From positions 92,456 through 154,918 of the forward strand of contig CADBKM010000001.1 of the NCBI GenBank assembly GCA_902795265.1: a DNA stretch of 62,463 bases, read 5' to 3'. Positions 1 to 62,463 of this stretch are shown in pieces. This DNA comes from an uncultured Eubacteriales bacterium (GTDB lineage: Bacteria > Bacillota > Clostridia > Peptostreptococcales > Anaerovoracaceae). The notes beneath the pieces are model-generated. The model ran no database searches. It had not been told where the DNA came from and saw only the letters and a program-made list of their open reading frames with translations. Within the stretch, counting starts at the first letter, position 1, and each line of letters starts with the position of its first letter. The position numbers and the translations under genes were made by a program.

Positions 1-1457
1 ATGCCATCACAGAGGGACTTACCCGTAACACAGGCGGAGAAGTTACTCCTGGTATCGCAGAGTCCTGGGACATCTCTGAAGACGGAACTGTTTATACATT
101 CCATCTCCGTGATGCCAACTGGAGCGATGGACAGCCGATCACAGCTCAGGACTTCGTCTACAGCTGGCAGAGACTGGTAGACCCTAACGTTGGTTCACCT
201 TATTCCTGGTTCCTTGACACAATCTGCGTAAAGAACGCAGCAGAAGTTGAGGCAGGAAAGGCTAAGCCGGAAGAGCTCGGAATCAAGGCTATCGACGACA
301 AGACTCTCGAAGTCACACTCACACAGCCTATGACAGTGCTGCTCTCGGCTCTCGGAATGCAGTCCAACCTTGCACCTGTACGTCAGGACATCGTTGAGCA
401 GTATGGCGATGAGTTCGCAGCTACAGCTGACAAGAACGTTTACTCCGGCCCGTTCGTTCTCACATCCACAGAGAATAACCTCTATGTATTCGAGAAGAAC
501 CCTGAGTTCTGGGATGCAGACAACATCAAGCTCGACAGAGTAGAGCTCAACTACATCGAGAAGCCTGATACACAGCTTGCTATGTATGAGAACGGCGAAC
601 TCGACTTTGTAAGACTGGACAACGCAGTTGTTGAGAACTACAAAGACAACGACGATTACGGCGTATATCTCAACGGTAACGTTGACTACTGCTACATCAA
701 CCCTAACAGCGACAACCCTGTATGGGCAAACAAGAACTTCAGACTTGCTCTGAACTATGCTCTTAACAGAGTTGAGTACAACCAGCTGGCTAATGCCGGA
801 CTCTACGAACCTTATAACGCACTTTGCTTCCCTGGCCTCTCCGGCAAGGACGGCAAGACATACGGCGAGTCATATGACGTTGATTCATATGCATACCCAA
901 TGGAAGGCGATGTAGACAAGGCTAAGGAATATCTTGACGCTGCTATGAAGGAACTCAACATCTCTGATCCTTCCGCAATCGAGATCGAGTTCGTTACAAC
1001 AGACGCTGAGTCCAACAAGAAGATCGCAGAAGTACTTCAGGAGCAGTGGCAAAACGCTCTCGGCATCAAGGTCAACATCCGTCAGGTTACTTACGCTGAC
1101 ATCTACGGCGAAGTATATCCTAAGTTCGACTATGAGATCGGATATGCCGGATGGGGCCCTGACTTCGACGACCCAACAACATACCTGAACCTGTTCAGAT
1201 CCGACATCAACTGGTACACACCTTACGGCAACCCAGAATTCGACGCTAAGCTCGACGCAGCTATGGCAGAGACAGAGGATGCTAACAAGAGAATGGACCT
1301 CCTCAACGAGGCTGAGCAGATCCTCATCGCTGACGGCGCATGGGTACCTCTTCAGGCAAGAAATCAGTCGTACCTGCTGAATCCTAAGATGAAGGATGTT
1401 ACATTCTACTCATTCAGCATCAATATCGACTGGGCTTACGCTGACATTGCTGAATAA
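1..1457 (+). CDS. oppA: Oligopeptide ABC transporter substrate-binding protein (5' partial)
   Basis: Extracytoplasmic solute-binding protein of the SBP_bac_5 (OppA/DppA) family, which captures peptides and hands them to the OppBCDF importer. The reading frame is open from the left edge (first full codon at base 3), so the signal peptide and start lie outside the window. The visible part shows family blocks: ITEGLTRNTGGEVTPGIAESW near the start, a DGTVYTFHLRDANWSDG block, and a C-terminal YEIGYAGWGPDFDDPTTYLNLF block. It ends in a normal TAA. The gene heads the opp operon, and a strong hairpin separates it from oppB, as expected for a binding protein made in excess of its transporter. The substrate (oligo- or dipeptide) cannot be told from sequence alone. 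Confidence 0.93.
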   Translation, partial: AITEGLTRNTGGEVTPGIAESWDISEDGTVYTFHLRDANWSDGQPITAQDFVYSWQRLVDPNVGSPYSWFLDTICVKNAAEVEAGKAKPEELGIKAIDDKTLEVTLTQPMTVLLSALGMQSNLAPVRQDIVEQYGDEFAATADKNVYSGPFVLTSTENNLYVFEKNPEFWDADNIKLDRVELNYIEKPDTQLAMYENGELDFVRLDNAVVENYKDNDDYGVYLNGNVDYCYINPNSDNPVWANKNFRLALNYALNRVEYNQLANAGLYEPYNALCFPGLSGKDGKTYGESYDVDSYAYPMEGDVDKAKEYLDAAMKELNISDPSAIEIEFVTTDAESNKKIAEVLQEQWQNALGIKVNIRQVTYADIYGEVYPKFDYEIGYAGWGPDFDDPTTYLNLFRSDINWYTPYGNPEFDAKLDAAMAETEDANKRMDLLNEAEQILIADGAWVPLQARNQSYLLNPKMKDVTFYSFSINIDWAYADIAE

Positions 1458-1515
1458 TCAGTTATTACCTCAGATTAATTACATCAGTTTTAACTGCTTA
1501 TAAGCTAATTACCTT

Positions 1516-1545
1516 GAAAGCCCCGGCAGAAATACCGGGGCTTTC
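1516..1545 (+). terminator. Hairpin between oppA and oppB (partial terminator or mRNA stabiliser)
   Basis: Perfect 11-bp stem GAAAGCCCCGG / CCGGGGCTTTC with an 8-nt loop, 58 bases after the oppA stop. There is no long U run after it (ATTAAAT follows). It is therefore more likely a leaky terminator or 3'-end stabiliser that keeps oppA transcript levels above those of the membrane and ATPase genes. Confidence 0.7.
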
Positions 1546-1568
1546 ATTAAATGATTAGGAGGACAACG

Positions 1569-2484
1569 ATGACAAAATACGTAATAAAACGTGTCATCGC
1601 AGCCATATTGACCTTCACTTGTGACGATCGTATTCTTCCTTACAAGGCTGATGCCGGGAGAACCGTTCACAAACCCTAAGCTCACTCCGCAGGTCATTGA
1701 AAACATGACCAAGTATTATGGCTTCGACAAACCACTGATCGTCCAGTATTTTCAGTATCTGGGCAATCTGCTTCACGGTGACTTCGGCTTTTCGATGAAG
1801 TACACCAATAAAACTGTAAATTATATTATCGGACAGACATTCCCATTCTCTGCAGATCTCGGTATAAGAGCACTGTGCCTGGCCATATCATTCGGACTGG
1901 TGCTGGGAATCCTTGCTGCCCGCAAGAGGGGTACAAAGATCGACTTCTTCTGCGTTATCATCGCGATAATCGGAACAAGTATTCCTGACTTCATCATGGG
2001 TGCTCTGCTGCAGTACTTCTTCGGAATCAAGTGGGGACTTCTGCCGGTGGCTTTATATAAAGGTTTTGAATATACTATTCTGCCTGCTACTGCTCTGGCA
2101 TTTTACACGCTGGCTTCGGTTTCACGTATCATGCGCGCGAGTATGCTCGAAGTAACATCGCAGGATTACATCAAGACCGCGAGATCAAAGGGCCTTTCGG
2201 AAGCCCGCATAACGGTAAAACATCAGATAAGGAATGCTATCATGCCGGTCATGACCATACTGGGACCAACGGTTGCCTCAGTACTTACCGGTACATTCGT
2301 TATCGAGGCTATCTTCGCCATCCCTGGAATGGGTAAATACTACGTTGAGAGCGTAAACAACAACGACTACTCAATGATCCTTGGTATGACAGTGTTCTAC
2401 GGCATATTCCTCGTAACGGCAAACCTTATCGTTGATATTCTCTATGGTGTAGCGGATCCTCGTGTCCGCATAGGAAAGAAGTAG
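1569..2484 (+). CDS. oppB: Oligopeptide ABC transporter permease OppB, apparent frameshift near N-terminus
   Basis: Inner-membrane permease of the binding-protein-dependent family (BPD_transp_1). The C-terminal two thirds carry the EAA-loop region (TARSKGLSEARI at about 2185-2220) and the typical end VADPRVRIGKK. The natural start is the ATG at 1569, directly behind a strong AGGAGGACAACG ribosome site, reading MTKYVIKRVIAAILTFT, a normal OppB N-terminus. This frame meets a stop at about 1680. The remaining protein continues in another frame from about 1612 (TIVFFLTRLMPGEPF, also typical). The two halves join if one base is removed or two are added near 1616-1621. The GTG at 1621 could be used as a start but has no ribosome site. 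It is either a true frameshift mutation or a sequencing error. Family assignment is secure; functionality is uncertain. Confidence 0.85.
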
Positions 2485-2517
2485 GCGGATCCTCGTGTCC
2501 GCATAGGAAAGAAGTAG
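2452..2517 (+). repeat. Exact 33-bp tandem duplication over the oppB stop codon
   Basis: Bases 2452-2484 and 2485-2517 are identical. Each copy encodes the last ten oppB codons plus TAG and contains an AGGAAAG ribosome-site-like stretch. The second copy lies wholly between oppB and oppC and places that stretch just ahead of the oppC start. Confidence 0.95.
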
Positions 2518-3450
2518 GTGGCAGACATGATGGACTTAAATAAAGATATGTTTGTCATCAAAGGCAAAAATGTAGAAAAAATGGAGACTATCTCGCGCCC
2601 GTCACTGTCTTTCTGGCAGGACGCGTGGAGAAGATTCCGCAAAAATAAAGCCGCGTTCGTTGGACTTTGCATAATCCTGGTATACGTGCTGCTGGCGATA
2701 TTCGCTCCGATGCTGAGCCAGTACGGCTTCTCAACAATGGATGCTGCACATCAGCATGCTGCTCCTTCGGCAGCACACTGGTTCGGAACAGATGCAACAG
2801 GCCGTGACCAGTGGGTGCGTACATGGATGGGCGCCAGGGTATCGCTCTCGATCGGACTCTTCGCGGCAACCATAAACATGTGTGTAGGTGCGGTCATCGG
2901 AGGATTCTGCGGATTCTACGGCGGCAAGCTGGATATGATCGTGATGCGTATCGTAGATATACTTTACGGAATCCCTAGCCTGATCATCACCATCCTGGTA
3001 ATGATGGTCCTTGGAAAGGGTGTTGCACCGCTGATCGTAGCCCTGTGCGTTGTCGGATGGATCGGCACCTGCCGTTTCGTACGAGGCGAGGTATACAGAC
3101 TTAAGGAGCAGGATTTCGTAATGGCAGCGAAGGTGCTCGGCGTATCTGATACTGCGATAATCATCAAGCATATTATTCCGAATATCGTAGGAATGCTCGT
3201 TACCAACCTGTGCCTCGCTATCCCGGGAGCTATCTTCCAGGAAGCGTTCCTGTCATATATCGGACTGGGTATCGCGCCTCCTAACTGCAGCTGGGGTATT
3301 CTGGCAAAGGAAGGTATCGCATATCTAAGAGTACATCCGCATGAAGTAGGTATACCGGCTCTCATCATCTGTACTACAATGCTGGCTCTCAACCTTCTTG
3401 GTGACGGTCTCAGAGACGCAGTCGACCCAAGGCTGAGAGGAACTGAATAG
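2518..3450 (+). CDS. oppC: Oligopeptide ABC transporter permease OppC
   Basis: Second transmembrane subunit of the peptide importer, 310 residues, the usual length for OppC/DppC. It has the N-terminal OppC_N segment (SLSFWQDAWRRFRKNKAAFVG, first membrane span about residues 42-64), the HWFGTDATGRDQWVRTWMGARVSL block, an EAA-loop region (AAKVLGVSDTAIIIKHIIPN) and the family C-terminus NLLGDGLRDAVDPRLRG. The start could be GTG 2518 or the ATGs at 2527/2530; AGGAAAGAAG in the duplicated 33-bp unit serves as ribosome site. It lies 33 bases after oppB because of the tandem duplication and is followed 14 bases later by oppD, in one operon. Confidence 0.93.
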   Translation: MADMMDLNKDMFVIKGKNVEKMETISRPSLSFWQDAWRRFRKNKAAFVGLCIILVYVLLAIFAPMLSQYGFSTMDAAHQHAAPSAAHWFGTDATGRDQWVRTWMGARVSLSIGLFAATINMCVGAVIGGFCGFYGGKLDMIVMRIVDILYGIPSLIITILVMMVLGKGVAPLIVALCVVGWIGTCRFVRGEVYRLKEQDFVMAAKVLGVSDTAIIIKHIIPNIVGMLVTNLCLAIPGAIFQEAFLSYIGLGIAPPNCSWGILAKEGIAYLRVHPHEVGIPALIICTTMLALNLLGDGLRDAVDPRLRGTE

Positions 3451-3464
3451 AAAGGAGGAGTAAT

Positions 3465-4493
3465 ATGGCAGACAAGAAAGATACAATTCTTGAACTTAAA
3501 AACGTTGTTTACTCCTTCAAGACCTACGGCGGAGAGGTCAAGGCTGTACGTGACGTCAGCTTCGATGTACGCGCCGGTGAAGTACTCGGCATTGTAGGAG
3601 AGTCCGGATGCGGAAAGAGCGTAACTGCTCAGTGCATCCTCAGACTCAATCCGGAGCCGCCGGGGTTCTTCGAAGGAGGAGAGATCATCTATAAGGGTGA
3701 AGACATCCTCAAGATGGACAATAAAGCTATCCGCAAAATAAGAGGCGGAGAGATCGGATTCGTTTTCCAGGATCCTATGACTTCCCTGAACCCGACTATG
3801 AAGGTCGGCAAGCAGATCATGGAAGTTTTCGTCGGACGTGAAGGACACACTAAGGAAGAGATCAAGCAGAAAGCGCTCGAGATCATGAAGCTTGTCGGAA
3901 TCTCCGATACCGAGAAGAGATTCAACCAGTATCCTCACGAGCTTTCCGGAGGTATGAAGCAGCGTATCATGATCGCTATAGCTCTCGTTTCGAGACCTAG
4001 CGTTATCATCTGCGATGAGCCTACAACTTCACTGGACGTTACTATTGAGGCTCAGATACTTGAGCTTCTGCTCGAACTCAGAGAAACACTGGGCACATCG
4101 ATCATAATGATCACTCACGACCTCGGCGTAATCGCCAAGATCTGCGACAGAGTCGTTGTAATGTACGGCGGCAAGATCGTAGAGAAGGGTACAGCCAGAG
4201 AGATCTATTATGAGACTGCTCACCCATACACAAGCGGTCTTATGCATTCAATAGCAAGGCTTGAGACAAACAGAGGCGAAAAGCTCCATCCTATAGAAGG
4301 AACTCCGCCGGATCTGTTCGCGCCTCCGGTCGGATGCCCGTTTGCCGCAAGATGCGATTACTGCATGGATGTCTGCAACAAGCTGCCTCCTGAAGAATAC
4401 AAGCTTTCAGATGAGCACATGACAAGATGCTGGCTCCAGCACGAAATGGCACCTGATACAGAATTCAAAAGAACGAAAGGAGAGGCAAAATGA
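3465..4493 (+). CDS. oppD: Oligopeptide ABC transporter ATP-binding protein OppD
   Basis: Cytoplasmic ATPase subunit, 342 residues. Walker A GESGCGKS at 45-52, Q-loop FQDP at 101-104, signature LSGGMKQR at 160-167 and Walker B IICDEP at 181-186 are all intact. The C-terminal oligopeptide-transporter extension (PPVGCPFAARC...CMDVC...TRCW) is present, which separates OppD/DppD from other ABC ATPases. The start ATG sits 7 bases after AAAGGAGGAG. The stop overlaps the oppF start by 4 bases (ATGA), so the two ATPases are translationally coupled and probably form the usual heterodimer. Confidence 0.95.
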   Translation: MADKKDTILELKNVVYSFKTYGGEVKAVRDVSFDVRAGEVLGIVGESGCGKSVTAQCILRLNPEPPGFFEGGEIIYKGEDILKMDNKAIRKIRGGEIGFVFQDPMTSLNPTMKVGKQIMEVFVGREGHTKEEIKQKALEIMKLVGISDTEKRFNQYPHELSGGMKQRIMIAIALVSRPSVIICDEPTTSLDVTIEAQILELLLELRETLGTSIIMITHDLGVIAKICDRVVVMYGGKIVEKGTAREIYYETAHPYTSGLMHSIARLETNRGEKLHPIEGTPPDLFAPPVGCPFAARCDYCMDVCNKLPPEEYKLSDEHMTRCWLQHEMAPDTEFKRTKGEAK

Positions 4494-5467
4494 TAGTAGA
4501 CTACAATGCAGAACCTCTCGTTCAGGTCAAAGATCTTTGCAAGTACTTCCAGGTCGGAAGACATGCTACACTTAAGGCTGTTGACGGAGTATCGTTCAAC
4601 ATCTACAGAGGAGAGACCGTCGGCCTGGTAGGAGAGTCAGGCTGCGGCAAGTCAACTGCCGGCAGATGTCTCATCAGACTTTATGAGCCGACCAGCGGCC
4701 AGGTGCTGTATGACGGCAAAGATATTACTAAACTTTCAAGACAGGAGAAAAAGGAATTCTGCCACAAGGTGCAGATGATCTTCCAGAATCCATACGCATC
4801 GCTGAACCCGCGTATGACTGTCAAGGAGATCGTAGGAGAGGGCCTCAAGCTTCAGGGCAAGTCGAACGAAGAGATCGAGGCAAAGGTAGAACAGCTTCTC
4901 AAGACAGTAGGCCTCAATAAGGATCATATGTCGAGATTCCCGCATGAGTTCTCGGGCGGTCAGAGACAGCGTATCGGTATTGCGAGAGCTCTGTCGGTAG
5001 ATCCTGAGTTCATCATCTGCGATGAGCCTATCTCAGCTCTTGACGTATCCATTCAGGCACAGGTCCTGAACATGCTCAACGAGCTGCAGGATAATCTCGG
5101 ACTTACTTACCTCTTCATCGCGCATGACCTTTCAGTAGTAAAATACCTGTCTGAAAGAGTCATCGTAATGTATCTCGGTACAGTAGTTGAGACAGCAACA
5201 TCTGAGGAGCTGTACTCAAATCCGATGCATCCTTATACCAAGGCGCTTCTGTCATCGATCCCTGAGGCGGATCCTGACAAGGCTCAGGCAAACAGACGTA
5301 TCCCTATCAAGGGAGAGATCTCAAGCCCGATCAACCCTAAGAACTGCTGCAGATTCGCAAGCAGATGTGAATTCGCAACAGAAAGATGCTTCAATGAGAT
5401 GCCGGCTGCCAGGGAAATCACACCTGGACACGTAGTTGCCTGCCATCTCATGGATGATGTGAAGTAA
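4490..5467 (+). CDS. oppF: Oligopeptide ABC transporter ATP-binding protein OppF
   Basis: Partner ATPase of OppD, 325 residues. Walker A GESGCGKS at 48-55, signature FSGGQRQR, Walker B IICDEPISALD, and the C-terminal CRFASRCEFATERC extension typical of OppF/DppF. It starts inside the oppD stop (ATGA) behind AAAGGAGAGG. It is the last gene of the opp operon and is followed by a hairpin at 5488-5552. Whether the system imports di- or oligopeptides is open; the two Xaa-Pro peptidases downstream fit uptake of proline-containing peptides. Confidence 0.95.
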   Translation: MIVDYNAEPLVQVKDLCKYFQVGRHATLKAVDGVSFNIYRGETVGLVGESGCGKSTAGRCLIRLYEPTSGQVLYDGKDITKLSRQEKKEFCHKVQMIFQNPYASLNPRMTVKEIVGEGLKLQGKSNEEIEAKVEQLLKTVGLNKDHMSRFPHEFSGGQRQRIGIARALSVDPEFIICDEPISALDVSIQAQVLNMLNELQDNLGLTYLFIAHDLSVVKYLSERVIVMYLGTVVETATSEELYSNPMHPYTKALLSSIPEADPDKAQANRRIPIKGEISSPINPKNCCRFASRCEFATERCFNEMPAAREITPGHVVACHLMDDVK

Positions 5468-5487
5468 ATAAAACTATTCAGATTAAC

Positions 5488-5552
5488 GATCAGACACTGG
5501 CTTGAAAGCCATCATGAATGATTAAGCTTTCGCAGTGTCTGGTCGCTTTTGT
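5488..5552 (+). terminator. Terminator of the opp operon
   Basis: Inverted repeat GATCAGACACTG (5488-5499) with CAGTGTCTGGTC (5533-5544), one wobble pair, followed by GCTTTTGTCT. It lies 20 bases after oppF and before the M24 peptidase gene. The rest of 5468-5603 holds only the next gene's ribosome site (GAGAGGTG). Confidence 0.75.
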
Positions 5553-5603
5553 CTCTATTGAATTAGAGAATATTAACTTATTGATGAGAGGTGTTTTTAA
5601 ATA

Positions 5604-6845
5604 ATGGATGCTGCTTTTTATAAAGGTAATCGTGAAAAACTATACGGAATGATGCCTGAGGGTTCCGTAGCGGCTGTATTCTCGGGCAAGGATATTCTCA
5701 AGACAAACGATGAGTACTACCCGTTTTTTGCTGACAGGAACTTCGTATATCTGACCGGACTTGAGTGCAAAGAAGCGGTGCTTCTTGCTGCCAAAGACTC
5801 AGATGGCTGCGTGGATGAGAGGCTGTACCTGCTGCCCCCGGATGCCATGGCAGAAAGATGGACCGGCATAAGGGTGAAGCCGGCAGAGGCAGAGGCTGTT
5901 TCAGGCGTAAAAGACATACGCTCTGCGGATGCTTTTTACACTGACTTCCGCAGACTGGCTCTTTCAGGCAATTACGGAAAGCTGTATCTCGACCTTTTCA
6001 AGATAAATGACAGAGAAATAGACAGGCCGTCACATGAATTTCTGGGATATGTTCAGAAGAACACACCTTACTTTCTTATATGCAGCGCAGATGCGCTGCT
6101 GAGGAAACTCAGACTTTACAAGCAGCCGTGCGAGATCGAGGCCCTGAGAAAGGGCGAGGAGATCACAGGCGAGGGCATACTGGCTATGATGAAGGTGTCG
6201 AAGCCGGGCATGTATGAATGCCAGTATAAGGCTGAATTTGACAGAGTGCTTACATCGTATAAGCCGTATCCGCACGGATTCCCGCCGATCATTTCGGCAG
6301 GCGCAGGCAATTTTATAATCCATAACTATTCATACGACGGACAGGCTCATGACGGTGATCTCGTGCTGAACGACGTAGGCGTAAACTGGGACCACATGAT
6401 TACCGATGTGTCGCGCAGCTGGCCGGTAAACGGCAGGTATTCAGACAGGCAGAAGCTGCTCTATGAATGCGCGCTGGCGACATCAGACTATATGTTCTCT
6501 ATAGTTAAACCGGGAATGAGAATGGACGCTGTTGACGCGACCATTAAAGAATATAACGCGAAGCTGCTGGTCGACGCCGGAGTGCTCGATGACGCGGCAA
6601 ATATCCGCAAATACATGTGGCACGGCGGAGCGCATCACATCGGATTTGATGTACACGATGTGGTTGAGACACCTGAGTTTATCGCTCCTGGAATGGTGTT
6701 CTGCATCGATGTCGGCATCTATCACGAAGAGTGGGGGATCGGCTTCAGAGTTGAAGACAACTGCCTTATTATCGAGGATGGATGTGAGAACCTCTCAGCC
6801 GGAATTCCGCGCCGCATTGAAGACATAGAGGCTATAATGCGGTAA
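5604..6845 (+). CDS. M24B family Xaa-Pro peptidase (PepP-like), one ligand substituted
   Basis: Cytoplasmic metallopeptidase of the pita-bread fold that removes the residue before proline, 413 residues. The N-terminal creatinase/AMP_N domain (about 1-165) carries FADRNFVYLTGL and PDAMAERWTG. In the catalytic domain the metal ligands expected for PepP map to D257 (NDVG), D268 (ITDVSRSWPVNG), H345 (GGAHHIGFDVHD) and E384 (GFRVED). The usual Glu of the TVEPG motif is Asp369 (CIDVGIY), and the motif proline is also lost. Asp could still bind metal, but activity or specificity may differ. The conserved tail ENLSAGIPR is present. It lies downstream of opp and 43 bases ahead of a second, longer M24 enzyme. 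Confidence 0.88.
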   Translation: MDAAFYKGNREKLYGMMPEGSVAAVFSGKDILKTNDEYYPFFADRNFVYLTGLECKEAVLLAAKDSDGCVDERLYLLPPDAMAERWTGIRVKPAEAEAVSGVKDIRSADAFYTDFRRLALSGNYGKLYLDLFKINDREIDRPSHEFLGYVQKNTPYFLICSADALLRKLRLYKQPCEIEALRKGEEITGEGILAMMKVSKPGMYECQYKAEFDRVLTSYKPYPHGFPPIISAGAGNFIIHNYSYDGQAHDGDLVLNDVGVNWDHMITDVSRSWPVNGRYSDRQKLLYECALATSDYMFSIVKPGMRMDAVDATIKEYNAKLLVDAGVLDDAANIRKYMWHGGAHHIGFDVHDVVETPEFIAPGMVFCIDVGIYHEEWGIGFRVEDNCLIIEDGCENLSAGIPRRIEDIEAIMR

Positions 6846-6888
6846 AGCTACAGTAATAAAACTATTATCATCAGGAGAATTCATACTA

Positions 6889-8679
6889 ATGAACATACAT
6901 GCAGAAAGAATCGAAAAACTCAGAGATCTGATGAGAAAGCACGGGATCGACGCGTACATCGTGCCTGCAGCAGACTTTCATCAGAGCGAGTATGTGAGCG
7001 ATCATTTCAAGGCAAGAGAATTTATCACCGGATTTAACGGCTCCGCGGGAACAGCAGTTATAACACTGAATGAAGCGGCGCTGTGGACTGACGGAAGGTA
7101 CTTTACTCAGGCTAAGAATCAGCTTGAGGGAAGCGGCGTGCAGCTGATGAAGATCCGTGTCGAAGGAACCCCGTCAATAACAGACTGGGTACTCGGAATC
7201 GTACCTGAAGGCGGAACGGTAGGCTTTGACGGCAGAACCGTTTCTGTTCAGGATGGCCGTGACTATGAGAAGCAGTTCGGCACCAAGAGTATCGGCATAA
7301 AGGCAGACGTCGATCTTATCGATGAAATCTGGGAAGACCGTCCGCCTGTGCCTGCAAAGCCGTGCTTCTATCTTGATGAGAAGTGGACAGGCGAGAGTAC
7401 CGCATCCAAACTGGCGAGAGTCCGCGCAAAAATGGATGAGTGCGGAGCCGATGCGCATATTATCGCTTCTATCGATGACAATTGCTGGCTTCTCAATTTC
7501 CGCGGCGATGATATCGACTTCTTCCCGCTGGTTCTGTGCTACTCAGTTGTCTGGAAGGACCGCGTAGACCTGTATATAGACGAGTGCAAGCTCAACGATG
7601 AGATCAGAGAGCACTTTGCAGAGGATGGAGTCGTTATTAAACCATATAACGACATTTACAGGGATGTTCAGGATATACCTTCATCGGCGACCGCCCTGAT
7701 AGATCCTGCAAGGTTCAATTATCTGCTTGCAAGTTCACTCAGATGCGGCATCGTTGAAGCTCATAATCCGACAGTGCTGATGAAGTCGATGAAGAATCCT
7801 GTAGAGATAAGCAATATCAAAAACGCTGAGCTTAAGGACAGCGTAGCTCTTACGAAGTTCATCTGCTGGGTAAAGAACAATTACGACAAGATGGAAATCA
7901 CGGAGCTCTCCGCTTCAGAAAAGCTTACGTCGCTGCGCGGCGAGCAGGAGGGTTATATAAGAGATTCTTTTGCTCCTCTGCAGGCGTTCGGTGAACATGC
8001 TGCGATGATGCATTACTCACCGACAAAGGAGACTGACGTGGTGCTCAAAGAGGGGCAGATGCTGCTTTCAGATACAGGCGGCGGCTACTTCGATGGCTCC
8101 ACAGACATAACACGTACAACAGTGCTCGGACATATCGAGCCGCGTCTAAAAAAGTATTACACCGCCATATACCGCGCGCAGCAGCATCTTGCAGCAGCTA
8201 AGTTCCTTTACGGAAATCACGGATGGTCGCTCGATGTTCTGTGCCGCCAGCCTATCTGGGACCTCGGACTCGACTACCAGTGCGGTACGGGTCACGGCTT
8301 CGGCTACCTGGGCTGCATACATGAGGCTCCGATCGGATTCAGATGGTACATTACAGCCGAAAGAGATGAACATCATCAGTTTGAGGAAGGCATGTGTGTT
8401 ACAATTGAACCGGGCATCTATGAAGAGGGCGATTTCGGTATACGTATCGAGAACAACGTCGTAGCGGTAAAGGACGAGAAGAACAAATACGGACAGTTCA
8501 TGCGCTTCGAGATGATGACATTTGTGCCTATCGATCTTGACGCGATCGATCCTGAAGAGCTGACACGCTCCGAGCGCGAATGGCTCAATGACTATCACAG
8601 GCAGTGTTACGAGAAACTAAGCCCTTTCATGACAGAAGAAGAGAACGAATGGCTTAAGGAATACACACGTGCTATTTAG
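6889..8679 (+). CDS. Aminopeptidase P family protein (three-domain Xaa-Pro aminopeptidase)
   Basis: 596 residues, the length of the eukaryote-like three-domain aminopeptidase P family, which cleaves the N-terminal residue from X-Pro peptides. Two creatinase-like N-domains (about 1-310) precede the M24 catalytic domain. All five metal ligands are visible: D395 (SDTGGGYFDG), D406 (TDITRT), H469 (GTGHGFGYLG), E507 (VTIEPGIY) and E521 (FGIRIENN). The start ATG follows ATCAGGAGAATTC. It probably shares a transcript with the preceding M24 gene and acts on peptides brought in by Opp. Unlike its upstream neighbour the active site is complete. Confidence 0.95.
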   Translation: MNIHAERIEKLRDLMRKHGIDAYIVPAADFHQSEYVSDHFKAREFITGFNGSAGTAVITLNEAALWTDGRYFTQAKNQLEGSGVQLMKIRVEGTPSITDWVLGIVPEGGTVGFDGRTVSVQDGRDYEKQFGTKSIGIKADVDLIDEIWEDRPPVPAKPCFYLDEKWTGESTASKLARVRAKMDECGADAHIIASIDDNCWLLNFRGDDIDFFPLVLCYSVVWKDRVDLYIDECKLNDEIREHFAEDGVVIKPYNDIYRDVQDIPSSATALIDPARFNYLLASSLRCGIVEAHNPTVLMKSMKNPVEISNIKNAELKDSVALTKFICWVKNNYDKMEITELSASEKLTSLRGEQEGYIRDSFAPLQAFGEHAAMMHYSPTKETDVVLKEGQMLLSDTGGGYFDGSTDITRTTVLGHIEPRLKKYYTAIYRAQQHLAAAKFLYGNHGWSLDVLCRQPIWDLGLDYQCGTGHGFGYLGCIHEAPIGFRWYITAERDEHHQFEEGMCVTIEPGIYEEGDFGIRIENNVVAVKDEKNKYGQFMRFEMMTFVPIDLDAIDPEELTRSEREWLNDYHRQCYEKLSPFMTEEENEWLKEYTRAI

Positions 8680-8697
8680 GGCGAAAGGTTATAAGCG

Positions 8698-9933
8698 ATG
8701 TCAAAGAAACTTGGTGGATTCAGAAGCATGTACAATGATTTTTACGGATCGGATGACGATTACTCAAAGATGATCAGAGAGAAAGAGCAGTTTGTCAGAG
8801 ATAAGGTCCGTCAGGTCTCGGAAAACATAAGTGTCGAGACAGAGGTCGCGACTGAGGAGTACGATCCGAAGCCGGTCGCTGTAGCGACGAGTCAGGATGC
8901 CGAAAAGCCGGAGGAACCTAAAGAACCTGAAAAATCCGGCATGGAGGAACTCAATGAGCTCATCGGCCTCAAAACGGTAAAACACGATGTCGAGGAACTT
9001 ATAGGGCTGGCTAAAGTGCGCAAGATGCGCGAAGAGAAGGGCATGAAGGCAGTGCCTGTCTCGCTGCACCTTGTGTTCTCAGGTAATCCGGGCACAGGCA
9101 AAACAACTGTCGCCAGGATACTGGCAAAGCTATACAAGGAGATAGGAATCCTCTCGGAAGGCCAGCTTGTAGAAACTGACCGCTCAGGTCTTGTTGCGGG
9201 CTATGTAGGCCAGACTGCCATAAAGACTCAGAAGAAAATACAGGAGGCAATGGGGGGCATTCTGTTCATTGATGAGGCGTATATGCTCAACCAGAAGGAC
9301 GAGAACTTCGGACAGGAAGCGATCGACACCATCCTTAAGGCGATGGAAGACCACCGCGACAAGTTTATCGTCATAGTTGCCGGTTACACAGAGCTCATGA
9401 AGGAGTTTGTCGAGAGCAATCCGGGACTCAAGTCGAGATTCAACAAATTCTTTGAATTCCCTGATTACACGGTTGAAGAGCTCCAGCAGATCTTTGAGCT
9501 GCAGTGCAAAAAATACCAGTACAAGCTGACCGAAGAGGCAGACAAGGCAGTCCGCGAGGAAATCATAAGACTGGAGTCGGAAAAGGGCGAAAACTTCGCT
9601 AATGCCAGAGAGGTGCGCAACCTCTTCGAGAAGATCATCACAAACCAGGCCGCAAGAGTCTCCGGTCTCGAAGAAGTGGACGAGGAGATGCTTTCAACCA
9701 TAACTATAGATGACCTCACAGATTCTTTCGAAGAAGAGCTGAAGGCCAGAGCCGTGAGAGAGGCTGAAATCACTGAGGCTCTGAAAGATATGGAAGAAAT
9801 GAAAAAGAAAGTTGAACCTTCCGCGGAGGAACGTGCCGGTGAGATAGTTGATCTTCTGAAAGAAATAGCAGAGGAGAACGACAAAGGAAAAAAGAAAAAA
9901 CCAAAAGTGAAAACACCTGTTATCAGACGCTGA
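8698..9933 (+). CDS. CbxX/CfxQ (SpoVK-like) AAA ATPase
   Basis: 411-residue AAA protein. Residues 1-80 are a charged, proline-rich linker region without recognised fold. The ATPase core follows: GMEELNELIGLKTVK, Walker A GNPGTGKT at 129-136, Walker B GILFIDEAY at 187-195, and sensor/arginine-finger region (NPGLKSRFNKFFEFPDY). The C-terminal helical lid (KGENFANAREVRNLFE) is followed by a long charged helix ending in a lysine-rich tail. Related proteins include sporulation protein SpoVK and Rubisco activase CbxX. The substrate here is unknown. It lies 18 bases after the aminopeptidase and 11 bases before a YitT gene. Confidence 0.9.
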   Translation: MSKKLGGFRSMYNDFYGSDDDYSKMIREKEQFVRDKVRQVSENISVETEVATEEYDPKPVAVATSQDAEKPEEPKEPEKSGMEELNELIGLKTVKHDVEELIGLAKVRKMREEKGMKAVPVSLHLVFSGNPGTGKTTVARILAKLYKEIGILSEGQLVETDRSGLVAGYVGQTAIKTQKKIQEAMGGILFIDEAYMLNQKDENFGQEAIDTILKAMEDHRDKFIVIVAGYTELMKEFVESNPGLKSRFNKFFEFPDYTVEELQQIFELQCKKYQYKLTEEADKAVREEIIRLESEKGENFANAREVRNLFEKIITNQAARVSGLEEVDEEMLSTITIDDLTDSFEEELKARAVREAEITEALKDMEEMKKKVEPSAEERAGEIVDLLKEIAEENDKGKKKKPKVKTPVIRR

Positions 9934-9944
9934 AAAGGAAAAAA

Positions 9945-10859
9945 ATGAAAAACATTTTGACGAGAAAGAATGCATTTGAATTTGCGCAGATGGTGCTCGG
10001 AAACGCCATCTGTGCTTTTTCGGTTACATGCTTCGCTCTTCCGTATGACATGGTCGTCAGCGGAATGAGCGGAATAGGAAGGATAGTGAACATACTGTCC
10101 GGAGTCAGTGTCAGCGCAGTTGTAGCTGTATTCAATATAATCCTGTTTATTATCGGCGCTCTTGTACTCGGCAAACGCTTTGCAGCCACGATAGCGCTCG
10201 GCACATTTGCGTTTCCTCTGTTCATGGGTATTTTTGAGCAGATGACTTCGCTGCATCACCTTGTAAATGAGCCTCTGCTCGCAGCCATATGCGCGGGCGT
10301 GCTCGATGGTGTTGGACTGGGTCTCGTGCTCAGACTCGGCGGCTCGACCGGAGGCATAGATGTTCCGGCAATGATACTGAACCGCAAGCTCGGCTGGAAG
10401 ATCGCCACAGTAATGTCGGGCATAGATATCGCCATATTCCTCCTGCAGATCCCGGTGACAGATACAGAGGGAATAATCCTGGGTATCCTGTATGCCCTCG
10501 TTTACGGTGTCGTCATGGATCGCATGATAGTTCTTGAGCAGGGCGGCTACCAGATAATGATCTGGACGGATAAGATTTCCGAGGTGAATGAGGAACTCCT
10601 CGAGATCGGATTCGGAACAACACTTATCAAAGCCCGCGGCGGCTATCTCAGAGAGGACAGGGAAGTGATACTCTGCGCAGCCAGCAACCGCAATTTCAAC
10701 AAGGTAAAACGTGCGGTCATGGCTATAGATAAAAGCGCCTTCATGACCATCACCAGCGTAAGCGAGGTGAACGGAAACGGCTTCACCTATATGCTGGACG
10801 ATGAGGAATATGTTCCTGATCTTAAAGAACGCCATGACGGACGAACGCTTACAAATTAG
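9945..10859 (+). CDS. YitT family membrane protein (DUF161 + DUF2179)
   Basis: 304-residue membrane protein. Residues about 1-190 contain five or six hydrophobic spans of the YitT_membrane (DUF161) type, with the family glycine-rich stretch LRLGGSTGGIDVPAMIL. The C-terminal soluble DUF2179 domain (about 215-290, RGGYLREDREVILCAASNRNF) resembles PII-like/ACT folds. Molecular function is unknown for the family; a transport role is often assumed. The start follows AAAAGGAAAAAA 3' of the AAA gene. It ends shortly before the clpB regulatory region. Confidence 0.9.
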   Translation: MKNILTRKNAFEFAQMVLGNAICAFSVTCFALPYDMVVSGMSGIGRIVNILSGVSVSAVVAVFNIILFIIGALVLGKRFAATIALGTFAFPLFMGIFEQMTSLHHLVNEPLLAAICAGVLDGVGLGLVLRLGGSTGGIDVPAMILNRKLGWKIATVMSGIDIAIFLLQIPVTDTEGIILGILYALVYGVVMDRMIVLEQGGYQIMIWTDKISEVNEELLEIGFGTTLIKARGGYLREDREVILCAASNRNFNKVKRAVMAIDKSAFMTITSVSEVNGNGFTYMLDDEEYVPDLKERHDGRTLTN

Positions 10860-10886
10860 CGGTTTATGCAAAATAATAAATATTTG

Positions 10887-10913
10887 TTAGCACTCTCTTT
10901 AAGGGAGTGCTAA
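10887..10913 (+). promoter_or_regulatory. CIRCE operator (HrcA binding site) upstream of clpB
   Basis: Perfect match to the CIRCE inverted repeat: TTAGCACTC, nine bases, GAGTGCTAA. In Bacillota the HrcA repressor binds this element to control class I heat-shock genes. Here it lies just upstream of the best promoter for clpB, so HrcA control of clpB is expected. Confidence 0.95.
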
Positions 10914-10920
10914 ATTTTTG

Positions 10921-10949
10921 TTTACAAACGTTGAAACTTGTGCTATTTT
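10921..10949 (+). promoter_or_regulatory. Probable clpB promoter
   Basis: -35 TTTACA (10921-10926), 17-base spacer, -10 TATTTT (10944-10949) preceded by TGC, an extended -10. The CIRCE element ends 7 bases upstream of the -35 box, leaving a leader of about 50 bases before the ATG at 11007. Confidence 0.55.
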
Positions 10950-11006
10950 TGTTTTGGAAAAATTCATGAGCTAATAAATCTTCCCAAAAACAGGAGGTGC
11001 AAATAT

Positions 11007-13604
11007 ATGAATATCGAAAAATATACACAGAATGCTCAGCAGGTTGTAATGGACTGCCAGAACATCGCGGTTGAAATGGGTAACCAGATGGTAGACGGCG
11101 AGCACATACACCTTGCTCTGCTCAGACAGAAAGACGGGCTGATCCCTAAACTACTTCAGTCGATGGGTGTGAACATCATTGCCATGACAAAAGACGTCCA
11201 GGCCGAGGTCGATAAGATCCCTAAAGTCTCGGGAGGCGGTGACGGCATGTACGGCACACGCAGGTTCAACAAGATCTTCATGGATGCTGAGGCTGCGGCG
11301 GATCAGTTCAAAGACGAATTCGTGAGCGTGGAGCATATCTATCTGGCGCTTCTCGGTGAGAAGGGAACACCGAGTGAGAGAATATTCCTCAGATATGGTG
11401 TTACAAAAGAAAAATTCCTCGAGGCGCTCACAAAGGTGAGAGGCAATCAGAGGATCACAAGCCAGAATCCGGAGGATAATTATGAGGCTCTTGCAAAGTA
11501 TGGCAGAGATCTTGTCGAAATGGCAAGGGCAGGAAAGCTAGACCCGGTAATCGGCAGGGATGCCGAGATCAGGCACGTGGTGCAGATTCTTTCAAGGCGT
11601 ACAAAAAACAACCCGGTGCTGATCGGTGAGCCTGGCGTCGGTAAGACGGCTGTTGTAGAAGGACTCGCGCAGAGAATACTTGCGGGCGATGTGCCTGAAG
11701 GCCTTAAAGACAAAACTGTATATGCGCTCGACATGGGTGCGCTTATAGCCGGTGCTAAGTTCAGGGGAGAATTCGAGGAAAGACTCAAAGCTGTCCTGAA
11801 CGAGATCGAAAAATCCGAAGGCAGAATTATCCTTTTCATTGATGAGATTCATAATATCGTCGGTGCCGGAGCTGCCGAGGGTGCGATGGATGCAGGCAAT
11901 CTGCTGAAGCCAAAGCTGGCGAGAGGCGAACTGCACTGCATCGGTGCGACTACTCTTGACGAGTACAGAAAGTACATTGAGAAGGATGCCGCACTCGAAA
12001 GAAGATTCCAGAAGGTACTGGTGGATCAGCCAAGTGTAGAGGATACAATCTCGATCCTGCGTGGCCTGAAAGAGAAGTTTGAAATCCATCACGGTGTAAG
12101 GATCACCGACAGCGCTCTTATCGCTTGCGCTACTCTGTCAGACAGATACATCAGCGACAGATTCCTTCCTGACAAGGCCATCGACCTTATGGATGAGGCT
12201 GCTGCACGCATCCGTACCGAGATCGACAGCATGCCTGCAGAGCTCGATGAGATCTCAAGAAAGATCACACAGCTCGAGATTGAGAAGCAGGCGCTGGCAA
12301 AAGAAGAGGACAAGGGTTCCAAGGCAAGGCTCGAGATACTTGAGAAAGAGCTGGCAGAACTCAAGGACAAGAGCGCCGGAATGAGAGCTCAGTGGGAGAA
12401 TGAGAAGTCAGAGATACTCGAGGCAAAGAATCTCAAGCAGCAGATCGAAGATATAAGGCTCGAGATAGAAGATGCCGAGAGGCATGCAGACTATGAAAAG
12501 GGAGCCCAGCTGAAGTACGGCGTACTTCCTGATCTCGAAAAGCAGCTCGAAGAAAAGAAGGCGGCTGCAGATAAGAGAGAAGAGGAGAGACTGCTCCAGG
12601 AGGAAGTCACTGAAGACGAGATCGCCGAGGTCATCTCGGGCTGGACAGGCATCCCTGTGAGCAAGCTGGTCGAGACAGAGCGCGATAAACTCCTCAGATT
12701 GCCTGATATCCTGCACAAAAGGGTAATCGGACAGGAAGAGGGCGTACAAGCCGTCTCAGAGGCAATACTGCGCGCCAGAGCGGGTCTCAAGGACGAGAAC
12801 AGACCGATCGGATCGTTCATTTTCCTCGGACCTACCGGCGTCGGCAAGACCGAACTGGCCAAGGCTCTTTCGGAATCGCTGTTCGACAGCGAACGCAACA
12901 TGATAAGAATCGATATGTCAGAGTACATGGAGAAGCACTCAGTATCCAGACTGGTAGGAGCGCCTCCGGGGTATGTAGGCTACGATGAAGGCGGACAGCT
13001 GACCGAGGCGGTGCGCCGCAAGCCTTACAGCGTCATCCTGTTCGATGAGATCGAAAAGGCTCATCCTGATGTGTTCAACATACTGCTCCAGCTGCTCGAT
13101 GACGGACGTCTTACGGACAACCAGGGCCGTACGGTGGATTTCAAGAACACCATAGTCATCATGACATCAAATATCGGAAGCGCCGATCTTATTGACAACA
13201 TGAAGGACGACGGCACTATCGACCCTGAAGTGGAGAAGTCGGTAATGGCACAGCTCAGGGCCGGATTCAGACCTGAATTCCTGAACCGTATCGATGATAT
13301 CATCCTCTTCAGTCCGCTCACCAAGGACCAGATCAAGGGTATAATCAGGCTCTCGTTCAACGACATAGCCGAAAGACTCAAAAACAAAGACATCGCTCTT
13401 GAGGTAACTGACAGGGCTCTCGAGTTCATCGCCGATGAGGCTTACGATCCGCACTACGGAGCAAGGCCTATAAAGCGCTACCTGCAGCAGCATGTCGAGA
13501 CTGAGATCGCCGACGGCATCATCAGGGGTAACATTCTTGACGGTCAGTCGCTGATTTGTGACTCAGATGGAGAGAAATTGATATATAATCAGAAAGAGGC
13601 ATAA
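11007..13604 (+). CDS. clpB: ATP-dependent chaperone ClpB
   Basis: Cytoplasmic hexameric disaggregase that works with DnaK. About 865 residues: N-terminal Clp_N repeats ([14 protein letters not shown]... and [10 protein letters not shown]...), first AAA domain with Walker A GEPGVGKT and [12 protein letters not shown], the ClpB middle coiled coil (about 400-525, rich in E/K), second AAA domain with GPTGVGKTE and [14 protein letters not shown], and the C-terminal D2-small domain ([18 protein letters not shown]). The start is the ATG at 11007, 11 bases after CAGGAGGTG; an in-frame upstream extension to 10938 lies in the promoter and is rejected. CIRCE control is visible. A terminator follows at 13660. 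Confidence 0.97.
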
Positions 13605-13626
13605 GTGAAGTAAACAGGGAAAGGCC

Positions 13627-13809
13627 GTGGACAGAAAACAAATCGCGTATGGTGATATGAAAACGTTCCTGCACTCAGGTGTGCTGGGAACGTTTTTATT
13701 TGTCTCATACCTTTGCATGGTGCTTGGCTGCGGAGTGCTGGTATTCATAGGAGTATGGATCACGGTCAGGCCAAAAAACGACAAGAGGGTAACACAAAAT
13801 GCAGACTAA
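13627..13809 (+). CDS. Possible 60-residue membrane peptide overlapping the MFS gene start (doubtful)
   Basis: GTG-started frame of 60 codons behind GGGAAAGG, with one hydrophobic span (FLFVSYLCMVLGCGVLVFIG) and a charged tail, overlapping the MFS start by 11 bases. Against it, the clpB terminator hairpin (13660-13697) lies inside its first third, so the coding pattern may be an accident. A shorter form from the ATG at 13717 is also possible. No family recognised. Confidence 0.3.
   Translation: MDRKQIAYGDMKTFLHSGVLGTFLFVSYLCMVLGCGVLVFIGVWITVRPKNDKRVTQNAD
13660..13697 (+). terminator. Terminator of clpB
   Basis: Perfect 10-bp stem AAAACGTTCC / GGAACGTTTT with an inner GCAC/GTGC helix, continuing into TTTTTATTTG, 56 bases after the clpB stop. 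It is a strong factor-independent terminator. Confidence 0.88.
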
Positions 13810-15049
13810 ACTCAGCAGCAAATTCTGGGCAGCCATGATCATATTCGGCCTTATGGGCCAGGTGGCATGGGTAGTCGAAAACATGTATTTCAACGTGTTC
13901 ATCTATAAGATGTTCAATGCGGAGCCGGCAGACATATCCGCGATGGTTATGGCAAGCGCCGTAACGGCAGCTCTTACGACGATCATCATGGGAGCTGTAT
14001 CCGATAAGGTCGGCAGGCGCAAGGCTTTCATGAGCGTCGGATATATCATCTGGGGCGTAAGCATAATAAGCTTCGCGTACATAAAGAGCATAATGCTTAC
14101 CATAGTGATGGACTGCGTGATGACGTATTTCGGATCTACAGCCAATGACGCCGCGTACAACGCGTGGCTGACTGACAGGGGAGATTCGGGCAACAGGGGA
14201 AAGATCGAAGGAGTAAACTCAATGATGCCTCTGGTGGCGATCCTGGTGGTATTCGGAGGGTTCATGAGCTTTGACCTGAACACCCACGAGGCCTGGACCA
14301 CGATCTACTACATCATAGGTATAGCAACAACACTGATAGGCATAGCAGGGTGGTTCCTGATAGAAGAGGCCCCGGGTCTCAGAAAAACCGAGGAGAGCCT
14401 GGGAGATACTCTCGCATACAGTTTCAGGCCGTCTGTCGCAAGGCAAAACCGCACTCTCTATGTGACACTTGCGTGCTTTGCCGTGTTCAACATATCGATC
14501 CAGATATTCATGCCATATCTCATCATTTATTATGAGCAGACTCTCGGACTCGATAATTACGTCCTTATATTCGCACCTGCGATACTGATAGCCGCTGCCG
14601 TTACCGTCTTTTACGGAAGGCTTTATGACCGCGCGGGTTTCATGAAGAGCATCATACCGGTGTGTTTCATACTGCTGGCTGGTTACGCCATACTGTACTT
14701 CACGCGGGCACAGGCAGCGGGGCAGGCATTCGCAGGATCGCTCCTTATGATGATCGGTTATCTGGCGGGGATGTCTGTTTTCGGAGCCATGATCAGAGAT
14801 AATATCCCGGCAGGGCGAGCAGGGCAGTTTCAGGGAGTCAGGATAATCGGGCAGGTCTTTGTGCCGGGACTCATCGGGCCTGCAATTGGGGCGTGGATAT
14901 TAAGAGACGCAGATGTTATAGTTAATGGAGACGGAACGGAATCGTTCCTTCCGGATAAGGGTATCTGGTCTGCGGCAGCCGCAGTGATAATCGTACTGTT
15001 CGTGCTGCTGATGCTGACAAAAAATAGCAGAAAGGAGATCTCAAAATGA
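13799..15049 (+). CDS. MFS transporter (SLC45/GPH-like)
   Basis: 416-residue 12-span transporter of the major facilitator superfamily, inner membrane. It shows the MFS loop motif after the second span (GAVSDKVGRRKAFMSVGY) and a second-half equivalent (GRLYDRAGFMKSI). The closest impression is the SLC45-like MFS group also found near sugar genes. Substrate is not readable. Its 3' end overlaps ridA by 4 bases, and an 8-oxoguanine-deaminase-like gene follows, so a purine or related heterocycle is a reasonable guess, not a demonstrated one. Start ATG after AGAGGGTAACAC. Confidence 0.85.
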   Translation: MQTKLSSKFWAAMIIFGLMGQVAWVVENMYFNVFIYKMFNAEPADISAMVMASAVTAALTTIIMGAVSDKVGRRKAFMSVGYIIWGVSIISFAYIKSIMLTIVMDCVMTYFGSTANDAAYNAWLTDRGDSGNRGKIEGVNSMMPLVAILVVFGGFMSFDLNTHEAWTTIYYIIGIATTLIGIAGWFLIEEAPGLRKTEESLGDTLAYSFRPSVARQNRTLYVTLACFAVFNISIQIFMPYLIIYYEQTLGLDNYVLIFAPAILIAAAVTVFYGRLYDRAGFMKSIIPVCFILLAGYAILYFTRAQAAGQAFAGSLLMMIGYLAGMSVFGAMIRDNIPAGRAGQFQGVRIIGQVFVPGLIGPAIGAWILRDADVIVNGDGTESFLPDKGIWSAAAAVIIVLFVLLMLTKNSRKEISK

Positions 15050-15414
15050 AGGTAATCGCAACTGATAAGGCACCGGGCGCAATCGGACCATATTCACAGG
15101 GATTCATCGCAAATGGTTTTGTATATACATCCGGTCAGATCCCGGTAGACCCTGCAACAGGCGAAGTTCCTGAGGGCATCGCGGCACAGGCTCATCAGAG
15201 CTGCAAGAATGTCGGCGCTCTGCTCGAAGAAGCCGGTTCGGGATTCGATAAAGTAATAAAGACTACATGCTTCCTCGCTGACATGGGTGACTTCGGTGCA
15301 TTCAACGAAGTGTATGCTGAGTATTTCACTTCAAAGCCTGCAAGAAGCTGCGTGGCAGTAAAGGCGCTTCCGAAGGGAGTTCTTTGCGAGATAGAAGCTA
15401 TAGCTGAGGCATAA
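15046..15414 (+). CDS. ridA: RidA family reactive enamine/imine deaminase
   Basis: 122-residue YjgF/YER057c/UK114 protein. RidA hydrolyses reactive 2-aminoacrylate-type enamines made by PLP enzymes to keto acids and ammonia. Family landmarks: AIGPYSQG near residue 13, YTSGQIPVDP, and the carboxylate-binding Arg in KPARSCVAVKALPKG, with the final EIEAIA. This Arg marks the enzymatically active RidA subgroup. Overlaps the MFS gene (ATGA) and is followed 17 bases later by an amidohydrolase; RidA-like proteins are often partnered with catabolic deaminases. Confidence 0.95.
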   Translation: MKVIATDKAPGAIGPYSQGFIANGFVYTSGQIPVDPATGEVPEGIAAQAHQSCKNVGALLEEAGSGFDKVIKTTCFLADMGDFGAFNEVYAEYFTSKPARSCVAVKALPKGVLCEIEAIAEA

Positions 15415-15431
15415 AAAGGGGTGTGGACGAT

Positions 15432-16790
15432 ATGAGAACATTATCGGTAAATAATATCCGTTCTCTCGTATCGTGCGACGGCAAAGATACGGTATTTGAG
15501 AACGTGAACCTGTACTGCGTGGACGGGCTCATAACGTATATAGGCCCGGAAAAACATGAAGCTGATACTGTCATCGACGCTACAGGAATGCTCTGCTACC
15601 CGGGTCTTGTGAATGCGCATCACCATCTTTATCAGGTATTTTCGCGCAATCTCGAGAAGGTGCAGAACATGGAGCTGTTTGACTGGCTCAAAACACTTTA
15701 CGAGATCTGGAAAAACCTCAACGAAGATACAGTCTATCTGTCATCTCTGACAGGCATGGGCGAGCTCATGAAAAACGGCTGCACTACGGTATTCGACCAT
15801 CACTACGTGTTCCCTGCAGGTGCCGGCGATCTTATCGGCGCCCAGGCGGCTGCGGCGGACAAGCTGGGTGTAAGAATGCATTTTTCGCGCGGCTCAATGG
15901 ATCTGTCCGTAAAGGACGGAGGGCTGCCTCCTGACAGCGTGGTCCAGACTGTAGATGAGATAATGAAGGACAGCATCGATCTCATCGATAAATATCACGA
16001 CAGATCGTTCCAGTCGAAGCGGCGCATCGCGCTTGCGCCTTGCTCGCCGTTCTCGGTGTCTGAAGATCTGCTGCGTGAATCCGCGATCCTCGCCAGAGAG
16101 AAGGGCGTTCGCCTGCACACACATCTGTGTGAGACAAAAGACGAAGAAAACTACATGATCGAACGCGAGGGAGTCAGGCCTCTTGCGTACATGGAAAGAG
16201 TAGGGTGGATAGGCGACGACGTCTGGTATGCCCACGGCATACACTTCAACGACGAAGAGCTTAAACTCCTTGCCGAAACAGGAACCGGCGTATGCCACTG
16301 CCCGATCTCCAACATGAAGCTTTCATCGGGCATAGCACGCATACCTGAGATGCTCGAAATGGGCATACCTGTGGGACTCGGCGTAGACGGATCCGCGTCG
16401 AACGACGGCTCCGACATGCTCGAAGAGCTGCGTGTCGGATTCCTTCTGCACAGGCTGAACTCCAGCCGTAAGGCTCCGACGGGCTACGATATGCTCAAGA
16501 TCGCGACGATGGGATCTGCAAGACTTCTCGGCAGAGAGAAGGAGATAGGCTCCATCGAGACCGGCAAGTGCGCTGACTTCTTCCTCGTTGATTCGGAGCG
16601 CCTCGAACTGGTAGGTGCATGTTATGACCCGAAATCAGTGCTCGGCACTGTAGGGCTCAGAGGAGCTGTTGACTACACAGTTGTAGATGGTGAGGTCACA
16701 GTGGAACACGGCACTATAACAGGCGTTGATGAGGAAAAGATCGTGGCCGATTCAAAGAAGGAACTCGCGAGATATCTCGCCGACCTTTAG
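15432..16790 (+). CDS. 8-oxoguanine deaminase-like amidohydrolase
   Basis: About 452-residue zinc amidohydrolase of the AtzB/TrzN/8-oxoguanine deaminase subfamily. Metal ligands and signatures: HHHLYQ (GLVNAHHHLYQVF), the SRGSMD...GGLPPD substrate loop characteristic of 8-oxoguanine deaminases, HTHLCET, YAHGIHF, and the GVDGSASNDGSDM block. The reaction would be hydrolytic deamination of 8-oxoguanine (to urate) or a related purine. ATG 15432 is preferred because AAGGGGTG lies at suitable distance; GTG 15423 is an alternative. Operon with ridA and an MFS transporter. Other heterocycle substrates (isocytosine type) are possible. Confidence 0.85.
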   Translation: MRTLSVNNIRSLVSCDGKDTVFENVNLYCVDGLITYIGPEKHEADTVIDATGMLCYPGLVNAHHHLYQVFSRNLEKVQNMELFDWLKTLYEIWKNLNEDTVYLSSLTGMGELMKNGCTTVFDHHYVFPAGAGDLIGAQAAAADKLGVRMHFSRGSMDLSVKDGGLPPDSVVQTVDEIMKDSIDLIDKYHDRSFQSKRRIALAPCSPFSVSEDLLRESAILAREKGVRLHTHLCETKDEENYMIEREGVRPLAYMERVGWIGDDVWYAHGIHFNDEELKLLAETGTGVCHCPISNMKLSSGIARIPEMLEMGIPVGLGVDGSASNDGSDMLEELRVGFLLHRLNSSRKAPTGYDMLKIATMGSARLLGREKEIGSIETGKCADFFLVDSERLELVGACYDPKSVLGTVGLRGAVDYTVVDGEVTVEHGTITGVDEEKIVADSKKELARYLADL

Positions 16791-16825
16791 GCTGGTGACA
16801 CCATGAACTGAATATCCTGATAACA

Positions 16826-16857
16826 AAGAAACCGGCTGCCGAAGCAACCGGTTTCTT
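16826..16857. terminator. Bidirectional terminator between the amidohydrolase and birA
   Basis: Perfect stem AAGAAACCGG / CCGGTTTCTT with A run on one side and T-rich sequence on the other, placed between two convergent genes. Confidence 0.85.
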
Positions 16858-16872
16858 ATTTATTTGTTCTGT

Positions 16873-17847
16873 TTATATTCTTATGCTGACTTCGCCCGAT
16901 CTGAGCACTTCCACCGTGCCGTCTTCGTAGACTACTTTGAGTCCGAATGTGTTATCTATGCCGAGAACGTGGGCTTTGATCTGCTCTTTGCCCTTATGGA
17001 TGGTGACATCTCTGCCGGTGACCATAGAGCGCTTTATATATTCTGATGAATAAGGAGTGTCAGGGAGTTCTTTGTAGTAAGCCATGAAACGGTTCAGGAC
17101 TTCTGCTGCAAGTCTGTTCTTAAGGCCTGTTTTAGGCTCGTCGAATACCCGGCCGGCAATATCTGCGATCGCTGAAGGGAAGCCTTCAGACGGTTCGTAG
17201 GCATTGATCCCGATACCTATTATCACGCACTCGAGATTTCTGTCCTGTATACCATATGACGCTTCAGATAGTATACCGCAAACTTTTTTGCCGTTAACAT
17301 ATATGTCGTTGACCCACTTGATCTCAGCTTTCTTATCTGATACAGCCTCGATCGCCTCGCTTACAGCAGCAGCAGTCATAGTGGTGAAGTGCAGGACCTG
17401 ATCCTCCGTAAGCCCAACCGGCCTGAGCAGTATGCTCATATATATGCCGCTGTCGGCAGGGGAGAAGAAGGCCTTGCCTCTGCGGCCTCTGCCCGCGCTC
17501 TGCGAACCTGCAATAGCCACATAACCTTCTTTTTCGCCTTCGGCTGCTTTCTCGATGCAGACCGTATTGGTGGAATCGACTCTGACAAAAACCTCAGGCC
17601 TGAGACAGCTGCCGTTTTCGTCAAGATAGCTGCGGATGCCGCGTACTGTCAGAACGTCAGCTTCTTTATCAAGACAGTAACCTCTGTTTGTTACAGCCTT
17701 GATATTATAGCCTTCGCTCTGCAGTTTCTTAACGGCCTTCCATACGGCGGTTCTCGAAATATTCAGTTCTTCGGCTATTTTTTCGCCGGATATGAAAAAA
17801 CCCTTGTTTTTTTCAAACAAAGCAAGGACTGTGTCCTTCGTACTCAT
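16873..17847 (-). CDS. birA: Biotin operon repressor / biotin--protein ligase BirA
   Basis: 324 residues. It activates biotin to biotinyl-AMP and attaches it to the carboxylase biotin carrier. The N-terminal winged helix (about 1-60, GEKIAEELNISRTAVWKAVKKL) makes it the bifunctional, DNA-binding type that can also repress biotin genes. Ligase motifs: DSTN at 91-94, GRGRRGK at 119-125, KWVNDIYVNGKKVCGIL from 177, and a C-terminal SH3-like domain. Transcribed toward the preceding operon and divergent from the U32 peptidase. No biotin genes lie in this window. Confidence 0.96.
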   Translation of the reverse strand: MSTKDTVLALFEKNKGFFISGEKIAEELNISRTAVWKAVKKLQSEGYNIKAVTNRGYCLDKEADVLTVRGIRSYLDENGSCLRPEVFVRVDSTNTVCIEKAAEGEKEGYVAIAGSQSAGRGRRGKAFFSPADSGIYMSILLRPVGLTEDQVLHFTTMTAAAVSEAIEAVSDKKAEIKWVNDIYVNGKKVCGILSEASYGIQDRNLECVIIGIGINAYEPSEGFPSAIADIAGRVFDEPKTGLKNRLAAEVLNRFMAYYKELPDTPYSSEYIKRSMVTGRDVTIHKGKEQIKAHVLGIDNTFGLKVVYEDGTVEVLRSGEVSIRI

Positions 17848-17934
17848 TTTCTCCTCTCTCCTTGGATCCCGGACACCCTTCCGGACTCTTACATGATTTT
17901 AGTTTAATACCGCGTTAAAGCATTATCAAGACTG

Positions 17935-17952
17935 TTGACAATGTGATTGTCA
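17935..17952 (+). promoter_or_regulatory. Palindromic operator overlapping a -35 box upstream of the U32 peptidase
   Basis: TTGACAATGTGATTGTCA contains a perfect 7-bp inverted repeat (TGACAAT / ATTGTCA, 3-base centre). Its left arm is also a consensus -35 TTGACA; a -10-like TACAAA follows at 17958-17963, 17 bases on. The arms do not match the known BirA operator. The regulator is unknown. The rest of 17848-18013 holds the divergent upstream regions of birA and the peptidase. Confidence 0.5.
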
Positions 17953-18013
17953 TTAAATACAAATTGTACACTTCACTATAATATGTGCTAATATTAAATG
18001 GGAGGATATTGAT

Positions 18014-20218
18014 ATGAACAGACCTGAACTTCTGTCACCTGTGGGAGGCAAGGCACACCTCATAGCCGCTGTCAACAACGGAGCTGACGCGGTCTACATG
18101 GGAGGAATGGCTTTCAACGCCAGGATCTTCGCAGATAATTTCAGCGACGAAGAGCTTCCTGACGCTATCAACTATGCCCACTCACACGGAGTAAAAGTGT
18201 ACATGACGATCAACACCCTCATAGCAGATCACGAACTGGCGAGGGCGTTTGACTATTGCAATTATATCTACGGACTCGGAGTCGACGGCGTCATAGTGCA
18301 GGATATGGGCCTGGCAAGGCTGCTGCACCTCTATCTGCCCGATCTGCCGCTGCATCTGTCAACGCAGGGAACTCTCTACAATAAAGGAGGAGCTCTGGCT
18401 GCGGCGAAGGCTGGCTTCTGCAGGGTCGTTCCGGCAAGAGAGCTTTCACTCGAAGAAATAAAGGATCTGACGGCTTACTGCAGCACTCTCGATCCACAGG
18501 TCGATGTGGAAGTGTTCGTCCACGGCGCGCTGTGCATGTGCTACTCAGGGCAGTGCCAGATGAGCAGGGTGCTTGGCGGCGGAAGCGGACGCACCGGCAA
18601 CCGCGGAACCTGCGCCCAGCCGTGCAGGCAGGCGTACAGAGGCGACGACGGCGAGGTGTATTACGCTCTGAGCCCTAAAGACCTTTGCCTTATAGAACAC
18701 ATTCCGGAGCTCGTCATGTCGGGCGCTGCCTCGTTCAAGATAGAAGGACGCATGAAGACTCCTGAGTACGTTGCGGTCGTCACACGCATATACCGCAAGT
18801 ATATAGATCTGTTTGAAAAGCTCGTACTTGAGCACGGGCCTGAAAAGGCTGCTGAGCTTTATAAGGTCGCAGAGGGCGACATGCTTGAGCTCAGACAGAT
18901 TTTCAACCGCGGAGACTTCACCGAAGGCTACCTGTACGGAAATCCGGGAGAAAATCTTCTTTCCGGAGTAAGCCCAAAGAACCAGGGGCTCCATATAGGC
19001 AGGGTCATCGCCGTGATAGACAGCGAAGGCAAGGTAAGCGAAAAGGACGAGAAGGCTGCTGCCAGAGGAGCTCTCAGGCGCGGGAGAGAACTTGTATGCA
19101 TAGAGCTCGCTCCTTCGGCCGGCAAACAGGGCATAAGCCTTGACAGCGGCGACGGCATTGAGTTCATAAGCGAGGACTCCGATTATCTGGTAAGCTCACC
19201 GGCAGGCGGAGTAGTCACTTATGTGAAAGATATTGGTCATGGCTGTGTGCTGGCGGGTGATTTCGAAAGAGGAGCGCTCACCGGCGACACTGTCCGCAAG
19301 GTGACCGACAAAAAACTCCTCGAAGAAGCGCTCGATGTACCTGAAAAGAAGCTGCCTGTCACTATGGCATTCACAGCACGCGCGGGCCAGTATCCGAGCC
19401 TCGTAATGACAGATGTGAAGATGGGCACCAGCGTAGAGATAAGCGCGGATCATCTGGTCGAGTACGCTCATAAGGCAGCTACTGACAGAGAGCGCATAGA
19501 GTCATCGCTGAACAGACTGGGCGACACCGTATACACTGCGGGCCTTACAGGGATCGATGTTCAGATAGACGAGGGAATAATGATGCCTCTCTCTGTGGTC
19601 AACAGAATGAGAAGAGAAGCGTCAGACGAACTCATGAAGCAGCGCAGAGAAGCTGTTACGGCGAACAGAAGGCCTGCACTGAGCCGTGAAGAAATCATGG
19701 AGATACGCGACAGGGAGCAGCTCGGCAAAAGAGCCATGACCTCAGACGAGTGGCAGTATGCAGTCAACAAAAGCGGCATAAGGCCTGTGGCTCTCGAGAA
19801 ATTCATGGCATCTGAAGAAGCAAGGCTCAGACCGGGATCGGTACCTTATATAATAAATGTTTCAAAGGGCAGACTAGACAGCTATATTGAAGAGAACTTT
19901 GACGAGATAGCTGAAGCCTGCAGGGAGAGCGGCATTCTCTGCGGAAATGCGGGCTGGATAGAAAGATTCAGGGATGCCGGTGTGAAGGTCTACGGCGACT
20001 ATGGCCTGAATGTTTACAACTGCCAGGCGAAACTCGCATATGAAGAAATGGGCGCTGAGATATACATGCCGTCGCATGAGACCGGTGTTTCGGACGAGAG
20101 AGGGATCCCTCTCATGATCACTGAACACCCTGTAGATGAGAAAAAACTGACCGACCGTAAGGGCGGCACTCACCGCATAGTACTTGCTCCGTCGGGAGAC
20201 AAGACGCTGATCTATTAA
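18014..20218 (+). CDS. Peptidase U32 family protein (DUF3656-containing)
   Basis: 734 residues. N-terminal U32 domain: ELLSPVGGKAHLIAAVNNGADAVYMGG at the start, HLSTQGTLYNKGG, and the cysteine-rich block VHGALCMCYSGQCQMSR...GNRGTCAQPCRQAYR, which in the family binds an Fe-S cluster. The C-terminal half corresponds to the DUF3656/collagenase-like region. U32 proteins were first described as collagenases, but characterised relatives (RlhA, TrhP, UbiU/V) are prephenate- or Fe-S-dependent hydroxylases of RNA or quinones, so an RNA-modification role is as likely as proteolysis. Start after GGGAGGATATTG. Confidence 0.9.
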   Translation: MNRPELLSPVGGKAHLIAAVNNGADAVYMGGMAFNARIFADNFSDEELPDAINYAHSHGVKVYMTINTLIADHELARAFDYCNYIYGLGVDGVIVQDMGLARLLHLYLPDLPLHLSTQGTLYNKGGALAAAKAGFCRVVPARELSLEEIKDLTAYCSTLDPQVDVEVFVHGALCMCYSGQCQMSRVLGGGSGRTGNRGTCAQPCRQAYRGDDGEVYYALSPKDLCLIEHIPELVMSGAASFKIEGRMKTPEYVAVVTRIYRKYIDLFEKLVLEHGPEKAAELYKVAEGDMLELRQIFNRGDFTEGYLYGNPGENLLSGVSPKNQGLHIGRVIAVIDSEGKVSEKDEKAAARGALRRGRELVCIELAPSAGKQGISLDSGDGIEFISEDSDYLVSSPAGGVVTYVKDIGHGCVLAGDFERGALTGDTVRKVTDKKLLEEALDVPEKKLPVTMAFTARAGQYPSLVMTDVKMGTSVEISADHLVEYAHKAATDRERIESSLNRLGDTVYTAGLTGIDVQIDEGIMMPLSVVNRMRREASDELMKQRREAVTANRRPALSREEIMEIRDREQLGKRAMTSDEWQYAVNKSGIRPVALEKFMASEEARLRPGSVPYIINVSKGRLDSYIEENFDEIAEACRESGILCGNAGWIERFRDAGVKVYGDYGLNVYNCQAKLAYEEMGAEIYMPSHETGVSDERGIPLMITEHPVDEKKLTDRKGGTHRIVLAPSGDKTLIY

Positions 20219-20254
20219 AACCACAGAGTATAGATTAGCAGCTGTGATGTGTAG

Positions 20255-20260
20255 TATAAT
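20255..20260 (+). promoter_or_regulatory. -10 box for the STAS operon
   Basis: A consensus TATAAT lies 72 bases ahead of the STAS gene start. No good vegetative -35 box is seen 16-18 bases upstream (TAGATT region), so an activator or alternative sigma factor may be involved. Confidence 0.4.
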
Positions 20261-20331
20261 GTATTGGATAATTGTTATGCTTCCGCGGGCATTGCATCCG
20301 GCGGAGACAGGTAAAAAAAGGAGGCACTCAA

Positions 20332-20631
20332 TTGCTTGAAATCAGTAACAAACTTGAAGGATCAAAACTCGAATTCAAACTGAATGGAAGACTTGATACC
20401 ATCACCGCTCCTCAGCTCGAAGAGGAAATCAAAGATAATATCGGCGGCGTAAGCGAGCTCGTGTTCGACTTCAGCGACCTGTCTTATATTTCAAGTGCCG
20501 GACTCCGTGTGCTTCTGTCCGCGCAGAAGACCATGAATCAGAACGGCAGCATGGTTGTAAGGAACGTATCTGAAGCAATACAGGAGATCTTTGACGTAAC
20601 GGGTTTCTCGGATATTCTGACTATAGAGTAG
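20332..20631 (+). CDS. STAS-domain anti-sigma factor antagonist
   Basis: 99 residues, a single STAS domain of the SpoIIAA/RsbV type. In known partner-switching systems the unphosphorylated form binds an anti-sigma kinase and frees its target. The phosphorylatable serine region is DLSYISSAGLRVLL (about residues 47-60), and the fold ends with IQEIFDVTGFSDIL. The best start is the TTG at 20332, placed 9 bases after AAAAGGAGG; longer in-frame versions read through the promoter. The neighbouring gene carries a fused STAS, kinase and HATPase, so the two probably form one signalling module. Confidence 0.92.
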   Translation: MLEISNKLEGSKLEFKLNGRLDTITAPQLEEEIKDNIGGVSELVFDFSDLSYISSAGLRVLLSAQKTMNQNGSMVVRNVSEAIQEIFDVTGFSDILTIE

Positions 20632-20647
20632 GATTTACAAGCATAAC

Positions 20648-22252
20648 ATGACTATTCAATGGGATAACAATATCATAGAGGTGAAGCTTGAGGGACGCAT
20701 AGATTCCGGCAATGCTGCATCCATTGAAAAAGAGATCAATGATGCCATGGACGGAAAGACGGTTTCCTCAATCGTGATCGATGCGGAAGGCCTCGAATAT
20801 ATTTCGAGTGCCGGACTCAGAATAATATTGCGCCTCAGAAAAGCTCATCCTGATCTCAGCATCATAAACACCCACTCAGATGTTTATGAAATATTCGAGA
20901 TGACCGGATTCACCGAAATGATGAAGGTCGATAAGGCATACCGCAAGGTATCGGTCGAGGGGTGCGAAGAGATCGGCCGCGGAGCCAACGGAAGGATCTA
21001 CCGCATCGACAAAGATAACGTTGTTAAGATCTACAACAATCCTGATGCCCTTGAGGATATCCTTCATGAGCGTGAGGTCGCCAGACTTGCGCTTATACTG
21101 GGGATCCCGACAGCTATCTCTTACGATGTAGTAAAGGTAGGAGACAGATACGGATCGGTTTTCGAGCTTCTTAACGCCAAATCGTTCTCAAAGATACTCC
21201 AGACAGAACCATCAAAGCTCGAGTGGTGCGTCGATGAGTATGTTGAGATGCTGAAAAAGATCCACAGCACAGAGGTCCCTGCAGGCAAACTGCCGGATAT
21301 GAGAGAGACCGTGATATCGTGGGCGAAGTTCATGCAGGATCATCTTCCTGAAGAGTCAGCTAAAAAGCTTATGGCTCTGGTAGAGGCTGTACCTCACGAT
21401 GATCATATGATCCACGGCGATTACCACACAAAGAACCTCGAACTTCAGGATGACGAAGTTCTTCTGATCGACATGGATACTCTTGCCGTTGGCCATCCGA
21501 TATTTGAACTCGGTTCGATATTCAACGCGTATATCGGTTTCTCTGAACTCGACAGCGAGATCATAAAGAAATTCCAGGGCATCGACAGCGAAACAGCTGC
21601 GAAGTTCTGGCACATGACACTTGAGAAATACCTCGGCACAACAGATGAAGAGGTAATAAGAAGTGTAGAAGATAAAGCACGTATTATTGGCTATACCAGA
21701 CTTATCAGAAGGTCTATAAGACGCGGCGGGCTCGAAGATGACGCAAGACGCGCCGAGATAGAGCACTGGAAGGCTGAGCTGATAGATTTGCTCGAAAGGA
21801 CGGATACACTTATGTTCGATAATCGCCCTGAAAAACAGCAGAGCGGAAAAGAACTAGACATAGAAGCCGTTGAAGAAAATCTCAGTCAGGTAATGGCTTT
21901 TGTAGACGGTCAGCTTGAGGCTGCCGGTTGTTCGCTCAAAGCACAAATGCAGATCGATGTTGCCGTAGAGGAGATATTCGTAAACATATGCAAGTACGCA
22001 TATTCTCCGGGCAAGGGCAGGACTTTAGTGCGTGTAGAGGTTACTGACGAGCCTGTAAGCGTCAAGATAACCTTCATCGATCACGGAAAGCCTTACGATC
22101 CGCTGAAGAAAGACGACCCTGACGTAACACTCGATGCATCTGAGAGGCCGATCGGCGGACTTGGTATTTTCCTGGTCAAACAGACCATGGATGCGGTCGA
22201 ATACGAATACAAGAACGGCAGCAATATACTGACTCTTGTCAAGAGTATCTGA
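20648..22252 (+). CDS. STAS - APH-like kinase - HATPase (RsbW-type) fusion protein
   Basis: 534-residue three-part signalling protein. Residues 1-97: STAS domain with YISSAGL at 51-57. Residues about 103-385: kinase of the aminoglycoside-phosphotransferase fold, with glycine-rich loop GRGANGRIY (110-118), lysine in VVKIY (127), catalytic HGDYHTKN (256-263) and metal-binding IDMD (274-277); this resembles the TIGR02172-type kinases. Residues about 400-534: GHKL ATPase of the anti-sigma kinase type with N-box EEIFVNICKYAY (441-452), G1 box DHGKPYD (478-484) and G2 box GGLGIFL (503-509). All motifs look intact. It follows the free STAS gene by 16 bases. Target sigma factor or process is unknown; no sigma factor gene lies nearby. 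Confidence 0.9.
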   Translation: MTIQWDNNIIEVKLEGRIDSGNAASIEKEINDAMDGKTVSSIVIDAEGLEYISSAGLRIILRLRKAHPDLSIINTHSDVYEIFEMTGFTEMMKVDKAYRKVSVEGCEEIGRGANGRIYRIDKDNVVKIYNNPDALEDILHEREVARLALILGIPTAISYDVVKVGDRYGSVFELLNAKSFSKILQTEPSKLEWCVDEYVEMLKKIHSTEVPAGKLPDMRETVISWAKFMQDHLPEESAKKLMALVEAVPHDDHMIHGDYHTKNLELQDDEVLLIDMDTLAVGHPIFELGSIFNAYIGFSELDSEIIKKFQGIDSETAAKFWHMTLEKYLGTTDEEVIRSVEDKARIIGYTRLIRRSIRRGGLEDDARRAEIEHWKAELIDLLERTDTLMFDNRPEKQQSGKELDIEAVEENLSQVMAFVDGQLEAAGCSLKAQMQIDVAVEEIFVNICKYAYSPGKGRTLVRVEVTDEPVSVKITFIDHGKPYDPLKKDDPDVTLDASERPIGGLGIFLVKQTMDAVEYEYKNGSNILTLVKSI

Positions 22253-22314
22253 TAAATACAGTTTGGCGCTAATGCTTAAACATCTCAATATATTTACTTA
22301 AAGGGGGTATCAAA

Positions 22315-22914
22315 ATGGCAGATGTTAAACTGATTGATAAAGTAAAAGAACTGCTCGACAGCAATGCAAGCGCTTCGATCAAGGAAGCAGCACGCAAATG
22401 GCTCGACGAAGCAGACGCAAAGTACGGGGATAAGTTTGATGAGCTCAAGGAAAAGGGCAGTGATGCATGGGACAAGCTCGGCGATATGGCTGAGAAATAT
22501 CAAGACAAGTCCATCGAGGCCAACGAAAAACTCGCTAAAGTAAGCGAAAAAGTATCCGAGGGCGCAGAGAAGTTCATGGATAAGGCTGCTCCTGTAGTAG
22601 ACGATCTGATGGATAAGGCTGCACCTATGGTAGGTGAGATCAAGAGCAAGGCAGCCCCTGTTATCGACAAGGTCGTAGAGAGCGATTTCATCAAGGCTCT
22701 GAAGGAAGGCATCTCATCAGTTGACGATGTTATTGAGACATTCAGCAAGCCTGAGATGAAAGAAAAAGTCGGCGAAGAAGCAGCAGCTCAGATCAAGGCT
22801 CATGCTGAGGCTATCAAGGCAGAGGGCAAAAAGTTCTGTGACTGCCCGGCATGCACACAGGCAAGGGCTATTCTCAGAGATCTTGGTGTAGATATTGAGG
22901 AGCCGGAAGCATAA
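22315..22914 (+). CDS. Protein with LEA-like 11-residue repeats and a C-terminal CxCxxC motif
   Basis: 199 residues, highly charged and helical. The ends resemble small clostridial proteins often mis-labelled Hsp90: an N-terminal helix with ARKWLDEAD, and a C-terminal HAEAIKAEGKKFCDCPACTQARAIL with Cys175, Cys177 and Cys180. Between them lies an insert of 11-residue repeats, clearest as DKAAPVVDDLM, DKAAPMVGEIK, SKAAPVIDKVV (89-121), with weaker copies from about 49. Such 11-mers form amphipathic helices in LEA and apolipoprotein-like proteins. No signal peptide or membrane span. Ribosome site TAAAGGGGG. It directly follows the STAS/kinase gene, so a stress-response link is plausible but unproved. 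Confidence 0.7.
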   Translation: MADVKLIDKVKELLDSNASASIKEAARKWLDEADAKYGDKFDELKEKGSDAWDKLGDMAEKYQDKSIEANEKLAKVSEKVSEGAEKFMDKAAPVVDDLMDKAAPMVGEIKSKAAPVIDKVVESDFIKALKEGISSVDDVIETFSKPEMKEKVGEEAAAQIKAHAEAIKAEGKKFCDCPACTQARAILRDLGVDIEEPEA

Positions 22915-22935
22915 GCAAACAGGCATATAGTGTTA

Positions 22936-22967
22936 TACGGCCTCCGCGTAAGCGGCGGCCGTATTTT
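22936..22967 (+). terminator. Terminator after the 11-mer-repeat gene
   Basis: Hairpin TACGGCC-T-CCGC / GCGG-C-GGCCGTA with GTAA loop, followed by TTTTAT. Confidence 0.8.
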
Positions 22968-22981
22968 ATAAGGAGGGTATA

Positions 22982-23050
22982 GTGGATTTCAAAGATTGCA
23001 ATATCCGTGCAGGGGTTGAAGCAAGTCATGCAGATGAGGTGAGCAGATGA
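22982..23050 (+). CDS. 22-codon leader ORF overlapping glycerate kinase start
   Basis: GTG start 6 bases after a strong AGGAGGGTAT site; reads MDFKDCNIRAGVEASHADEVSR and stops at TGA inside the glxK start codon (ATGA). It may provide translational coupling, or be the remnant of a longer gene. The glycerate kinase itself has only GAGGTGAG as ribosome site, located inside this ORF. No family recognised. Confidence 0.45.
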   Translation: MDFKDCNIRAGVEASHADEVSR

Positions 23051-24210
23051 AACTGATATTTGCAAGTGACTCTTTTAAAGGAACTCTGGGATCGGCTCAG
23101 ATAGCCGGGCTTCTGGGCAAAGCTGCCCGGTCTGTATTCGGAGATGTTGAGACTGCCGGTGTGGTGTTGGCTGACGGAGGTGAAGGGACTGCTGAAGCGG
23201 TGATAGCCTCTGCCGGTGCACGCGCGAAAAGCGTAACGGTACACGGTCCGTTTATGGATCCGGTCAAGGCTGAATATGCTGCTTTTGACGATGGAAGAGC
23301 TGTGATCGAAATGGCATCCGCCTCAGGGATAACTCTTGTGCCTGAAAGCAGGCTCGATCCCCTTGAGGCTACTTCGGTGGGCACAGGAGAGCTGCTTTTA
23401 GACGCGCTCAACAACGGAGCGCGCGACATATCTGTCGCTATAGGCGGGTCAGCTACAAATGACGGCGGCATGGGCTTTATGAAAGCTCTGGGAGCATGCT
23501 TTTATGATCGCAGCGGGGAGCCGCTCGAAGGCAGAGGCCGCGATCTCGGCAGGGTGGCTCGCATAGATCTCTCCGGCCTCGATAAGAGGCTTACAGATAC
23601 GAAGATCACTGTCATGTGTGATGTCGATAATCCTCTGACCGGTGAAAACGGAGCAACTTACACTTATGGTCCTCAGAAGGGAGCTTCGCCAGAAACTTTG
23701 AAAATCCTGGAAGCCGGTATGTGCAATTACAGAGATGCCATAAAGGATATTACAGGCATCAACTGTGATGAAGTGCCTGGCACAGGCGCGGCAGGCGGTA
23801 TAGGAGCCGCTCTTTATGCACTCCTTGGCGCTGAGCTCAAACCGGGGATCGACGTGGTGCTCGATCTGATCCGCTTCGACAAACTTATAGAAGGCGCTGA
23901 CCTTATCATTACCGGAGAGGGCAGAGCCGATTATCAGAGTGTGCACGGTAAAGCCATGCAGGGCGTCGGGCGCAGAGCCAGGGAAAAGGGCGTGCCTGTT
24001 GCAGCGATAGTCGGAGGCCTTGGGGACGGCTGGCAGGGACTGCTGAACTGTGGTATCTGCGAAGTTGTGCCGCTCGTAAAGGGAGATGTGACAGTAGAAG
24101 ACGCGATGACCAGGCCGGAGGAAGTCTACTACGAAGCTGCTCTCGAATTTTTCAGCCGGCTCAAAGAAAAACGCAGTAATGATCCTGAAGGAAAGTTTTA
24201 CTGGACATAA
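23047..24210 (+). CDS. Glycerate kinase (type I, GlxK/GarK family)
   Basis: 387 residues. It phosphorylates D-glycerate, to 2- or 3-phosphoglycerate depending on subgroup, feeding it into glycolysis. Hallmarks: FASDSFKGTLGSAQIA at the N-terminus, VVLADGGEGTAEA, IAIGGSATNDGGMGF-like block (VAIGGSATNDGGMGF at about 133-147), GENGATYTYGPQKGA, GTGAAGGIGAALYALLGAELKPGI and the late ITGEGRADYQSVHGKA. Length is normal. It stands alone as a metabolic gene. Translation is probably coupled to the 22-codon leader. The promoter of queT lies in its last codons. Confidence 0.94.
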   Translation: MKLIFASDSFKGTLGSAQIAGLLGKAARSVFGDVETAGVVLADGGEGTAEAVIASAGARAKSVTVHGPFMDPVKAEYAAFDDGRAVIEMASASGITLVPESRLDPLEATSVGTGELLLDALNNGARDISVAIGGSATNDGGMGFMKALGACFYDRSGEPLEGRGRDLGRVARIDLSGLDKRLTDTKITVMCDVDNPLTGENGATYTYGPQKGASPETLKILEAGMCNYRDAIKDITGINCDEVPGTGAAGGIGAALYALLGAELKPGIDVVLDLIRFDKLIEGADLIITGEGRADYQSVHGKAMQGVGRRAREKGVPVAAIVGGLGDGWQGLLNCGICEVVPLVKGDVTVEDAMTRPEEVYYEAALEFFSRLKEKRSNDPEGKFYWT

Positions 24211-24230
24211 TCAGGTGCTTACTGTAAAAT
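24202..24230 (+). promoter_or_regulatory. Promoter for the queT leader
   Basis: -35 TGGACA (24202-24207), exactly 17 bases, -10 TAAAAT (24225-24230); each box differs from consensus by one base. Transcription would start near 24237, giving a leader of about 85 bases ahead of queT. Confidence 0.65.
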
Positions 24231-24261
24231 CATGCGCGGACGGCCGCATCAAATGCCGTCT

Positions 24262-24312
24262 GAAGCAGTTCGGGTCCGATATCCTGCTTCTAAAATACTA
24301 AAACCAAAGGAG
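24262..24312 (+). promoter_or_regulatory. Possible preQ1-I-like riboswitch in the queT leader
   Basis: A 7-bp stem GAAGCAG / CTGCTTC (24262-24268, 24284-24290) has a 15-base loop starting TTC, and is followed by an A-rich tail TAAAATACTAAAACC that runs into the AAAGGAG ribosome site. PreQ1-I aptamers have this plan: short stem, UUC at the start of the loop, and an A-rich tail pairing back to the loop. Here loop GGU could pair with tail ACC. Queuosine-precursor transporters such as QueT are common preQ1 targets. The tail overlaps the ribosome site, suggesting translational control. The exact consensus could not be confirmed. Confidence 0.5.
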
Positions 24313-24322
24313 AAACAATTAA

Positions 24323-24826
24323 ATGAAGAACACAGATCCAAAAGTTACCTGGATCACGCATGGCGCTGCTATCGCGGCTCTTTACGTGGTCCTCACACTG
24401 GTTTTTGCGCCGATATCATTCGGCCCGGTGCAGGTAAGAATAGCAGAAGCGCTCTGCATTCTGCCGATGTTCACACCTGCTGCGATTCCGGGACTGTTCA
24501 TCGGATGCCTTATCGCTAACTTCATCGGCGGAGGTATCATCCTCGACGTGATATTCGGCAGCCTGGCTACACTGATCGGCGCTGTACTCGGATACATGCT
24601 CCGTTCAAACCGCTGGCTTGTTCCAATCCCGGCAGTAATCGCAAATGCGATCATCGTGCCTTTAGTACTGAGGTTCGGATACGGAGTCGTAGATGTAGCC
24701 ATTCCTGTCCTGATGATACAGATACTGCTCGGTGAGATCGCCGGATGCTATGTACTCGGAGAACTCCTGGGAACGGCACTCCTCAAGCGCGGAATCATCT
24801 TCAGATCTGCAGCCAAAGAAGCATAA
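24323..24826 (+). CDS. queT: QueT family queuosine-precursor transporter
   Basis: 167 residues, five or six membrane spans, COG4708/DUF988 family, the predicted S component (substrate-specific subunit) for ECF uptake of queuosine precursors such as preQ1. Typical features are an N-terminal ALYVVLTLVFAPISFGPVQVRIAEALCILP block and GCLIANFIGGGIILDVIFGSLATL. Ribosome site AAAGGAG, 9 bases ahead of the ATG. It has its own promoter inside glxK and a structured leader. The energising ECF ATPases are not in this window. Confidence 0.93.
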   Translation: MKNTDPKVTWITHGAAIAALYVVLTLVFAPISFGPVQVRIAEALCILPMFTPAAIPGLFIGCLIANFIGGGIILDVIFGSLATLIGAVLGYMLRSNRWLVPIPAVIANAIIVPLVLRFGYGVVDVAIPVLMIQILLGEIAGCYVLGELLGTALLKRGIIFRSAAKEA

Positions 24827-24847
24827 GCTTACTATAAAACGACACTT

Positions 24848-24892
24848 AAAATGGTCCGCTCCGGAGTTTAATACCGGATACGGACCATTTTT
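24848..24892. terminator. Bidirectional terminator between queT and the GPH symporter
   Basis: AAAATGGTCCG-CTCCGG / CCGGAT-a-CGGACCATTTTT hairpin between convergent genes, with A run on one side and T run on the other. Confidence 0.88.
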
Positions 24893-24906
24893 AGTGCAAT
24901 ACCTGG

Positions 24907-26415
24907 TTACTTTACCTTTGAAGCCAGCTCATTAACGATGCGGTCGTATTCATCTTCGTCGAGAATGTAATGCTTTTTATACAGAAGGTAAGCACCGAGC
25001 ATCATCAGCAGAGGTATGAAACACATAACGAGAAGTATGCCGTGGCTCTGACTGCTGCTTACCGAAGCGATAACGCTGTCGATCTGAGCCAGTTTTTCCG
25101 CCTCTGTTATGCTGCCCATGTTGGCGGCCTGCTCGAGCGAGCTTATCTGGTTCGTGTATTTCGTGACTCCGAAGATCAGATATGAAACCGTGGTCAGCAG
25201 CACGCACAGAGCGCTTCCGAACTTTGTGAAGAACGGTCTGATCGAAGCTATGATGGCTTCGTCTCTGGTACCGTTTTTATACTCGTTGTATTCTACCGTG
25301 TTGATGATGGACAGCATCATTATGACGTAATAGCAGTTCATTCCGAGCTGAGCCAGCATGTATCCTACCGTAGTTATCCAGAACGAAGGCATCTCGGCCG
25401 GCATGAAGAGCCCGGCTGCCAGCATCATTGCAAATCCGACTGTCATGATGAGACCGAATCCCTTCATCAGGCTCTTTCTGGTCCATTTTGATGACAGCCA
25501 TGGATAGGCTATGAGCAGTATGCCCGAAGCTGACAGGCCGATGGTCGAGAACAGCGAGTACAGACCGCCTTTATAGCCGTAAGTAAAGTAAATGTATGTC
25601 GAGCCTATTCCTCCGACTATGAGGTCTGCTCCTATCTGATGAAGCAGGAATATAAGACACATCCATGACAGCTGATCGTTGCTTGTGATGGTGGAAAGGA
25701 TCTTTTTAAAACTTACCGGAGGAGGGGTGGTGTCCATATACGACCTGTCTTCTCTTACACCGAAGATGGTGAAGCAAAGGAAGAGAGGGGCAAGGATGCA
25801 GAATATGAGAGCTACCAGCCCGTAAGCCGTTTGGGCATTGCCGCCTATAGCGCCTGAACCGGTGGTGAACATCGGTATAAAGAGACCTGCAAGACCTCCG
25901 CCTATGCCTGCGGCAAGGTTGGTCATAGCTGTCAGCTTATCGCGCGTACTGCCTTCTTTGCTGAGCGAAGGGATCATGCCCCAGTATGAAATGTCGTGCA
26001 TCGTATAGGCTATGCTGTAAGCGAAATATATGATGCCGAAGAACCATATGAAAGCCCAACCCTCGAGCCTTACATTGAAAGCGAGATAAACGACAATGGA
26101 TGTACCGATGATGCCGATCACGAGCCATGGCTTGTATTTGCCCCAGCGTGTCCTTGTGCGCTCAATGATGTTTCCCATAAGAGGATCGTTAAGAGCGTCG
26201 AATACTCTTGCGCCTATCATTATGCCGGTGATAGCTACCAGCTGAGCCGGCGTCAGGTGGTGCGTAAAAAGCACATATACGAGAATGAAATTGGTGAACA
26301 GATTGTAGATCATGTCCCTGCCGAAAGTGCCGAGAGGGAAGAACCACAGATTTCGTTTTGCCTGTTTTTCGGAGATGCCTGACTTTGACACCTCAGCTGC
26401 TTTGTCTTTACCCAT
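24907..26415 (-). CDS. GPH family sugar:cation symporter (MFS)
   Basis: About 502 residues, 12 spans, glycoside-pentoside-hexuronide:cation symporter family (MelB/XylP-like). Family features: FFPLGTFGRDMIYNLF at the first span, DALNDPLMGNIIERTRTRWGKYKPW in the loop after the second, and the MHDISYWGMIPSL segment. The start at 26415 is chosen over one at 26454 because AAGGAGGG lies 7 bases ahead of it. A TATAAT box is present about 30 bases upstream on this strand. Substrate is unknown; a putative glycosidase gene starts divergently about 100 bases away, suggesting glycoside use. Confidence 0.9.
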   Translation of the reverse strand: MGKDKAAEVSKSGISEKQAKRNLWFFPLGTFGRDMIYNLFTNFILVYVLFTHHLTPAQLVAITGIMIGARVFDALNDPLMGNIIERTRTRWGKYKPWLVIGIIGTSIVVYLAFNVRLEGWAFIWFFGIIYFAYSIAYTMHDISYWGMIPSLSKEGSTRDKLTAMTNLAAGIGGGLAGLFIPMFTTGSGAIGGNAQTAYGLVALIFCILAPLFLCFTIFGVREDRSYMDTTPPPVSFKKILSTITSNDQLSWMCLIFLLHQIGADLIVGGIGSTYIYFTYGYKGGLYSLFSTIGLSASGILLIAYPWLSSKWTRKSLMKGFGLIMTVGFAMMLAAGLFMPAEMPSFWITTVGYMLAQLGMNCYYVIMMLSIINTVEYNEYKNGTRDEAIIASIRPFFTKFGSALCVLLTTVSYLIFGVTKYTNQISSLEQAANMGSITEAEKLAQIDSVIASVSSSQSHGILLVMCFIPLLMMLGAYLLYKKHYILDEDEYDRIVNELASKVK

Positions 26416-26517
26416 TTGTACCCTCCTTGAATAGTTGTTTAAATTATACAACATTCTTCAGGTTGAATATGCGGCAAAAATGATGTTTAATGAGCGTTGA
26501 AAGGTATCACATTAAGA

Positions 26518-28293
26518 ATGTCAAGAACAGAACGAAACAAAAGAATTGAAGAAAAACTAAAGCGCACCTCACGTCTTCGTTTAGCGATAGACTGTGTGGT
26601 GATTTTTACGTGTCTTGCTGCGGCTCTAATATACGTGGGCACTCAAAACACCATTACGCCTGAGCCGGAATACGTCTATGCGGGCGGCACATCAAAAGAT
26701 GTACCGGTATATCTTATCGGTATACCTATTGAGGAGGATGAAGACTCTGAAGGGGAAGAAGCGGAGACGGCCGGCGGCGGGTCAGTGCAGGCTGTCAGCG
26801 TGGGAACGATCACCCGCGGAACTACAGTTAAGAAGACACTTGATTCAAAAGAACTTGATGGGGTCAGGTACTGGAAAGTCGAGCACACGGGGCTGCAGAA
26901 TCCGGAAGAGCTATACATGGACGAGAGCAATCTGGTCCCTGCAGCGGATATGATAGTGCGCGAGACTGAGGTGTATGTCAGGACTCCCGTAACCATATAT
27001 TCCGAAGCGGAAGGGCCGGCGATAGCTTCCTTCGCACCGAAAGGGACCTGCCTGAAAGTAGCGGGCTACGACAAACTGCTTACCGACGGTTCCGTGCATA
27101 AATACAAGGTGGAATACACTGATAAAAAGGACGAAACTGCCGAAGGCTATGTCTATGGCAAATATCTTACCGATACACAGGAAAAGGCAGATGCCGTATA
27201 CAAAAAGAACGGCATTTATAAAAAAGTAAAAAAGGATAAATACTCATTCAACCTGTACGGAGGCAAGGCTAAGAATCTCGATTATTATCCGTACGAGAAG
27301 CCTGTGATAGAGGGCAATGAGTTCTGTGCCGATGCCAGAGCCATGTACCTTAATTGTGTAGCAGCAACAAATCCCGATCAGTATATTAAGCTAATTAAAA
27401 AGACTGACTGCAACGCAGTCGTGATAGATATCAAGGATGGCGTGCTTGCATGGCCGGCTAAGACCGCGAAGGAATGGTCGCCGAAATCGTATAAAACGGC
27501 TTACACTTCCCGTAAAAAGTACAAAAAAGGCATAAACAAGCTGAAAGATACAGGCGTTTACACAATAGGGCGCATCGTGGTTTTCAATGATCCGATCTAT
27601 GCAAAAGATCATCCTGAAGACTGCATCAAATACGGCGGAAGCGCTTACTGGCCAAGCGCATACTCCCGTGATGTATGGGAGTATAACGTAAGGCTCGCTC
27701 AGGAGGCGGTAAAAGAGTTCGGCTTTGACGAGATACAGTTCGATTACGTAAGATTCCCTGAGAATTCATACGAGATGTCAAAGAGCGGCAAGGCGAACTT
27801 CAGGAACACCTATGATGAAGAAAAAGGGCAGGCAGTGCAGAACTTCTGCTTCTACGCGGCTGACCAGATCCATGAGGCCGGAGCGTATTTCTCGGTAGAT
27901 GTCTTCGGAGAGTGCGCTTACGGATATATGACAGCTTACGGTCAGTACTGGCCGGGAATTTCAAATATCGTTGATGCCATAAGCGCCATGCCGTACACAG
28001 ACCATATGGGAGGAGGGGACAGTACCTGGAAGAATCCTTATGCCACAATGAAGAACTGGGGCAAGAAGGCTAAGAAGAGACAGGATTACCTCGAAAACCC
28101 TGCAGCTGCCCGCACATGGATAACAGGATACAATACGCCGTACTGGGATCCGGTCGTGAATTATGGCAAAAAAGAGCTGAAAGCACAGATCAAAGGCCTC
28201 AAAGACGCGGGCCTTGAAGGCGGCTTCATACCTTGGAACGCATACAACGATCTCGGTAAATACAAACAATATAAAGATATCTGGAACAAATAA
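26518..28293 (+). CDS. Putative glycoside hydrolase (COG1306 / DUF4015), membrane-anchored
   Basis: About 591 residues. A basic N-terminus is followed by one membrane span (about 23-41, LAIDCVVIFTCLAAALIYVG), so the bulk is extracytoplasmic. Residues about 60-235 are acidic/Ser-Gly linker plus SH3-like repeats. The C-terminal DUF4015 (GHL-like TIM barrel) domain has NAVVIDIKDGVLAWP, GRIVVFNDPIYAKDHPE, FDEIQFDYVRFPE and YFSVDVFGECAYGY blocks, and ends PWNAYNDLGKY. Likely role is cleavage of a cell-surface or environmental polysaccharide; substrate unknown. ATG 26518 is preferred over TTG 26497, with GAAAGG as weak ribosome site. Confidence 0.85.
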   Translation: MSRTERNKRIEEKLKRTSRLRLAIDCVVIFTCLAAALIYVGTQNTITPEPEYVYAGGTSKDVPVYLIGIPIEEDEDSEGEEAETAGGGSVQAVSVGTITRGTTVKKTLDSKELDGVRYWKVEHTGLQNPEELYMDESNLVPAADMIVRETEVYVRTPVTIYSEAEGPAIASFAPKGTCLKVAGYDKLLTDGSVHKYKVEYTDKKDETAEGYVYGKYLTDTQEKADAVYKKNGIYKKVKKDKYSFNLYGGKAKNLDYYPYEKPVIEGNEFCADARAMYLNCVAATNPDQYIKLIKKTDCNAVVIDIKDGVLAWPAKTAKEWSPKSYKTAYTSRKKYKKGINKLKDTGVYTIGRIVVFNDPIYAKDHPEDCIKYGGSAYWPSAYSRDVWEYNVRLAQEAVKEFGFDEIQFDYVRFPENSYEMSKSGKANFRNTYDEEKGQAVQNFCFYAADQIHEAGAYFSVDVFGECAYGYMTAYGQYWPGISNIVDAISAMPYTDHMGGGDSTWKNPYATMKNWGKKAKKRQDYLENPAAARTWITGYNTPYWDPVVNYGKKELKAQIKGLKDAGLEGGFIPWNAYNDLGKYKQYKDIWNK

Positions 28294-28330
28294 ATCTGCG
28301 GAGATTATTTCTTAAAAGATATCGATGCAT

Positions 28331-28361
28331 AAAAAAGACTGCCTTGGCGGCAGTCTTTTTT
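28331..28361. terminator. Bidirectional terminator after the putative glycosidase
   Basis: Perfect 13-bp stem AAAAAAGACTGCC / GGCAGTCTTTTTT with a 5-base loop, between convergent genes. Confidence 0.92.
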
Positions 28362-28381
28362 AAGTTTTATGTGATAAGCGA

Positions 28382-30454
28382 CTAGATAGTCATTGCTACA
28401 TCCCATGCAGTCCAGATAACTTCTCTGAGAGCTCCCCACTTGACGCATGTTCCGCATCTGTGGAGGTGCTTGTTCTTGACGGAAGCGAACTGGTCATTTG
28501 GAACGAATCCGAGTCCGTTTACTACGCAGTCGCACTCTTCCTTCCAGGTCTCGCCTGTCTCGAAGTTCTTGATCATGCAGTAGCCGTCGCCGATCTCGGT
28601 GATGCTGCTTCTCAGATGAACAGGAACGTTCTTGAACGGCAGAGCCTCTCTCAGGAACGAGGAGTTAGCAAGGCATGTGCCAGGAGCTGTGATGAGGTCA
28701 TCCTGGAACTCAACGACTACAGGCTTCTTGCCGGCGAGTACTGCGTCATATGCAGCTTCGCAGGATGAAAGTCCGCCGCCGAGGAATACGATCTTCTTGT
28801 ACTCATCTTTCTTTGGTCCGATCAGGAGGTCTGTGAATGTAATAGCCTTATCGAATCCAGGAATGTTGAGAGCCTTAGGGAATGTACCAATCGATACGAT
28901 AACATCATCGTATGCCTTGAGGAGGGCGTTGATGTCTTTGATCTCTGTGTTGAGTCTTACGTCGATATCCCATTTCTTGAGCTCTCTCTCATACCACTTC
29001 ATGAGCTCTTTATCTGCATCCTTGAAGGACATTGCTGCTGCTGTGTTGTACAGACCGAACATCTTGTCGCTCTTCTCGAATACTACAGGCTGGTGGCCTC
29101 TCTTCTTAAGAACGAGAGCTGCTTCGAGTCCGCCGAAGCCGGCGCCGACTACAGCGACTTTCTTAGGCTTGCTTGCAGGAACGATCTTGTACTTGTTGTG
29201 CTGCATTGTCTGAGGTGTCAGAGCGCAGCGTGCAAGCTGGAGCGAGTCGAACAGAGGCTGTGTGTTAGCAGTGTGTTTCGACTTAGCAAAGTTGAAGCAA
29301 GCGTTGTGGCATCTGATGCAAGGCTTGATCTCTTCTTCGCGTCCTTCTCTGAGCTTTGTTACCCAGTCAGGGTCTACGAGGTTCTGGCGGGCAATGCCGA
29401 GAGCGTCGATCTTGCCTTCTTTGATCTTCTCTGCAGCGAACTTGATGTCCATCTTACCTGCGCATACAACAGGCTTGTCAGTGAAGTTCTTGATGTGAGC
29501 AACGTCTTCATAGTTGCAGTTGTCAGGCATGTAGACAGGTGGGTGAGCCCAGTACCATGCGTCATATGTACCGTTGTCGCAGTTGAACATGTCGTAACCT
29601 GCGTCGGAGAGGTACTTGATAGCCTTTTCGGATTCAGCCATGTCACGTCCGAACTCTTCGAATTCTTCGCCCGGCTGAGCGCCCTGGAGCCATCCCTTAG
29701 TCTTGGAAACAACTGAGTATCTGAGTGCAACAGGGAAGTCCTGTCCGCATTCTCTCTTAATAGCCTGTACGATCTCTACAGGGAATCTGAATCTGTTTTC
29801 GAATGATCCGCCGTACTGGTCTGTTCTGTAGTTCATGTTTGCGAGCGTGAACTGGTCGAGCAGGTATCCTTCGTGTACAGCGTGGATCTCAACACCGTCT
29901 ACTCCGGCGTCTTTGCACAGCTTAGCTGTCTTTGCGAAAGCCTCTACCATTTCGTGGATCTCTTCGATAGTCATCATTCTGGACTTGATCGAAGGATACC
30001 ATCTGTTAGGAGTCTCACCGGCAGAAGCACAGCAGTACTCGATGTCTACGAATGGCTTTGCAACAGCGCCGAATGCTTTGTTTTCGAGCATCTTTACGAA
30101 CATGTCGTTGATAGCCATCGAACGTCCGAATCCGCCTGCGAGCTGAATGAACAGCTTGGAACCTGTCTTGTGGAATTCAGGCATCCACTCAGCAAGATCC
30201 TTGAACATCTTCTTGTTCTGATAGAGCCATCTTCTGCCCATTGTGTCTCTTACGCACTGCATGCCCGGAAGCACCAGACCTACGCCGTCCTGTGCACGAC
30301 CGAGAATGTGGTGAGCAGCTTCCTTGTCGAAGTGGCAAGGCTCGAGCCATCCGAAGAGCGAAGTTCCGCCCATGGATGTCTGAACGATTCTGTTAGGAAT
30401 CTCAACATTGCCGATCTTCCAAGGAGTGAATAGAGGTTCATATTCCTTCTTCAT
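28382..30454 (-). CDS. FMN/FAD/Fe-S NADH:flavin oxidoreductase (BaiCD/BaiH/FadH-like)
   Basis: 690 residues. N-terminal Old Yellow Enzyme barrel (about 1-370) with PNRIVQTSMGG, GVEIHAVHEGYLLDQFTLANMNYRTDQYGGSFENR and LGIARQNLVDPDW. A 4Fe-4S site follows: CIRCHNAC plus a later RCALTP cysteine. The C-terminal FAD/NAD domain has KVAVVGAGFGGLEAALVLKKRGH and KIVFLGGGLSSCEAA. Homologues are 2,4-dienoyl-CoA reductase, bile-acid enzymes BaiCD/BaiH and aryl enoate reductases, all reducing activated C=C bonds. Which substrate applies here is unknown. It is a single gene with ribosome site GGGAGGG and a possible operator upstream (30524-30549). Confidence 0.92.
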   Translation of the reverse strand: MKKEYEPLFTPWKIGNVEIPNRIVQTSMGGTSLFGWLEPCHFDKEAAHHILGRAQDGVGLVLPGMQCVRDTMGRRWLYQNKKMFKDLAEWMPEFHKTGSKLFIQLAGGFGRSMAINDMFVKMLENKAFGAVAKPFVDIEYCCASAGETPNRWYPSIKSRMMTIEEIHEMVEAFAKTAKLCKDAGVDGVEIHAVHEGYLLDQFTLANMNYRTDQYGGSFENRFRFPVEIVQAIKRECGQDFPVALRYSVVSKTKGWLQGAQPGEEFEEFGRDMAESEKAIKYLSDAGYDMFNCDNGTYDAWYWAHPPVYMPDNCNYEDVAHIKNFTDKPVVCAGKMDIKFAAEKIKEGKIDALGIARQNLVDPDWVTKLREGREEEIKPCIRCHNACFNFAKSKHTANTQPLFDSLQLARCALTPQTMQHNKYKIVPASKPKKVAVVGAGFGGLEAALVLKKRGHQPVVFEKSDKMFGLYNTAAAMSFKDADKELMKWYERELKKWDIDVRLNTEIKDINALLKAYDDVIVSIGTFPKALNIPGFDKAITFTDLLIGPKKDEYKKIVFLGGGLSSCEAAYDAVLAGKKPVVVEFQDDLITAPGTCLANSSFLREALPFKNVPVHLRSSITEIGDGYCMIKNFETGETWKEECDCVVNGLGFVPNDQFASVKNKHLHRCGTCVKWGALREVIWTAWDVAMTI

Positions 30455-30523
30455 TTATCATCCCTCCCTAAGAATAAAATAATTGGCCTCATTTAGTTAG
30501 AAAATTGATGTAAGCACACCAAA

Positions 30524-30549
30524 GAAACTGGTTGTCTCATATCAGTTTC
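30524..30549. promoter_or_regulatory. Inverted repeat between the flavin reductase and nucleoside kinase genes
   Basis: GAAACTG-N12-CAGTTTC, perfect 7-bp arms, in the 181-base divergent gap. It lies about 70 bases upstream of the reductase start and is a candidate regulator site. Elsewhere in 30455-30635 there is an extended -10 TGGTAAAAT (about 30590) for the kinase gene and its ribosome site CAGGAGG. Confidence 0.4.
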
Positions 30550-30635
30550 ATTTTAATTCAAGGGGGTGTTATTAGTCAATTATATAGTGGTAAAATACAG
30601 ACATAAGGGACTGAGAAATACAGGAGGATAATGAT

Positions 30636-32123
30636 ATGGCAAGAGACTTTAAAATCAGAAATTTTACGGATGAAAGAGCATATCATAGTACCGCTATTCT
30701 GATATATCTTAAGGCCGTAAAGAGCGTATTTGAACACGCCGACGTAACTATAGGAAATTCGCTTAACCAGGGTTACTACAGTTACATAAATCTCGGCGGC
30801 GCGCAGCTTACTACGTCAGATATCCATAAAATAAGAGACAAGATGGAGAAGATAATCGCGCACGATACCGAGATAGTTATCGAACACGATACGGCAGAAC
30901 ACGCCGCAAAAAAGTGGAGATCTCTGGGGTACCCCGAAAAGGCTGAGATATTTGAATCCCGTCCGGCCGATGAGACCGTCGAGATCGCCGAGCTCCACAA
31001 CTACAGAAACTGCATGTATTCCAAGATGCTTCCGACATCGGGGTATATCAGCCGGTTCGATCTGAGACCGTACAGGCAAGGCCTGCTGCTCAGACTGCCT
31101 AATGCTCTCCACGACAATGAGATCCCGCCATACAGGGATGACGATAAGCTTTATGAAGCATATGCCGAGAGCAGACGCATGCGCAAATATACGGGCATCC
31201 ATTATCTGGCAGATATCAACAGAGAGGTCATGGCCGGAAACGCTGATAAGCTTATAAAGGACAGCGAATGGATGCAGGAGAGACAGCTCGAGGAATTTGC
31301 CGGAAGCATAGTGGAAAACCACAAAAAGGTGGTGCTGATCGCCGGGCCTTCGAGCAGCGGAAAAACTACCACGGCCAAGAGGCTCTGCGCTGAGCTTAAG
31401 AGGATCACAGGAGAAGATCCGCTGTATCTCGGAACTGATGACTATTTTGTTGAGAGAACTCAGACCCCGCTGGGACCTGACGGGAAGCCTGACTTTGAAG
31501 GGCTCGGAGCGTTAGATCTTAAACTCTTCAATCAGCAGATGGAAGACCTTCTGGCAGGCAAGGAAGTCGACATTCCGGAATTCGACTTTGTGAACGGCAC
31601 GAAAGTGTTCGGCAAGCGCATAACCACGCTGAAAGAGGGGCAGATCCTCGTGATAGAGGGGATCCACAGCCTTAATGAATTGCTTACGGAGAATATCCCC
31701 AGGGAAGACAAGTACAAGATATATATAAGTCCGCTGACACAGATTGGCATGGACAGGCACAACAGGTTATCCACTGCAGATGCCAGACTCCTTCGCCGCA
31801 TGGTGAGAGACAATCAGTTCAGAGGATATAATGCAGAGGCTACACTCGAGACATGGCCGAAAGTGCGGGCGGGGGAGAGCGTCAACGTATTCCCGTACAG
31901 CTCCTCGGCTGATGTCGTGTTCAACTCAAGCACTGTCTATGAGACTAATATGCTCAAGACCCTTGCGGAACCGCTGCTGCTTGCGATCCCTGAGTCGAGC
32001 GAGCAATATGCCGAGGCTCAGAGAATACTCACATTCATGAAGTATTTTGTAAAGATCGAATCGATGGATGCTGTTCCTGAGAACGCTATACTCAGGGAAT
32101 TCATCGGACCTAAAAAGAAATAG
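30636..32123 (+). CDS. Nucleoside (uridine-type) kinase with ThrRS-like N-terminal region
   Basis: 495 residues. C-terminal phosphoribulokinase/uridine kinase domain with Walker A GPSSSGKT (237-244), LGTDDYFV, LVIEGIHSLN and RRMVRDNQFRGYNAEATL. The N-terminal half resembles the threonyl-tRNA synthetase editing region found in this clostridial/spirochaete kinase family (YRNCMYSKMLPTSGYISRFDLRPYRQGLLLRLP). Most relatives carry an extra TGS domain and are longer (about 550), so the front may be shortened here. Likely reaction: ATP-dependent phosphorylation of uridine/cytidine. Ribosome site AGGAGGATAATGAT. Confidence 0.85.
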   Translation: MARDFKIRNFTDERAYHSTAILIYLKAVKSVFEHADVTIGNSLNQGYYSYINLGGAQLTTSDIHKIRDKMEKIIAHDTEIVIEHDTAEHAAKKWRSLGYPEKAEIFESRPADETVEIAELHNYRNCMYSKMLPTSGYISRFDLRPYRQGLLLRLPNALHDNEIPPYRDDDKLYEAYAESRRMRKYTGIHYLADINREVMAGNADKLIKDSEWMQERQLEEFAGSIVENHKKVVLIAGPSSSGKTTTAKRLCAELKRITGEDPLYLGTDDYFVERTQTPLGPDGKPDFEGLGALDLKLFNQQMEDLLAGKEVDIPEFDFVNGTKVFGKRITTLKEGQILVIEGIHSLNELLTENIPREDKYKIYISPLTQIGMDRHNRLSTADARLLRRMVRDNQFRGYNAEATLETWPKVRAGESVNVFPYSSSADVVFNSSTVYETNMLKTLAEPLLLAIPESSEQYAEAQRILTFMKYFVKIESMDAVPENAILREFIGPKKK

Positions 32124-32124
32124 T

Positions 32125-32158
32125 TGAATAATTATTAAACAGTATTTATAATTATTCA
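32125..32158. repeat. AT-rich inverted repeat upstream of the NhaC gene
   Basis: TGAATAATTAT and ATAATTATTCA, perfect 11-bp arms with 12 bases between, directly after the kinase stop. No U run follows, so it is not a usual terminator. It lies upstream of a plausible promoter (TTGTAA, 16 bases, TATTAT) for the antiporter. Confidence 0.6.
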
Positions 32159-32254
32159 CGTCTTGTTGTAATCTTGTCAAAATAGTGTATTATTGTGGTT
32201 AAGGGACACAATATATGATACTGAAACAGGTTATATTGAAAGGTAAATCAAAAC

Positions 32255-33697
32255 ATGAAGAATATTTTTACTGAAGAACGTGAAATCAAAAGGCCTACCA
32301 TATGGCACGCGCTTATTTCGTTGCTGGGGCTGATCGCGGTCATGATGATCGGTATCGTCGGATTCGGTGCTGATCCTCATATTCCGATGTTCATCGGAGT
32401 CATTATAACGACGATCGTCAGCATGACACTCGGATATAAGTGGTCTGACATTGAGGGAATGATGATCGACGGTATATCCAAGGCCATGCAGTCAATGCTT
32501 ATCCTGGCCATCGTAGGAATGATGGTAGGAGCGTGGCTGATCTCCGGAACGATCCCTTCGATGATCTACTACGGACTCAAGCTGCTGTCGCCAAAGATCT
32601 TCCTGATCGCCGCAGTTCTCATATGCTCGATAACTTCTCTGGCAACAGGAACTTCATGGGGCACCATGGGCACTATGGGACTTGCACTTATCGGTATCGG
32701 TGCGGGACTCGGAATGCCGATTGGCCCGACTGCCGGAGCAGTTATCTCGGGAGCATACTTCGGAGATAAACTCTCGCCGCTTTCGGACACGACAAACCTT
32801 GCGCCTGCTATGGCCGGAACTGACGTATTTACACACGTCAAATACATGCTGAAGTCCACACTCGTCGCATATGCGATCGCGCTCGTGTTCTTCGGTGTTT
32901 ACGGATTCATGCATGCATCTTCGGGCACTGTAGACAGCTCACAGGCTACAGTGATCATGGAAGGCATCAGGAACAACTTCAATATCAACCCGTTACTGCT
33001 GCTGCCTCCACTGGTAGTAATACTTGCTATCGCGCTCAAGATCCCTGCTATTCCGGGAATCACGCTGGGATTCATCACTGCTCTCATACTTGCGCCTATC
33101 TTCCAGGACGGAGTGACTGTCGGCTCGCTGCTCGACGTTTCCCTTAACGGATTCGTCTGCGAGACAGAGCTTGAATCGCTGAACGATCTTCTTTCGTCAG
33201 GCGGACTTCTGAGCATGGCATTCTCGATTCTCATGGTAATGATAGCAATGATGTTCGGAGGCATCATGGAAGGAACCCGCCAGATGGAGGTCATCATTGA
33301 GGCCATCCTGAAGGTAGTCAAGGGACCTGCTGCTCTCGTCGGAGCTACAGAGTTCACCTGCATATTTGCCAACGCCATCATGGCAGAGCAGTACATTTCG
33401 ATCCTGATCCCTGGCCGCATGTTCGCTCCAGCTTACAGAGAAAAGGGGATCCATCCGAAGAGCCTGTCCAACGCGCTTGAGTCAGCAGGTACAGTAACAT
33501 CGTGTCTGATACCTTGGAACACATGCGGAGTATTCATCGCATCCAATCTCGGTGTGCTCTGGTCACAGTACGCTCCATGGGCAGTCTTCAACTACACAAT
33601 GCCGATCGTCTGCCTGATCATGGCATTCTTAGGCATCACAGTCACAAAGATGACTCCTGAAGAGCAGGCAAAGGCTGACAGAGGAGAGCTCGTATGA
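32255..33697 (+). CDS. NhaC family Na+/H+ antiporter
   Basis: 480 residues, about 12 spans, inner membrane. NhaC-family blocks: ATGTSWGTMGTMGLALIGIG, PTAGAVISGAYFGDKLSPLSDTTNLAPA (the conserved GDxxSPxSDTT motif) and NALESAGTVTSCLIPWNTCGVFIASNLGV near the end. The family exchanges Na+ for H+, or malate/lactate in some members. Ribosome site GAAAGG. The stop overlaps the next gene by 4 bases, so the small membrane protein downstream is probably co-produced. Confidence 0.93.
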   Translation: MKNIFTEEREIKRPTIWHALISLLGLIAVMMIGIVGFGADPHIPMFIGVIITTIVSMTLGYKWSDIEGMMIDGISKAMQSMLILAIVGMMVGAWLISGTIPSMIYYGLKLLSPKIFLIAAVLICSITSLATGTSWGTMGTMGLALIGIGAGLGMPIGPTAGAVISGAYFGDKLSPLSDTTNLAPAMAGTDVFTHVKYMLKSTLVAYAIALVFFGVYGFMHASSGTVDSSQATVIMEGIRNNFNINPLLLLPPLVVILAIALKIPAIPGITLGFITALILAPIFQDGVTVGSLLDVSLNGFVCETELESLNDLLSSGGLLSMAFSILMVMIAMMFGGIMEGTRQMEVIIEAILKVVKGPAALVGATEFTCIFANAIMAEQYISILIPGRMFAPAYREKGIHPKSLSNALESAGTVTSCLIPWNTCGVFIASNLGVLWSQYAPWAVFNYTMPIVCLIMAFLGITVTKMTPEEQAKADRGELV

Positions 33698-34080
33698 CAA
33701 ACAATAAAAAGGGCGGGGCTAAACTATATGCTTTACTTGCACTGGCTGCCGTTATCGTTTTAGCGGTGGTCTGGAGGATAGTAAAGCTCAACTGGACACG
33801 TTTCAAGGCCGAAACGGACTATGCTTTTTCAATAATCTCGATCGTTGCTGTCGCTGTGCTGATCATCATATTCCTCATATGGTTCAGCATCAGAAGAGCC
33901 AGACGCAAAAGAGAAAAAGAAAGAGCAAGGCTCGAGAAAGAAAGGCTTGAAGCGGAGTGTATCGCTGCCGGCGGCAAACCGAGCACGCTGGGCAACGGAA
34001 AGCTCGAAATGTCGGATGTAAGTGAAGTCGCGGGCAAGGCGATCGAAAAGGTGGACGAGTTCGTTCAGAAGGGTGAGTGA
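33694..34080 (+). CDS. Small two-span membrane protein coupled to NhaC
   Basis: 128 residues, no recognised family. Two hydrophobic spans (about 11-29 and 44-66) are followed by a strongly charged helix (RRARRKREKERARLEKERLEAE) and a soluble tail ending DEFVQKGE. Starts in the NhaC stop codon (ATGA). It may be an accessory or regulatory subunit of the antiporter; this is inferred from overlap only. Confidence 0.75.
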   Translation: MTNNKKGGAKLYALLALAAVIVLAVVWRIVKLNWTRFKAETDYAFSIISIVAVAVLIIIFLIWFSIRRARRKREKERARLEKERLEAECIAAGGKPSTLGNGKLEMSDVSEVAGKAIEKVDEFVQKGE

Positions 34081-34087
34081 GACGTCT

Positions 34088-34804
34088 ATGTCTAACATAT
34101 TTATAACAGGCGGATCGCGCGGAATCGGAGCTGAGGCGGTAAGGCAGTTCACCGCGGCCGGGCACAAGGTGGCTTTTACCTATCACCGGTCCGAGATAGC
34201 TGCGGATCAGCTCAGGCAGGAGACCGGAGCGATTCCCGTAAGATGCGACGTAAAGCATCACGATTCAGTAAAGATCGCAGTTGATAAGGCAACTGCGGCT
34301 CTCGGACATATCGATGTGCTCATATGCAACGCTGCCATAGCAGATTACGACCTCATAACCACCATAGACATAAGCCGGTGGGAGGAAGTAATAAATACGG
34401 ATCTCAACGGAGTGTTCTACTGCATCAGATACGCACTTCCGACTATGATAAGCCGCAAGAGCGGATGCATAATCACGGTGGGGTCAATGTGGGGCGAGAT
34501 CGGAGCTTCATGTGAAATAGCTTACTCTGCGGCAAAAGCCGGAGTGATCGGCCTTACAAAGGCTCTCGCGAAAGAAGTGGGGCCGTCAGGCATAAGAGTC
34601 AACTGTGTATCGCCGGGCATGATAGATACCGACATGAACGCATCCGTCAGCGAAGAGGCTGAAGCTGCGATCGTTGAAGAGACTCCGCTGTGCAGAACAG
34701 GGGACCCTGCCGATGTCGCGAAGGCTATGCTGTTCCTTGCTTCAGATGATGCATCCTTTATTACAGGACAGGTGATAAGTGTTAACGGAGGTCTTGTAAT
34801 ATAG
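34088..34804 (+). CDS. Short-chain dehydrogenase/reductase (FabG-like)
   Basis: About 238 residues, classical SDR. Cofactor motif TGGSRGIGAEA at the N-terminus, NAAIADYDLI (the NAAG-like motif), catalytic Ser in GSMWGEIG, and YSAAK (Tyr/Lys pair), followed by INVNCVSPGMIDTDM-type sequence. Typical reaction: NADPH-dependent reduction of 3-oxoacyl-ACP or related ketones. The ATG at 34088 is chosen because the Rossmann motif begins six residues later; longer in-frame versions overlap the upstream gene. Follows the NhaC pair by 7 bases and is the last gene before a terminator. Confidence 0.9.
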   Translation: MSNIFITGGSRGIGAEAVRQFTAAGHKVAFTYHRSEIAADQLRQETGAIPVRCDVKHHDSVKIAVDKATAALGHIDVLICNAAIADYDLITTIDISRWEEVINTDLNGVFYCIRYALPTMISRKSGCIITVGSMWGEIGASCEIAYSAAKAGVIGLTKALAKEVGPSGIRVNCVSPGMIDTDMNASVSEEAEAAIVEETPLCRTGDPADVAKAMLFLASDDASFITGQVISVNGGLVI

Positions 34805-34856
34805 GCAAAACCACATATTGTGGCGGTCCTGAGGCAGTGACACAAGGTTAAAAAAT

Positions 34857-34872
34857 GTAAAGAAATCTTTAC
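34857..34872. promoter_or_regulatory. Palindrome GTAAAG-N4-CTTTAC, copy 1
   Basis: Perfect 6-bp arms (GTAAAG AAAT CTTTAC). A second copy with the same arms and spacing lies at 34948-34963, and a half site GTAAAG at 34892-34897. Together they flank the terminator upstream of mraZ. Candidate operator for an unidentified regulator. Confidence 0.5.
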
Positions 34873-34893
34873 CTATATATAGTAAAAAAATGT

Positions 34894-34926
34894 AAAGCAG
34901 ACACTACATATTGTGCCTGCTTTTTA
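34894..34926 (+). terminator. Terminator after the SDR gene
   Basis: AAAGCAG-a-CAC / GTG-c-CTGCTTT hairpin followed by TTATTTTT. Confidence 0.75.
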
Positions 34927-34947
34927 TTTTTCCTAAAAAATGGCTTT

Positions 34948-34963
34948 GTAAAGGCAACTTTAC
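34948..34963. promoter_or_regulatory. Palindrome GTAAAG-N4-CTTTAC, copy 2
   Basis: GTAAAG GCAA CTTTAC, same arms and spacing as copy 1, 91 bases on, about 130 bases ahead of mraZ. The CTTTACA end overlaps a possible -35 TTTACA. Confidence 0.5.
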
Positions 34964-35014
34964 ACAAAAAAGTGGGGAAATCATAACAAAAAATAAGATT
35001 TTCATTTGGCAAAG

Positions 35015-35029
35015 TGGGGAAAAGTGGGG
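35015..35029 (+). promoter_or_regulatory. MraZ box (autoregulatory operator)
   Basis: Two direct repeats TGGGG with a 10-base period (TGGGG AAAAG TGGGG), plus an isolated GTGGGG at 34972-34977. MraZ binds direct TGGG-type repeats spaced by five bases upstream of its own gene. A TTGACA at 35040-35045 follows the boxes. The ribosome site for mraZ is weak. Confidence 0.75.
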
Positions 35030-35093
35030 TAAAATCAACTTGACAAAACAGCTGTAAAAATCAAAACAGAGGCCGCAAAGCCTTGAAAAATCA

Positions 35094-35531
35094 ATGAAAA
35101 TGTTCTTAGGCACTTACACAAACAAAATAGATGATAAGAACCGGATGGCCGTACCTGCCAAGTTCAGGGACCAGCTGGGCGGTAAGTGCATGCTCACAAA
35201 GGGCTTCGATGAATGCCTCTACATATACACGATGGAGGACTTCGAAGAGATGGCGGCGAAGATAGCTGCTCTGCCTCAGTCCGACGCGGACTTCCGTGAG
35301 TTCATAAGAGACTTCTTCGGAAATTCAGAGCTTTGCGAACTCGATGGCCAGGGAAGGATAAAGATCCCTCAGAACCTCAGAGAATACGCTCATATAAACA
35401 AAGATCTGGTGACGACAGGAGCCATGAACAAGGTCGAGATATGGAGCGCTGAGACAAAGGCTGATTTCGACCTGGCAAAGAAGATGAAAGACAGCAAGTT
35501 TACTGACAAGCTCAGAGAATTCAGCATTTAA
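35094..35531 (+). CDS. mraZ: Transcriptional regulator MraZ
   Basis: 145 residues, two SpoVT/AbrB-like halves: GTYTNKIDDKNRMAVPAKFRDQLGG and CELDGQGRIKIPQNLREYAHINKD. MraZ forms rings and binds TGGG repeats upstream of the division/cell-wall cluster. Starts at ATG 35094 or 35100. First gene of the cluster and 12 bases before rsmH. MraZ boxes are visible in its own upstream region. Confidence 0.97.
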   Translation: MKMFLGTYTNKIDDKNRMAVPAKFRDQLGGKCMLTKGFDECLYIYTMEDFEEMAAKIAALPQSDADFREFIRDFFGNSELCELDGQGRIKIPQNLREYAHINKDLVTTGAMNKVEIWSAETKADFDLAKKMKDSKFTDKLREFSI

Positions 35532-35543
35532 AAGGGGATCCAA

Positions 35544-36476
35544 ATGGAATTTGAACACGTACCTGTACTGTTTAACGAAGTAATGGAGTCCCTCAGCATA
35601 AAGCCCGACGGCATTTATGTCGACGGCACGGTCGGAGGCGGAGGTCATTCATCAGGCATCTGCGAGAGACTGACCGAAGGCGGAACGCTGATAGCAGTCG
35701 ACAGAGACCGTGAAGCCCTGGCTGCCGCAGAGAAAAGACTCAGCGTATACAGCTGCGAAAAGAGATTCGTACACGCCAACTACAGCGATGTGGACGCGAT
35801 CGCAGCAGCTGCAGGAGGAAAGGTGCAGGGCATACTCCTCGACCTGGGAGTCAGCTCATATCAGCTCGACAATCCTGAAAGAGGGTTCTCGTACATGCAT
35901 GACGCTCCTCTCGACATGAGGATGGATGATTCCGACAGACTGACAGCCTACGACATAGTAAACGGCTACAGCAGAGATGAGCTCGCAGGCATGATCAGAA
36001 ACTACGGTGAAGAACGCTGGGCCGCAAGGATAGCGGAATTCATAGTAAAGGAAAGAGCAGCATCTCCGATAGACACGACCGGAAAACTGACCGAGATCAT
36101 AAAAGCTGCAATACCGGCAAAGGCCAGAAGAACAGGCCCGCACCCTGCAAAGAGGACATTCCAGGCGATAAGGATAGAGGTCAATGATGAACTCGGACAC
36201 CTCAGAGAGGCAGTCGAAAAGCTTCCTGATCTTCTGGAAAGCGGTGGAAGAATAGCAATAATAACCTTCCATTCTCTTGAAGACAGAATAGTAAAGACTG
36301 AATTTGAAAGAAGACTTGACCCGTGCACATGCCCTAAGGAATTCCCGGTATGTGTATGCGGAAAGGTAGCAGACGTAAAAAGGGTAACAAGAAAACCGAT
36401 AGCTCCATCGGAAGAAGAGACAGAGACGAACCCGAGAGCGAGGAGCGCAAAGCTGAGGGTACTTGAAAAGCTTTAA
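35544..36476 (+). CDS. rsmH: 16S rRNA (cytosine-1402-N4)-methyltransferase RsmH
   Basis: 310 residues (also called MraW). SAM-binding motif [15 protein letters not shown], then [48 protein letters not shown] and [12 protein letters not shown], with the C-terminal [11 protein letters not shown]-type segment. It methylates C1402 in the ribosomal P site. Ribosome site AAAAGGGGATC. Second gene of the cluster. Confidence 0.98.
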
Positions 36477-36507
36477 CTGAAACACACTTCGAAAGAGACG
36501 CGGAACG

Positions 36508-36867
36508 ATGAACACAAGAGCACAGAGAATCAGAGCCGAAAGAATAAGAGCGGACAGAAAAAGCGTAGCCAGATTGCTGACCGTGGTGATGATAGGAATT
36601 TTCGTACTCGTAGGCATGAGATCGTATGCCGCGATCATACAGCATGAGAACAACATACTCGAACGAGAGAACGAATACATCCAGGCTGAGATCGACTCGC
36701 TCGAGAGCCAGATAGTGGATGAGACCAGAGTAACCAGAATCGAAAAGGTAGCGACCGAAGACTTCGGAATGGTATATCCTTCGGCAGATAACGTCGTTAA
36801 GCTGGGTTCCGGTGAGACAGGGGTACAGAATCTTGCTGCTGCCATAAGAAGTGAAGCATACAATTAA
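36508..36867 (+). CDS. ftsL: Cell division protein FtsL-like
   Basis: 119 residues: basic cytoplasmic N-terminus, one membrane span (about 24-42, LLTVVMIGIFVLVGM), then a coiled coil (HENNILERENEYIQAEIDSLESQI) and the conserved VTRIEKVATEDFGMVYPSADN segment. This is the FtsL/DivIC bitopic plan; position between rsmH and the PBP gene identifies it as FtsL, partner of FtsQ/DivIB and DivIC in the divisome. Confidence 0.88.
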   Translation: MNTRAQRIRAERIRADRKSVARLLTVVMIGIFVLVGMRSYAAIIQHENNILERENEYIQAEIDSLESQIVDETRVTRIEKVATEDFGMVYPSADNVVKLGSGETGVQNLAAAIRSEAYN

Positions 36868-36888
36868 TATATAGAGCAGATAAACTTG

Positions 36889-36923
36889 TGCCACTGATCC
36901 GGAATGGTTCAGTGGCATTTTTT
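36889..36923 (+). terminator. Terminator between ftsL and the PBP gene
   Basis: TGCCACTGA / TCAGTGGCA stem followed by TTTTTT. It splits the cluster into mraZ-rsmH-ftsL and a second unit starting with the PBP gene. Confidence 0.88.
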
Positions 36924-36958
36924 ATCGGAATGGACTCTGCTAAATGCAGTATTTAGCT

Positions 36959-36987
36959 TTTAAACGCAACACCATATGTGGTATAGT
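36959..36987 (+). promoter_or_regulatory. Promoter of the PBP-mraY-murD unit
   Basis: -35 TTTAAA, 17-base spacer, -10 TATAGT (36982-36987). The spacer includes the palindrome ACCATATGTGGT, a possible regulator site. Confidence 0.55.
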
Positions 36988-37019
36988 ATATCCGTATATT
37001 TATGTTTAAATGAAGCAGA

Positions 37020-39056
37020 ATGGATATTAACAAAAAAAGAGAAAAGGTAAAAAGAAGAGCACTTGAGGAAAACCGCGAGATCATCACCTCCAAAAACCGC
37101 ACGCGTCTTGCGCTCGGATTTGGAGCAGTTCTCGTGCTTCTTTGCGCGCTTATCTTAAGGATGGGCTACTGGCAGATCTATAAATCAGAAGAGCTCAAAG
37201 TGCTTGCGGCCGATATGCAGAAGGTCGACACAGAGATTGCTCCTGTCAGAGGTGCTATCTACGATTCGAGAATGAACACGCTGGCAGAGTCTGTAACGGA
37301 ATACGAACTCTACGCTTATACACAGTATATTTACAAGGATGAAAGCATCAGCGCAGATGACAAGGCCAAGACTATACTCAGACTTGCGTCCATCACGGGC
37401 AAACCGGAAGAGGAGATCAAAAAGCTTCTTGAAGGCGAAGAGAATCTTGTGCTTCTGGCCGACGGACTTACAAGGCAGCAGGTCGAGACAGCCGAAAAGG
37501 AATTCAGCGGAGACATCGTTGTAAAGACAAAAGCAGCCAGATACTATCCGAACGGGGCTTTTGCCGCTCAGGTTCTGGGCGGAGTCAACAGTGATAACGT
37601 CGGAAGGTCGGGCCTCGAATATGAGTACAACTCCGAACTTGCCGGCATAAAGGGAAGGACCGTCAGAACTACCGACAATAACGGTGACACTCTGTCCAAC
37701 AGCAAGACAAGGTATTACAAGGCCCAGGACGGTTATGGAATAGTCACTACCATCGATTCGGTAATACAGCATTTCGTAGAGGATGCTCTGGTGACCGGAA
37801 TGAAAAGAACAGGTGCTGATGCCATAACCTGTATCGTCATGAATCCTAAGACCGGAGATATCCTGGCAATGGCTACCACGCCTGAGTACGATCCGAACGA
37901 ATCCGACGAGCCGTCAGACCCTGCTGAGAAGGCCAAATTCGAGAAGATGACCGATCAGGAAAAGACGGACTATCTCAGCAATATGTGGAAGATAAACGCT
38001 GTCAGCGACGTGTATGAGCCGGGCTCGACATTCAAGCTGATCGCTGCCGCCGCGGCTCTCGATTCCGGAAGCGCTACCGAAAAATCGAAGTACAAATGTA
38101 CCGGCGCCATTAAAGTCGACAATTACTACCTGCACTGCCTGTTTACGCACGGTACTCAGAATCTTAAAGAAGCTGTAGGAAACTCCTGCAACCCGGCTCT
38201 GGCAAAGGTAGCTCTCGACATGGGTGCAAACACCTTCTATAACTACATAGATATGTTTGGCTTTAACGATCAGACCGGAGTAGACCTTCCGGGCGAAGGG
38301 TATTCGATCGTTAAAGATCCTTCAACGATGAGCGATGTCGACCTTGCGACAACCGGTTACGGACAGGGTATTGCGGTCACACCGCTCCAGATCCTGTGTG
38401 CAGTCAACAGCCTCGGAAACGGCGGCGTGCTTATGAAGCCGAAGATCGTCGACAAGATAGTCGACTCCGACGGCAATGTCGTAAAAGAGATAAAAGACAC
38501 CGAGGTAAGACAGGTCGTATCAGAAGAGACCGCTGCCGAGATGTGCGACATCATGGAGTATTACGTATCCGATGCAGGCGGTACAACTGCTTACATACCG
38601 GGCTACAGAGTCGGAGGCAAGACCGGTACTGCGAACCGTGTATCCAATAAGAGGTACAGCGCGGAGACAAACACATCGTTTGTAGTTATGGCTCCGATGG
38701 ACGATCCTGTTCTTTCGATGATATGTATCGTCTACAGACCTACAAAGCTTGAATACGGTGCGTTTACCGCCGGTCCTATCGTAAAGGAAATTACGGAAAA
38801 GTCACTTGAATACCTTGGAGTTGAAAAGAAGCTCACCAAGCAGGAGAAGAAAGACGCCAAAAAGAACACGGTAGAGGTGCCTGATGTGACCGGAATGGAC
38901 AGCCTCGACGCAATAAAGAACATAAGGAACTTTGGCCTCAAATACACTGTAATGCCAGAGGACCAGAGCACTCAGTCGTTCGTGGTCGTCGATCAGTACC
39001 CGAAGCCGGGCACAAGGGTAGAGAAAAACTCGGTCGTATATATCTACAGTGAGTGA
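37020..39056 (+). CDS. Class B penicillin-binding protein with PASTA domain (FtsI/PBP2B/SpoVD type)
   Basis: 678 residues. Septal D,D-transpeptidase: N-terminal membrane span (about 29-49), PBP dimerisation domain (GAIYDSRMNTLAE...GRSGLEYEYNSELAGIKG) and transpeptidase domain with active Ser336 in STFK, SCN (GNSCNPALAK) and KTGT starting at Lys534. The C-terminal region from about 617 is a PASTA repeat (VEVPDVTGM...VVDQYPKPGTRV), usual for PBP2B/SpoVD in Bacillota. It partners FtsW. Ribosome site is weak. It is expressed from its own promoter after a terminator. Confidence 0.95.
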   Translation: MDINKKREKVKRRALEENREIITSKNRTRLALGFGAVLVLLCALILRMGYWQIYKSEELKVLAADMQKVDTEIAPVRGAIYDSRMNTLAESVTEYELYAYTQYIYKDESISADDKAKTILRLASITGKPEEEIKKLLEGEENLVLLADGLTRQQVETAEKEFSGDIVVKTKAARYYPNGAFAAQVLGGVNSDNVGRSGLEYEYNSELAGIKGRTVRTTDNNGDTLSNSKTRYYKAQDGYGIVTTIDSVIQHFVEDALVTGMKRTGADAITCIVMNPKTGDILAMATTPEYDPNESDEPSDPAEKAKFEKMTDQEKTDYLSNMWKINAVSDVYEPGSTFKLIAAAAALDSGSATEKSKYKCTGAIKVDNYYLHCLFTHGTQNLKEAVGNSCNPALAKVALDMGANTFYNYIDMFGFNDQTGVDLPGEGYSIVKDPSTMSDVDLATTGYGQGIAVTPLQILCAVNSLGNGGVLMKPKIVDKIVDSDGNVVKEIKDTEVRQVVSEETAAEMCDIMEYYVSDAGGTTAYIPGYRVGGKTGTANRVSNKRYSAETNTSFVVMAPMDDPVLSMICIVYRPTKLEYGAFTAGPIVKEITEKSLEYLGVEKKLTKQEKKDAKKNTVEVPDVTGMDSLDAIKNIRNFGLKYTVMPEDQSTQSFVVVDQYPKPGTRVEKNSVVYIYSE

Positions 39057-39088
39057 TATCTGCGGCAGAACGGAGATATAAAGAGTCA

Positions 39089-40066
39089 ATGAGTATTATC
39101 GGAAAATATGCACTTATAGCGGCAATCGCTTTTGCGGTATCCATGCTGGTAACAGCCCGGATGATACCGTTCATGAAGCAGAAGCAGTTCGGACAGTTCA
39201 TCAGAGAGGAAGGTCCGCAGGCTCACCTGAGCAAGGCGGGAACGCCTACCATGGGAGGCATAGCCTTTGTAATAGGCATAACCGTCGCGGTGATCATAAG
39301 CATGTTCATGAGCGGCAGCATGACGACTGAGAAGATCGCGATACTGCTCAGCATGTTTGCTTTCGGAGCCATCGGCTTTGTCGATGACTACAACAAAGTC
39401 GCAAAAAAACAGAATGAGGGCCTGACGCCGAAACAGAAACTCGTGCTTCAGGTCGTGTTCGGTGTTGCGCTGGCCATATTCATGATGATGAAAGAGGGCA
39501 CCACAATGCTGATCCCGTTCGTCGGCAAAACGGTTGACTTCGGAATCTTTTACATACCTTTCATCGTATTCATTGAAGTAGCGATGGCCAACGCGGTCAA
39601 TCTGACTGACGGACTCGACGGGCTTGCAGCGAGCACATCCTCGATCGTCGCCTGCACTTTCGCCATCGTCGGCATGACTGTTGCCGGCGGGAACGAAGCA
39701 ATGGCTGTTTCCGGGCAGGCCGTCTTCGGAGCTCTTCTGGGATTTCTGCTCTACAATCATTATCCTGCAAGGATCTTCATGGGCGATACGGGTTCAATGG
39801 CTCTGGGCGGTGTTCTTTCGGCCATGGCTGTAGTCGGCCATGTCGAATGGCTGCTTCCTATAGCAGGTCTTATATATGTGATCGAGGCTCTGTCGGTAAT
39901 AATCCAGGTCACATACTTCAAGAAAACAGGCGGAAAGAGAATATTCAGGATGGCACCTATACATCACCATTTTGAGCTCGGCGGATGGCATGAAACAAAA
40001 GTCGTTCGTGTCTTCTGTCTGTTCACTCTGATCTGCTGCGTAATAGCATATCTTTCTGTCCGTTAG
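39089..40066 (+). CDS. mraY: Phospho-N-acetylmuramoyl-pentapeptide transferase MraY
   Basis: About 325 residues, ten spans. Transfers phospho-MurNAc-pentapeptide to undecaprenyl phosphate, forming lipid I. Signatures: SKAGTPTMGGIAF, GFVDDYNKV (catalytic DD), NAVNLTDGLDGLA, FMGDTGSMALGG and the HHHFE motif (MAPIHHHFELGGWHE). Start ATG 39089 behind CGGAGAT; a GTG at 39053 overlapping the PBP stop is the alternative. Confidence 0.97.
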   Translation: MSIIGKYALIAAIAFAVSMLVTARMIPFMKQKQFGQFIREEGPQAHLSKAGTPTMGGIAFVIGITVAVIISMFMSGSMTTEKIAILLSMFAFGAIGFVDDYNKVAKKQNEGLTPKQKLVLQVVFGVALAIFMMMKEGTTMLIPFVGKTVDFGIFYIPFIVFIEVAMANAVNLTDGLDGLAASTSSIVACTFAIVGMTVAGGNEAMAVSGQAVFGALLGFLLYNHYPARIFMGDTGSMALGGVLSAMAVVGHVEWLLPIAGLIYVIEALSVIIQVTYFKKTGGKRIFRMAPIHHHFELGGWHETKVVRVFCLFTLICCVIAYLSVR

Positions 40067-40128
40067 TTCAGGTCGCTGACAGAAACGGCGGAAGAACATT
40101 GAAATACAACGGGAAGGATAAACATAAA

Positions 40129-41514
40129 ATGGAAAGAGGAAATAAATATAAAAAGACACTTGAGGGCCACAGCATTCTGGTAGTAGGGCTGGGTAAGTCC
40201 GGCAAGGCTGCCGCAAGAGCTCTCAGAGAGTCGGGAGCTGTCGTGACAGTGCAGGACTCCAAGTCCGCTGACAAGCTCGACACTCAGTTCCTGCAGTATA
40301 TGCAGAACGAAGGAATCAAAGCATACCTTGGCAGCATGCCTGAAGACATGTCCGCATACGACATGCTCGTGCTGAGCCCGGGAGTACCGCCGGCACTCGA
40401 TTACATACAGAAAGCCCGTGAATGCGGAGCCGAAATAATCGGTGAGCTCGAGCTTGCTTACAGACTCGGAGAGGGCAGTTTTGCAGCCATTACAGGCACA
40501 AACGGAAAGACAACGACAACTACACTGGTCGGAGAGATATTTAAGGCCTCAGGGCGAAATACGGCTGTTGTCGGCAATATAGGAAATCCTGTAGTCACTG
40601 AAGCCGTTAACAGTACAGTTGAGGACTGGCTCGTAACAGAAGTCTCGTCGTTCCAGCTTGAGACAACGTCGGAATTCAGACCTCTGGTATCCGCGATACT
40701 TAATCTGACACCTGACCATCTCAACAGGCACGGCACCATGGAGGCATACGGAGCCGCTAAGGCAAAGGTCGCTGCAAATCAGACAGAAGATGACTTCCTG
40801 ATCATCAATTATGACGATGCTCAGGCATATGCGCTTTCAAAAGATACAAAAGCGACTGTTATCCCGTTCAGCAGGCAGGAAAAGCTCGACAGAGGAGCTT
40901 ATCTTGACGGAACAAAGATTATTGTAAAGGGTCTTGATGGTGCTGAGCATTTCATCTGCGACAGATCCGATTTGAAAATTATCGGTGATCACAACGTCGA
41001 GAACGTACTCGCAGCTGCAGCTATATCGTTCTTTGCAGGTATCGACCCTGAAGTGATCGGTGCTGCTGTCAGGGAATTCCCGGGTGTTGAACACAGAATA
41101 GAGTTCTGCGGCAGAGTAGACGATGTCGATTACTATAACGACTCAAAGGGAACCAACGTTGATGCTGCAGTCATCGCGATCAAGGCTCTCGGAGACGGAA
41201 TAATCCTCATCGCCGGAGGAGACGGCAAATGCCAGGAATTTGACGCACTTGCAGAGCACTTTGACGGAGCTGTTGAAGCGCTCATACTCCTCGGACGCGA
41301 TGCTCCTATCATAGAAGAGGCCGCCAGAAAGGCCGGATTTACAAATATCTATAACTGCAAGGACATGCCTGATTGTGTCCGCACTGCAGCAGGTATTGCA
41401 AGGCCCGGAGAAAAGGTGCTCCTGTCACCTGCATGCGCCAGCTGGGATATGTACGCTAACTTTGAACAAAGAGGCAGGCACTTCAAACAATGCATAAAAG
41501 AGATGCTGAAGTAA
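40129..41514 (+). CDS. murD: UDP-N-acetylmuramoyl-L-alanine--D-glutamate ligase MurD
   Basis: About 461 residues, cytoplasmic Mur ligase adding D-Glu. N-terminal Rossmann domain (ILVVGLGKSGKAAARAL), ATP-binding AAITGTNGKTTTTTL, EVSSFQLE, NLTPDHLNRHG, and C-terminal VDYYNDSKGTNVDAAV and GGDGKCQEFD. ATG 40129 follows GGGAAGG; a TTG at 40099 would add ten residues. Its end overlaps ftsW by 25 bases. Confidence 0.96.
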   Translation: MERGNKYKKTLEGHSILVVGLGKSGKAAARALRESGAVVTVQDSKSADKLDTQFLQYMQNEGIKAYLGSMPEDMSAYDMLVLSPGVPPALDYIQKARECGAEIIGELELAYRLGEGSFAAITGTNGKTTTTTLVGEIFKASGRNTAVVGNIGNPVVTEAVNSTVEDWLVTEVSSFQLETTSEFRPLVSAILNLTPDHLNRHGTMEAYGAAKAKVAANQTEDDFLIINYDDAQAYALSKDTKATVIPFSRQEKLDRGAYLDGTKIIVKGLDGAEHFICDRSDLKIIGDHNVENVLAAAAISFFAGIDPEVIGAAVREFPGVEHRIEFCGRVDDVDYYNDSKGTNVDAAVIAIKALGDGIILIAGGDGKCQEFDALAEHFDGAVEALILLGRDAPIIEEAARKAGFTNIYNCKDMPDCVRTAAGIARPGEKVLLSPACASWDMYANFEQRGRHFKQCIKEMLK

Positions 41515-42749
41515 AAAAAGAATTAAGCAGGTCTGAGAAAGCGGCTCTTCGTAAAGCCATAAGGAAGGAAAGGCGCGAAAAACCTCAGAGGATCAGCGCG
41601 GTCGATGAAGCCAAAGATTTCGGACGCGGTCTCGGAAGGGTAGTCAGCGGCTACGACTTCGGAGTTGTAGCGCTCGTACTCGCGCTCTCTCTCTTCGGAG
41701 TAGCGATGGTATTCAGCGCCGGCTATTACCAGACGATCAATACAGCGCATCCTGATCCTACATACTATCTGTTCAGACAGATGCTGTGGGTAGGGACGGG
41801 CCTGTTTGTAATGCTGATAGTCGCCAATATCGACTATCACATATATATGAAAGTCAGCTACCTTATAGTTTTAGCGTCTATTGTGCTGCTGGTACTGGTT
41901 ATTCTTACGAGCTCTACCGTCGGCGGAGCTCAGCGAGGAATACGAGGTATCGGCGTAACTCCGAGTGAGTTCTCAAAGGTAGCGGTCATCGTATTTACTT
42001 CGTGCTTCCTGATAAAGGACCCGAGCAACATAAGGACTCCGCAGGGACTGATAGTACTTCTGGCGGTAATGGGCATACACTTCTACCTCATCGTAAGGCA
42101 GCCTAACCTTTCAACGGCTATAGTAATCGCAGCTATCATGATCGCGATCATGCTGGTAGCCGGCCTCAACTATCTGTTCATGGCGATCCCTTTAGCAGCC
42201 GGTGTGGCAGGCTACATGTACATCATGGCGGCAAAGACGCCGGCGCACTGGTATCAGAGAATCACCAGCTTCAGAGACCCGTTCGCTGACTTCCAGGGAA
42301 GCGGATATCAGGTCGCACAGGGACTCATCGCGCTCGGAAACGGCGGGCTCAAAGGCCTGGGATTCGGCCGCAGCGTAGCAAAGAACCTGTACCTGCCTGA
42401 GCCTCAGAACGACTTTATTCTTGCCGTTATCGGCGAAGAACTGGGATATATTGGCTTCGTCATACTGATGCTCGTATATATAATCCTGCTGTTCAGGATA
42501 TTCATGGTAGCTCTTAAAGCCAGGGACAGGCTGGGGTTCTACCTTGCAACAGGTGTAGGCGTAATGCTTGGCCTTCAGGTAATCATCAATGTAGCGGTCG
42601 TTACATCATCGATGCCTGCGACAGGAATCACACTTCCGTTCATAAGCTATGGAGGAACATCCATATGGTCCTTCATGATAGCCATGGGCATAGTGCTCAG
42701 TGTTTCAAAGAAACGATTGCCGAGAAAGAGAAAGAAGACCGAGGCATGA
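41490..42749 (+). CDS. ftsW: SEDS peptidoglycan polymerase FtsW
   Basis: 419 residues, ten spans, lipid II glycosyltransferase acting with the class B PBP. SEDS motifs: GGAQRGIRGIGVTPSEFSKVA, VRQPNLSTAIVI, GSGYQVAQGLIALGNGGLKGLGFGRS and NDFILAVIGEELGYIG, ending FISYGGTSIWSFMIAMGIVLSV. The cytoplasmic N-terminus (about 55 residues, very basic) is longer than in many FtsW. It overlaps murD by 25 bases and murG by 4. Confidence 0.95.
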   Translation: MHKRDAEVKKELSRSEKAALRKAIRKERREKPQRISAVDEAKDFGRGLGRVVSGYDFGVVALVLALSLFGVAMVFSAGYYQTINTAHPDPTYYLFRQMLWVGTGLFVMLIVANIDYHIYMKVSYLIVLASIVLLVLVILTSSTVGGAQRGIRGIGVTPSEFSKVAVIVFTSCFLIKDPSNIRTPQGLIVLLAVMGIHFYLIVRQPNLSTAIVIAAIMIAIMLVAGLNYLFMAIPLAAGVAGYMYIMAAKTPAHWYQRITSFRDPFADFQGSGYQVAQGLIALGNGGLKGLGFGRSVAKNLYLPEPQNDFILAVIGEELGYIGFVILMLVYIILLFRIFMVALKARDRLGFYLATGVGVMLGLQVIINVAVVTSSMPATGITLPFISYGGTSIWSFMIAMGIVLSVSKKRLPRKRKKTEA

Positions 42750-43846
42750 AGATAGTACTTACAGGAGGCTGCACAGGCGGCCACATTTATCCGGCTCTCG
42801 CCATAGGCGACAAATTCAGGGCCGAAGACCCGTCGAACGAAGTCATTTACATAGCGAAGGGTGAAGATCTTGAACGACAGATAATACCGGCTCACGGGTA
42901 TGAGCTTTTTGAGGTGGACTCCACATGGTTTGACCGGAGCAATCCGGTGAGACTGGCCACGACCATCAGAAGGACCTTGAAAGGCCGTCGCGATGCTATA
43001 AAGCTCATGAAGAAGTTCAGACCTGATGCTGTAATAAGCACAGGCAGTTTTGTCAGTGTTCCGGTCGTTCTGGCCGCTCAGAGGCTGGGCGTACCGGTAT
43101 ACCTTCATGAACAGAACGGATTCCCGGGAGTATCCAACCGTCTGGCGGCGCGAAAGGCCAGAAAGGTATTTCTGGGTTTTGAATCTGCGCGCGAACATTT
43201 CAGCAATCAGGATAACATCATATACAGCGGAAACCCTGTCAGGGCTGATTTCGACGGCAGAGACGGTGCCGCAGACAGAAGAGCGCTTGGAATACCTGAA
43301 GGCGATTTCGTGATCATGGTATTCGGAGGAAGTCTCGGTTCTGAGACGACCAACAAAATAGGAGAGGCTGTTGCCAGAGAGTATGCCGGGAAAGAAGGGT
43401 ACACGGTGATCTGGGGAACAGGCAGAGAATACTATGACGAGATAAGCAAAAGACTGGCAGACGAGGGCTTTGCTCCGGCTAATGTCAGGATAAGCGCATA
43501 TATCAATGACATGCCTGCTCAGCTTTCGGCATGTGATCTTACGATCAGCAGAAGCGGAGCACTTTCAACCGCTGAAGTGACCATGGCGGGAAGGGCGGCC
43601 ATATTCATCCCTTCACCTAATGTCACTGCCGATCACCAGTACTATAATGCAAAGGCGGTAGCTGATGCGGGCGGAGCCGTTATCGTCAGAGAAAACGCTG
43701 AAACGGCCGGAAAAGTAATGAGCGAGCTGAAGAAGATAGACGCGGACAGAGGCAGACTCGAGGCCATGAAAAAGGCAAGCAGAAGCATCGCCCCTGTAGA
43801 CGCGACCGACATCATTTACAGCACAGTAATGCAGACCTACAAATAA
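42746..43846 (+). CDS. murG: UDP-GlcNAc--undecaprenyl-pyrophosphoryl-MurNAc-pentapeptide transferase MurG
   Basis: About 366 residues, membrane-associated GT-B glycosyltransferase forming lipid II. Motifs: LTGGCTGGHIYPALAI (G-loop 1), ISTGSFVSVPVVLAA, LHEQNGFPGVSNRLAA, VFGGSLGSETTN and a late SRSGALSTAEVTMAGRAAIFIPSPNVTADHQYYNA. Start is the ATG in the ftsW stop (ATGA) behind GACCGAGG; an upstream in-frame start at 42665 would read inside ftsW and is rejected. Confidence 0.97.
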   Translation: MKIVLTGGCTGGHIYPALAIGDKFRAEDPSNEVIYIAKGEDLERQIIPAHGYELFEVDSTWFDRSNPVRLATTIRRTLKGRRDAIKLMKKFRPDAVISTGSFVSVPVVLAAQRLGVPVYLHEQNGFPGVSNRLAARKARKVFLGFESAREHFSNQDNIIYSGNPVRADFDGRDGAADRRALGIPEGDFVIMVFGGSLGSETTNKIGEAVAREYAGKEGYTVIWGTGREYYDEISKRLADEGFAPANVRISAYINDMPAQLSACDLTISRSGALSTAEVTMAGRAAIFIPSPNVTADHQYYNAKAVADAGGAVIVRENAETAGKVMSELKKIDADRGRLEAMKKASRSIAPVDATDIIYSTVMQTYK

Positions 43847-43850
43847 GGCA

Positions 43851-45140
43851 TTGGACGAAAACAAGGAAAAAATCGAACAGAATAACACAGAAAATGTAGT
43901 GGATGATATCCAGTACACATTTGTCGTGCCTAAAGGGGAGATCTACAGAGAGCCTGAAGACGAAGAGCATGACGCACCGCAGGAAGCTCCACAGAGCGCG
44001 GAAGAGGCATTTCAGGAGGAACCTGACCCGTTCATCGTTGAACCTGAGCCGCCTGTTTACGCAGCTACAGGTCTGCCTGAAGATGACGATATAGTTTATA
44101 CATTTGTTGTTCCTAAGGGAGAAATATACAGAGAGCCTGAAGAGGCGGATCCGAAGGCGACAATGACAGTGCCTTCCGGGGCCGCGAATACCGGCAGCGG
44201 TTCGAAGCAGATCCCTGCAAAAACAATAGTTGCAAACGCCGTGACAGAGGCTGCTGCTGAAGCTGCAGAAAGCAGCGGGGCGCCTGCAGAGACGATAGTC
44301 GTAGAAAAAGACAGCGACGGAGGCAAGAAAACGCGCTACGGTCTGCCGGTCGACCATCCTGAAATGGGTGAGCTTGCTCAGAAACAGGAGGCACGCAGGC
44401 TTTATAAAGAGAGAAAGAAAAACCGCTTCAGAACACGTTTTTATGTGATCACCGCGCTGATATTTTTCACGGCAGCCGGGCTTATTCTTTCGCTGTCGAG
44501 CCTGTTTACCATCGATTCGATAGAGGTGCAGGGAAACTCTTACTACACAGCTGAAGAGATAATAAACATGGGCCACGCTACGCCGGGCCGCAACATAATC
44601 TACAAGGCAAATACAAAGGAGATCGTTGAATACCTCGAGCAGAATCCTTACATCAAAAGGGCTGAGGTAAAGCGCAGACTGCCTTCGACTCTGGTCATTA
44701 AGGTGACGGAGAGAGAAGAACGCATGGCGTTCCGCTACGACGATGACTATCTCGTGATGGACGAAGACGGCATTCTCCTGAAGAAGACCAGAAATGTTCC
44801 TAAGGCCACTCTCATTGAAGGCGTGGTCGTGAACAAGATAAAGCTCGGCGAAAAGATTGGTACCGAAGACAGCGAGCGGATGGATAAAGCCATCGATCTT
44901 GTAAAAATGATGATCAAGTCTGATCTCTACTTTGTGAAGATCGATGTTTCAAAAGAGAAAAAAATAAACGCATATATTTACGACACATTGATCGTAAAGA
45001 CCGATTATGACACGCTTATGACTAACATGGAGAACGGAAGGCTGCACATGGTCGTATCCAAACTCTTCGATGACGGCATCGAAAGAGGAACGATAACCTT
45101 CGAGCAGGACGGATCAGCATCATTTATGCCTATGTTCTAG
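43851..45140 (+). CDS. ftsQ: Cell division protein FtsQ/DivIB with repeated cytoplasmic motif
   Basis: 429 residues. Residues 1-190 form an unusually long acidic cytoplasmic tail; one membrane span follows (about 195-217), then the extracytoplasmic POTRA (FTIDSIEVQGNSYYTAEEIINMGHA) and FtsQ domain (YIKRAEVKRRLPSTLVIKVTEREE). The tail holds two near-identical 19-residue copies of DDI[Q/V]YTFVVPKGEIYREPE at 18-36 and 79-97. TTG start 4 bases after murG, with GGCATTGG context and no clear ribosome site; AATAAGG lies close. FtsQ bridges FtsL/DivIC in the divisome. Typical DivIB tails are far shorter, and the repeated motif is discussed in the findings. Confidence 0.9.
   Translation: MDENKEKIEQNNTENVVDDIQYTFVVPKGEIYREPEDEEHDAPQEAPQSAEEAFQEEPDPFIVEPEPPVYAATGLPEDDDIVYTFVVPKGEIYREPEEADPKATMTVPSGAANTGSGSKQIPAKTIVANAVTEAAAEAAESSGAPAETIVVEKDSDGGKKTRYGLPVDHPEMGELAQKQEARRLYKERKKNRFRTRFYVITALIFFTAAGLILSLSSLFTIDSIEVQGNSYYTAEEIINMGHATPGRNIIYKANTKEIVEYLEQNPYIKRAEVKRRLPSTLVIKVTEREERMAFRYDDDYLVMDEDGILLKKTRNVPKATLIEGVVVNKIKLGEKIGTEDSERMDKAIDLVKMMIKSDLYFVKIDVSKEKKINAYIYDTLIVKTDYDTLMTNMENGRLHMVVSKLFDDGIERGTITFEQDGSASFMPMF
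43902..43958 (+). repeat. FtsQ cytoplasmic repeat, copy 1
   Basis: Encodes DDIQYTFVVPKGEIYREPE. Differs from copy 2 at nine synonymous codons and one replacement codon (Gln/Val). Confidence 0.95.
44085..44141 (+). repeat. FtsQ cytoplasmic repeat, copy 2
   Basis: Encodes DDIVYTFVVPKGEIYREPE. Protein-level identity with diverged codons indicates selection on the peptide rather than a recent DNA duplication. Confidence 0.95.
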
Positions 45141-45220
45141 TTTACAAGTAATTGTGTCCAGTAAAGCAAATACACCCTAAATGTTGTGGTTTTTCCTAAA
45201 AAACTAATGCATTCGGGCTT

Positions 45221-45248
45221 TTGATATGTTACTATTACCATATATATT
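45221..45248 (+). promoter_or_regulatory. Candidate ftsZ promoter
   Basis: -35 TTGATA, 16 bases, -10 TATATT (each one base from consensus), ending 32 bases ahead of the ftsZ ATG. The remainder of 45141-45280 shows no terminator. Confidence 0.55.
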
Positions 45249-45280
45249 TATGAGTATATTTATTTGAGGAGGACTTCACT

Positions 45281-46429
45281 ATGGAATTTGTTTCCGACTT
45301 TGTTTCCGAACCGGACAATGCCGCAATCATCAAAGTCATTGGTGTCGGTGGCGGCGGATGCAATGCTATCAACCGCATGGTCGACGCCGGACTTCAGGGC
45401 GTTACCTTTATTGGTGTTAATACAGACAGACAGGCTCTCTCGAGATGCAAGGCTGAGATCAAAGTTCAGCTCGGCGAGAAGATCACCGGAGGCCGCGGCG
45501 CCGGCGCTAATCCTGAGGTAGGCCAGAAGGCTGCTGAGGAAAGCATCGACGAGATCATCGCCAACATTCAGGATGCCGACATGGTATTCATCACAGCCGG
45601 AATGGGCGGCGGTACAGGTACAGGAGCAGCTCCTATCATCGCAAAGGCATCGATGGACTGCGGAGCTCTTACAGTAGCTGTAGTAACAAAGCCTTTCACA
45701 TTCGAGGGCAAAAAGCGCTGGAACCGTGCTGCTAAGGGAATCCAGTACCTCAGCAACTTCGTTGACTCGCTCGTAGTTATCCCTAACGACAAGCTCATCG
45801 ACTCGAGTGAAAAGAACACATCGATGCTTGAAGCTTTCGCTATGGCAGATGACGTTCTCAGAAAGGGCGTACAGGGCATCTCGGATCTTATCTCCGAATA
45901 CGGACTCGTCAACGTTGACTTCGCCGATGTCAGAACCGTCATGGAAGGCCGCGGAGTGGCTCACATGGGCGTTGGTACAGGCGAGGGCGACGACAAGATC
46001 GAACAGGCTATCACAAACGCCGTTCACAGCCCACTGCTCGAGACATCCATCTCAGGCGCGAAGTCGATCCTGCTCTACGTAACAGGCGGCTACGACATGG
46101 GAATGCTCGATATCAACACTATCGCTGACAGAGTACAGAGCGAGGCTGATGCTGACGCAAACATCATATTCGGTGCTACTATCAGCGAAGATATGACAGA
46201 CAAGATCTCCGTAACTATCATCGCTACTGACTTCGGCAGAGTTACAGAGGGCATGGAGGGCATCAATATCACTCCGAAGGCTGAAAGAGATACTCTTGCA
46301 ACAGCAAAGAGGATCACAGTTGACGGACTTGACGCTGTTGAAGTTGAGCTCGATAAGCTCTTCGACGACAACGATGCACCTTCGGCAAACAGCTCTGACG
46401 ATTTCGATATTCCGGAATTCCTCAAGTAA
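45281..46429 (+). CDS. ftsZ: Cell division protein FtsZ
   Basis: 382 residues, tubulin-like GTPase that forms the Z ring. N-terminal [21 protein letters not shown], tubulin signature [25 protein letters not shown], and the C-terminal conserved peptide [10 protein letters not shown], the docking site for membrane anchors. Strong ribosome site GAGGAGG. ftsA is absent upstream, so anchoring may rely on SepF or an ftsA elsewhere. Has its own promoter and heads the run of genes to 55.0 kb. Confidence 0.99.
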
Positions 46430-46459
46430 GACCGGGAATTACGATCCTTACGCCGGATT

Positions 46460-47257
46460 ATGCTGATAGAAATAACATCAGGTGACAACAGCAGAATCAG
46501 ACTCGTCAGAAAGCTCGGTACACGCAAAGGCCGCAGCACCGAGGGCAGATTTGCCGTAGAGGGGCGCAACCTCGTCAGCGAGGTGCTCGAACGGGGCCTT
46601 GACGTAGATTTCATTATGATACCCGCAGGGGAGCGTGACAGCGCTCCCGGGTTCATAACGGAGTGCATCGGATCTCCTGATATTACCGTGTGCGAGATAC
46701 CGAGCCGCGTCTTCGATACGCTGACCGATGCGGAAAAAGGCATAGGCATGCTGGCTGTTGTAAAGCAGAGGGAATGCGGGCCTGAGTTCCTGGACAGCCT
46801 CGAAAAAGATGACAATGTGCTGGTGCTCGACCGCATACAGGACCCTGGCAACATGGGCACCCTTATAAGGACTGCGGTTGCCGCTGGTTATAAGGCCATC
46901 GTGGCCATGAGCGGCACGGTAGATATATATTCACCGAAAGTGCTCAGAGCTACCGCGGGCATGATATTCGAGATACCTGTCATCTATGTAAACGGAGAAA
47001 ACACTCTCAGAGATATACTCAGGCGTTCTGGGAAGCGCATCGCGGTCACGGCTGTCGATGGCGGAGTACCGTATTACGAAGAAGATCTGAGCAAAGGCAT
47101 CGCGCTGATAATAGGCAATGAAGGAAGCGGCGTCTCTGACGCCATGATAGAAATGGCAGATGTAAAGGTGACACTTCCTATGCTGGGAAGGATCGAATCT
47201 CTTAACGCAGCTGTCGCGGCGGCCATACTTATGTACGAGGCCGTTCGCGGAAGATAG
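46460..47257 (+). CDS. TrmH/SpoU family RNA 2'-O-methyltransferase
   Basis: 265 residues. N-terminal L30e-like substrate-binding domain (EGRFAVEGRNLVSEVLERG), then the SPOUT knot domain with LDRIQDPGNMGTLIRTA, IYSPKVLRATAGMIF, LIIGNEGSGVSDAM and IPMLGRIESLNAAVAAAILMYE-type end (LPMLGRIESLNAAVA). It methylates a ribose in rRNA or tRNA; the exact target (RlmB-like) is not readable. Follows ftsZ by 30 bases, no clear ribosome site. Confidence 0.92.
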   Translation: MLIEITSGDNSRIRLVRKLGTRKGRSTEGRFAVEGRNLVSEVLERGLDVDFIMIPAGERDSAPGFITECIGSPDITVCEIPSRVFDTLTDAEKGIGMLAVVKQRECGPEFLDSLEKDDNVLVLDRIQDPGNMGTLIRTAVAAGYKAIVAMSGTVDIYSPKVLRATAGMIFEIPVIYVNGENTLRDILRRSGKRIAVTAVDGGVPYYEEDLSKGIALIIGNEGSGVSDAMIEMADVKVTLPMLGRIESLNAAVAAAILMYEAVRGR

Positions 47258-47284
47258 TTAATCAAGATCAATGCGAGGTAAGAA

Positions 47285-47767
47285 ATGGAAAAGAACAGAG
47301 CCGATGTAATCATATGCGGAACCAGCTATGTGCTCTCAAGCGAAAAGAGCGAGGAGCGCATCAAGGACATCGCCAGAATGGTAGATGAGGAGCTCAGAGC
47401 TACAAGCAAGGCGCTCAATGTCAATCCGAATTACAAGGCTGCGGTACTGACAGCACTTAATATCGCAGAGAAGCTGATGGAAAACACAGACATGACGCTC
47501 AAGCTCCAGACCGAGAATTATCAGCTGGACAACGACGTAAAGCACTACATTCAGATGTGGGAGCAGACTAAAAAACAGGTCACAGACCTTAAAGAAAAAA
47601 TGTCTTCAGAGGTGGACAGACAGACCAAAGACTCCGAAGACCAGAAAAAACTTCAGGAGAAGCTCGTAGAAATGGAGAATGCGTACTTCGATCTGCAGAT
47701 GGAGAATGTCAATCTCAAGAACGAGCTGAAATCCATCAAAAGACTGAACAGTGACGATGAATTCTAA
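47285..47767 (+). CDS. zapA: Cell division protein ZapA with extended coiled coil
   Basis: 160 residues. The N-terminal ZapA domain (DVIICGTSYVLSSEKSEERIKDIARMVDEELR...NPNYKAAVLTALNIAEKL, about 1-65) cross-links FtsZ filaments. The C-terminal half is a long coiled coil (about 70-150). Many ZapA proteins are about 90-110 residues, so this one is extended. Lies near ftsZ, consistent with function. Its end overlaps the mutS2 start. Confidence 0.92.
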   Translation: MEKNRADVIICGTSYVLSSEKSEERIKDIARMVDEELRATSKALNVNPNYKAAVLTALNIAEKLMENTDMTLKLQTENYQLDNDVKHYIQMWEQTKKQVTDLKEKMSSEVDRQTKDSEDQKKLQEKLVEMENAYFDLQMENVNLKNELKSIKRLNSDDEF

Positions 47768-50168
47768 AATACTCACACTCCTCGAATTCAATAAAATACT
47801 TGATCTCCTGCGCGATCAGGCAGGCTCCGAACTGACTAAAGAAAGAATAGATCAGCTTGAACCTATGACCAATATGCGCATGGCGGCAGATGCACTAACG
47901 GAAACTACTGAGGCGGTTTCCGTTATTCTGTATAAGGGAAGCATTCCTGTCGGAGAGATCGGAGATATAAGCAGCATAGTCGCAATGGCCAGAAGGGGCA
48001 GATGCCTCAGCATGAGAGAGCTTCTACAGGTCAGGGCGAGCATAGCTGCATCGCGCAACGTAAAGAACTTCCTTAAAGAAGACATGCCTGATGGGCTTAA
48101 AGTCATACCCGAGATAGCAGGTCTGCTTGACCCGGTAGTAAAGCTGGAGCGCGATATTTATGATGCGATCATCAGCGAAGATGAGATGTCAGATAACGCT
48201 TCATCAGAGCTTAAGTCGATCAGGCGCGAAATGCGCAATAAAAACGATCTTATAAAGTCGCGTCTTCAGAAGATGGTAAGCTCATCGAGCGCAAAGTCGC
48301 ATCTTCAGGATGCGATAGTTACGATGAGAAACGGCAGGTATGTAATTCCTGTAAAGAGGGAATACATAAGTCTCTTCCCGGGCATGGTACACGACCAGTC
48401 ATCGACAGGCGCAACGCTTTTCGTTGAACCGCAGTCGGTCGTGAATCTCAATAATGAACTGAGACAGCTCGAAATGGATGAGCAGGCCGAGATCACCAGA
48501 ATACTCGAGCTCTTCAGCAGCAGAGTGGGCGAACACCATCAGAGCCTGCTTAACGACCAGAGACTGATGCTCGAACTTGATTTTATCAATGCAAAGGGAA
48601 AGCTTTCGGTCATGATGGACGGCGCAGCGCCGCATCTCAACGACGAGAACATAATCGACATCAGAACCGGAAGGCACCCGCTTATACCGGCTGATAAGGT
48701 CGTTCCTACAAATATCGAACTCGGACGCGACTGGACAACTCTGCTTATAACAGGACCGAATACAGGCGGAAAGACTGTAACTCTCAAAACGATAGGTCTG
48801 CTGTGCCTGATGGCTCAGAGCGGTCTGCACGTGCCTGCCTATGAAGAGAGCAGCCTGCCTGTACTGAAGGAGATATTCGCGGATATCGGCGATGAGCAGA
48901 GCATAGAACAGAGCCTCAGTACTTTCTCATCGCATATGAAAAATATCATTGAGATATTCAGAAATGCCGGAGAAGGCTGCCTGGTGCTTCTCGATGAGCT
49001 CGGAGCAGGTACGGATCCGCTCGAGGGAGCGGCGCTGGGCATTGCGGAACTCGAAAGGCTCAAGGAAGCCGGCGCACTCGTTGCCGCAACGACACACTAC
49101 ACAGAGCTCAAGAAGTATGCGCTTTCGACCCCGGGAGTCGAAAATGCCTCGATGGAGTTCAACGTCGAGACTCTTTCACCGACTTATAAACTCAGAGTCG
49201 GACTGCCGGGAAAATCCAACGCGTTTGAGATTTCCGAAAAACTCGGCCTCGACAAATCCATAATCGACAGGGCTGCAGAGCTCATGGGAGAGGAGCAGCT
49301 CGAGTTCGAAGAAGCCGTGAGCAGGGTCGAGGCAGACCAGGCTGCGGCAGAGGAAAGGCTTGCGGAAGCCGGCCGTGAAAGGGAAGCTGCCCACGAGGCC
49401 ATGAGCGAGGCTGAAAAAGAACTTGCAAAGGCAAGGGCAGAAGCTGCAAAGATAGTCGAAGAGGCGCGCAAGCAGGCGGGGGTAATGCTCAGAGATGCCC
49501 AGGGCACTATCGATGAGATCACCACCGAGCTCAGAGATATACAGCGCAGAAAGAAAAACGCGGGCTTCAACGAAGGCCACATTGCCGGAGGAGCAGCTGC
49601 GGGCCGCAAAAAACTCAGGCAGGCAGAATCCGCGCTCAAACCGGCCGATGCTCCTAAAGTGGACACAATTCAGACAGGTAAGATGCCTGATCCTGAAGAT
49701 CTGAAAGTCGGAATGAGGGTCAAGTACACGAAGCTCGATCAGACCGGCGATGTAGAGAGCCTTCCTGATTCAAGAGGAAACTTCGGCATAAGGCTGGGAT
49801 CCATAAGAATGACTGTCAATGTCAAGGATGTCGTCATAGCGGAGTCCGAGCCACAGGGCAATAAGGAGAAAAACAGAGCGAAGTACGGCAGCATGTCATT
49901 CGGCAAGACCAAAACCGTAAGCACGGAGATCAACCTTATAGGCATGAATCTCGATGATGCGGTAGACCGTATGAACAAGTACATCGATGACGCTTTCCTG
50001 GCAGGCCTTAAGACGGTCAGCGTGATACACGGCAGAGGCTCCGGCATTCTACGCAAAGGCCTCAGAGCTGAGCTCAGACGCAACAAGCATGTCGAATCAT
50101 ATAAAGCAGCGCCTTATGACCAGGGCGGAGAGGGGTGTACCCAGGTAACTCTGGTCGACCGCAAATAG
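47757..50168 (+). CDS. mutS2: Endonuclease MutS2 / RqcU
   Basis: About 803 residues. MutS core and ATPase without the mismatch-recognition domain: Walker A GPNTGGKT at 333-340, FSSHMKNI, LLDELGAGTDPLEGAAL, then a long coiled linker (about 505-620), KOW-like segment and C-terminal Smr domain (INLIGMNLDDAVDRMNKYIDDAF, VIHGRGSGILRKGL). MutS2 suppresses recombination and, in Bacillus, rescues collided ribosomes. ATG 47757 is inside the zapA end; GTG 47751 is the alternative. Conserved zapA-mutS2 neighbourhood. Confidence 0.96.
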   Translation: MNSKILTLLEFNKILDLLRDQAGSELTKERIDQLEPMTNMRMAADALTETTEAVSVILYKGSIPVGEIGDISSIVAMARRGRCLSMRELLQVRASIAASRNVKNFLKEDMPDGLKVIPEIAGLLDPVVKLERDIYDAIISEDEMSDNASSELKSIRREMRNKNDLIKSRLQKMVSSSSAKSHLQDAIVTMRNGRYVIPVKREYISLFPGMVHDQSSTGATLFVEPQSVVNLNNELRQLEMDEQAEITRILELFSSRVGEHHQSLLNDQRLMLELDFINAKGKLSVMMDGAAPHLNDENIIDIRTGRHPLIPADKVVPTNIELGRDWTTLLITGPNTGGKTVTLKTIGLLCLMAQSGLHVPAYEESSLPVLKEIFADIGDEQSIEQSLSTFSSHMKNIIEIFRNAGEGCLVLLDELGAGTDPLEGAALGIAELERLKEAGALVAATTHYTELKKYALSTPGVENASMEFNVETLSPTYKLRVGLPGKSNAFEISEKLGLDKSIIDRAAELMGEEQLEFEEAVSRVEADQAAAEERLAEAGREREAAHEAMSEAEKELAKARAEAAKIVEEARKQAGVMLRDAQGTIDEITTELRDIQRRKKNAGFNEGHIAGGAAAGRKKLRQAESALKPADAPKVDTIQTGKMPDPEDLKVGMRVKYTKLDQTGDVESLPDSRGNFGIRLGSIRMTVNVKDVVIAESEPQGNKEKNRAKYGSMSFGKTKTVSTEINLIGMNLDDAVDRMNKYIDDAFLAGLKTVSVIHGRGSGILRKGLRAELRRNKHVESYKAAPYDQGGEGCTQVTLVDRK

Positions 50169-50194
50169 AATATAAAAAAGGGGAAACAGCAAAA

Positions 50195-50725
50195 ATGTAT
50201 ATAGTCAGCAGATGCCTTCTGGGCTTTGATTGTAAGTACAACGGGGGCAATAATAAAAATGATGATGTCATAGAGTTCTGCAAAACTCATGATTATGTTA
50301 CAATATGCCCGGAGACAGCCGCCGGGCTGGCCGTACCGCGCGAACCGGCAGAGATCGTGCCTGTAGACAATGAGTTTTTCAAGGTGCTCGACAAATCAGG
50401 AAACGATCTCACAAAGGCTTTTGATGAAGGCGCAGAGCTTTCACTCAATTCGGTCCTGGTCGAGCATGGTTCGAGAAAGCACGGAACATGCAAGATAGAA
50501 GGCGCGATACTCAAGGCCAACAGCCCTTCATGCGGAGCGGGAGCTGTTTATGACGGCTCATTCAGCGGAAAGCTGACAGGCGGCAACGGATTATTCACCG
50601 ACAAGCTGATCGATGCCTGCATTGAAGAAAGGGCAAACGAAGAGCTTGATGCGGAAAGCAGAGTGTTCGCGGATGATTTCATGATCTGCGACGAAAATCA
50701 TTTCATGAAAGTGTTTGGGAAATAA
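50195..50725 (+). CDS. DUF523 family protein
   Basis: 176 residues, cysteine-bearing family of unknown function. Typical start SRCLLGFDCKYNGGNNKNDDV, then CPETAAGLAVPREPAEI and SPSCGAGAVYDGSFSGKLTGGNGLFTDKLI. Conserved cysteines suggest metal or Fe-S binding. ATG 50195 follows AAAAGGGGAAAC; an upstream in-frame start at 50135 lies inside mutS2 and is rejected. Followed 1 base later by argS. Confidence 0.9.
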   Translation: MYIVSRCLLGFDCKYNGGNNKNDDVIEFCKTHDYVTICPETAAGLAVPREPAEIVPVDNEFFKVLDKSGNDLTKAFDEGAELSLNSVLVEHGSRKHGTCKIEGAILKANSPSCGAGAVYDGSFSGKLTGGNGLFTDKLIDACIEERANEELDAESRVFADDFMICDENHFMKVFGK

Positions 50726-50726
50726 G

Positions 50727-52454
50727 ATGGTAGATTTTAAAGAACTTATAGCAAATTCAATTTACAGTGAAGAACTCGGACTGAGCAGGGAAGAAATCAG
50801 AAACATGATCGAGATCCCGGCTGAAGAGAAGATGGGAGACTATGCGTTTCCTTGCTTCAGGCTTGCGAAGGCGCTCAGAAAGGCACCGCAGCTTATAGCA
50901 GCAGACATAGCTGAAAGAGTGAGCGGAGCTGAAGGCTTTGCCAAGGTCGAGAACGTCAATGCCTATGTCAACTTCTTCATCGACAGAGCATTCTTTGCCG
51001 GCGAGGTAGTCAGCGAGGTCAGCAGGCTCGGTTCGGACTTCGGCAGATCAAATGTAGGAGAAGGCCGCAAGGTCATAGTGGAGTACTCCTCGCCTAACAT
51101 TGCCAAGCCGTTCCATATCGGTCATATAAGGAGCACTGTAATAGGCAACGCGCTTTACAAGCTTTATGATGCGACAGGATTCGATGTCGTAAGGATCAAC
51201 CACCTCGGTGATTACGGTACACAGTTCGGCAAGATGATCGTTGCCTACCGCAAATGGGGAAGCGAAGAAGAGCTTGCCAAAGAGCCTATCAAAGCCCTTC
51301 TCAGTTACTATACTAAATTCCACGAGGAAGCAAAGGAGCATCCTGAACTTGAAGATGAAGCCAGGGAAACCTTTGTAAAGCTCGAAGCAGGCGAAGCTGC
51401 AGAGCTTGAACTCTGGAAAAAGTTCAGAGAGCTGAGCCTTGAGGAATTCAACAGGGTCTATGACATGCTCGGCATTACATTCGATTCATATGCCGGCGAG
51501 AGTTTCTATTCCGACAAGATGCCTAGGTTCATCAAAGAGCTCAAGGAAAAGGGCCTTCTGGTCGAATCACAGGGCGCTCAGATCGTAGATCTCGAGCCTT
51601 ACGGACTCGGTGCGGCCATGATCACAAAGTCAGACGGATCAAGCCTTTACGTTACCAGAGACATAGCAGCTGCCGTATACCGCAAGGAGCATTATGACTT
51701 CTACAAGTGCATCTACGTAGTGGCATCGCAGCAGAATCTGCACTTCAAGCAGTGGAAAAAGGTCCTTGAACTCATGGGATATGAGTGGGAGAAGGACTGC
51801 ATCCACGTACCGTTCGGACTTGTCAGTCTCTCTGACGGAGACGATATCAAGATGATGTCGACACGTGAGGGCAGAGTAGTATTCCTCGAAGATGTACTCA
51901 ATACTGCAGTCGCAAAGACAGCTGAGATAATGCGCGAAAAGGATGCTCAGGGAATAGATATCGATGAGGTATCGAAGGAAGTCGGCATCGGAGCCGTTAT
52001 TTTCCAGGAGCTCTCAAACAATAAGATCAAAGACTACGTATTCTCGTGGGACAAAGTCCTTAACTTCGATGGCGAGACAGGGCCATACGTACAGTACACG
52101 CATGCAAGAGCTTCAAGCGTTCTGAGAAAAGCAGCAGCTGCCGGAGCAGATATCGATAAGCTCGACAGCTTCGATCCTGAATACCTCAGAAGCGACAGCG
52201 CGTATACTCTTGCCAAGCTCATCTACAGAGTCCCTGAGGTGGTGCTGGAGGCTGCAGAAAAGTATGAGCCGTCCATCGTTACACGCCATCTGGTAGATAT
52301 CGCACAGTCGTTTAATAAGTTCTATCACGACGAGCACATTCTGGTAGAAGACGAGGCTGAAAGAACCTCGAAGCTTGCTCTCGTGAAGGCGTCAAAGACA
52401 GTAATTGCAAATTGTCTGGGATTACTGGGCATTGCAGCACCTGAAAGGATGTAA
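50727..52454 (+). CDS. argS: Arginyl-tRNA synthetase
   Basis: 575 residues, class I synthetase charging tRNA-Arg. N-terminal Add-1 domain (about 1-90), HIGH motif in SPNIAKPFHIGHIRST, and the KMS-type loop DDIKMMSTREG. The anticodon-binding DALR domain at the end includes GPYVQYTHARASSVLRKA and ALVKASKTVIANCLGLLGI...PERM. Ribosome site TTGGGAAA overlaps the DUF523 stop. Complete and ordinary. Confidence 0.97.
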   Translation: MVDFKELIANSIYSEELGLSREEIRNMIEIPAEEKMGDYAFPCFRLAKALRKAPQLIAADIAERVSGAEGFAKVENVNAYVNFFIDRAFFAGEVVSEVSRLGSDFGRSNVGEGRKVIVEYSSPNIAKPFHIGHIRSTVIGNALYKLYDATGFDVVRINHLGDYGTQFGKMIVAYRKWGSEEELAKEPIKALLSYYTKFHEEAKEHPELEDEARETFVKLEAGEAAELELWKKFRELSLEEFNRVYDMLGITFDSYAGESFYSDKMPRFIKELKEKGLLVESQGAQIVDLEPYGLGAAMITKSDGSSLYVTRDIAAAVYRKEHYDFYKCIYVVASQQNLHFKQWKKVLELMGYEWEKDCIHVPFGLVSLSDGDDIKMMSTREGRVVFLEDVLNTAVAKTAEIMREKDAQGIDIDEVSKEVGIGAVIFQELSNNKIKDYVFSWDKVLNFDGETGPYVQYTHARASSVLRKAAAAGADIDKLDSFDPEYLRSDSAYTLAKLIYRVPEVVLEAAEKYEPSIVTRHLVDIAQSFNKFYHDEHILVEDEAERTSKLALVKASKTVIANCLGLLGIAAPERM

Positions 52455-52460
52455 TTTACC

Positions 52461-53981
52461 ATGAAGCTGTTATTGACAACTATTGAGTCGGAATGCAAAC
52501 GCACCGACCTTGCTCTCAAGTCACTCTACAGCATCACGACTGACTCGCCTATAGATGTACATCTGAAGACTTTCGGCCGAAACGAGCTGTATAATGACAT
52601 CTTTGAGAACATAGCAACCGGTCAGTATAACATCGTATACTTCCATGCGAACCGTTTTAACATCAGACAGCTGACACGCGTAGCTGATATGGTGAAGAAG
52701 GCGATCCCGAGTATCGCCATACTGTTCGGCGGAATGGAGGTATCCTTTGAAACGCGTGCCTTCATGAAGAAGAACGATTCGGTCGACTATGTCATCAGGG
52801 GCGAGGGCGAGACCGTGCTGTTCAACTTCCTGAAGTCGCTGCTCGACTATGAATTCGATTTTGAGAACATAGCCGGACTTGCGTACAGGGAAGGTGACCA
52901 GGTAGTTGTCAATCCATACGATGCACCTGTAGAGATGGAATCTCTTCCGTTCCCGTATGAACGCTTTGAAGTGGGCAAAGGGACCGTATATTACGAGTCT
53001 ATCAGAGGCACATCAGACAGGGCGGCATTCTCACAGTTCCTTCCTAATGCAAGGGTAAGGACGCTGAGTCTCGGAAGGGTATGCACCGAGCTAAGGTACT
53101 TCCTTGCCAACGAAGTCGAGCGCGTCGTATTCCTCGACAAATGGTTCAACTTCAACAGCGAGAGAGCATACAGGATATTCGAATACATCATAAACAATGA
53201 TAACGGAGTTACATCTTTCGAGTTCAATATCAACGGCGACGAACTCGATGAAGAGACGATCAGACTTCTTTCCGAAGCGAGAGAAGGACAGATCATATTC
53301 AACATGGATATCGCCAGCACCAATGCAGAAGTGCTTGCTGCGTGCGGAAGGGGCGAGAACATATATAAGCTCATGTACAATACTACAAAACTGCTTCACA
53401 GCGGAAATGTGCGTACGGAGATCCATGTAAAAGCCGGACTTCCTCTTGAGACTGAAGCCATGTTTGCCCGCTCGTTCAACAAGGCATACGGCATGGCGGA
53501 GGGCATGCCAGTGCATATCGACAGCATGTATGTAAGCAAGGGCACAGCCCTGAGGGCTGAGGCTCAGGTATACGGCTATGTATATGCCGAAGATGCTCCT
53601 TATGAGGTGATAGCTACCGGTCATATGACGGCTGAGGAGCTGCTCAGAATAAGGGCAATCGCCCGCACTGTAGAAAGCTATATCGGTGACGGCGGTTTCA
53701 GGAAGTCGATACCGAGAGTGCTGAATGATACCGGCATCAAGCCGTACGATCTGTTCAGCAGGCTTTCCTCATACATCATAAAGAATGACCTTGGAAGCAA
53801 GACCCGCAAAAAAGAGCATCTGGCACGCATACTGTATGCGTATACAGCCGGTCTTTATGACGATCTTGCTGATCCGGTCAAGCACGATATACTGAAGGAT
53901 GTCATCTATGCCGATCTTGAAACTCAGATCAGCGAAGAGGCAATGAGAAAATTCGATAAAAAAGGCTGGGAAACAGATTGA
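52461..53981 (+). CDS. B12-binding/radical SAM (DUF4080-type) homologue lacking the cluster cysteines
   Basis: 506 residues. The N-terminal part (about 1-130) matches the cobalamin-binding-type Rossmann domain (YNIVYFHANRFNIRQL...SIAILFGGMEVSFETRAFMKKN...DYVIRGEGE). The middle aligns with radical SAM barrels of the DUF4080 group: YYESIRG, LSLGRVCTELRYFLANEVERVVFLDKWFNFNSERAYRIFEYI. The CxxxCxxC that should follow the RG is replaced: Thr184, Ala188, Ser191. All three 4Fe-4S ligands are gone while the rest is well kept, so this looks like a selected pseudoenzyme, not a decayed gene. The C-terminal helical domain is complete. Overlaps a TPR gene by 4 bases (TTGA). Confidence 0.82.
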   Translation: MKLLLTTIESECKRTDLALKSLYSITTDSPIDVHLKTFGRNELYNDIFENIATGQYNIVYFHANRFNIRQLTRVADMVKKAIPSIAILFGGMEVSFETRAFMKKNDSVDYVIRGEGETVLFNFLKSLLDYEFDFENIAGLAYREGDQVVVNPYDAPVEMESLPFPYERFEVGKGTVYYESIRGTSDRAAFSQFLPNARVRTLSLGRVCTELRYFLANEVERVVFLDKWFNFNSERAYRIFEYIINNDNGVTSFEFNINGDELDEETIRLLSEAREGQIIFNMDIASTNAEVLAACGRGENIYKLMYNTTKLLHSGNVRTEIHVKAGLPLETEAMFARSFNKAYGMAEGMPVHIDSMYVSKGTALRAEAQVYGYVYAEDAPYEVIATGHMTAEELLRIRAIARTVESYIGDGGFRKSIPRVLNDTGIKPYDLFSRLSSYIIKNDLGSKTRKKEHLARILYAYTAGLYDDLADPVKHDILKDVIYADLETQISEEAMRKFDKKGWETD

Positions 53982-55003
53982 GTGAAAGCAGACAAGAAGA
54001 CAGAATAAGCAAATACCTTTCTCCGCGGATTCAGAATATGATGTTCGCGGAGCTTTCACCTGATTATCTTTCACGGACAGGCGCACTTGAGATACTTGCG
54101 GGGATCCCGGTTCCTGTGGGGATAGAGGGCAGCGACGACAGAGGCCAGACTGATCTTAAGAACATTGTGTTCAACATGGCCAGAGTTATCGGAGGAGATC
54201 CGTACTTTGTATACGCTGAAAAGTATGTGGATTTCATAAAGCACGCGACAGGTGATAACGCCGCGCCGATGCTGGTATCCGAGGGTGCACGCTGCGCAGA
54301 TATGGGCGATTTCGAAGATGCCTGCATGCTTCTCAGAGGAGCGCTCAGGATAGAGCCTAAATCTAAAGAGGGCCTCTATCTGTACGCGAGGGTGTGCAAG
54401 GAGATCTACGAAGAAGAAGCCAAGGATGGCATTGGTGATGAAGAAAAGACCGGAATGTTCAAGGCGGAATCATCAGAGACCTTCGAGCTGCTCACGATGA
54501 TACACCCTGATTTTGCGATGGGTTATTACTTCCTGGGTTACGCATATCTCAATATGGGCCTCTATCTGAAAGCAAGGCTCACCTGGCAGGATTTCCTCAA
54601 ATACTCTGCCGGAAGCGAGATGGAGACCCACGAGATGGACGATCAGATGCTGGCATCGCTGAGAGAGGAAATATCCGAAAGAGTAGAAGAACTTGAGGAG
54701 CCTGTGAAAATCGAGCTCGGCTGCAATAAGATAATGGGCGGAGATTTCGTCGGAGGCAGGGATATACTTGCGGGGTTCAAAGAGGGCAGGTATTCACAGT
54801 GGTGGCCGCTCTGGTACTATCTGGGAATCGCTGAATCATCTCTCGCGAATGCCGAAGAGGCAATAGCAGACTTCAAAAAAGTGCTGCAACTGTCTCCGAG
54901 CAACACGGACGCCATGGACGAGCTGGTACACCTTTACGAAGCTATCGGCGATACGGTAAATGCTGAAAAATACAGGAAGAAGATAGCTATAATAAACGGA
55001 TAA
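53978..55003 (+). CDS. Tetratricopeptide-repeat protein coupled to the radical SAM-like gene
   Basis: 341 residues, soluble. TPR-like helical pairs at about 95-125 (EGARCADMGDFEDACMLLRGALRIEPKS), 160-200 (FAMGYYFLGYAYLNMGLYLKARLTWQDFL) and 270-330 (WPLWYYLGIAESSLANAEEAIADFKKVLQLSPSNTDAMDELV). TTG start lies in the upstream stop codon, so translation is coupled and a complex with the radical-SAM-like protein is likely. No enzymatic motif. Last gene before a terminator. Confidence 0.82.
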   Translation: MSESRQEDRISKYLSPRIQNMMFAELSPDYLSRTGALEILAGIPVPVGIEGSDDRGQTDLKNIVFNMARVIGGDPYFVYAEKYVDFIKHATGDNAAPMLVSEGARCADMGDFEDACMLLRGALRIEPKSKEGLYLYARVCKEIYEEEAKDGIGDEEKTGMFKAESSETFELLTMIHPDFAMGYYFLGYAYLNMGLYLKARLTWQDFLKYSAGSEMETHEMDDQMLASLREEISERVEELEEPVKIELGCNKIMGGDFVGGRDILAGFKEGRYSQWWPLWYYLGIAESSLANAEEAIADFKKVLQLSPSNTDAMDELVHLYEAIGDTVNAEKYRKKIAIING

Positions 55004-55017
55004 CGATATCCAGGATG

Positions 55018-55044
55018 AAAAGGGCGGGAATTCCCGCTCTTTTT
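55018..55044 (+). terminator. Terminator after the TPR gene
   Basis: AAAAGGGCGGG / CCCGCTCTTTT with AATT loop, one wobble pair, ending in TTTTT. Ends the long ftsZ-to-TPR run. Confidence 0.9.
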
Positions 55045-55062
55045 AATATGGTGAAAACAGAG

Positions 55063-55093
55063 AAAATTGTTAACTTGATGTCAAAATTGTTAA
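55063..55093 (+). promoter_or_regulatory. Direct repeats AAAATTGTTAA upstream of the DUF819 promoter
   Basis: Two exact 11-bp copies at 55063-55073 and 55083-55093, period 20 bases (about two helical turns), 19 bases upstream of the -35 box. The arrangement suits a dimeric activator on one DNA face. Confidence 0.5.
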
Positions 55094-55111
55094 ATAATTC
55101 TCAATTTGGTC

Positions 55112-55139
55112 TTGAAAGCACAGAAAAAGAGAGTATACT
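55112..55139 (+). promoter_or_regulatory. Promoter of the DUF819 gene
   Basis: -35 TTGAAA (55112-55117), 16 bases, -10 TATACT (55134-55139). Leader of about 55 bases to the ATG. Confidence 0.7.
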
Positions 55140-55200
55140 TTCCTCTGGATAGTCTATTTCGGACCATTTTTATGATTTATATATTTAAGGAGGTTTTACA

Positions 55201-56451
55201 ATGGCTGGTTTTTGGATGGGATTAGTCGGCCGTGAGTCGCTGATCGCAGCTGATGACATGTGGGGACTTCTCGTAGTCATGACGATGGGCGTTTTCTTCT
55301 CCATCTGGCTCGAGCAGAAGTACGCCTGGGCTTCCAAGGTATCCGGTGCTATTATCGCGCTGATCATAGCTATGGTACTTGCTAACCTCGGAGTTATCCC
55401 TACTTCTTGTGTACTTTATGATGACATCGTATGGGGAGTTATCGTTCCGCTTGGTATCCCTATGCTGCTTCTCCAGTGTGACCTGAAGAAGATCTGGGCT
55501 GAGACGGGACGAATGCTGGTCATATTCCTGATCGGTGCTCTCGGAACAGTTATCGGTGCATATCTCGCGTACTTCCTGCTCAAGGGACCTTACGGCAATG
55601 CTCAGGATCTCGCAAGAGTAGCTTCGATGATGACAGGTTCGTACATCGGCGGAGGCGTAAACTTTGCCGCTATGGCATCGCAGTACGCTGCAGGTGAGGA
55701 CGTAACAGCAGCTGCTACAGTAGCGGATAACCTGCTGATGGCTATCTACTTCTTCGTTCTTATCTTCTTCGCAGGAAACAGCTGGTTCCGCAAGAACTTC
55801 AAGCACCCTCTGATCGACGAAGTCGAGTCGGGCGCTGTAGATCTCGAAGAGGCAAAGACACTTGCTGCTCAGTTCTGGAGCCGCAAGGACATCTCGCTCA
55901 AGGATATCGCCATCAATATCGGATACGCTGCCACAGTAGTATGGGTATCACAGCTCATCGCAGGTATCTTCGGCGGATTCGAGCCGAACGGCGTATTCAT
56001 GAACTTCGTGGTAAGATTCCTCGGATCACAGTACGTATGGATCACTACCATCTCCGTACTCGTTGCCACATTCATGACAAAGACGGTAAAGGAAATGCAC
56101 GGATCACAGGAGATCGGTACATACTGCATCTACCTGTTCCTCTTCGTAATCGGTGTTCCTGCAAACATCTACACCGTTGTTACAAAGAGCCCGCTCTTCC
56201 TTGTACTCACAGCTATCATGGTATTCGTAAACATGATTTTCTGCTTCGGAGCTGCAAAGATCTTCAAGTTCAACCTTGAGGACGCGATAATCGCTTCGAA
56301 CGCCAACATCGGCGGACCTACGACTGCTGCCGGCATGGCCATTTCACAGGGCTGGGTCGACCTGGTAGGACCTGCGATGCTCATCGGTACATTCGGTTAT
56401 GTTATCGGAAACTATCTCGGAACAGTCGTAGCCGTAACACTCGGCTTATAA
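55201..56451 (+). CDS. DUF819 family membrane protein
   Basis: 416 residues, about 11-12 spans, family of uncharacterised permeases (YjcL-like). Symmetric halves with GSYIGGGVNFAAMASQYA and SNANIGGPTTAAGMAISQGW, which resemble the substrate regions of sodium-coupled transporters. Very strong ribosome site TAAGGAGG. It precedes two dipeptidase genes but is separated from them by a terminator, so uptake or export of an amino acid or dipeptide is only a guess. Confidence 0.88.
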   Translation: MAGFWMGLVGRESLIAADDMWGLLVVMTMGVFFSIWLEQKYAWASKVSGAIIALIIAMVLANLGVIPTSCVLYDDIVWGVIVPLGIPMLLLQCDLKKIWAETGRMLVIFLIGALGTVIGAYLAYFLLKGPYGNAQDLARVASMMTGSYIGGGVNFAAMASQYAAGEDVTAAATVADNLLMAIYFFVLIFFAGNSWFRKNFKHPLIDEVESGAVDLEEAKTLAAQFWSRKDISLKDIAINIGYAATVVWVSQLIAGIFGGFEPNGVFMNFVVRFLGSQYVWITTISVLVATFMTKTVKEMHGSQEIGTYCIYLFLFVIGVPANIYTVVTKSPLFLVLTAIMVFVNMIFCFGAAKIFKFNLEDAIIASNANIGGPTTAAGMAISQGWVDLVGPAMLIGTFGYVIGNYLGTVVAVTLGL

Positions 56452-56463
56452 ACGATTCGTTTG

Positions 56464-56500
56464 TCAGGCGCTCAGTTTTTTGGGCGCCTGATTATTTTTT
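56464..56500 (+). terminator. Terminator after the DUF819 gene
   Basis: TCAGGCGCTC / GGGCGCCTGA stem, then TTATTTTTT. The M19 gene starts only 16 bases later, so some read-through or a promoter within the DUF819 gene must serve it. Confidence 0.85.
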
Positions 56501-56515
56501 CAGGAGGCTATATCA

Positions 56516-57499
56516 ATGAAAGTTTTTGATGCTCACAGTGACATCTGGACGGATGTCACGATCAAGCGTATGAAAGGCGAGACAAACGTATTTCATAATC
56601 ATCACTTTGAAAGACTGCAGAAGGGCGGAGTCGAAGGAACGATCCTCGTTCTCTGGGTAGATCCGCCTCATACAAGAGACTACGAAAAGAGAACAAAAGA
56701 GATCTTCAGTTGCGTATCTGATGAGATAGCAGAGGCGAAGGACTTCAGGATCGTCAGGACATATGACGAGATGATGAAGGCCCGCGAAGATGGAGTTTTT
56801 TACATAATGATCGGTGTTGAGGGAATGGCATATGCTTCTTACGACCCGACATTCAAAAAGTTTGACGAGTACTACGACTTCGGAGCAAGACATGGAATGC
56901 TCACCTGGAATGAAGAGAACGGATTCGGTCACAGCGCCGCATCCGGAAGCACCGAGGGCCTGAGCGAACTCGGAAAGCAGGCTGTCCGCAGAATGATCGA
57001 CAAGAGGATGATCGTAGATACATCCCACCTCAATGAAGCGGGATTCTGGGACATCGCCAGGATCATGGACGGACGTCCGTTCATCGCGTCGCACTCCGAC
57101 TGCAAGAAGTTCAGCTCCCACCCGCGCAACCTTACGGACGATCAGCTCAGAGCCATCCGCGACGCGAACGGCTGCGTAGGACTCAACGCATGGAATGAGT
57201 TCCTCGACAACGACCCTGCAAAGGGCGACATAAACAGACTGGCAGACCACTGCGAGCACATGATCGATGTGATGGGCATCGACCACGTAGGCTGCGGATT
57301 CGACTTCTGCGGATTCCTTGGCGATCCTAACGACCCTGAGGTATACTCGGGTATGGATGCTGTCACCGCGGGCCTTGAGGACGCGAGCAAGATCCCGGGA
57401 CTCTTCGAGATCCTCAAAAACAGGGGAATGAGAGAGGACGAGATGCAGAAGATCGCTTACGGCAACTTCCACCGGATCGTAAAAGAAGTAGTAGGCTAA
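56516..57499 (+). CDS. Membrane dipeptidase family (M19) peptidase
   Basis: 327 residues, zinc dipeptidase of the renal dipeptidase fold. Ligand positions match: His7 and Asp9 (DAHSD), Glu102 (GVEGM), His171 (DTSHLNEAGFWD) and His193 (ASHSD). The family hydrolyses dipeptides, including those with a C-terminal D-residue. No signal peptide, so cytoplasmic. Ribosome site CAGGAGG. Followed 18 bases later by a VanX-like dipeptidase. Confidence 0.93.
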   Translation: MKVFDAHSDIWTDVTIKRMKGETNVFHNHHFERLQKGGVEGTILVLWVDPPHTRDYEKRTKEIFSCVSDEIAEAKDFRIVRTYDEMMKAREDGVFYIMIGVEGMAYASYDPTFKKFDEYYDFGARHGMLTWNEENGFGHSAASGSTEGLSELGKQAVRRMIDKRMIVDTSHLNEAGFWDIARIMDGRPFIASHSDCKKFSSHPRNLTDDQLRAIRDANGCVGLNAWNEFLDNDPAKGDINRLADHCEHMIDVMGIDHVGCGFDFCGFLGDPNDPEVYSGMDAVTAGLEDASKIPGLFEILKNRGMREDEMQKIAYGNFHRIVKEVVG

Positions 57500-57517
57500 T
57501 AAGCCGGGAGGATCATC

Positions 57518-58372
57518 ATGGTCGATTATAAAAAGCCGATCCCTAAGATCGAGTTTCTGTCAAACAAACTGCCTGTCGCAGAGCCGTCGGATGAACCGAT
57601 GGTGCTCATGAACGACAGGTTCATCTGCCACTCGTGGTACTATGACTGGCCTGAGACCAATGGCACGCCGCTGCCGGGTTCGAGCCCTAACATCCTGGTC
57701 CGCAAGACCGTCTTTGAGATGCTCGAGAAGGCCGAGGCGCTGCTGCCTGAGGGCTATAAGTTCTTCATCTTTGACGCGTACAGGCCTATCCCTGTGCAGC
57801 AGTCGCTGTGGGACTACTACAGGGCCAAGAAGGTAGAGGAGATGCCTGGCGCAACAGACGAAGAGATCGACTATCAGACACTGTTCTGCGTATCCTTCCC
57901 TTCATATAACATTCTGCTTCCTTCGCTTCACAATACAGGCGGAGCTGTAGACCTCACAATAGTCGGTCCGGACGGCAACAGGCTCGATATGGGCAGCAAA
58001 TTCGATGAATTCGGTGACCGTGCATGGACTACATACTATGAAGACGGAGAAAAGGGAGAGGGTGTCAACGATGTCGCCAGAGACAACCGCCGCATGCTCT
58101 ACAACGTAATGATCGAAGCGGGCTTTACAAACTTCCCTGCAGAGTGGTGGCACTTCGATTACGGCGACGAGAAGTGGGGCCTGTTCACTGACAACGCCCC
58201 TATATACGGCGGAGTGCTCGATGCGGAAGTAAAGGATACGGTCCCGTACAATAACATGGAGCTTGTCAGAAAGTCCAACGCAAAACAGCTGGAGGCTGTA
58301 AAACAGATCAAAGCGCTGCGTGCAGGCTGCAAGGCTCTTGACGAAGAAATCGCTTCGGTTATGAGAGGTTAA
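57518..58372 (+). CDS. D-alanyl-D-alanine dipeptidase (VanX/DdpX-like, M15D)
   Basis: 284 residues. Zinc ligands and catalytic residues map onto VanX with the same spacings: His138 and Asp145 (LHNTGGAVDLT), Glu209 and His212 (EWWHFDYGD), and Arg89 (DAYRP). The family cleaves D-Ala-D-Ala. No vanH/vanA/vanB or vanRS genes lie nearby, so peptidoglycan recycling or D-peptide nutrition is more likely than glycopeptide resistance. It lacks a signal peptide. Ribosome site CGGGAGG. Paired with the M19 dipeptidase. Confidence 0.9.
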   Translation: MVDYKKPIPKIEFLSNKLPVAEPSDEPMVLMNDRFICHSWYYDWPETNGTPLPGSSPNILVRKTVFEMLEKAEALLPEGYKFFIFDAYRPIPVQQSLWDYYRAKKVEEMPGATDEEIDYQTLFCVSFPSYNILLPSLHNTGGAVDLTIVGPDGNRLDMGSKFDEFGDRAWTTYYEDGEKGEGVNDVARDNRRMLYNVMIEAGFTNFPAEWWHFDYGDEKWGLFTDNAPIYGGVLDAEVKDTVPYNNMELVRKSNAKQLEAVKQIKALRAGCKALDEEIASVMRG

Positions 58373-58378
58373 GCTCTG

Positions 58379-58873
58379 ATGAAATTCAGGAGACACTACG
58401 CGAAGTGGCTAATATTGACCCTTATCATGGCCATCGGCATAGGTACTTTTGCCGCTCTTACGATAAACAACGAAAAAGATAAAGAGGCCAATGAAGCAAA
58501 GTCCTCAAGTTATCTGACCAATCAGAGGCAGAAGGACATCGACATGAAAGAGCTGAAGACCCTTCTCGGAGAGTACGACGCTGAAGGTGATATCTGGCAT
58601 CTTCTGATCGATGAAGACTTTGAGGATAAAGGCCCGTATCTGTCTGTTCATGATGCCGGAGCGGGAAACCCGGGCTTCGAAGGGCGCATCATGTATCTTA
58701 AAGACGGTATAGTGATCGTGGAGATAGATGAAGACCTCTATGAGGAAATGCCTGACGGCTGGGAGCCGGAGGGGAAGGGCAAGTACGCGATACTTGACTA
58801 TGCTCTGACGACTGACGGGATAAGGCTCGGATACAGAGGAAACGAAGTGGATTTCATCAAGTCTGAAAATTAA
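58379..58873 (+). CDS. Membrane-anchored protein of unknown function
   Basis: 164 residues. One N-terminal hydrophobic segment (about 9-27, WLILTLIMAIGIGTFAALT) anchors an acidic extracytoplasmic domain with short beta-strand-like stretches (GRIMYLKDGIVIVEIDEDLYEEMPDGW, YAILDYALTTDGIRLGYRG). No family recognised. It begins 6 bases after the VanX-like gene with GAGAGG as ribosome site, so it belongs to that operon. Confidence 0.8.
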   Translation: MKFRRHYAKWLILTLIMAIGIGTFAALTINNEKDKEANEAKSSSYLTNQRQKDIDMKELKTLLGEYDAEGDIWHLLIDEDFEDKGPYLSVHDAGAGNPGFEGRIMYLKDGIVIVEIDEDLYEEMPDGWEPEGKGKYAILDYALTTDGIRLGYRGNEVDFIKSEN

Positions 58874-58910
58874 TACAAAGTTTGCCCTGATTCCGTATAA
58901 AAAGCATAAA

Positions 58911-58936
58911 TTGGGGTGTTGACATCAACACCCCAA
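58911..58936. promoter_or_regulatory. Perfect 26-bp palindrome over the tRNA promoter -35 box
   Basis: TTGGGGTGTTGA and TCAACACCCCAA, 12-bp perfect arms around CA. The TTGACA -35 box (58919-58924) is at its centre. No T run follows, so it is not a terminator for the upstream gene. It looks like an operator that would block the promoter when bound. Confidence 0.75.
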
Positions 58937-58947
58937 TACTCTATAAT
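58919..58947 (+). promoter_or_regulatory. Consensus promoter of the tRNA operon
   Basis: TTGACA, 17 bases, TATAAT: a full consensus vegetative promoter, ending 28 bases before tRNA-Asn. Confidence 0.9.
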
Positions 58948-58975
58948 AATCAAGTCGCAGTCAAGCGACTGATGT

Positions 58976-59050
58976 TCCGAGGTAGCTCAATGGCAGAGCA
59001 ACCGGCTGTTAACCGGTAGGTTGTGGGTTCGAGCCCCACCCTCGGAGCCA
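58976..59050 (+). tRNA. tRNA-Asn(GTT)
   Basis: Acceptor TCCGAGG pairs with CCTCGGA; anticodon loop CTGTTAA gives GTT; T-arm GTGGGTTCGAGCCCCAC (one G-C/A-type variation); CCA is encoded. First gene of the three-tRNA operon. Confidence 0.95.
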
Positions 59051-59066
59051 TCTTTTTACCAAATAT

Positions 59067-59155
59067 GCCGGAGTGGTGGAATTGGTAGACACCTGGGACT
59101 TAAAATCCTATGAGAAGTGATTCTCGTACCGGTTCGAGTCCGGTCTCCGGTACCA
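59067..59155 (+). tRNA. tRNA-Leu(TAA)
   Basis: Acceptor GCCGGAG with CTCCGGT (wobble at the end pair), anticodon loop CTTAAAA giving TAA, long variable arm (GAGAAGTGATTCTC) typical of tRNA-Leu, T-arm ACCGGTTCGAGTCCGGT, CCA encoded. Confidence 0.95.
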
Positions 59156-59174
59156 CTTCGACATTATATGATGA

Positions 59175-59250
<76 letters not shown>

Positions 59251-59253
59251 GTT

Positions 59254-59286
59254 AAGCCTTTAATCACAATGATTAGAGGCTTTTTT
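59254..59286 (+). terminator. Terminator of the tRNA operon
   Basis: AAGCCT-T-TAATCA / TGATTA-G-AGGCTT hairpin followed by TTTT, 4 bases after the tRNA-fMet CCA end. Confidence 0.9.
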
Positions 59287-59313
59287 CGTTGAAATTTCAG
59301 GCACTAGAACCAT

Positions 59314-59358
59314 TTTTGGTAATGCAGGATAATCATTGATAACTTTTGTAATCGCAGG
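59314..59358 (+). repeat. Imperfect direct repeats near the integrase end of the element
   Basis: TTTTGGTAATGCAGG (59314-59328) and TTTTGTAATCGCAGG (59344-59358), period 30. They lie between the tRNA terminator and the integrase gene, a usual place for integrase or excisionase binding sites. Confidence 0.45.
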
Positions 59359-59381
59359 TGGTTATGGGTCAAAAAAGGCAA

Positions 59382-59415
59382 TTTAGTACATCTTTTGTAC
59401 TAAATATGTACTAAA
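59382..59415. repeat. TGTACTAAA repeats (possible integrase arm sites)
   Basis: TGTACTAAA at 59396-59404 and 59407-59415 (period 11) and its exact inverse TTTAGTACA at 59382-59390. Just downstream of the integrase terminator, between it and the tRNA. Arm-type recombinase sites often show this layout. Otherwise 59251-59474 holds no gene. Confidence 0.5.
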
Positions 59416-59417
59416 AA

Positions 59418-59449
59418 ATCGCTCGGTTGCTGTTTTGCTTCCGAGCGAT
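59418..59449 (-). terminator. Terminator of the integrase gene
   Basis: On the minus strand, ATCGCTCGG / CCGAGCGAT stem followed by TTTTTT, 26 bases after the integrase stop. Confidence 0.88.
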
Positions 59450-59474
59450 GATCATATATTATTCATGATGAGGT

Positions 59475-60656
59475 TTATGCGCTTAACGCTTTGATTGCTT
59501 CTATTTTTTCTGCGGCCGGTACATTGATGTAATACTTTGCTGTTACAGATATATCGCTGTGACCCATGAGGGATGAGAGTGTCTGAAGTGCAACTCCCTT
59601 GGAGGCAAGTTTTGTACCAAATGTATGCCGATACGCGTGGAACCCATACTGACTTACTTTGGCATCCTCATGGATACGATCCAGAGTGTGCCTGAGTGAG
59701 TGTTTATCATACAGTTTACCTGAATCTGTAGTGAACAGAAGATCTGTATCATATTTATTCTTTTTCATATCTTCTTTCTGCCACTCCCTGTGCTCAGCAA
59801 GCCTGGAATATGTCTCTTCTGTTATTGGAATTGATCTTACGCTGTTCTCTGTCTTTGTATCATCGATAACGAGCTCATGGCCGACAGTCTTACCATCCTC
59901 GAAAATAGGTCTTTCTACTACTTGTTTATTGATCGTGATTTTGTCTGGTTGTATATCATCATATGTAAGAGCCAGCAGTTCACTAATTCTTGCTCCGGTG
60001 TTTATCGCAAGTGTGATTAGAAATCTCAATCTGCAGACCCTTCGGTTTTCATAGTAGGGGAGATCTTTTATAGCTATATATTTCTTGATAGCTTCTATCT
60101 CTTCGTCATTGAACACTATGATCTCGCCAGGAGCATTCTTCTTTTTAGGCTTTGGTACTACCAGGCTCTTGGTAATGTCCTTACAAATATCTTCCTGCTC
60201 CATGAGCTTAAAGAACAGTCTCATGAGCTTATGGCAGTTCTTAACTCCGGAAGGGGCACAGGTCATGTCGTTATACGCAGCCTGCAATCCACGGTAATCA
60301 ACATCTGTGATGAGTTTTTTTGTAATATCCATTGGAGCCAGGTTATTGTTATACGCATCTATATAACGCTGCTTGGTACTTTCCTTAAAATTAGGATCAG
60401 GAAGGAATGTGTTACAGATAAAATCATCTGCCAGTTCGCCAAAGAACATTTCGCGAGCATTGATACCGTGATTAGCGTTAAACTTATCACGCTTTGCATA
60501 ACATTCCTTTAAAGTCTTCCCATAGAACTTTTTGTAAACCTTGCGGTTGCCATTTTTGTCGAGGTAGGGCCTTACTTTGACATTGATAACAATATACGGC
60601 TGACCATTGATGGTTTGTTTTTTTCGTTTAGTTTTCTTTTCCTTTGATTCTCCCAT
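59475..60656 (-). CDS. int: Tyrosine recombinase integrase (ICE/prophage type)
   Basis: 393 residues. N-terminal arm-binding region (about 1-65, basic), core-binding SAM-like domain (about 70-165), catalytic domain with Arg223 (NTGARISELLAL), Lys268 (DTKTENSVRSIPI), His340 and Arg343 (HAYRHTFGT), His366 (LMGHSDIS) and Tyr375/376 (AKYYI). All catalytic residues are present. It directs site-specific integration, here probably at the tRNA-fMet 3' end, which lies about 220 bases from the gene's stop. It starts 2 bases after the XRE gene stop with no obvious own promoter, so it is co-transcribed with the repressor. Lower GC than the flanking core genes. Confidence 0.93.
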   Translation of the reverse strand: MGESKEKKTKRKKQTINGQPYIVINVKVRPYLDKNGNRKVYKKFYGKTLKECYAKRDKFNANHGINAREMFFGELADDFICNTFLPDPNFKESTKQRYIDAYNNNLAPMDITKKLITDVDYRGLQAAYNDMTCAPSGVKNCHKLMRLFFKLMEQEDICKDITKSLVVPKPKKKNAPGEIIVFNDEEIEAIKKYIAIKDLPYYENRRVCRLRFLITLAINTGARISELLALTYDDIQPDKITINKQVVERPIFEDGKTVGHELVIDDTKTENSVRSIPITEETYSRLAEHREWQKEDMKKNKYDTDLLFTTDSGKLYDKHSLRHTLDRIHEDAKVSQYGFHAYRHTFGTKLASKGVALQTLSSLMGHSDISVTAKYYINVPAAEKIEAIKALSA

Positions 60657-60658
60657 TT

Positions 60659-61093
60659 TTACTGCGATTCTGTCTCCTTTGCATAAAAGCGATAGTATGT
60701 TTCCTCACCCCAGACTTCTTTAAGGAACTCTGTGTCAAGTGAGGTGTATTTCTCATTACTCATAATTAGATCGATATAGTTCTCCAGTGCATCGGCTCCC
60801 ATCCTGTTGACAGCACTGAGATCGATCACGATTTTAGTTATTTTGCTGGAATTCTTTCCAATCTTTTCAGACTCGAAATAATAACCGATTTCAGGGGAGG
60901 AGCCCTTGGATATAAGGTCATCTACCTTGCATTCCAGCGCAGTTGCTATATTCTGCAGTGTTGCTATTGTAAATCTGTCCGGATCACTTCTTTCGAACTG
61001 AGATACCGCCTGAGGAGTAACACCTAATTTCGCTGCAAGTTCCTTCTGAGTGATACCCTTGCTTTTTCTTACTTCTTTAATTTTGTTTCCCAT
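60659..61093 (-). CDS. XRE family HTH transcriptional regulator (element repressor)
   Basis: 144 residues. N-terminal Cro/cI-type HTH (MGNKIKEVRKSKGITQKELAAKLGVTPQAVSQFERSD, about 1-55). The C-terminal half (YYFESEKIGKNSSKITKIVIDLSAVNRMGADALENYIDLIM) is not a recognised peptidase domain. The start is the ATG at 61093 behind ACAGGAGGATC, not the longer one at 61129. Transcribed divergently from the element's early genes and probably represses them through the inverted repeat at 61179-61225. Followed by int in one operon. Confidence 0.92.
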   Translation of the reverse strand: MGNKIKEVRKSKGITQKELAAKLGVTPQAVSQFERSDPDRFTIATLQNIATALECKVDDLISKGSSPEIGYYFESEKIGKNSSKITKIVIDLSAVNRMGADALENYIDLIMSNEKYTSLDTEFLKEVWGEETYYRFYAKETESQ

Positions 61094-61117
61094 TGTATTG
61101 ATCCTCCTGTCAGTAAT

Positions 61118-61146
61118 AGTATATACCAAACAAAAACAAGTTTCAA
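61118..61146 (-). promoter_or_regulatory. Promoter of the XRE-int operon
   Basis: On the minus strand: -35 TTGAAA (61146-61141), 17 bases, -10 TATACT (61123-61118). Leader about 18 bases. Confidence 0.75.
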
Positions 61147-61171
61147 CTTTATTTTTATAAAAATAATAGGC

Positions 61172-61200
61172 TTGACAAAAGTTATAGCTTTAGTTATACT
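61172..61200 (+). promoter_or_regulatory. Rightward promoter of the element's early genes
   Basis: -35 TTGACA, 17 bases, -10 TATACT. Starts the small-ORF/HTH/DUF6017 unit. Confidence 0.82.
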
Positions 61201-61225
61201 GTAATACTCGATAAAGCTACAACTT
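61179..61225. promoter_or_regulatory. Candidate repressor operator pair
   Basis: AAGTTATAGCTTT (61179-61191) and AAAGCTACAACTT (61213-61225): 13-base inverted repeat, one mismatch, bracketing the -10 box and start of the rightward promoter. It fits binding by the neighbouring XRE protein. Confidence 0.6.
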
Positions 61226-61246
61226 GATATTAAGGAGGAAATCAAG

Positions 61247-61387
61247 ATGAACATTTACAAAACGACTAAAAGAATCAAAGAAAAAGTAGTGCGGAGAAGA
61301 AGAAAGAAGCGAGCTTTCGGAAAGGAAGGTATAAGTGACGAAAGTAAGAACAATCAAAGAGACGATAAAAGAATTAAGAGCGATTGA
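61247..61387 (+). CDS. Small basic 46-residue protein of the element
   Basis: ATG 61247 behind a strong AAGGAGGAAATC site. Reads MNIYKTTKRIKEKVVRRRRK... with a very basic first half and a polar tail, ending at TGA 61385-61387. First ORF after the rightward promoter. It overlaps the following HTH gene by 53 bases in another frame. Function unknown; nucleic-acid binding is possible from the charge. Confidence 0.55.
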   Translation: MNIYKTTKRIKEKVVRRRRKKRAFGKEGISDESKNNQRDDKRIKSD

Positions 61388-61538
61388 TCCGGGATGCCAG
61401 CTCACTGAATGGCAATTAAGACAGCTTGTAAAGGAAGAGAAGATACCAGCGATGATGGCAGGTAAAAAAGCACTTCTGTCTGTTGAAGCGGTAGAGCGGT
61501 ACCTCGAGGAACAGCTTGGCGGCGAGCGGCTGAGCTGA
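61335..61538 (+). CDS. Small HTH protein, excisionase-like
   Basis: 67 residues from GTG 61335, behind AAAGGAAGGTATAA. Winged-helix-like helices: CQLTEWQLRQLVKEEKIPAMMAGKKALLSVEAVERYLEEQ, the pattern of MerR/HTH_17-type DNA-binding domains common in excisionases and element regulators. Overlaps the 46-codon ORF and precedes the replication-type gene. Excisionase is a guess from size, fold and place. Confidence 0.75.
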   Translation: MTKVRTIKETIKELRAIDPGCQLTEWQLRQLVKEEKIPAMMAGKKALLSVEAVERYLEEQLGGERLS

Positions 61539-61553
61539 AGCGAGGTGTGAAAT

Positions 61554-62463
61554 ATGCAGGTGAGCAAAACAGGGGTCAACTCAGTAGATGCTCTGTATGG
61601 AGTGATTTTCACCGGCAATATAATACCGAATTCGTGGTACAGCACCATACGGACAGAAAAAGGGAAGCCGGATCTGACAGCGATAACGATCCTCTCAGAA
61701 ATCCTGTACTGGCACAGACCAAGAGAGGAGTGTGATGAGAGTGATGCCGGGGACATAAAGCTTATTAAGCGGTTCAAAGCAGATCTCCTGCAGATGAGTT
61801 ATAAGCATCTTTTGAATAAGTTCGGGCTGACTAAGGATCAGAGCAGAAGAGCGATAGAACGTCTGGAGAAGCTTGGGCTGATAAAGAGGCAATTAAGAAA
61901 TGTTGAGACAGACAATACCACTCTGAATAACGTGATGTATATAGAACTCTTTTCGGACAGGCTTCTGGAGATCACATTCCCTGAGGGCTACATACCCCCT
62001 GGTAGGAAAAATCCTACAAGGGTATCGGAAAAAACCGATGAGGTCATAGGAAAAAACCAATCAGGTAGTATGAAAAATCCTATGACAAATACAGAGATTA
62101 CTACAGAGATTACAAACATAGATTACGACTCTATCTATCAAGAGGAAATAGAAAGTGTCCGAGAGCAGATAGATTATGAAGCTCTGACAAGAGACATGGG
62201 ATCAGATAGAGGAATGATAGATGAGATAGTAGAGATCATAGTAGAAATCAATCTGTATGGGATGGAGCATCAACTGATCAACGGAGAACGGATACCGGCA
62301 CCGATCATACGAGAGAGATTCAGAAAGATAAACAGCTATGTGGTGAAGGAAATAATAGACAGCCTGAGATCGGCACCGAGAAACATTGTGAATACCAGAG
62401 GATATATCATGACGGCACTGTACAATGCATCGTCGACATATGAGCTTGGACTGGATATGGAGG
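61554..62463 (+). CDS. DUF6017-type replication-initiator-like protein (3' partial)
   Basis: The ATG at 61554 opens a frame that runs off the right edge (303 codons visible). The N-terminal part has a winged-helix-like region (TAITILSEILYWHRP...SYKHLLNKFGLTKDQSRRAIERLEKLGLIKRQL), as in phage/ICE replication proteins. A polar linker with repeated K-N-P motifs and NTEITTEIT follows; the last 90 residues (IDYEAL...MIDEIVEIIVEI...IRERFRKINSYVVKEIIDSLRSAPRNIVNTRGYIMTALYNA) match the DUF6017 domain of mobile-element replication initiators. Ribosome site CGAGGTG. Likely starts element replication. Confidence 0.82.
   Translation, partial: MQVSKTGVNSVDALYGVIFTGNIIPNSWYSTIRTEKGKPDLTAITILSEILYWHRPREECDESDAGDIKLIKRFKADLLQMSYKHLLNKFGLTKDQSRRAIERLEKLGLIKRQLRNVETDNTTLNNVMYIELFSDRLLEITFPEGYIPPGRKNPTRVSEKTDEVIGKNQSGSMKNPMTNTEITTEITNIDYDSIYQEEIESVREQIDYEALTRDMGSDRGMIDEIVEIIVEINLYGMEHQLINGERIPAPIIRERFRKINSYVVKEIIDSLRSAPRNIVNTRGYIMTALYNASSTYELGLDME

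Follow-up and report, generated by a model that had tools for sequence, protein, structure and literature searches.

Pseudoenzymes, that is, proteins whose catalytic residues have been lost and which are yet kept by selection, are well known in other superfamilies. For the DUF4080 radical SAM proteins considered here, the nearest solved structures by sequence are those of TokK and CysS, two class 1 cobalamin-dependent radical SAM methylases; a profile of canonical DUF4080 proteins matches CysS with an E value of 2.1e-37 and TokK with 2.7e-36, and a profile of the clade described below matches TokK with 2e-18 and CysS with 5.9e-16. Passages of two reports place Trp76 of TokK and Trp75 of CysS under the cobalt (PMC13331322, PMC12846815), and Trp215 of TokK, at the position two after the last cysteine, bridges SAM and cobalamin according to the relevant section of a third (PMC9692996). 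The open-access literature, to which the search was confined, yielded no paper naming DUF4080, none describing a pseudoenzyme among radical SAM proteins, and nothing pairing Mogibacterium with radical SAM; the terms radical SAM and pseudoenzyme both occur in passages of one article, unrelated to each other (PMC10754289).

The window, by which we mean the whole stretch of 62,463 nucleotides that was analysed, comes from an uncultured Eubacteriales bacterium and carries a 506-aa open reading frame directly after argS, as an earlier sequence-only reading of this DNA had noted (Table 1). The same reading had attributed to the protein the domains of the DUF4080 group, and these are present: the models PF13311 (62.2 bits), PF02310 (37.8 bits), and PF04055 (29.5 bits) all reach their Pfam cut-offs. 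The PF04055 match (E 9.7e-7) lies exactly at its cut-off and covers the profile only from position 25 on, past the cluster loop, and no NCBIfam model reached its cut-off against the window protein. The three Pfam models, along with a locus that has argS upstream and a TPR gene downstream, establish descent from the DUF4080/B12-binding radical SAM family. Elsewhere in the window, a 2-thiouracil desulfurase-domain (PF04463) protein at 50135-50725 overlaps argS and is frequent in the mutS2-argS run of relatives; a DUF819 membrane protein, an M19 dipeptidase, and an M15 D-Ala-D-Ala dipeptidase-type protein follow one another at 55201-58372, the DUF819 and M19 dipeptidase genes lying 3' of the TPR gene again in some congeners only. 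A phage-integrase-family recombinase (PF00589) on the minus strand at 59475-60656 hints at a mobile element close to the end of the window.

Table 1. Features of the DUF4080 locus in the window
Feature	Coordinates	Strand	Basis
argS, conserved upstream neighbour of the DUF4080 gene	50715..52454	+	
DUF4080-family radical SAM pseudoenzyme, 506 aa + stop	52461..53981	+	Pfam matches, residue readout, fixed-position counts
B12-binding-like domain, residues 15-120	52503..52820	+	PF02310 E 1.9e-9; fold matched, cofactor positions altered
Phe66, where TokK (Trp76) and CysS (Trp75) have their Trp below cobalt	52656..52658	+	Alignment
Ex-cluster loop, residues 184-191, Thr184/Ala188/Ser191 replacing three Cys	53010..53033	+	
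Radical SAM barrel remnant, residues 199-336	53055..53468	+	PF04055 29.5 bits, at cut-off
Strand, residues 281-288: EIG(V/I)QSTN in canonical relatives, NxDxASTN in clade	53301..53324	+	
DUF4080 C-terminal domain, residues 371-488	53571..53924	+	PF13311 E 9.3e-17
TPR-repeat protein, 341 aa, TTG start	53978..55003	+	Conserved neighbour

The CX3CX2C motif of functional radical SAM enzymes is absent from the window protein, and residue readout confirmed the replacement by Thr184-Ala188-Ser191 that had been read from the sequence. The loss is shared by a whole clade of gut bacteria. A comparison set of 43 distinct genus-level sequences (the window among them; six, drawn from the second search described below, assigned by similarity, and one, L035, a 407-aa fragment) and eight sister-genus sequences was assembled, and CxxxCxxC is missing from all 51 members of this set, which represents the Mogibacterium/Candidatus Crickella clade, with 0/43 and 0/8 sequences, respectively, containing it at any point along their length; orthologues lacking the cluster cysteines, which the sequence-only reading proposed to look for, were found, and loss of the complete motif is the rule here. 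By comparison, the motif is found in 47/47 canonical sequences of the same family (a set that excludes loci L109, L115, L116, and L119) and in 22/22 of other families. Counted by locus, 50 of the 51 same-family loci outside the clade have it, the sole exception being L116, as do all 22 loci in other families of the same order. A second search for relatives, covering contigs of 84,980 species, returned 50 clade loci, all without CxxxCxxC, and a 51st locus from a Bacilli MAG (L182) that has it; the named relatives were Mogibacterium sp. and Candidatus Crickella MAGs, along with M. kristiansenii, Mobilibacterium timonense, Baileyella intestinalis, M. pumilum, M. timidum, and Alterileibacterium massiliense. 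NCBI taxonomy places Mogibacterium in the Anaerovoracaceae, Peptostreptococcales.

Within the clade, none of the three cysteines is left in 39 of the 43 genus rows and one is left in the other 4, and several sister genera retain one or two, the eight sister-genus rows reading CCS, CGS, NCS, DCA, VCS, VCS, NCR, and ACS. A cluster held by three replacement cysteines was considered and rejected: C208 (47/51) is the only clade cysteine conserved in at least 90% of sequences (C12 is found in 28/51 and C63 in 19/51), and one such column is too few. The alternative cluster-binding cysteines that the sequence-only reading had named as evidence against itself are therefore unlikely. The gene is present in single copy, with exactly one match in 33 of the 35 congeners searched and none in two whose assemblies are 74% and 59% complete; the window's own genome likewise has one match, and no canonical DUF4080 paralogue, of the kind the sequence-only reading suggested seeking, was found in this assembly, which is 86% complete.

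The changes extend well beyond the cluster loop. Fixed positions were defined as those conserved in at least 95% of the 47 same-family canonical rows and at least 80% of the 22 other-family rows, giving 79 positions, of which the window protein retains 40 and has altered 39. Genus rows retain 36-46 (mean 42.0) and sister-genus rows 40-47 (mean 42.8), M. kristiansenii combining 47 with a CxxxCxxS motif; canonical rows retain 72-79 in the same family and 60-79 in others, values that are partly built in because the positions were selected on these sets. Two canonical fragments that took no part in the selection retain 71 and 72. The earlier claim that everything except the cluster had been kept is contradicted by these counts. 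In the B12-like domain of the window protein, N9, H14, E37, T39, I40, S62, Y64, W66, and P92 are altered, and in the barrel S193, Q221, K223, T228, H254, E256, E281, G283, Q285, H320, D322, Q352, G354, and K357, so that E281, G283, Q285, H254, E256, H320, D322, and K357, the barrel residues by which a functional radical SAM protein was to be recognized, have all changed.

Several of these positions bear on the cofactors. Position 66, the counterpart of TokK Trp76 and CysS Trp75 in the alignment, is Trp in 69/69 canonical rows versus 0/51 clade rows, the window protein having Phe66. Position 193, two after the last cysteine of the motif, is Ser in all 69 canonical rows and in none of the 51 clade rows. 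The canonical strand EIG(V/I)QSTN, which we take to be the ribose motif and which aligns with LSMQST of TokK, has become NxDxASTN in the clade. With these fixed positions lost, including the Trp under cobalt, retained binding of SAM or cobalamin by the window protein is unlikely. The motifs GGxEVS, DxxxxGEGE, YYExxRG, DxxFN, NDNG, and GLPxE have been retained, and may mix fold residues with possible pocket residues; since E179, R182, D226, F229, N230, and the barrel GLPxE are all still in place, a ligand pocket could survive.

The protein has nonetheless been kept by selection, which together with its lost catalytic residues makes it a pseudoenzyme. Pairwise comparison of 13 congeners (78 pairs) gave dN/dS values with a median of 0.053 and a maximum of 0.083, indicating purifying selection; the corresponding values for the neighbours are 0.033 (TPR gene) and 0.022 (argS). 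Synonymous sites approach saturation (median dS 1.84), but dN/dS is 0.050 in a less diverged pair with a dS of 0.54. In an argS tree, 22 clade rows form one group at an SH-aLRT of 100, nested among canonical lineages; in a tree of the radical SAM protein built without its nearly fixed columns, 25 clade rows group together, again at 100.

The clade locus also differs from its canonical counterparts in gene content. At canonical same-family loci, argS and the DUF4080 gene are separated by a further gene, called gene X in what follows, whose 290-aa radical SAM product matches PF04055 with an E value of 3.6e-20 and reaches no NCBIfam cut-off. The gene X protein, described at locus L079 and encoded likewise at most canonical same-family loci, begins MRYxGxIYRPPSEAxSL. 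Gene X is found at 46/47 canonical same-family loci, the 47th genome having it elsewhere, and at none of the 103 clade locus records, a count that includes duplicates. Searching 23 clade genomes in full gave nothing better than a match of 169 bits at 36% identity, compared with more than 300 bits for a true gene X; that match represents a type of paralogue which genomes with gene X can carry as an additional copy. These distributions are suggestive of a link between gene X and canonical DUF4080 inside the family. Of the 20 listed genomes of the family in which DUF4080 has no match, 18 keep gene X too, and as a strict partner of the canonical protein it was rejected: no match to gene X exceeds 250 bits in 6 of the 19 canonical-DUF4080 genomes from other families, and L116 has lost its motif despite gene X.

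Two further loci stand apart from this pattern. L116 (G312 C1:126431-127873) encodes a DUF4080 protein without the cluster motif that keeps 44/79 fixed positions, with gene X still upstream. It groups with the canonical proteins of the genus to which it belongs, and placement with the clade is rejected (AU p 0.00015); its motif loss is independent of that of the clade. L116 was found in one genome only, so decay is possible there. L109 (G164 C18:2423-3853) keeps CxxxCxxC and 45/79 fixed positions, and gene X is missing. A position as sister of the clade is compatible with the data (AU p 0.43), making L109 a possible intermediate; if it is indeed the sister, decay of the pocket would have come before loss of the cysteines.

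The sequence-only reading had seen in the coupled TPR gene a pointer to a new complex. The coupling itself is real, the TTG start of the TPR gene overlapping the TGA stop of the pseudoenzyme in a TTGA at 53978-53981, and a search for the pair, also suggested at that stage, found the TPR gene adjacent in 103/103 clade locus records (duplicate genomes included). It equally adjoins the canonical DUF4080 gene at 47/47 same-family loci and, among genomes of the family in which DUF4080 has no match, is present in all 20 that were listed (from a group with 34 more such genomes), where argS lies upstream of it in 20/20 and gene X in between in 15/20. The TPR gene is therefore a constant part of the locus and an ancestral neighbour, its position being no evidence for a complex new to the pseudoenzyme, and its candidacy as a special partner of the latter was rejected. 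Covariation is no more specific: the correlation of radical SAM and TPR protein distances given argS is 0.54, and the control, radical SAM with mutS2 given argS, is 0.58; given both argS and mutS2, the first correlation falls to 0.37, with no control left. For TPR columns selected as fixed on one half of the canonical sequences, retention is 0.946 in the held-out half, 0.931 in the clade, and 0.904 in DUF4080-less genomes, a small difference that is compatible with a kept interface and no proof of one.

We favour, at a probability of roughly 0.6, the reading that the window protein is an old, cofactor-free radical SAM pseudoenzyme with a binding role. Given the loss of the cluster residues and apparently of those for its other cofactors, under strong selection, its job is probably non-enzymatic. 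It would bind no cluster, SAM, or cobalamin, and would work by binding as a scaffold or adaptor, likeliest with the TPR protein or with the target of the ancestral enzyme. The ancestor would have been a DUF4080 radical SAM protein of the cobalamin-dependent type in an argS - gene X - DUF4080 - TPR run; by the time the Mogibacterium/Crickella clade arose, gene X would have gone and the residues lining cobalamin, SAM, and the cluster would have been altered, the three cysteines then eroding singly while the fold, single copy, locus, and strong purifying selection persisted. The new non-redox role proposed in the sequence-only reading fares accordingly in part: a conserved pseudoenzyme free of decay stands (51/51, dN/dS 0.053), binding of cobalamin or SAM is disfavoured by the 40/79 positions kept, and a binding partner appears the likeliest of the three options it gave (cobalamin, SAM, or a partner).

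Other explanations of the altered residues fit less well. That the gene is decaying, strain-specific, or an assembly artefact, which the sequence-only reading had itself raised against its claim, is barely credible and was rejected for the clade, where nothing speaks for it (the separate L116, in one genome, could be decay): the frames are intact in the congeners read, dN/dS is about 0.05, the gene is conserved genus-wide, and many independent assemblies carry it. It is also improbable, if somewhat less so, that cobalamin or SAM is still bound, or a cluster held through other ligands, in the service of an altered chemistry. The B12-binding and radical SAM models do still match, M. kristiansenii keeps CxxxCxxS and 47/79 positions, and in mutants, according to passages of PMC9692996, TokK tolerates substitution of W76; against this, the Trp under cobalt is lost and position 193 altered in 51/51 clade sequences, E281, G283, and Q285 are gone, and a single cysteine is conserved. 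The wider cobalamin economy weighs on the same side. A scan of 36 genomes, which measured PF02310 domains only, found that in 7 of 15 clade genomes nothing apart from the DUF4080 protein passes the Pfam cut-off for a B12-binding domain, and thus that the protein is kept where little else suggests cobalamin use; other PF02310 proteins occur in 13/13 canonical and 6/6 DUF4080-less genomes, and G164, the genome of L109, has no PF02310 match at all over the cut-off.

A more serious competitor, though still an unlikely one, is that a small-molecule ligand, be it a metabolite or the substrate of the ancestral enzyme, still binds in the cofactor-free barrel, making the protein a sensor or carrier. 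Polar barrel residues are nearly fixed in the clade (E179, R182, D226, N230, D247, N248, R274, R297, and E330), and others have become newly fixed there (D283 in 47/51, H62 in 47/51, Y306 in 51/51, and C208 in 47/51). Many of the retained residues may be structural, however, and the canonical enzyme, whose domain family was named by no paper in the open-access literature searched, has no known ligand. Returning to the protein-binding pseudoenzyme, a broader version of that reading can be put forward tentatively, at somewhat less than even odds: a clade-wide, stepwise conversion into a cofactor-free structural or binding protein working with the ancestral TPR protein, which, with the second, independent loss in L116, would point to a conversion-prone family whose non-catalytic function can outlast its chemistry. 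The clade supplies one- and two-cysteine intermediates, and alongside them stand canonical proteins closely related to it and genomes in which the TPR gene persists without DUF4080. Comparison among these makes approachable the question of what radical SAM proteins do besides chemistry, and with it the function of canonical DUF4080 proteins.

Among known systems, TokK and CysS differ from the clade, which has lost the cluster motif, the Trp under cobalt, and the strand that aligns with LSMQST of TokK. Dph2 of the eukaryotic Dph1-Dph2 pair, as described in passages of PMC8153317, is likewise a non-catalytic partner in chemistry of the radical SAM type (non-canonical). Unlike the window protein, which has no cluster motif, Dph2 retains a [4Fe-4S] cluster that helps to reduce Dph1, and it is a paralogue beside its catalytic partner, whereas no catalytic DUF4080 paralogue was found for the window protein (PMC8153317 for Dph2). 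The canonical DUF4080 proteins of the same order (PF13311) are separated from the window protein by their CxxxCxxC, as against T/A/S, and by the number of fixed positions kept, 72-79 out of 79 in the same family and 60-79 in other families, as against 40. They share with it the domain order, the locus with argS upstream and the TPR gene downstream, and approximately 30-39% identity, and in the same-family members the length of the C-terminal part equals that of the window protein.
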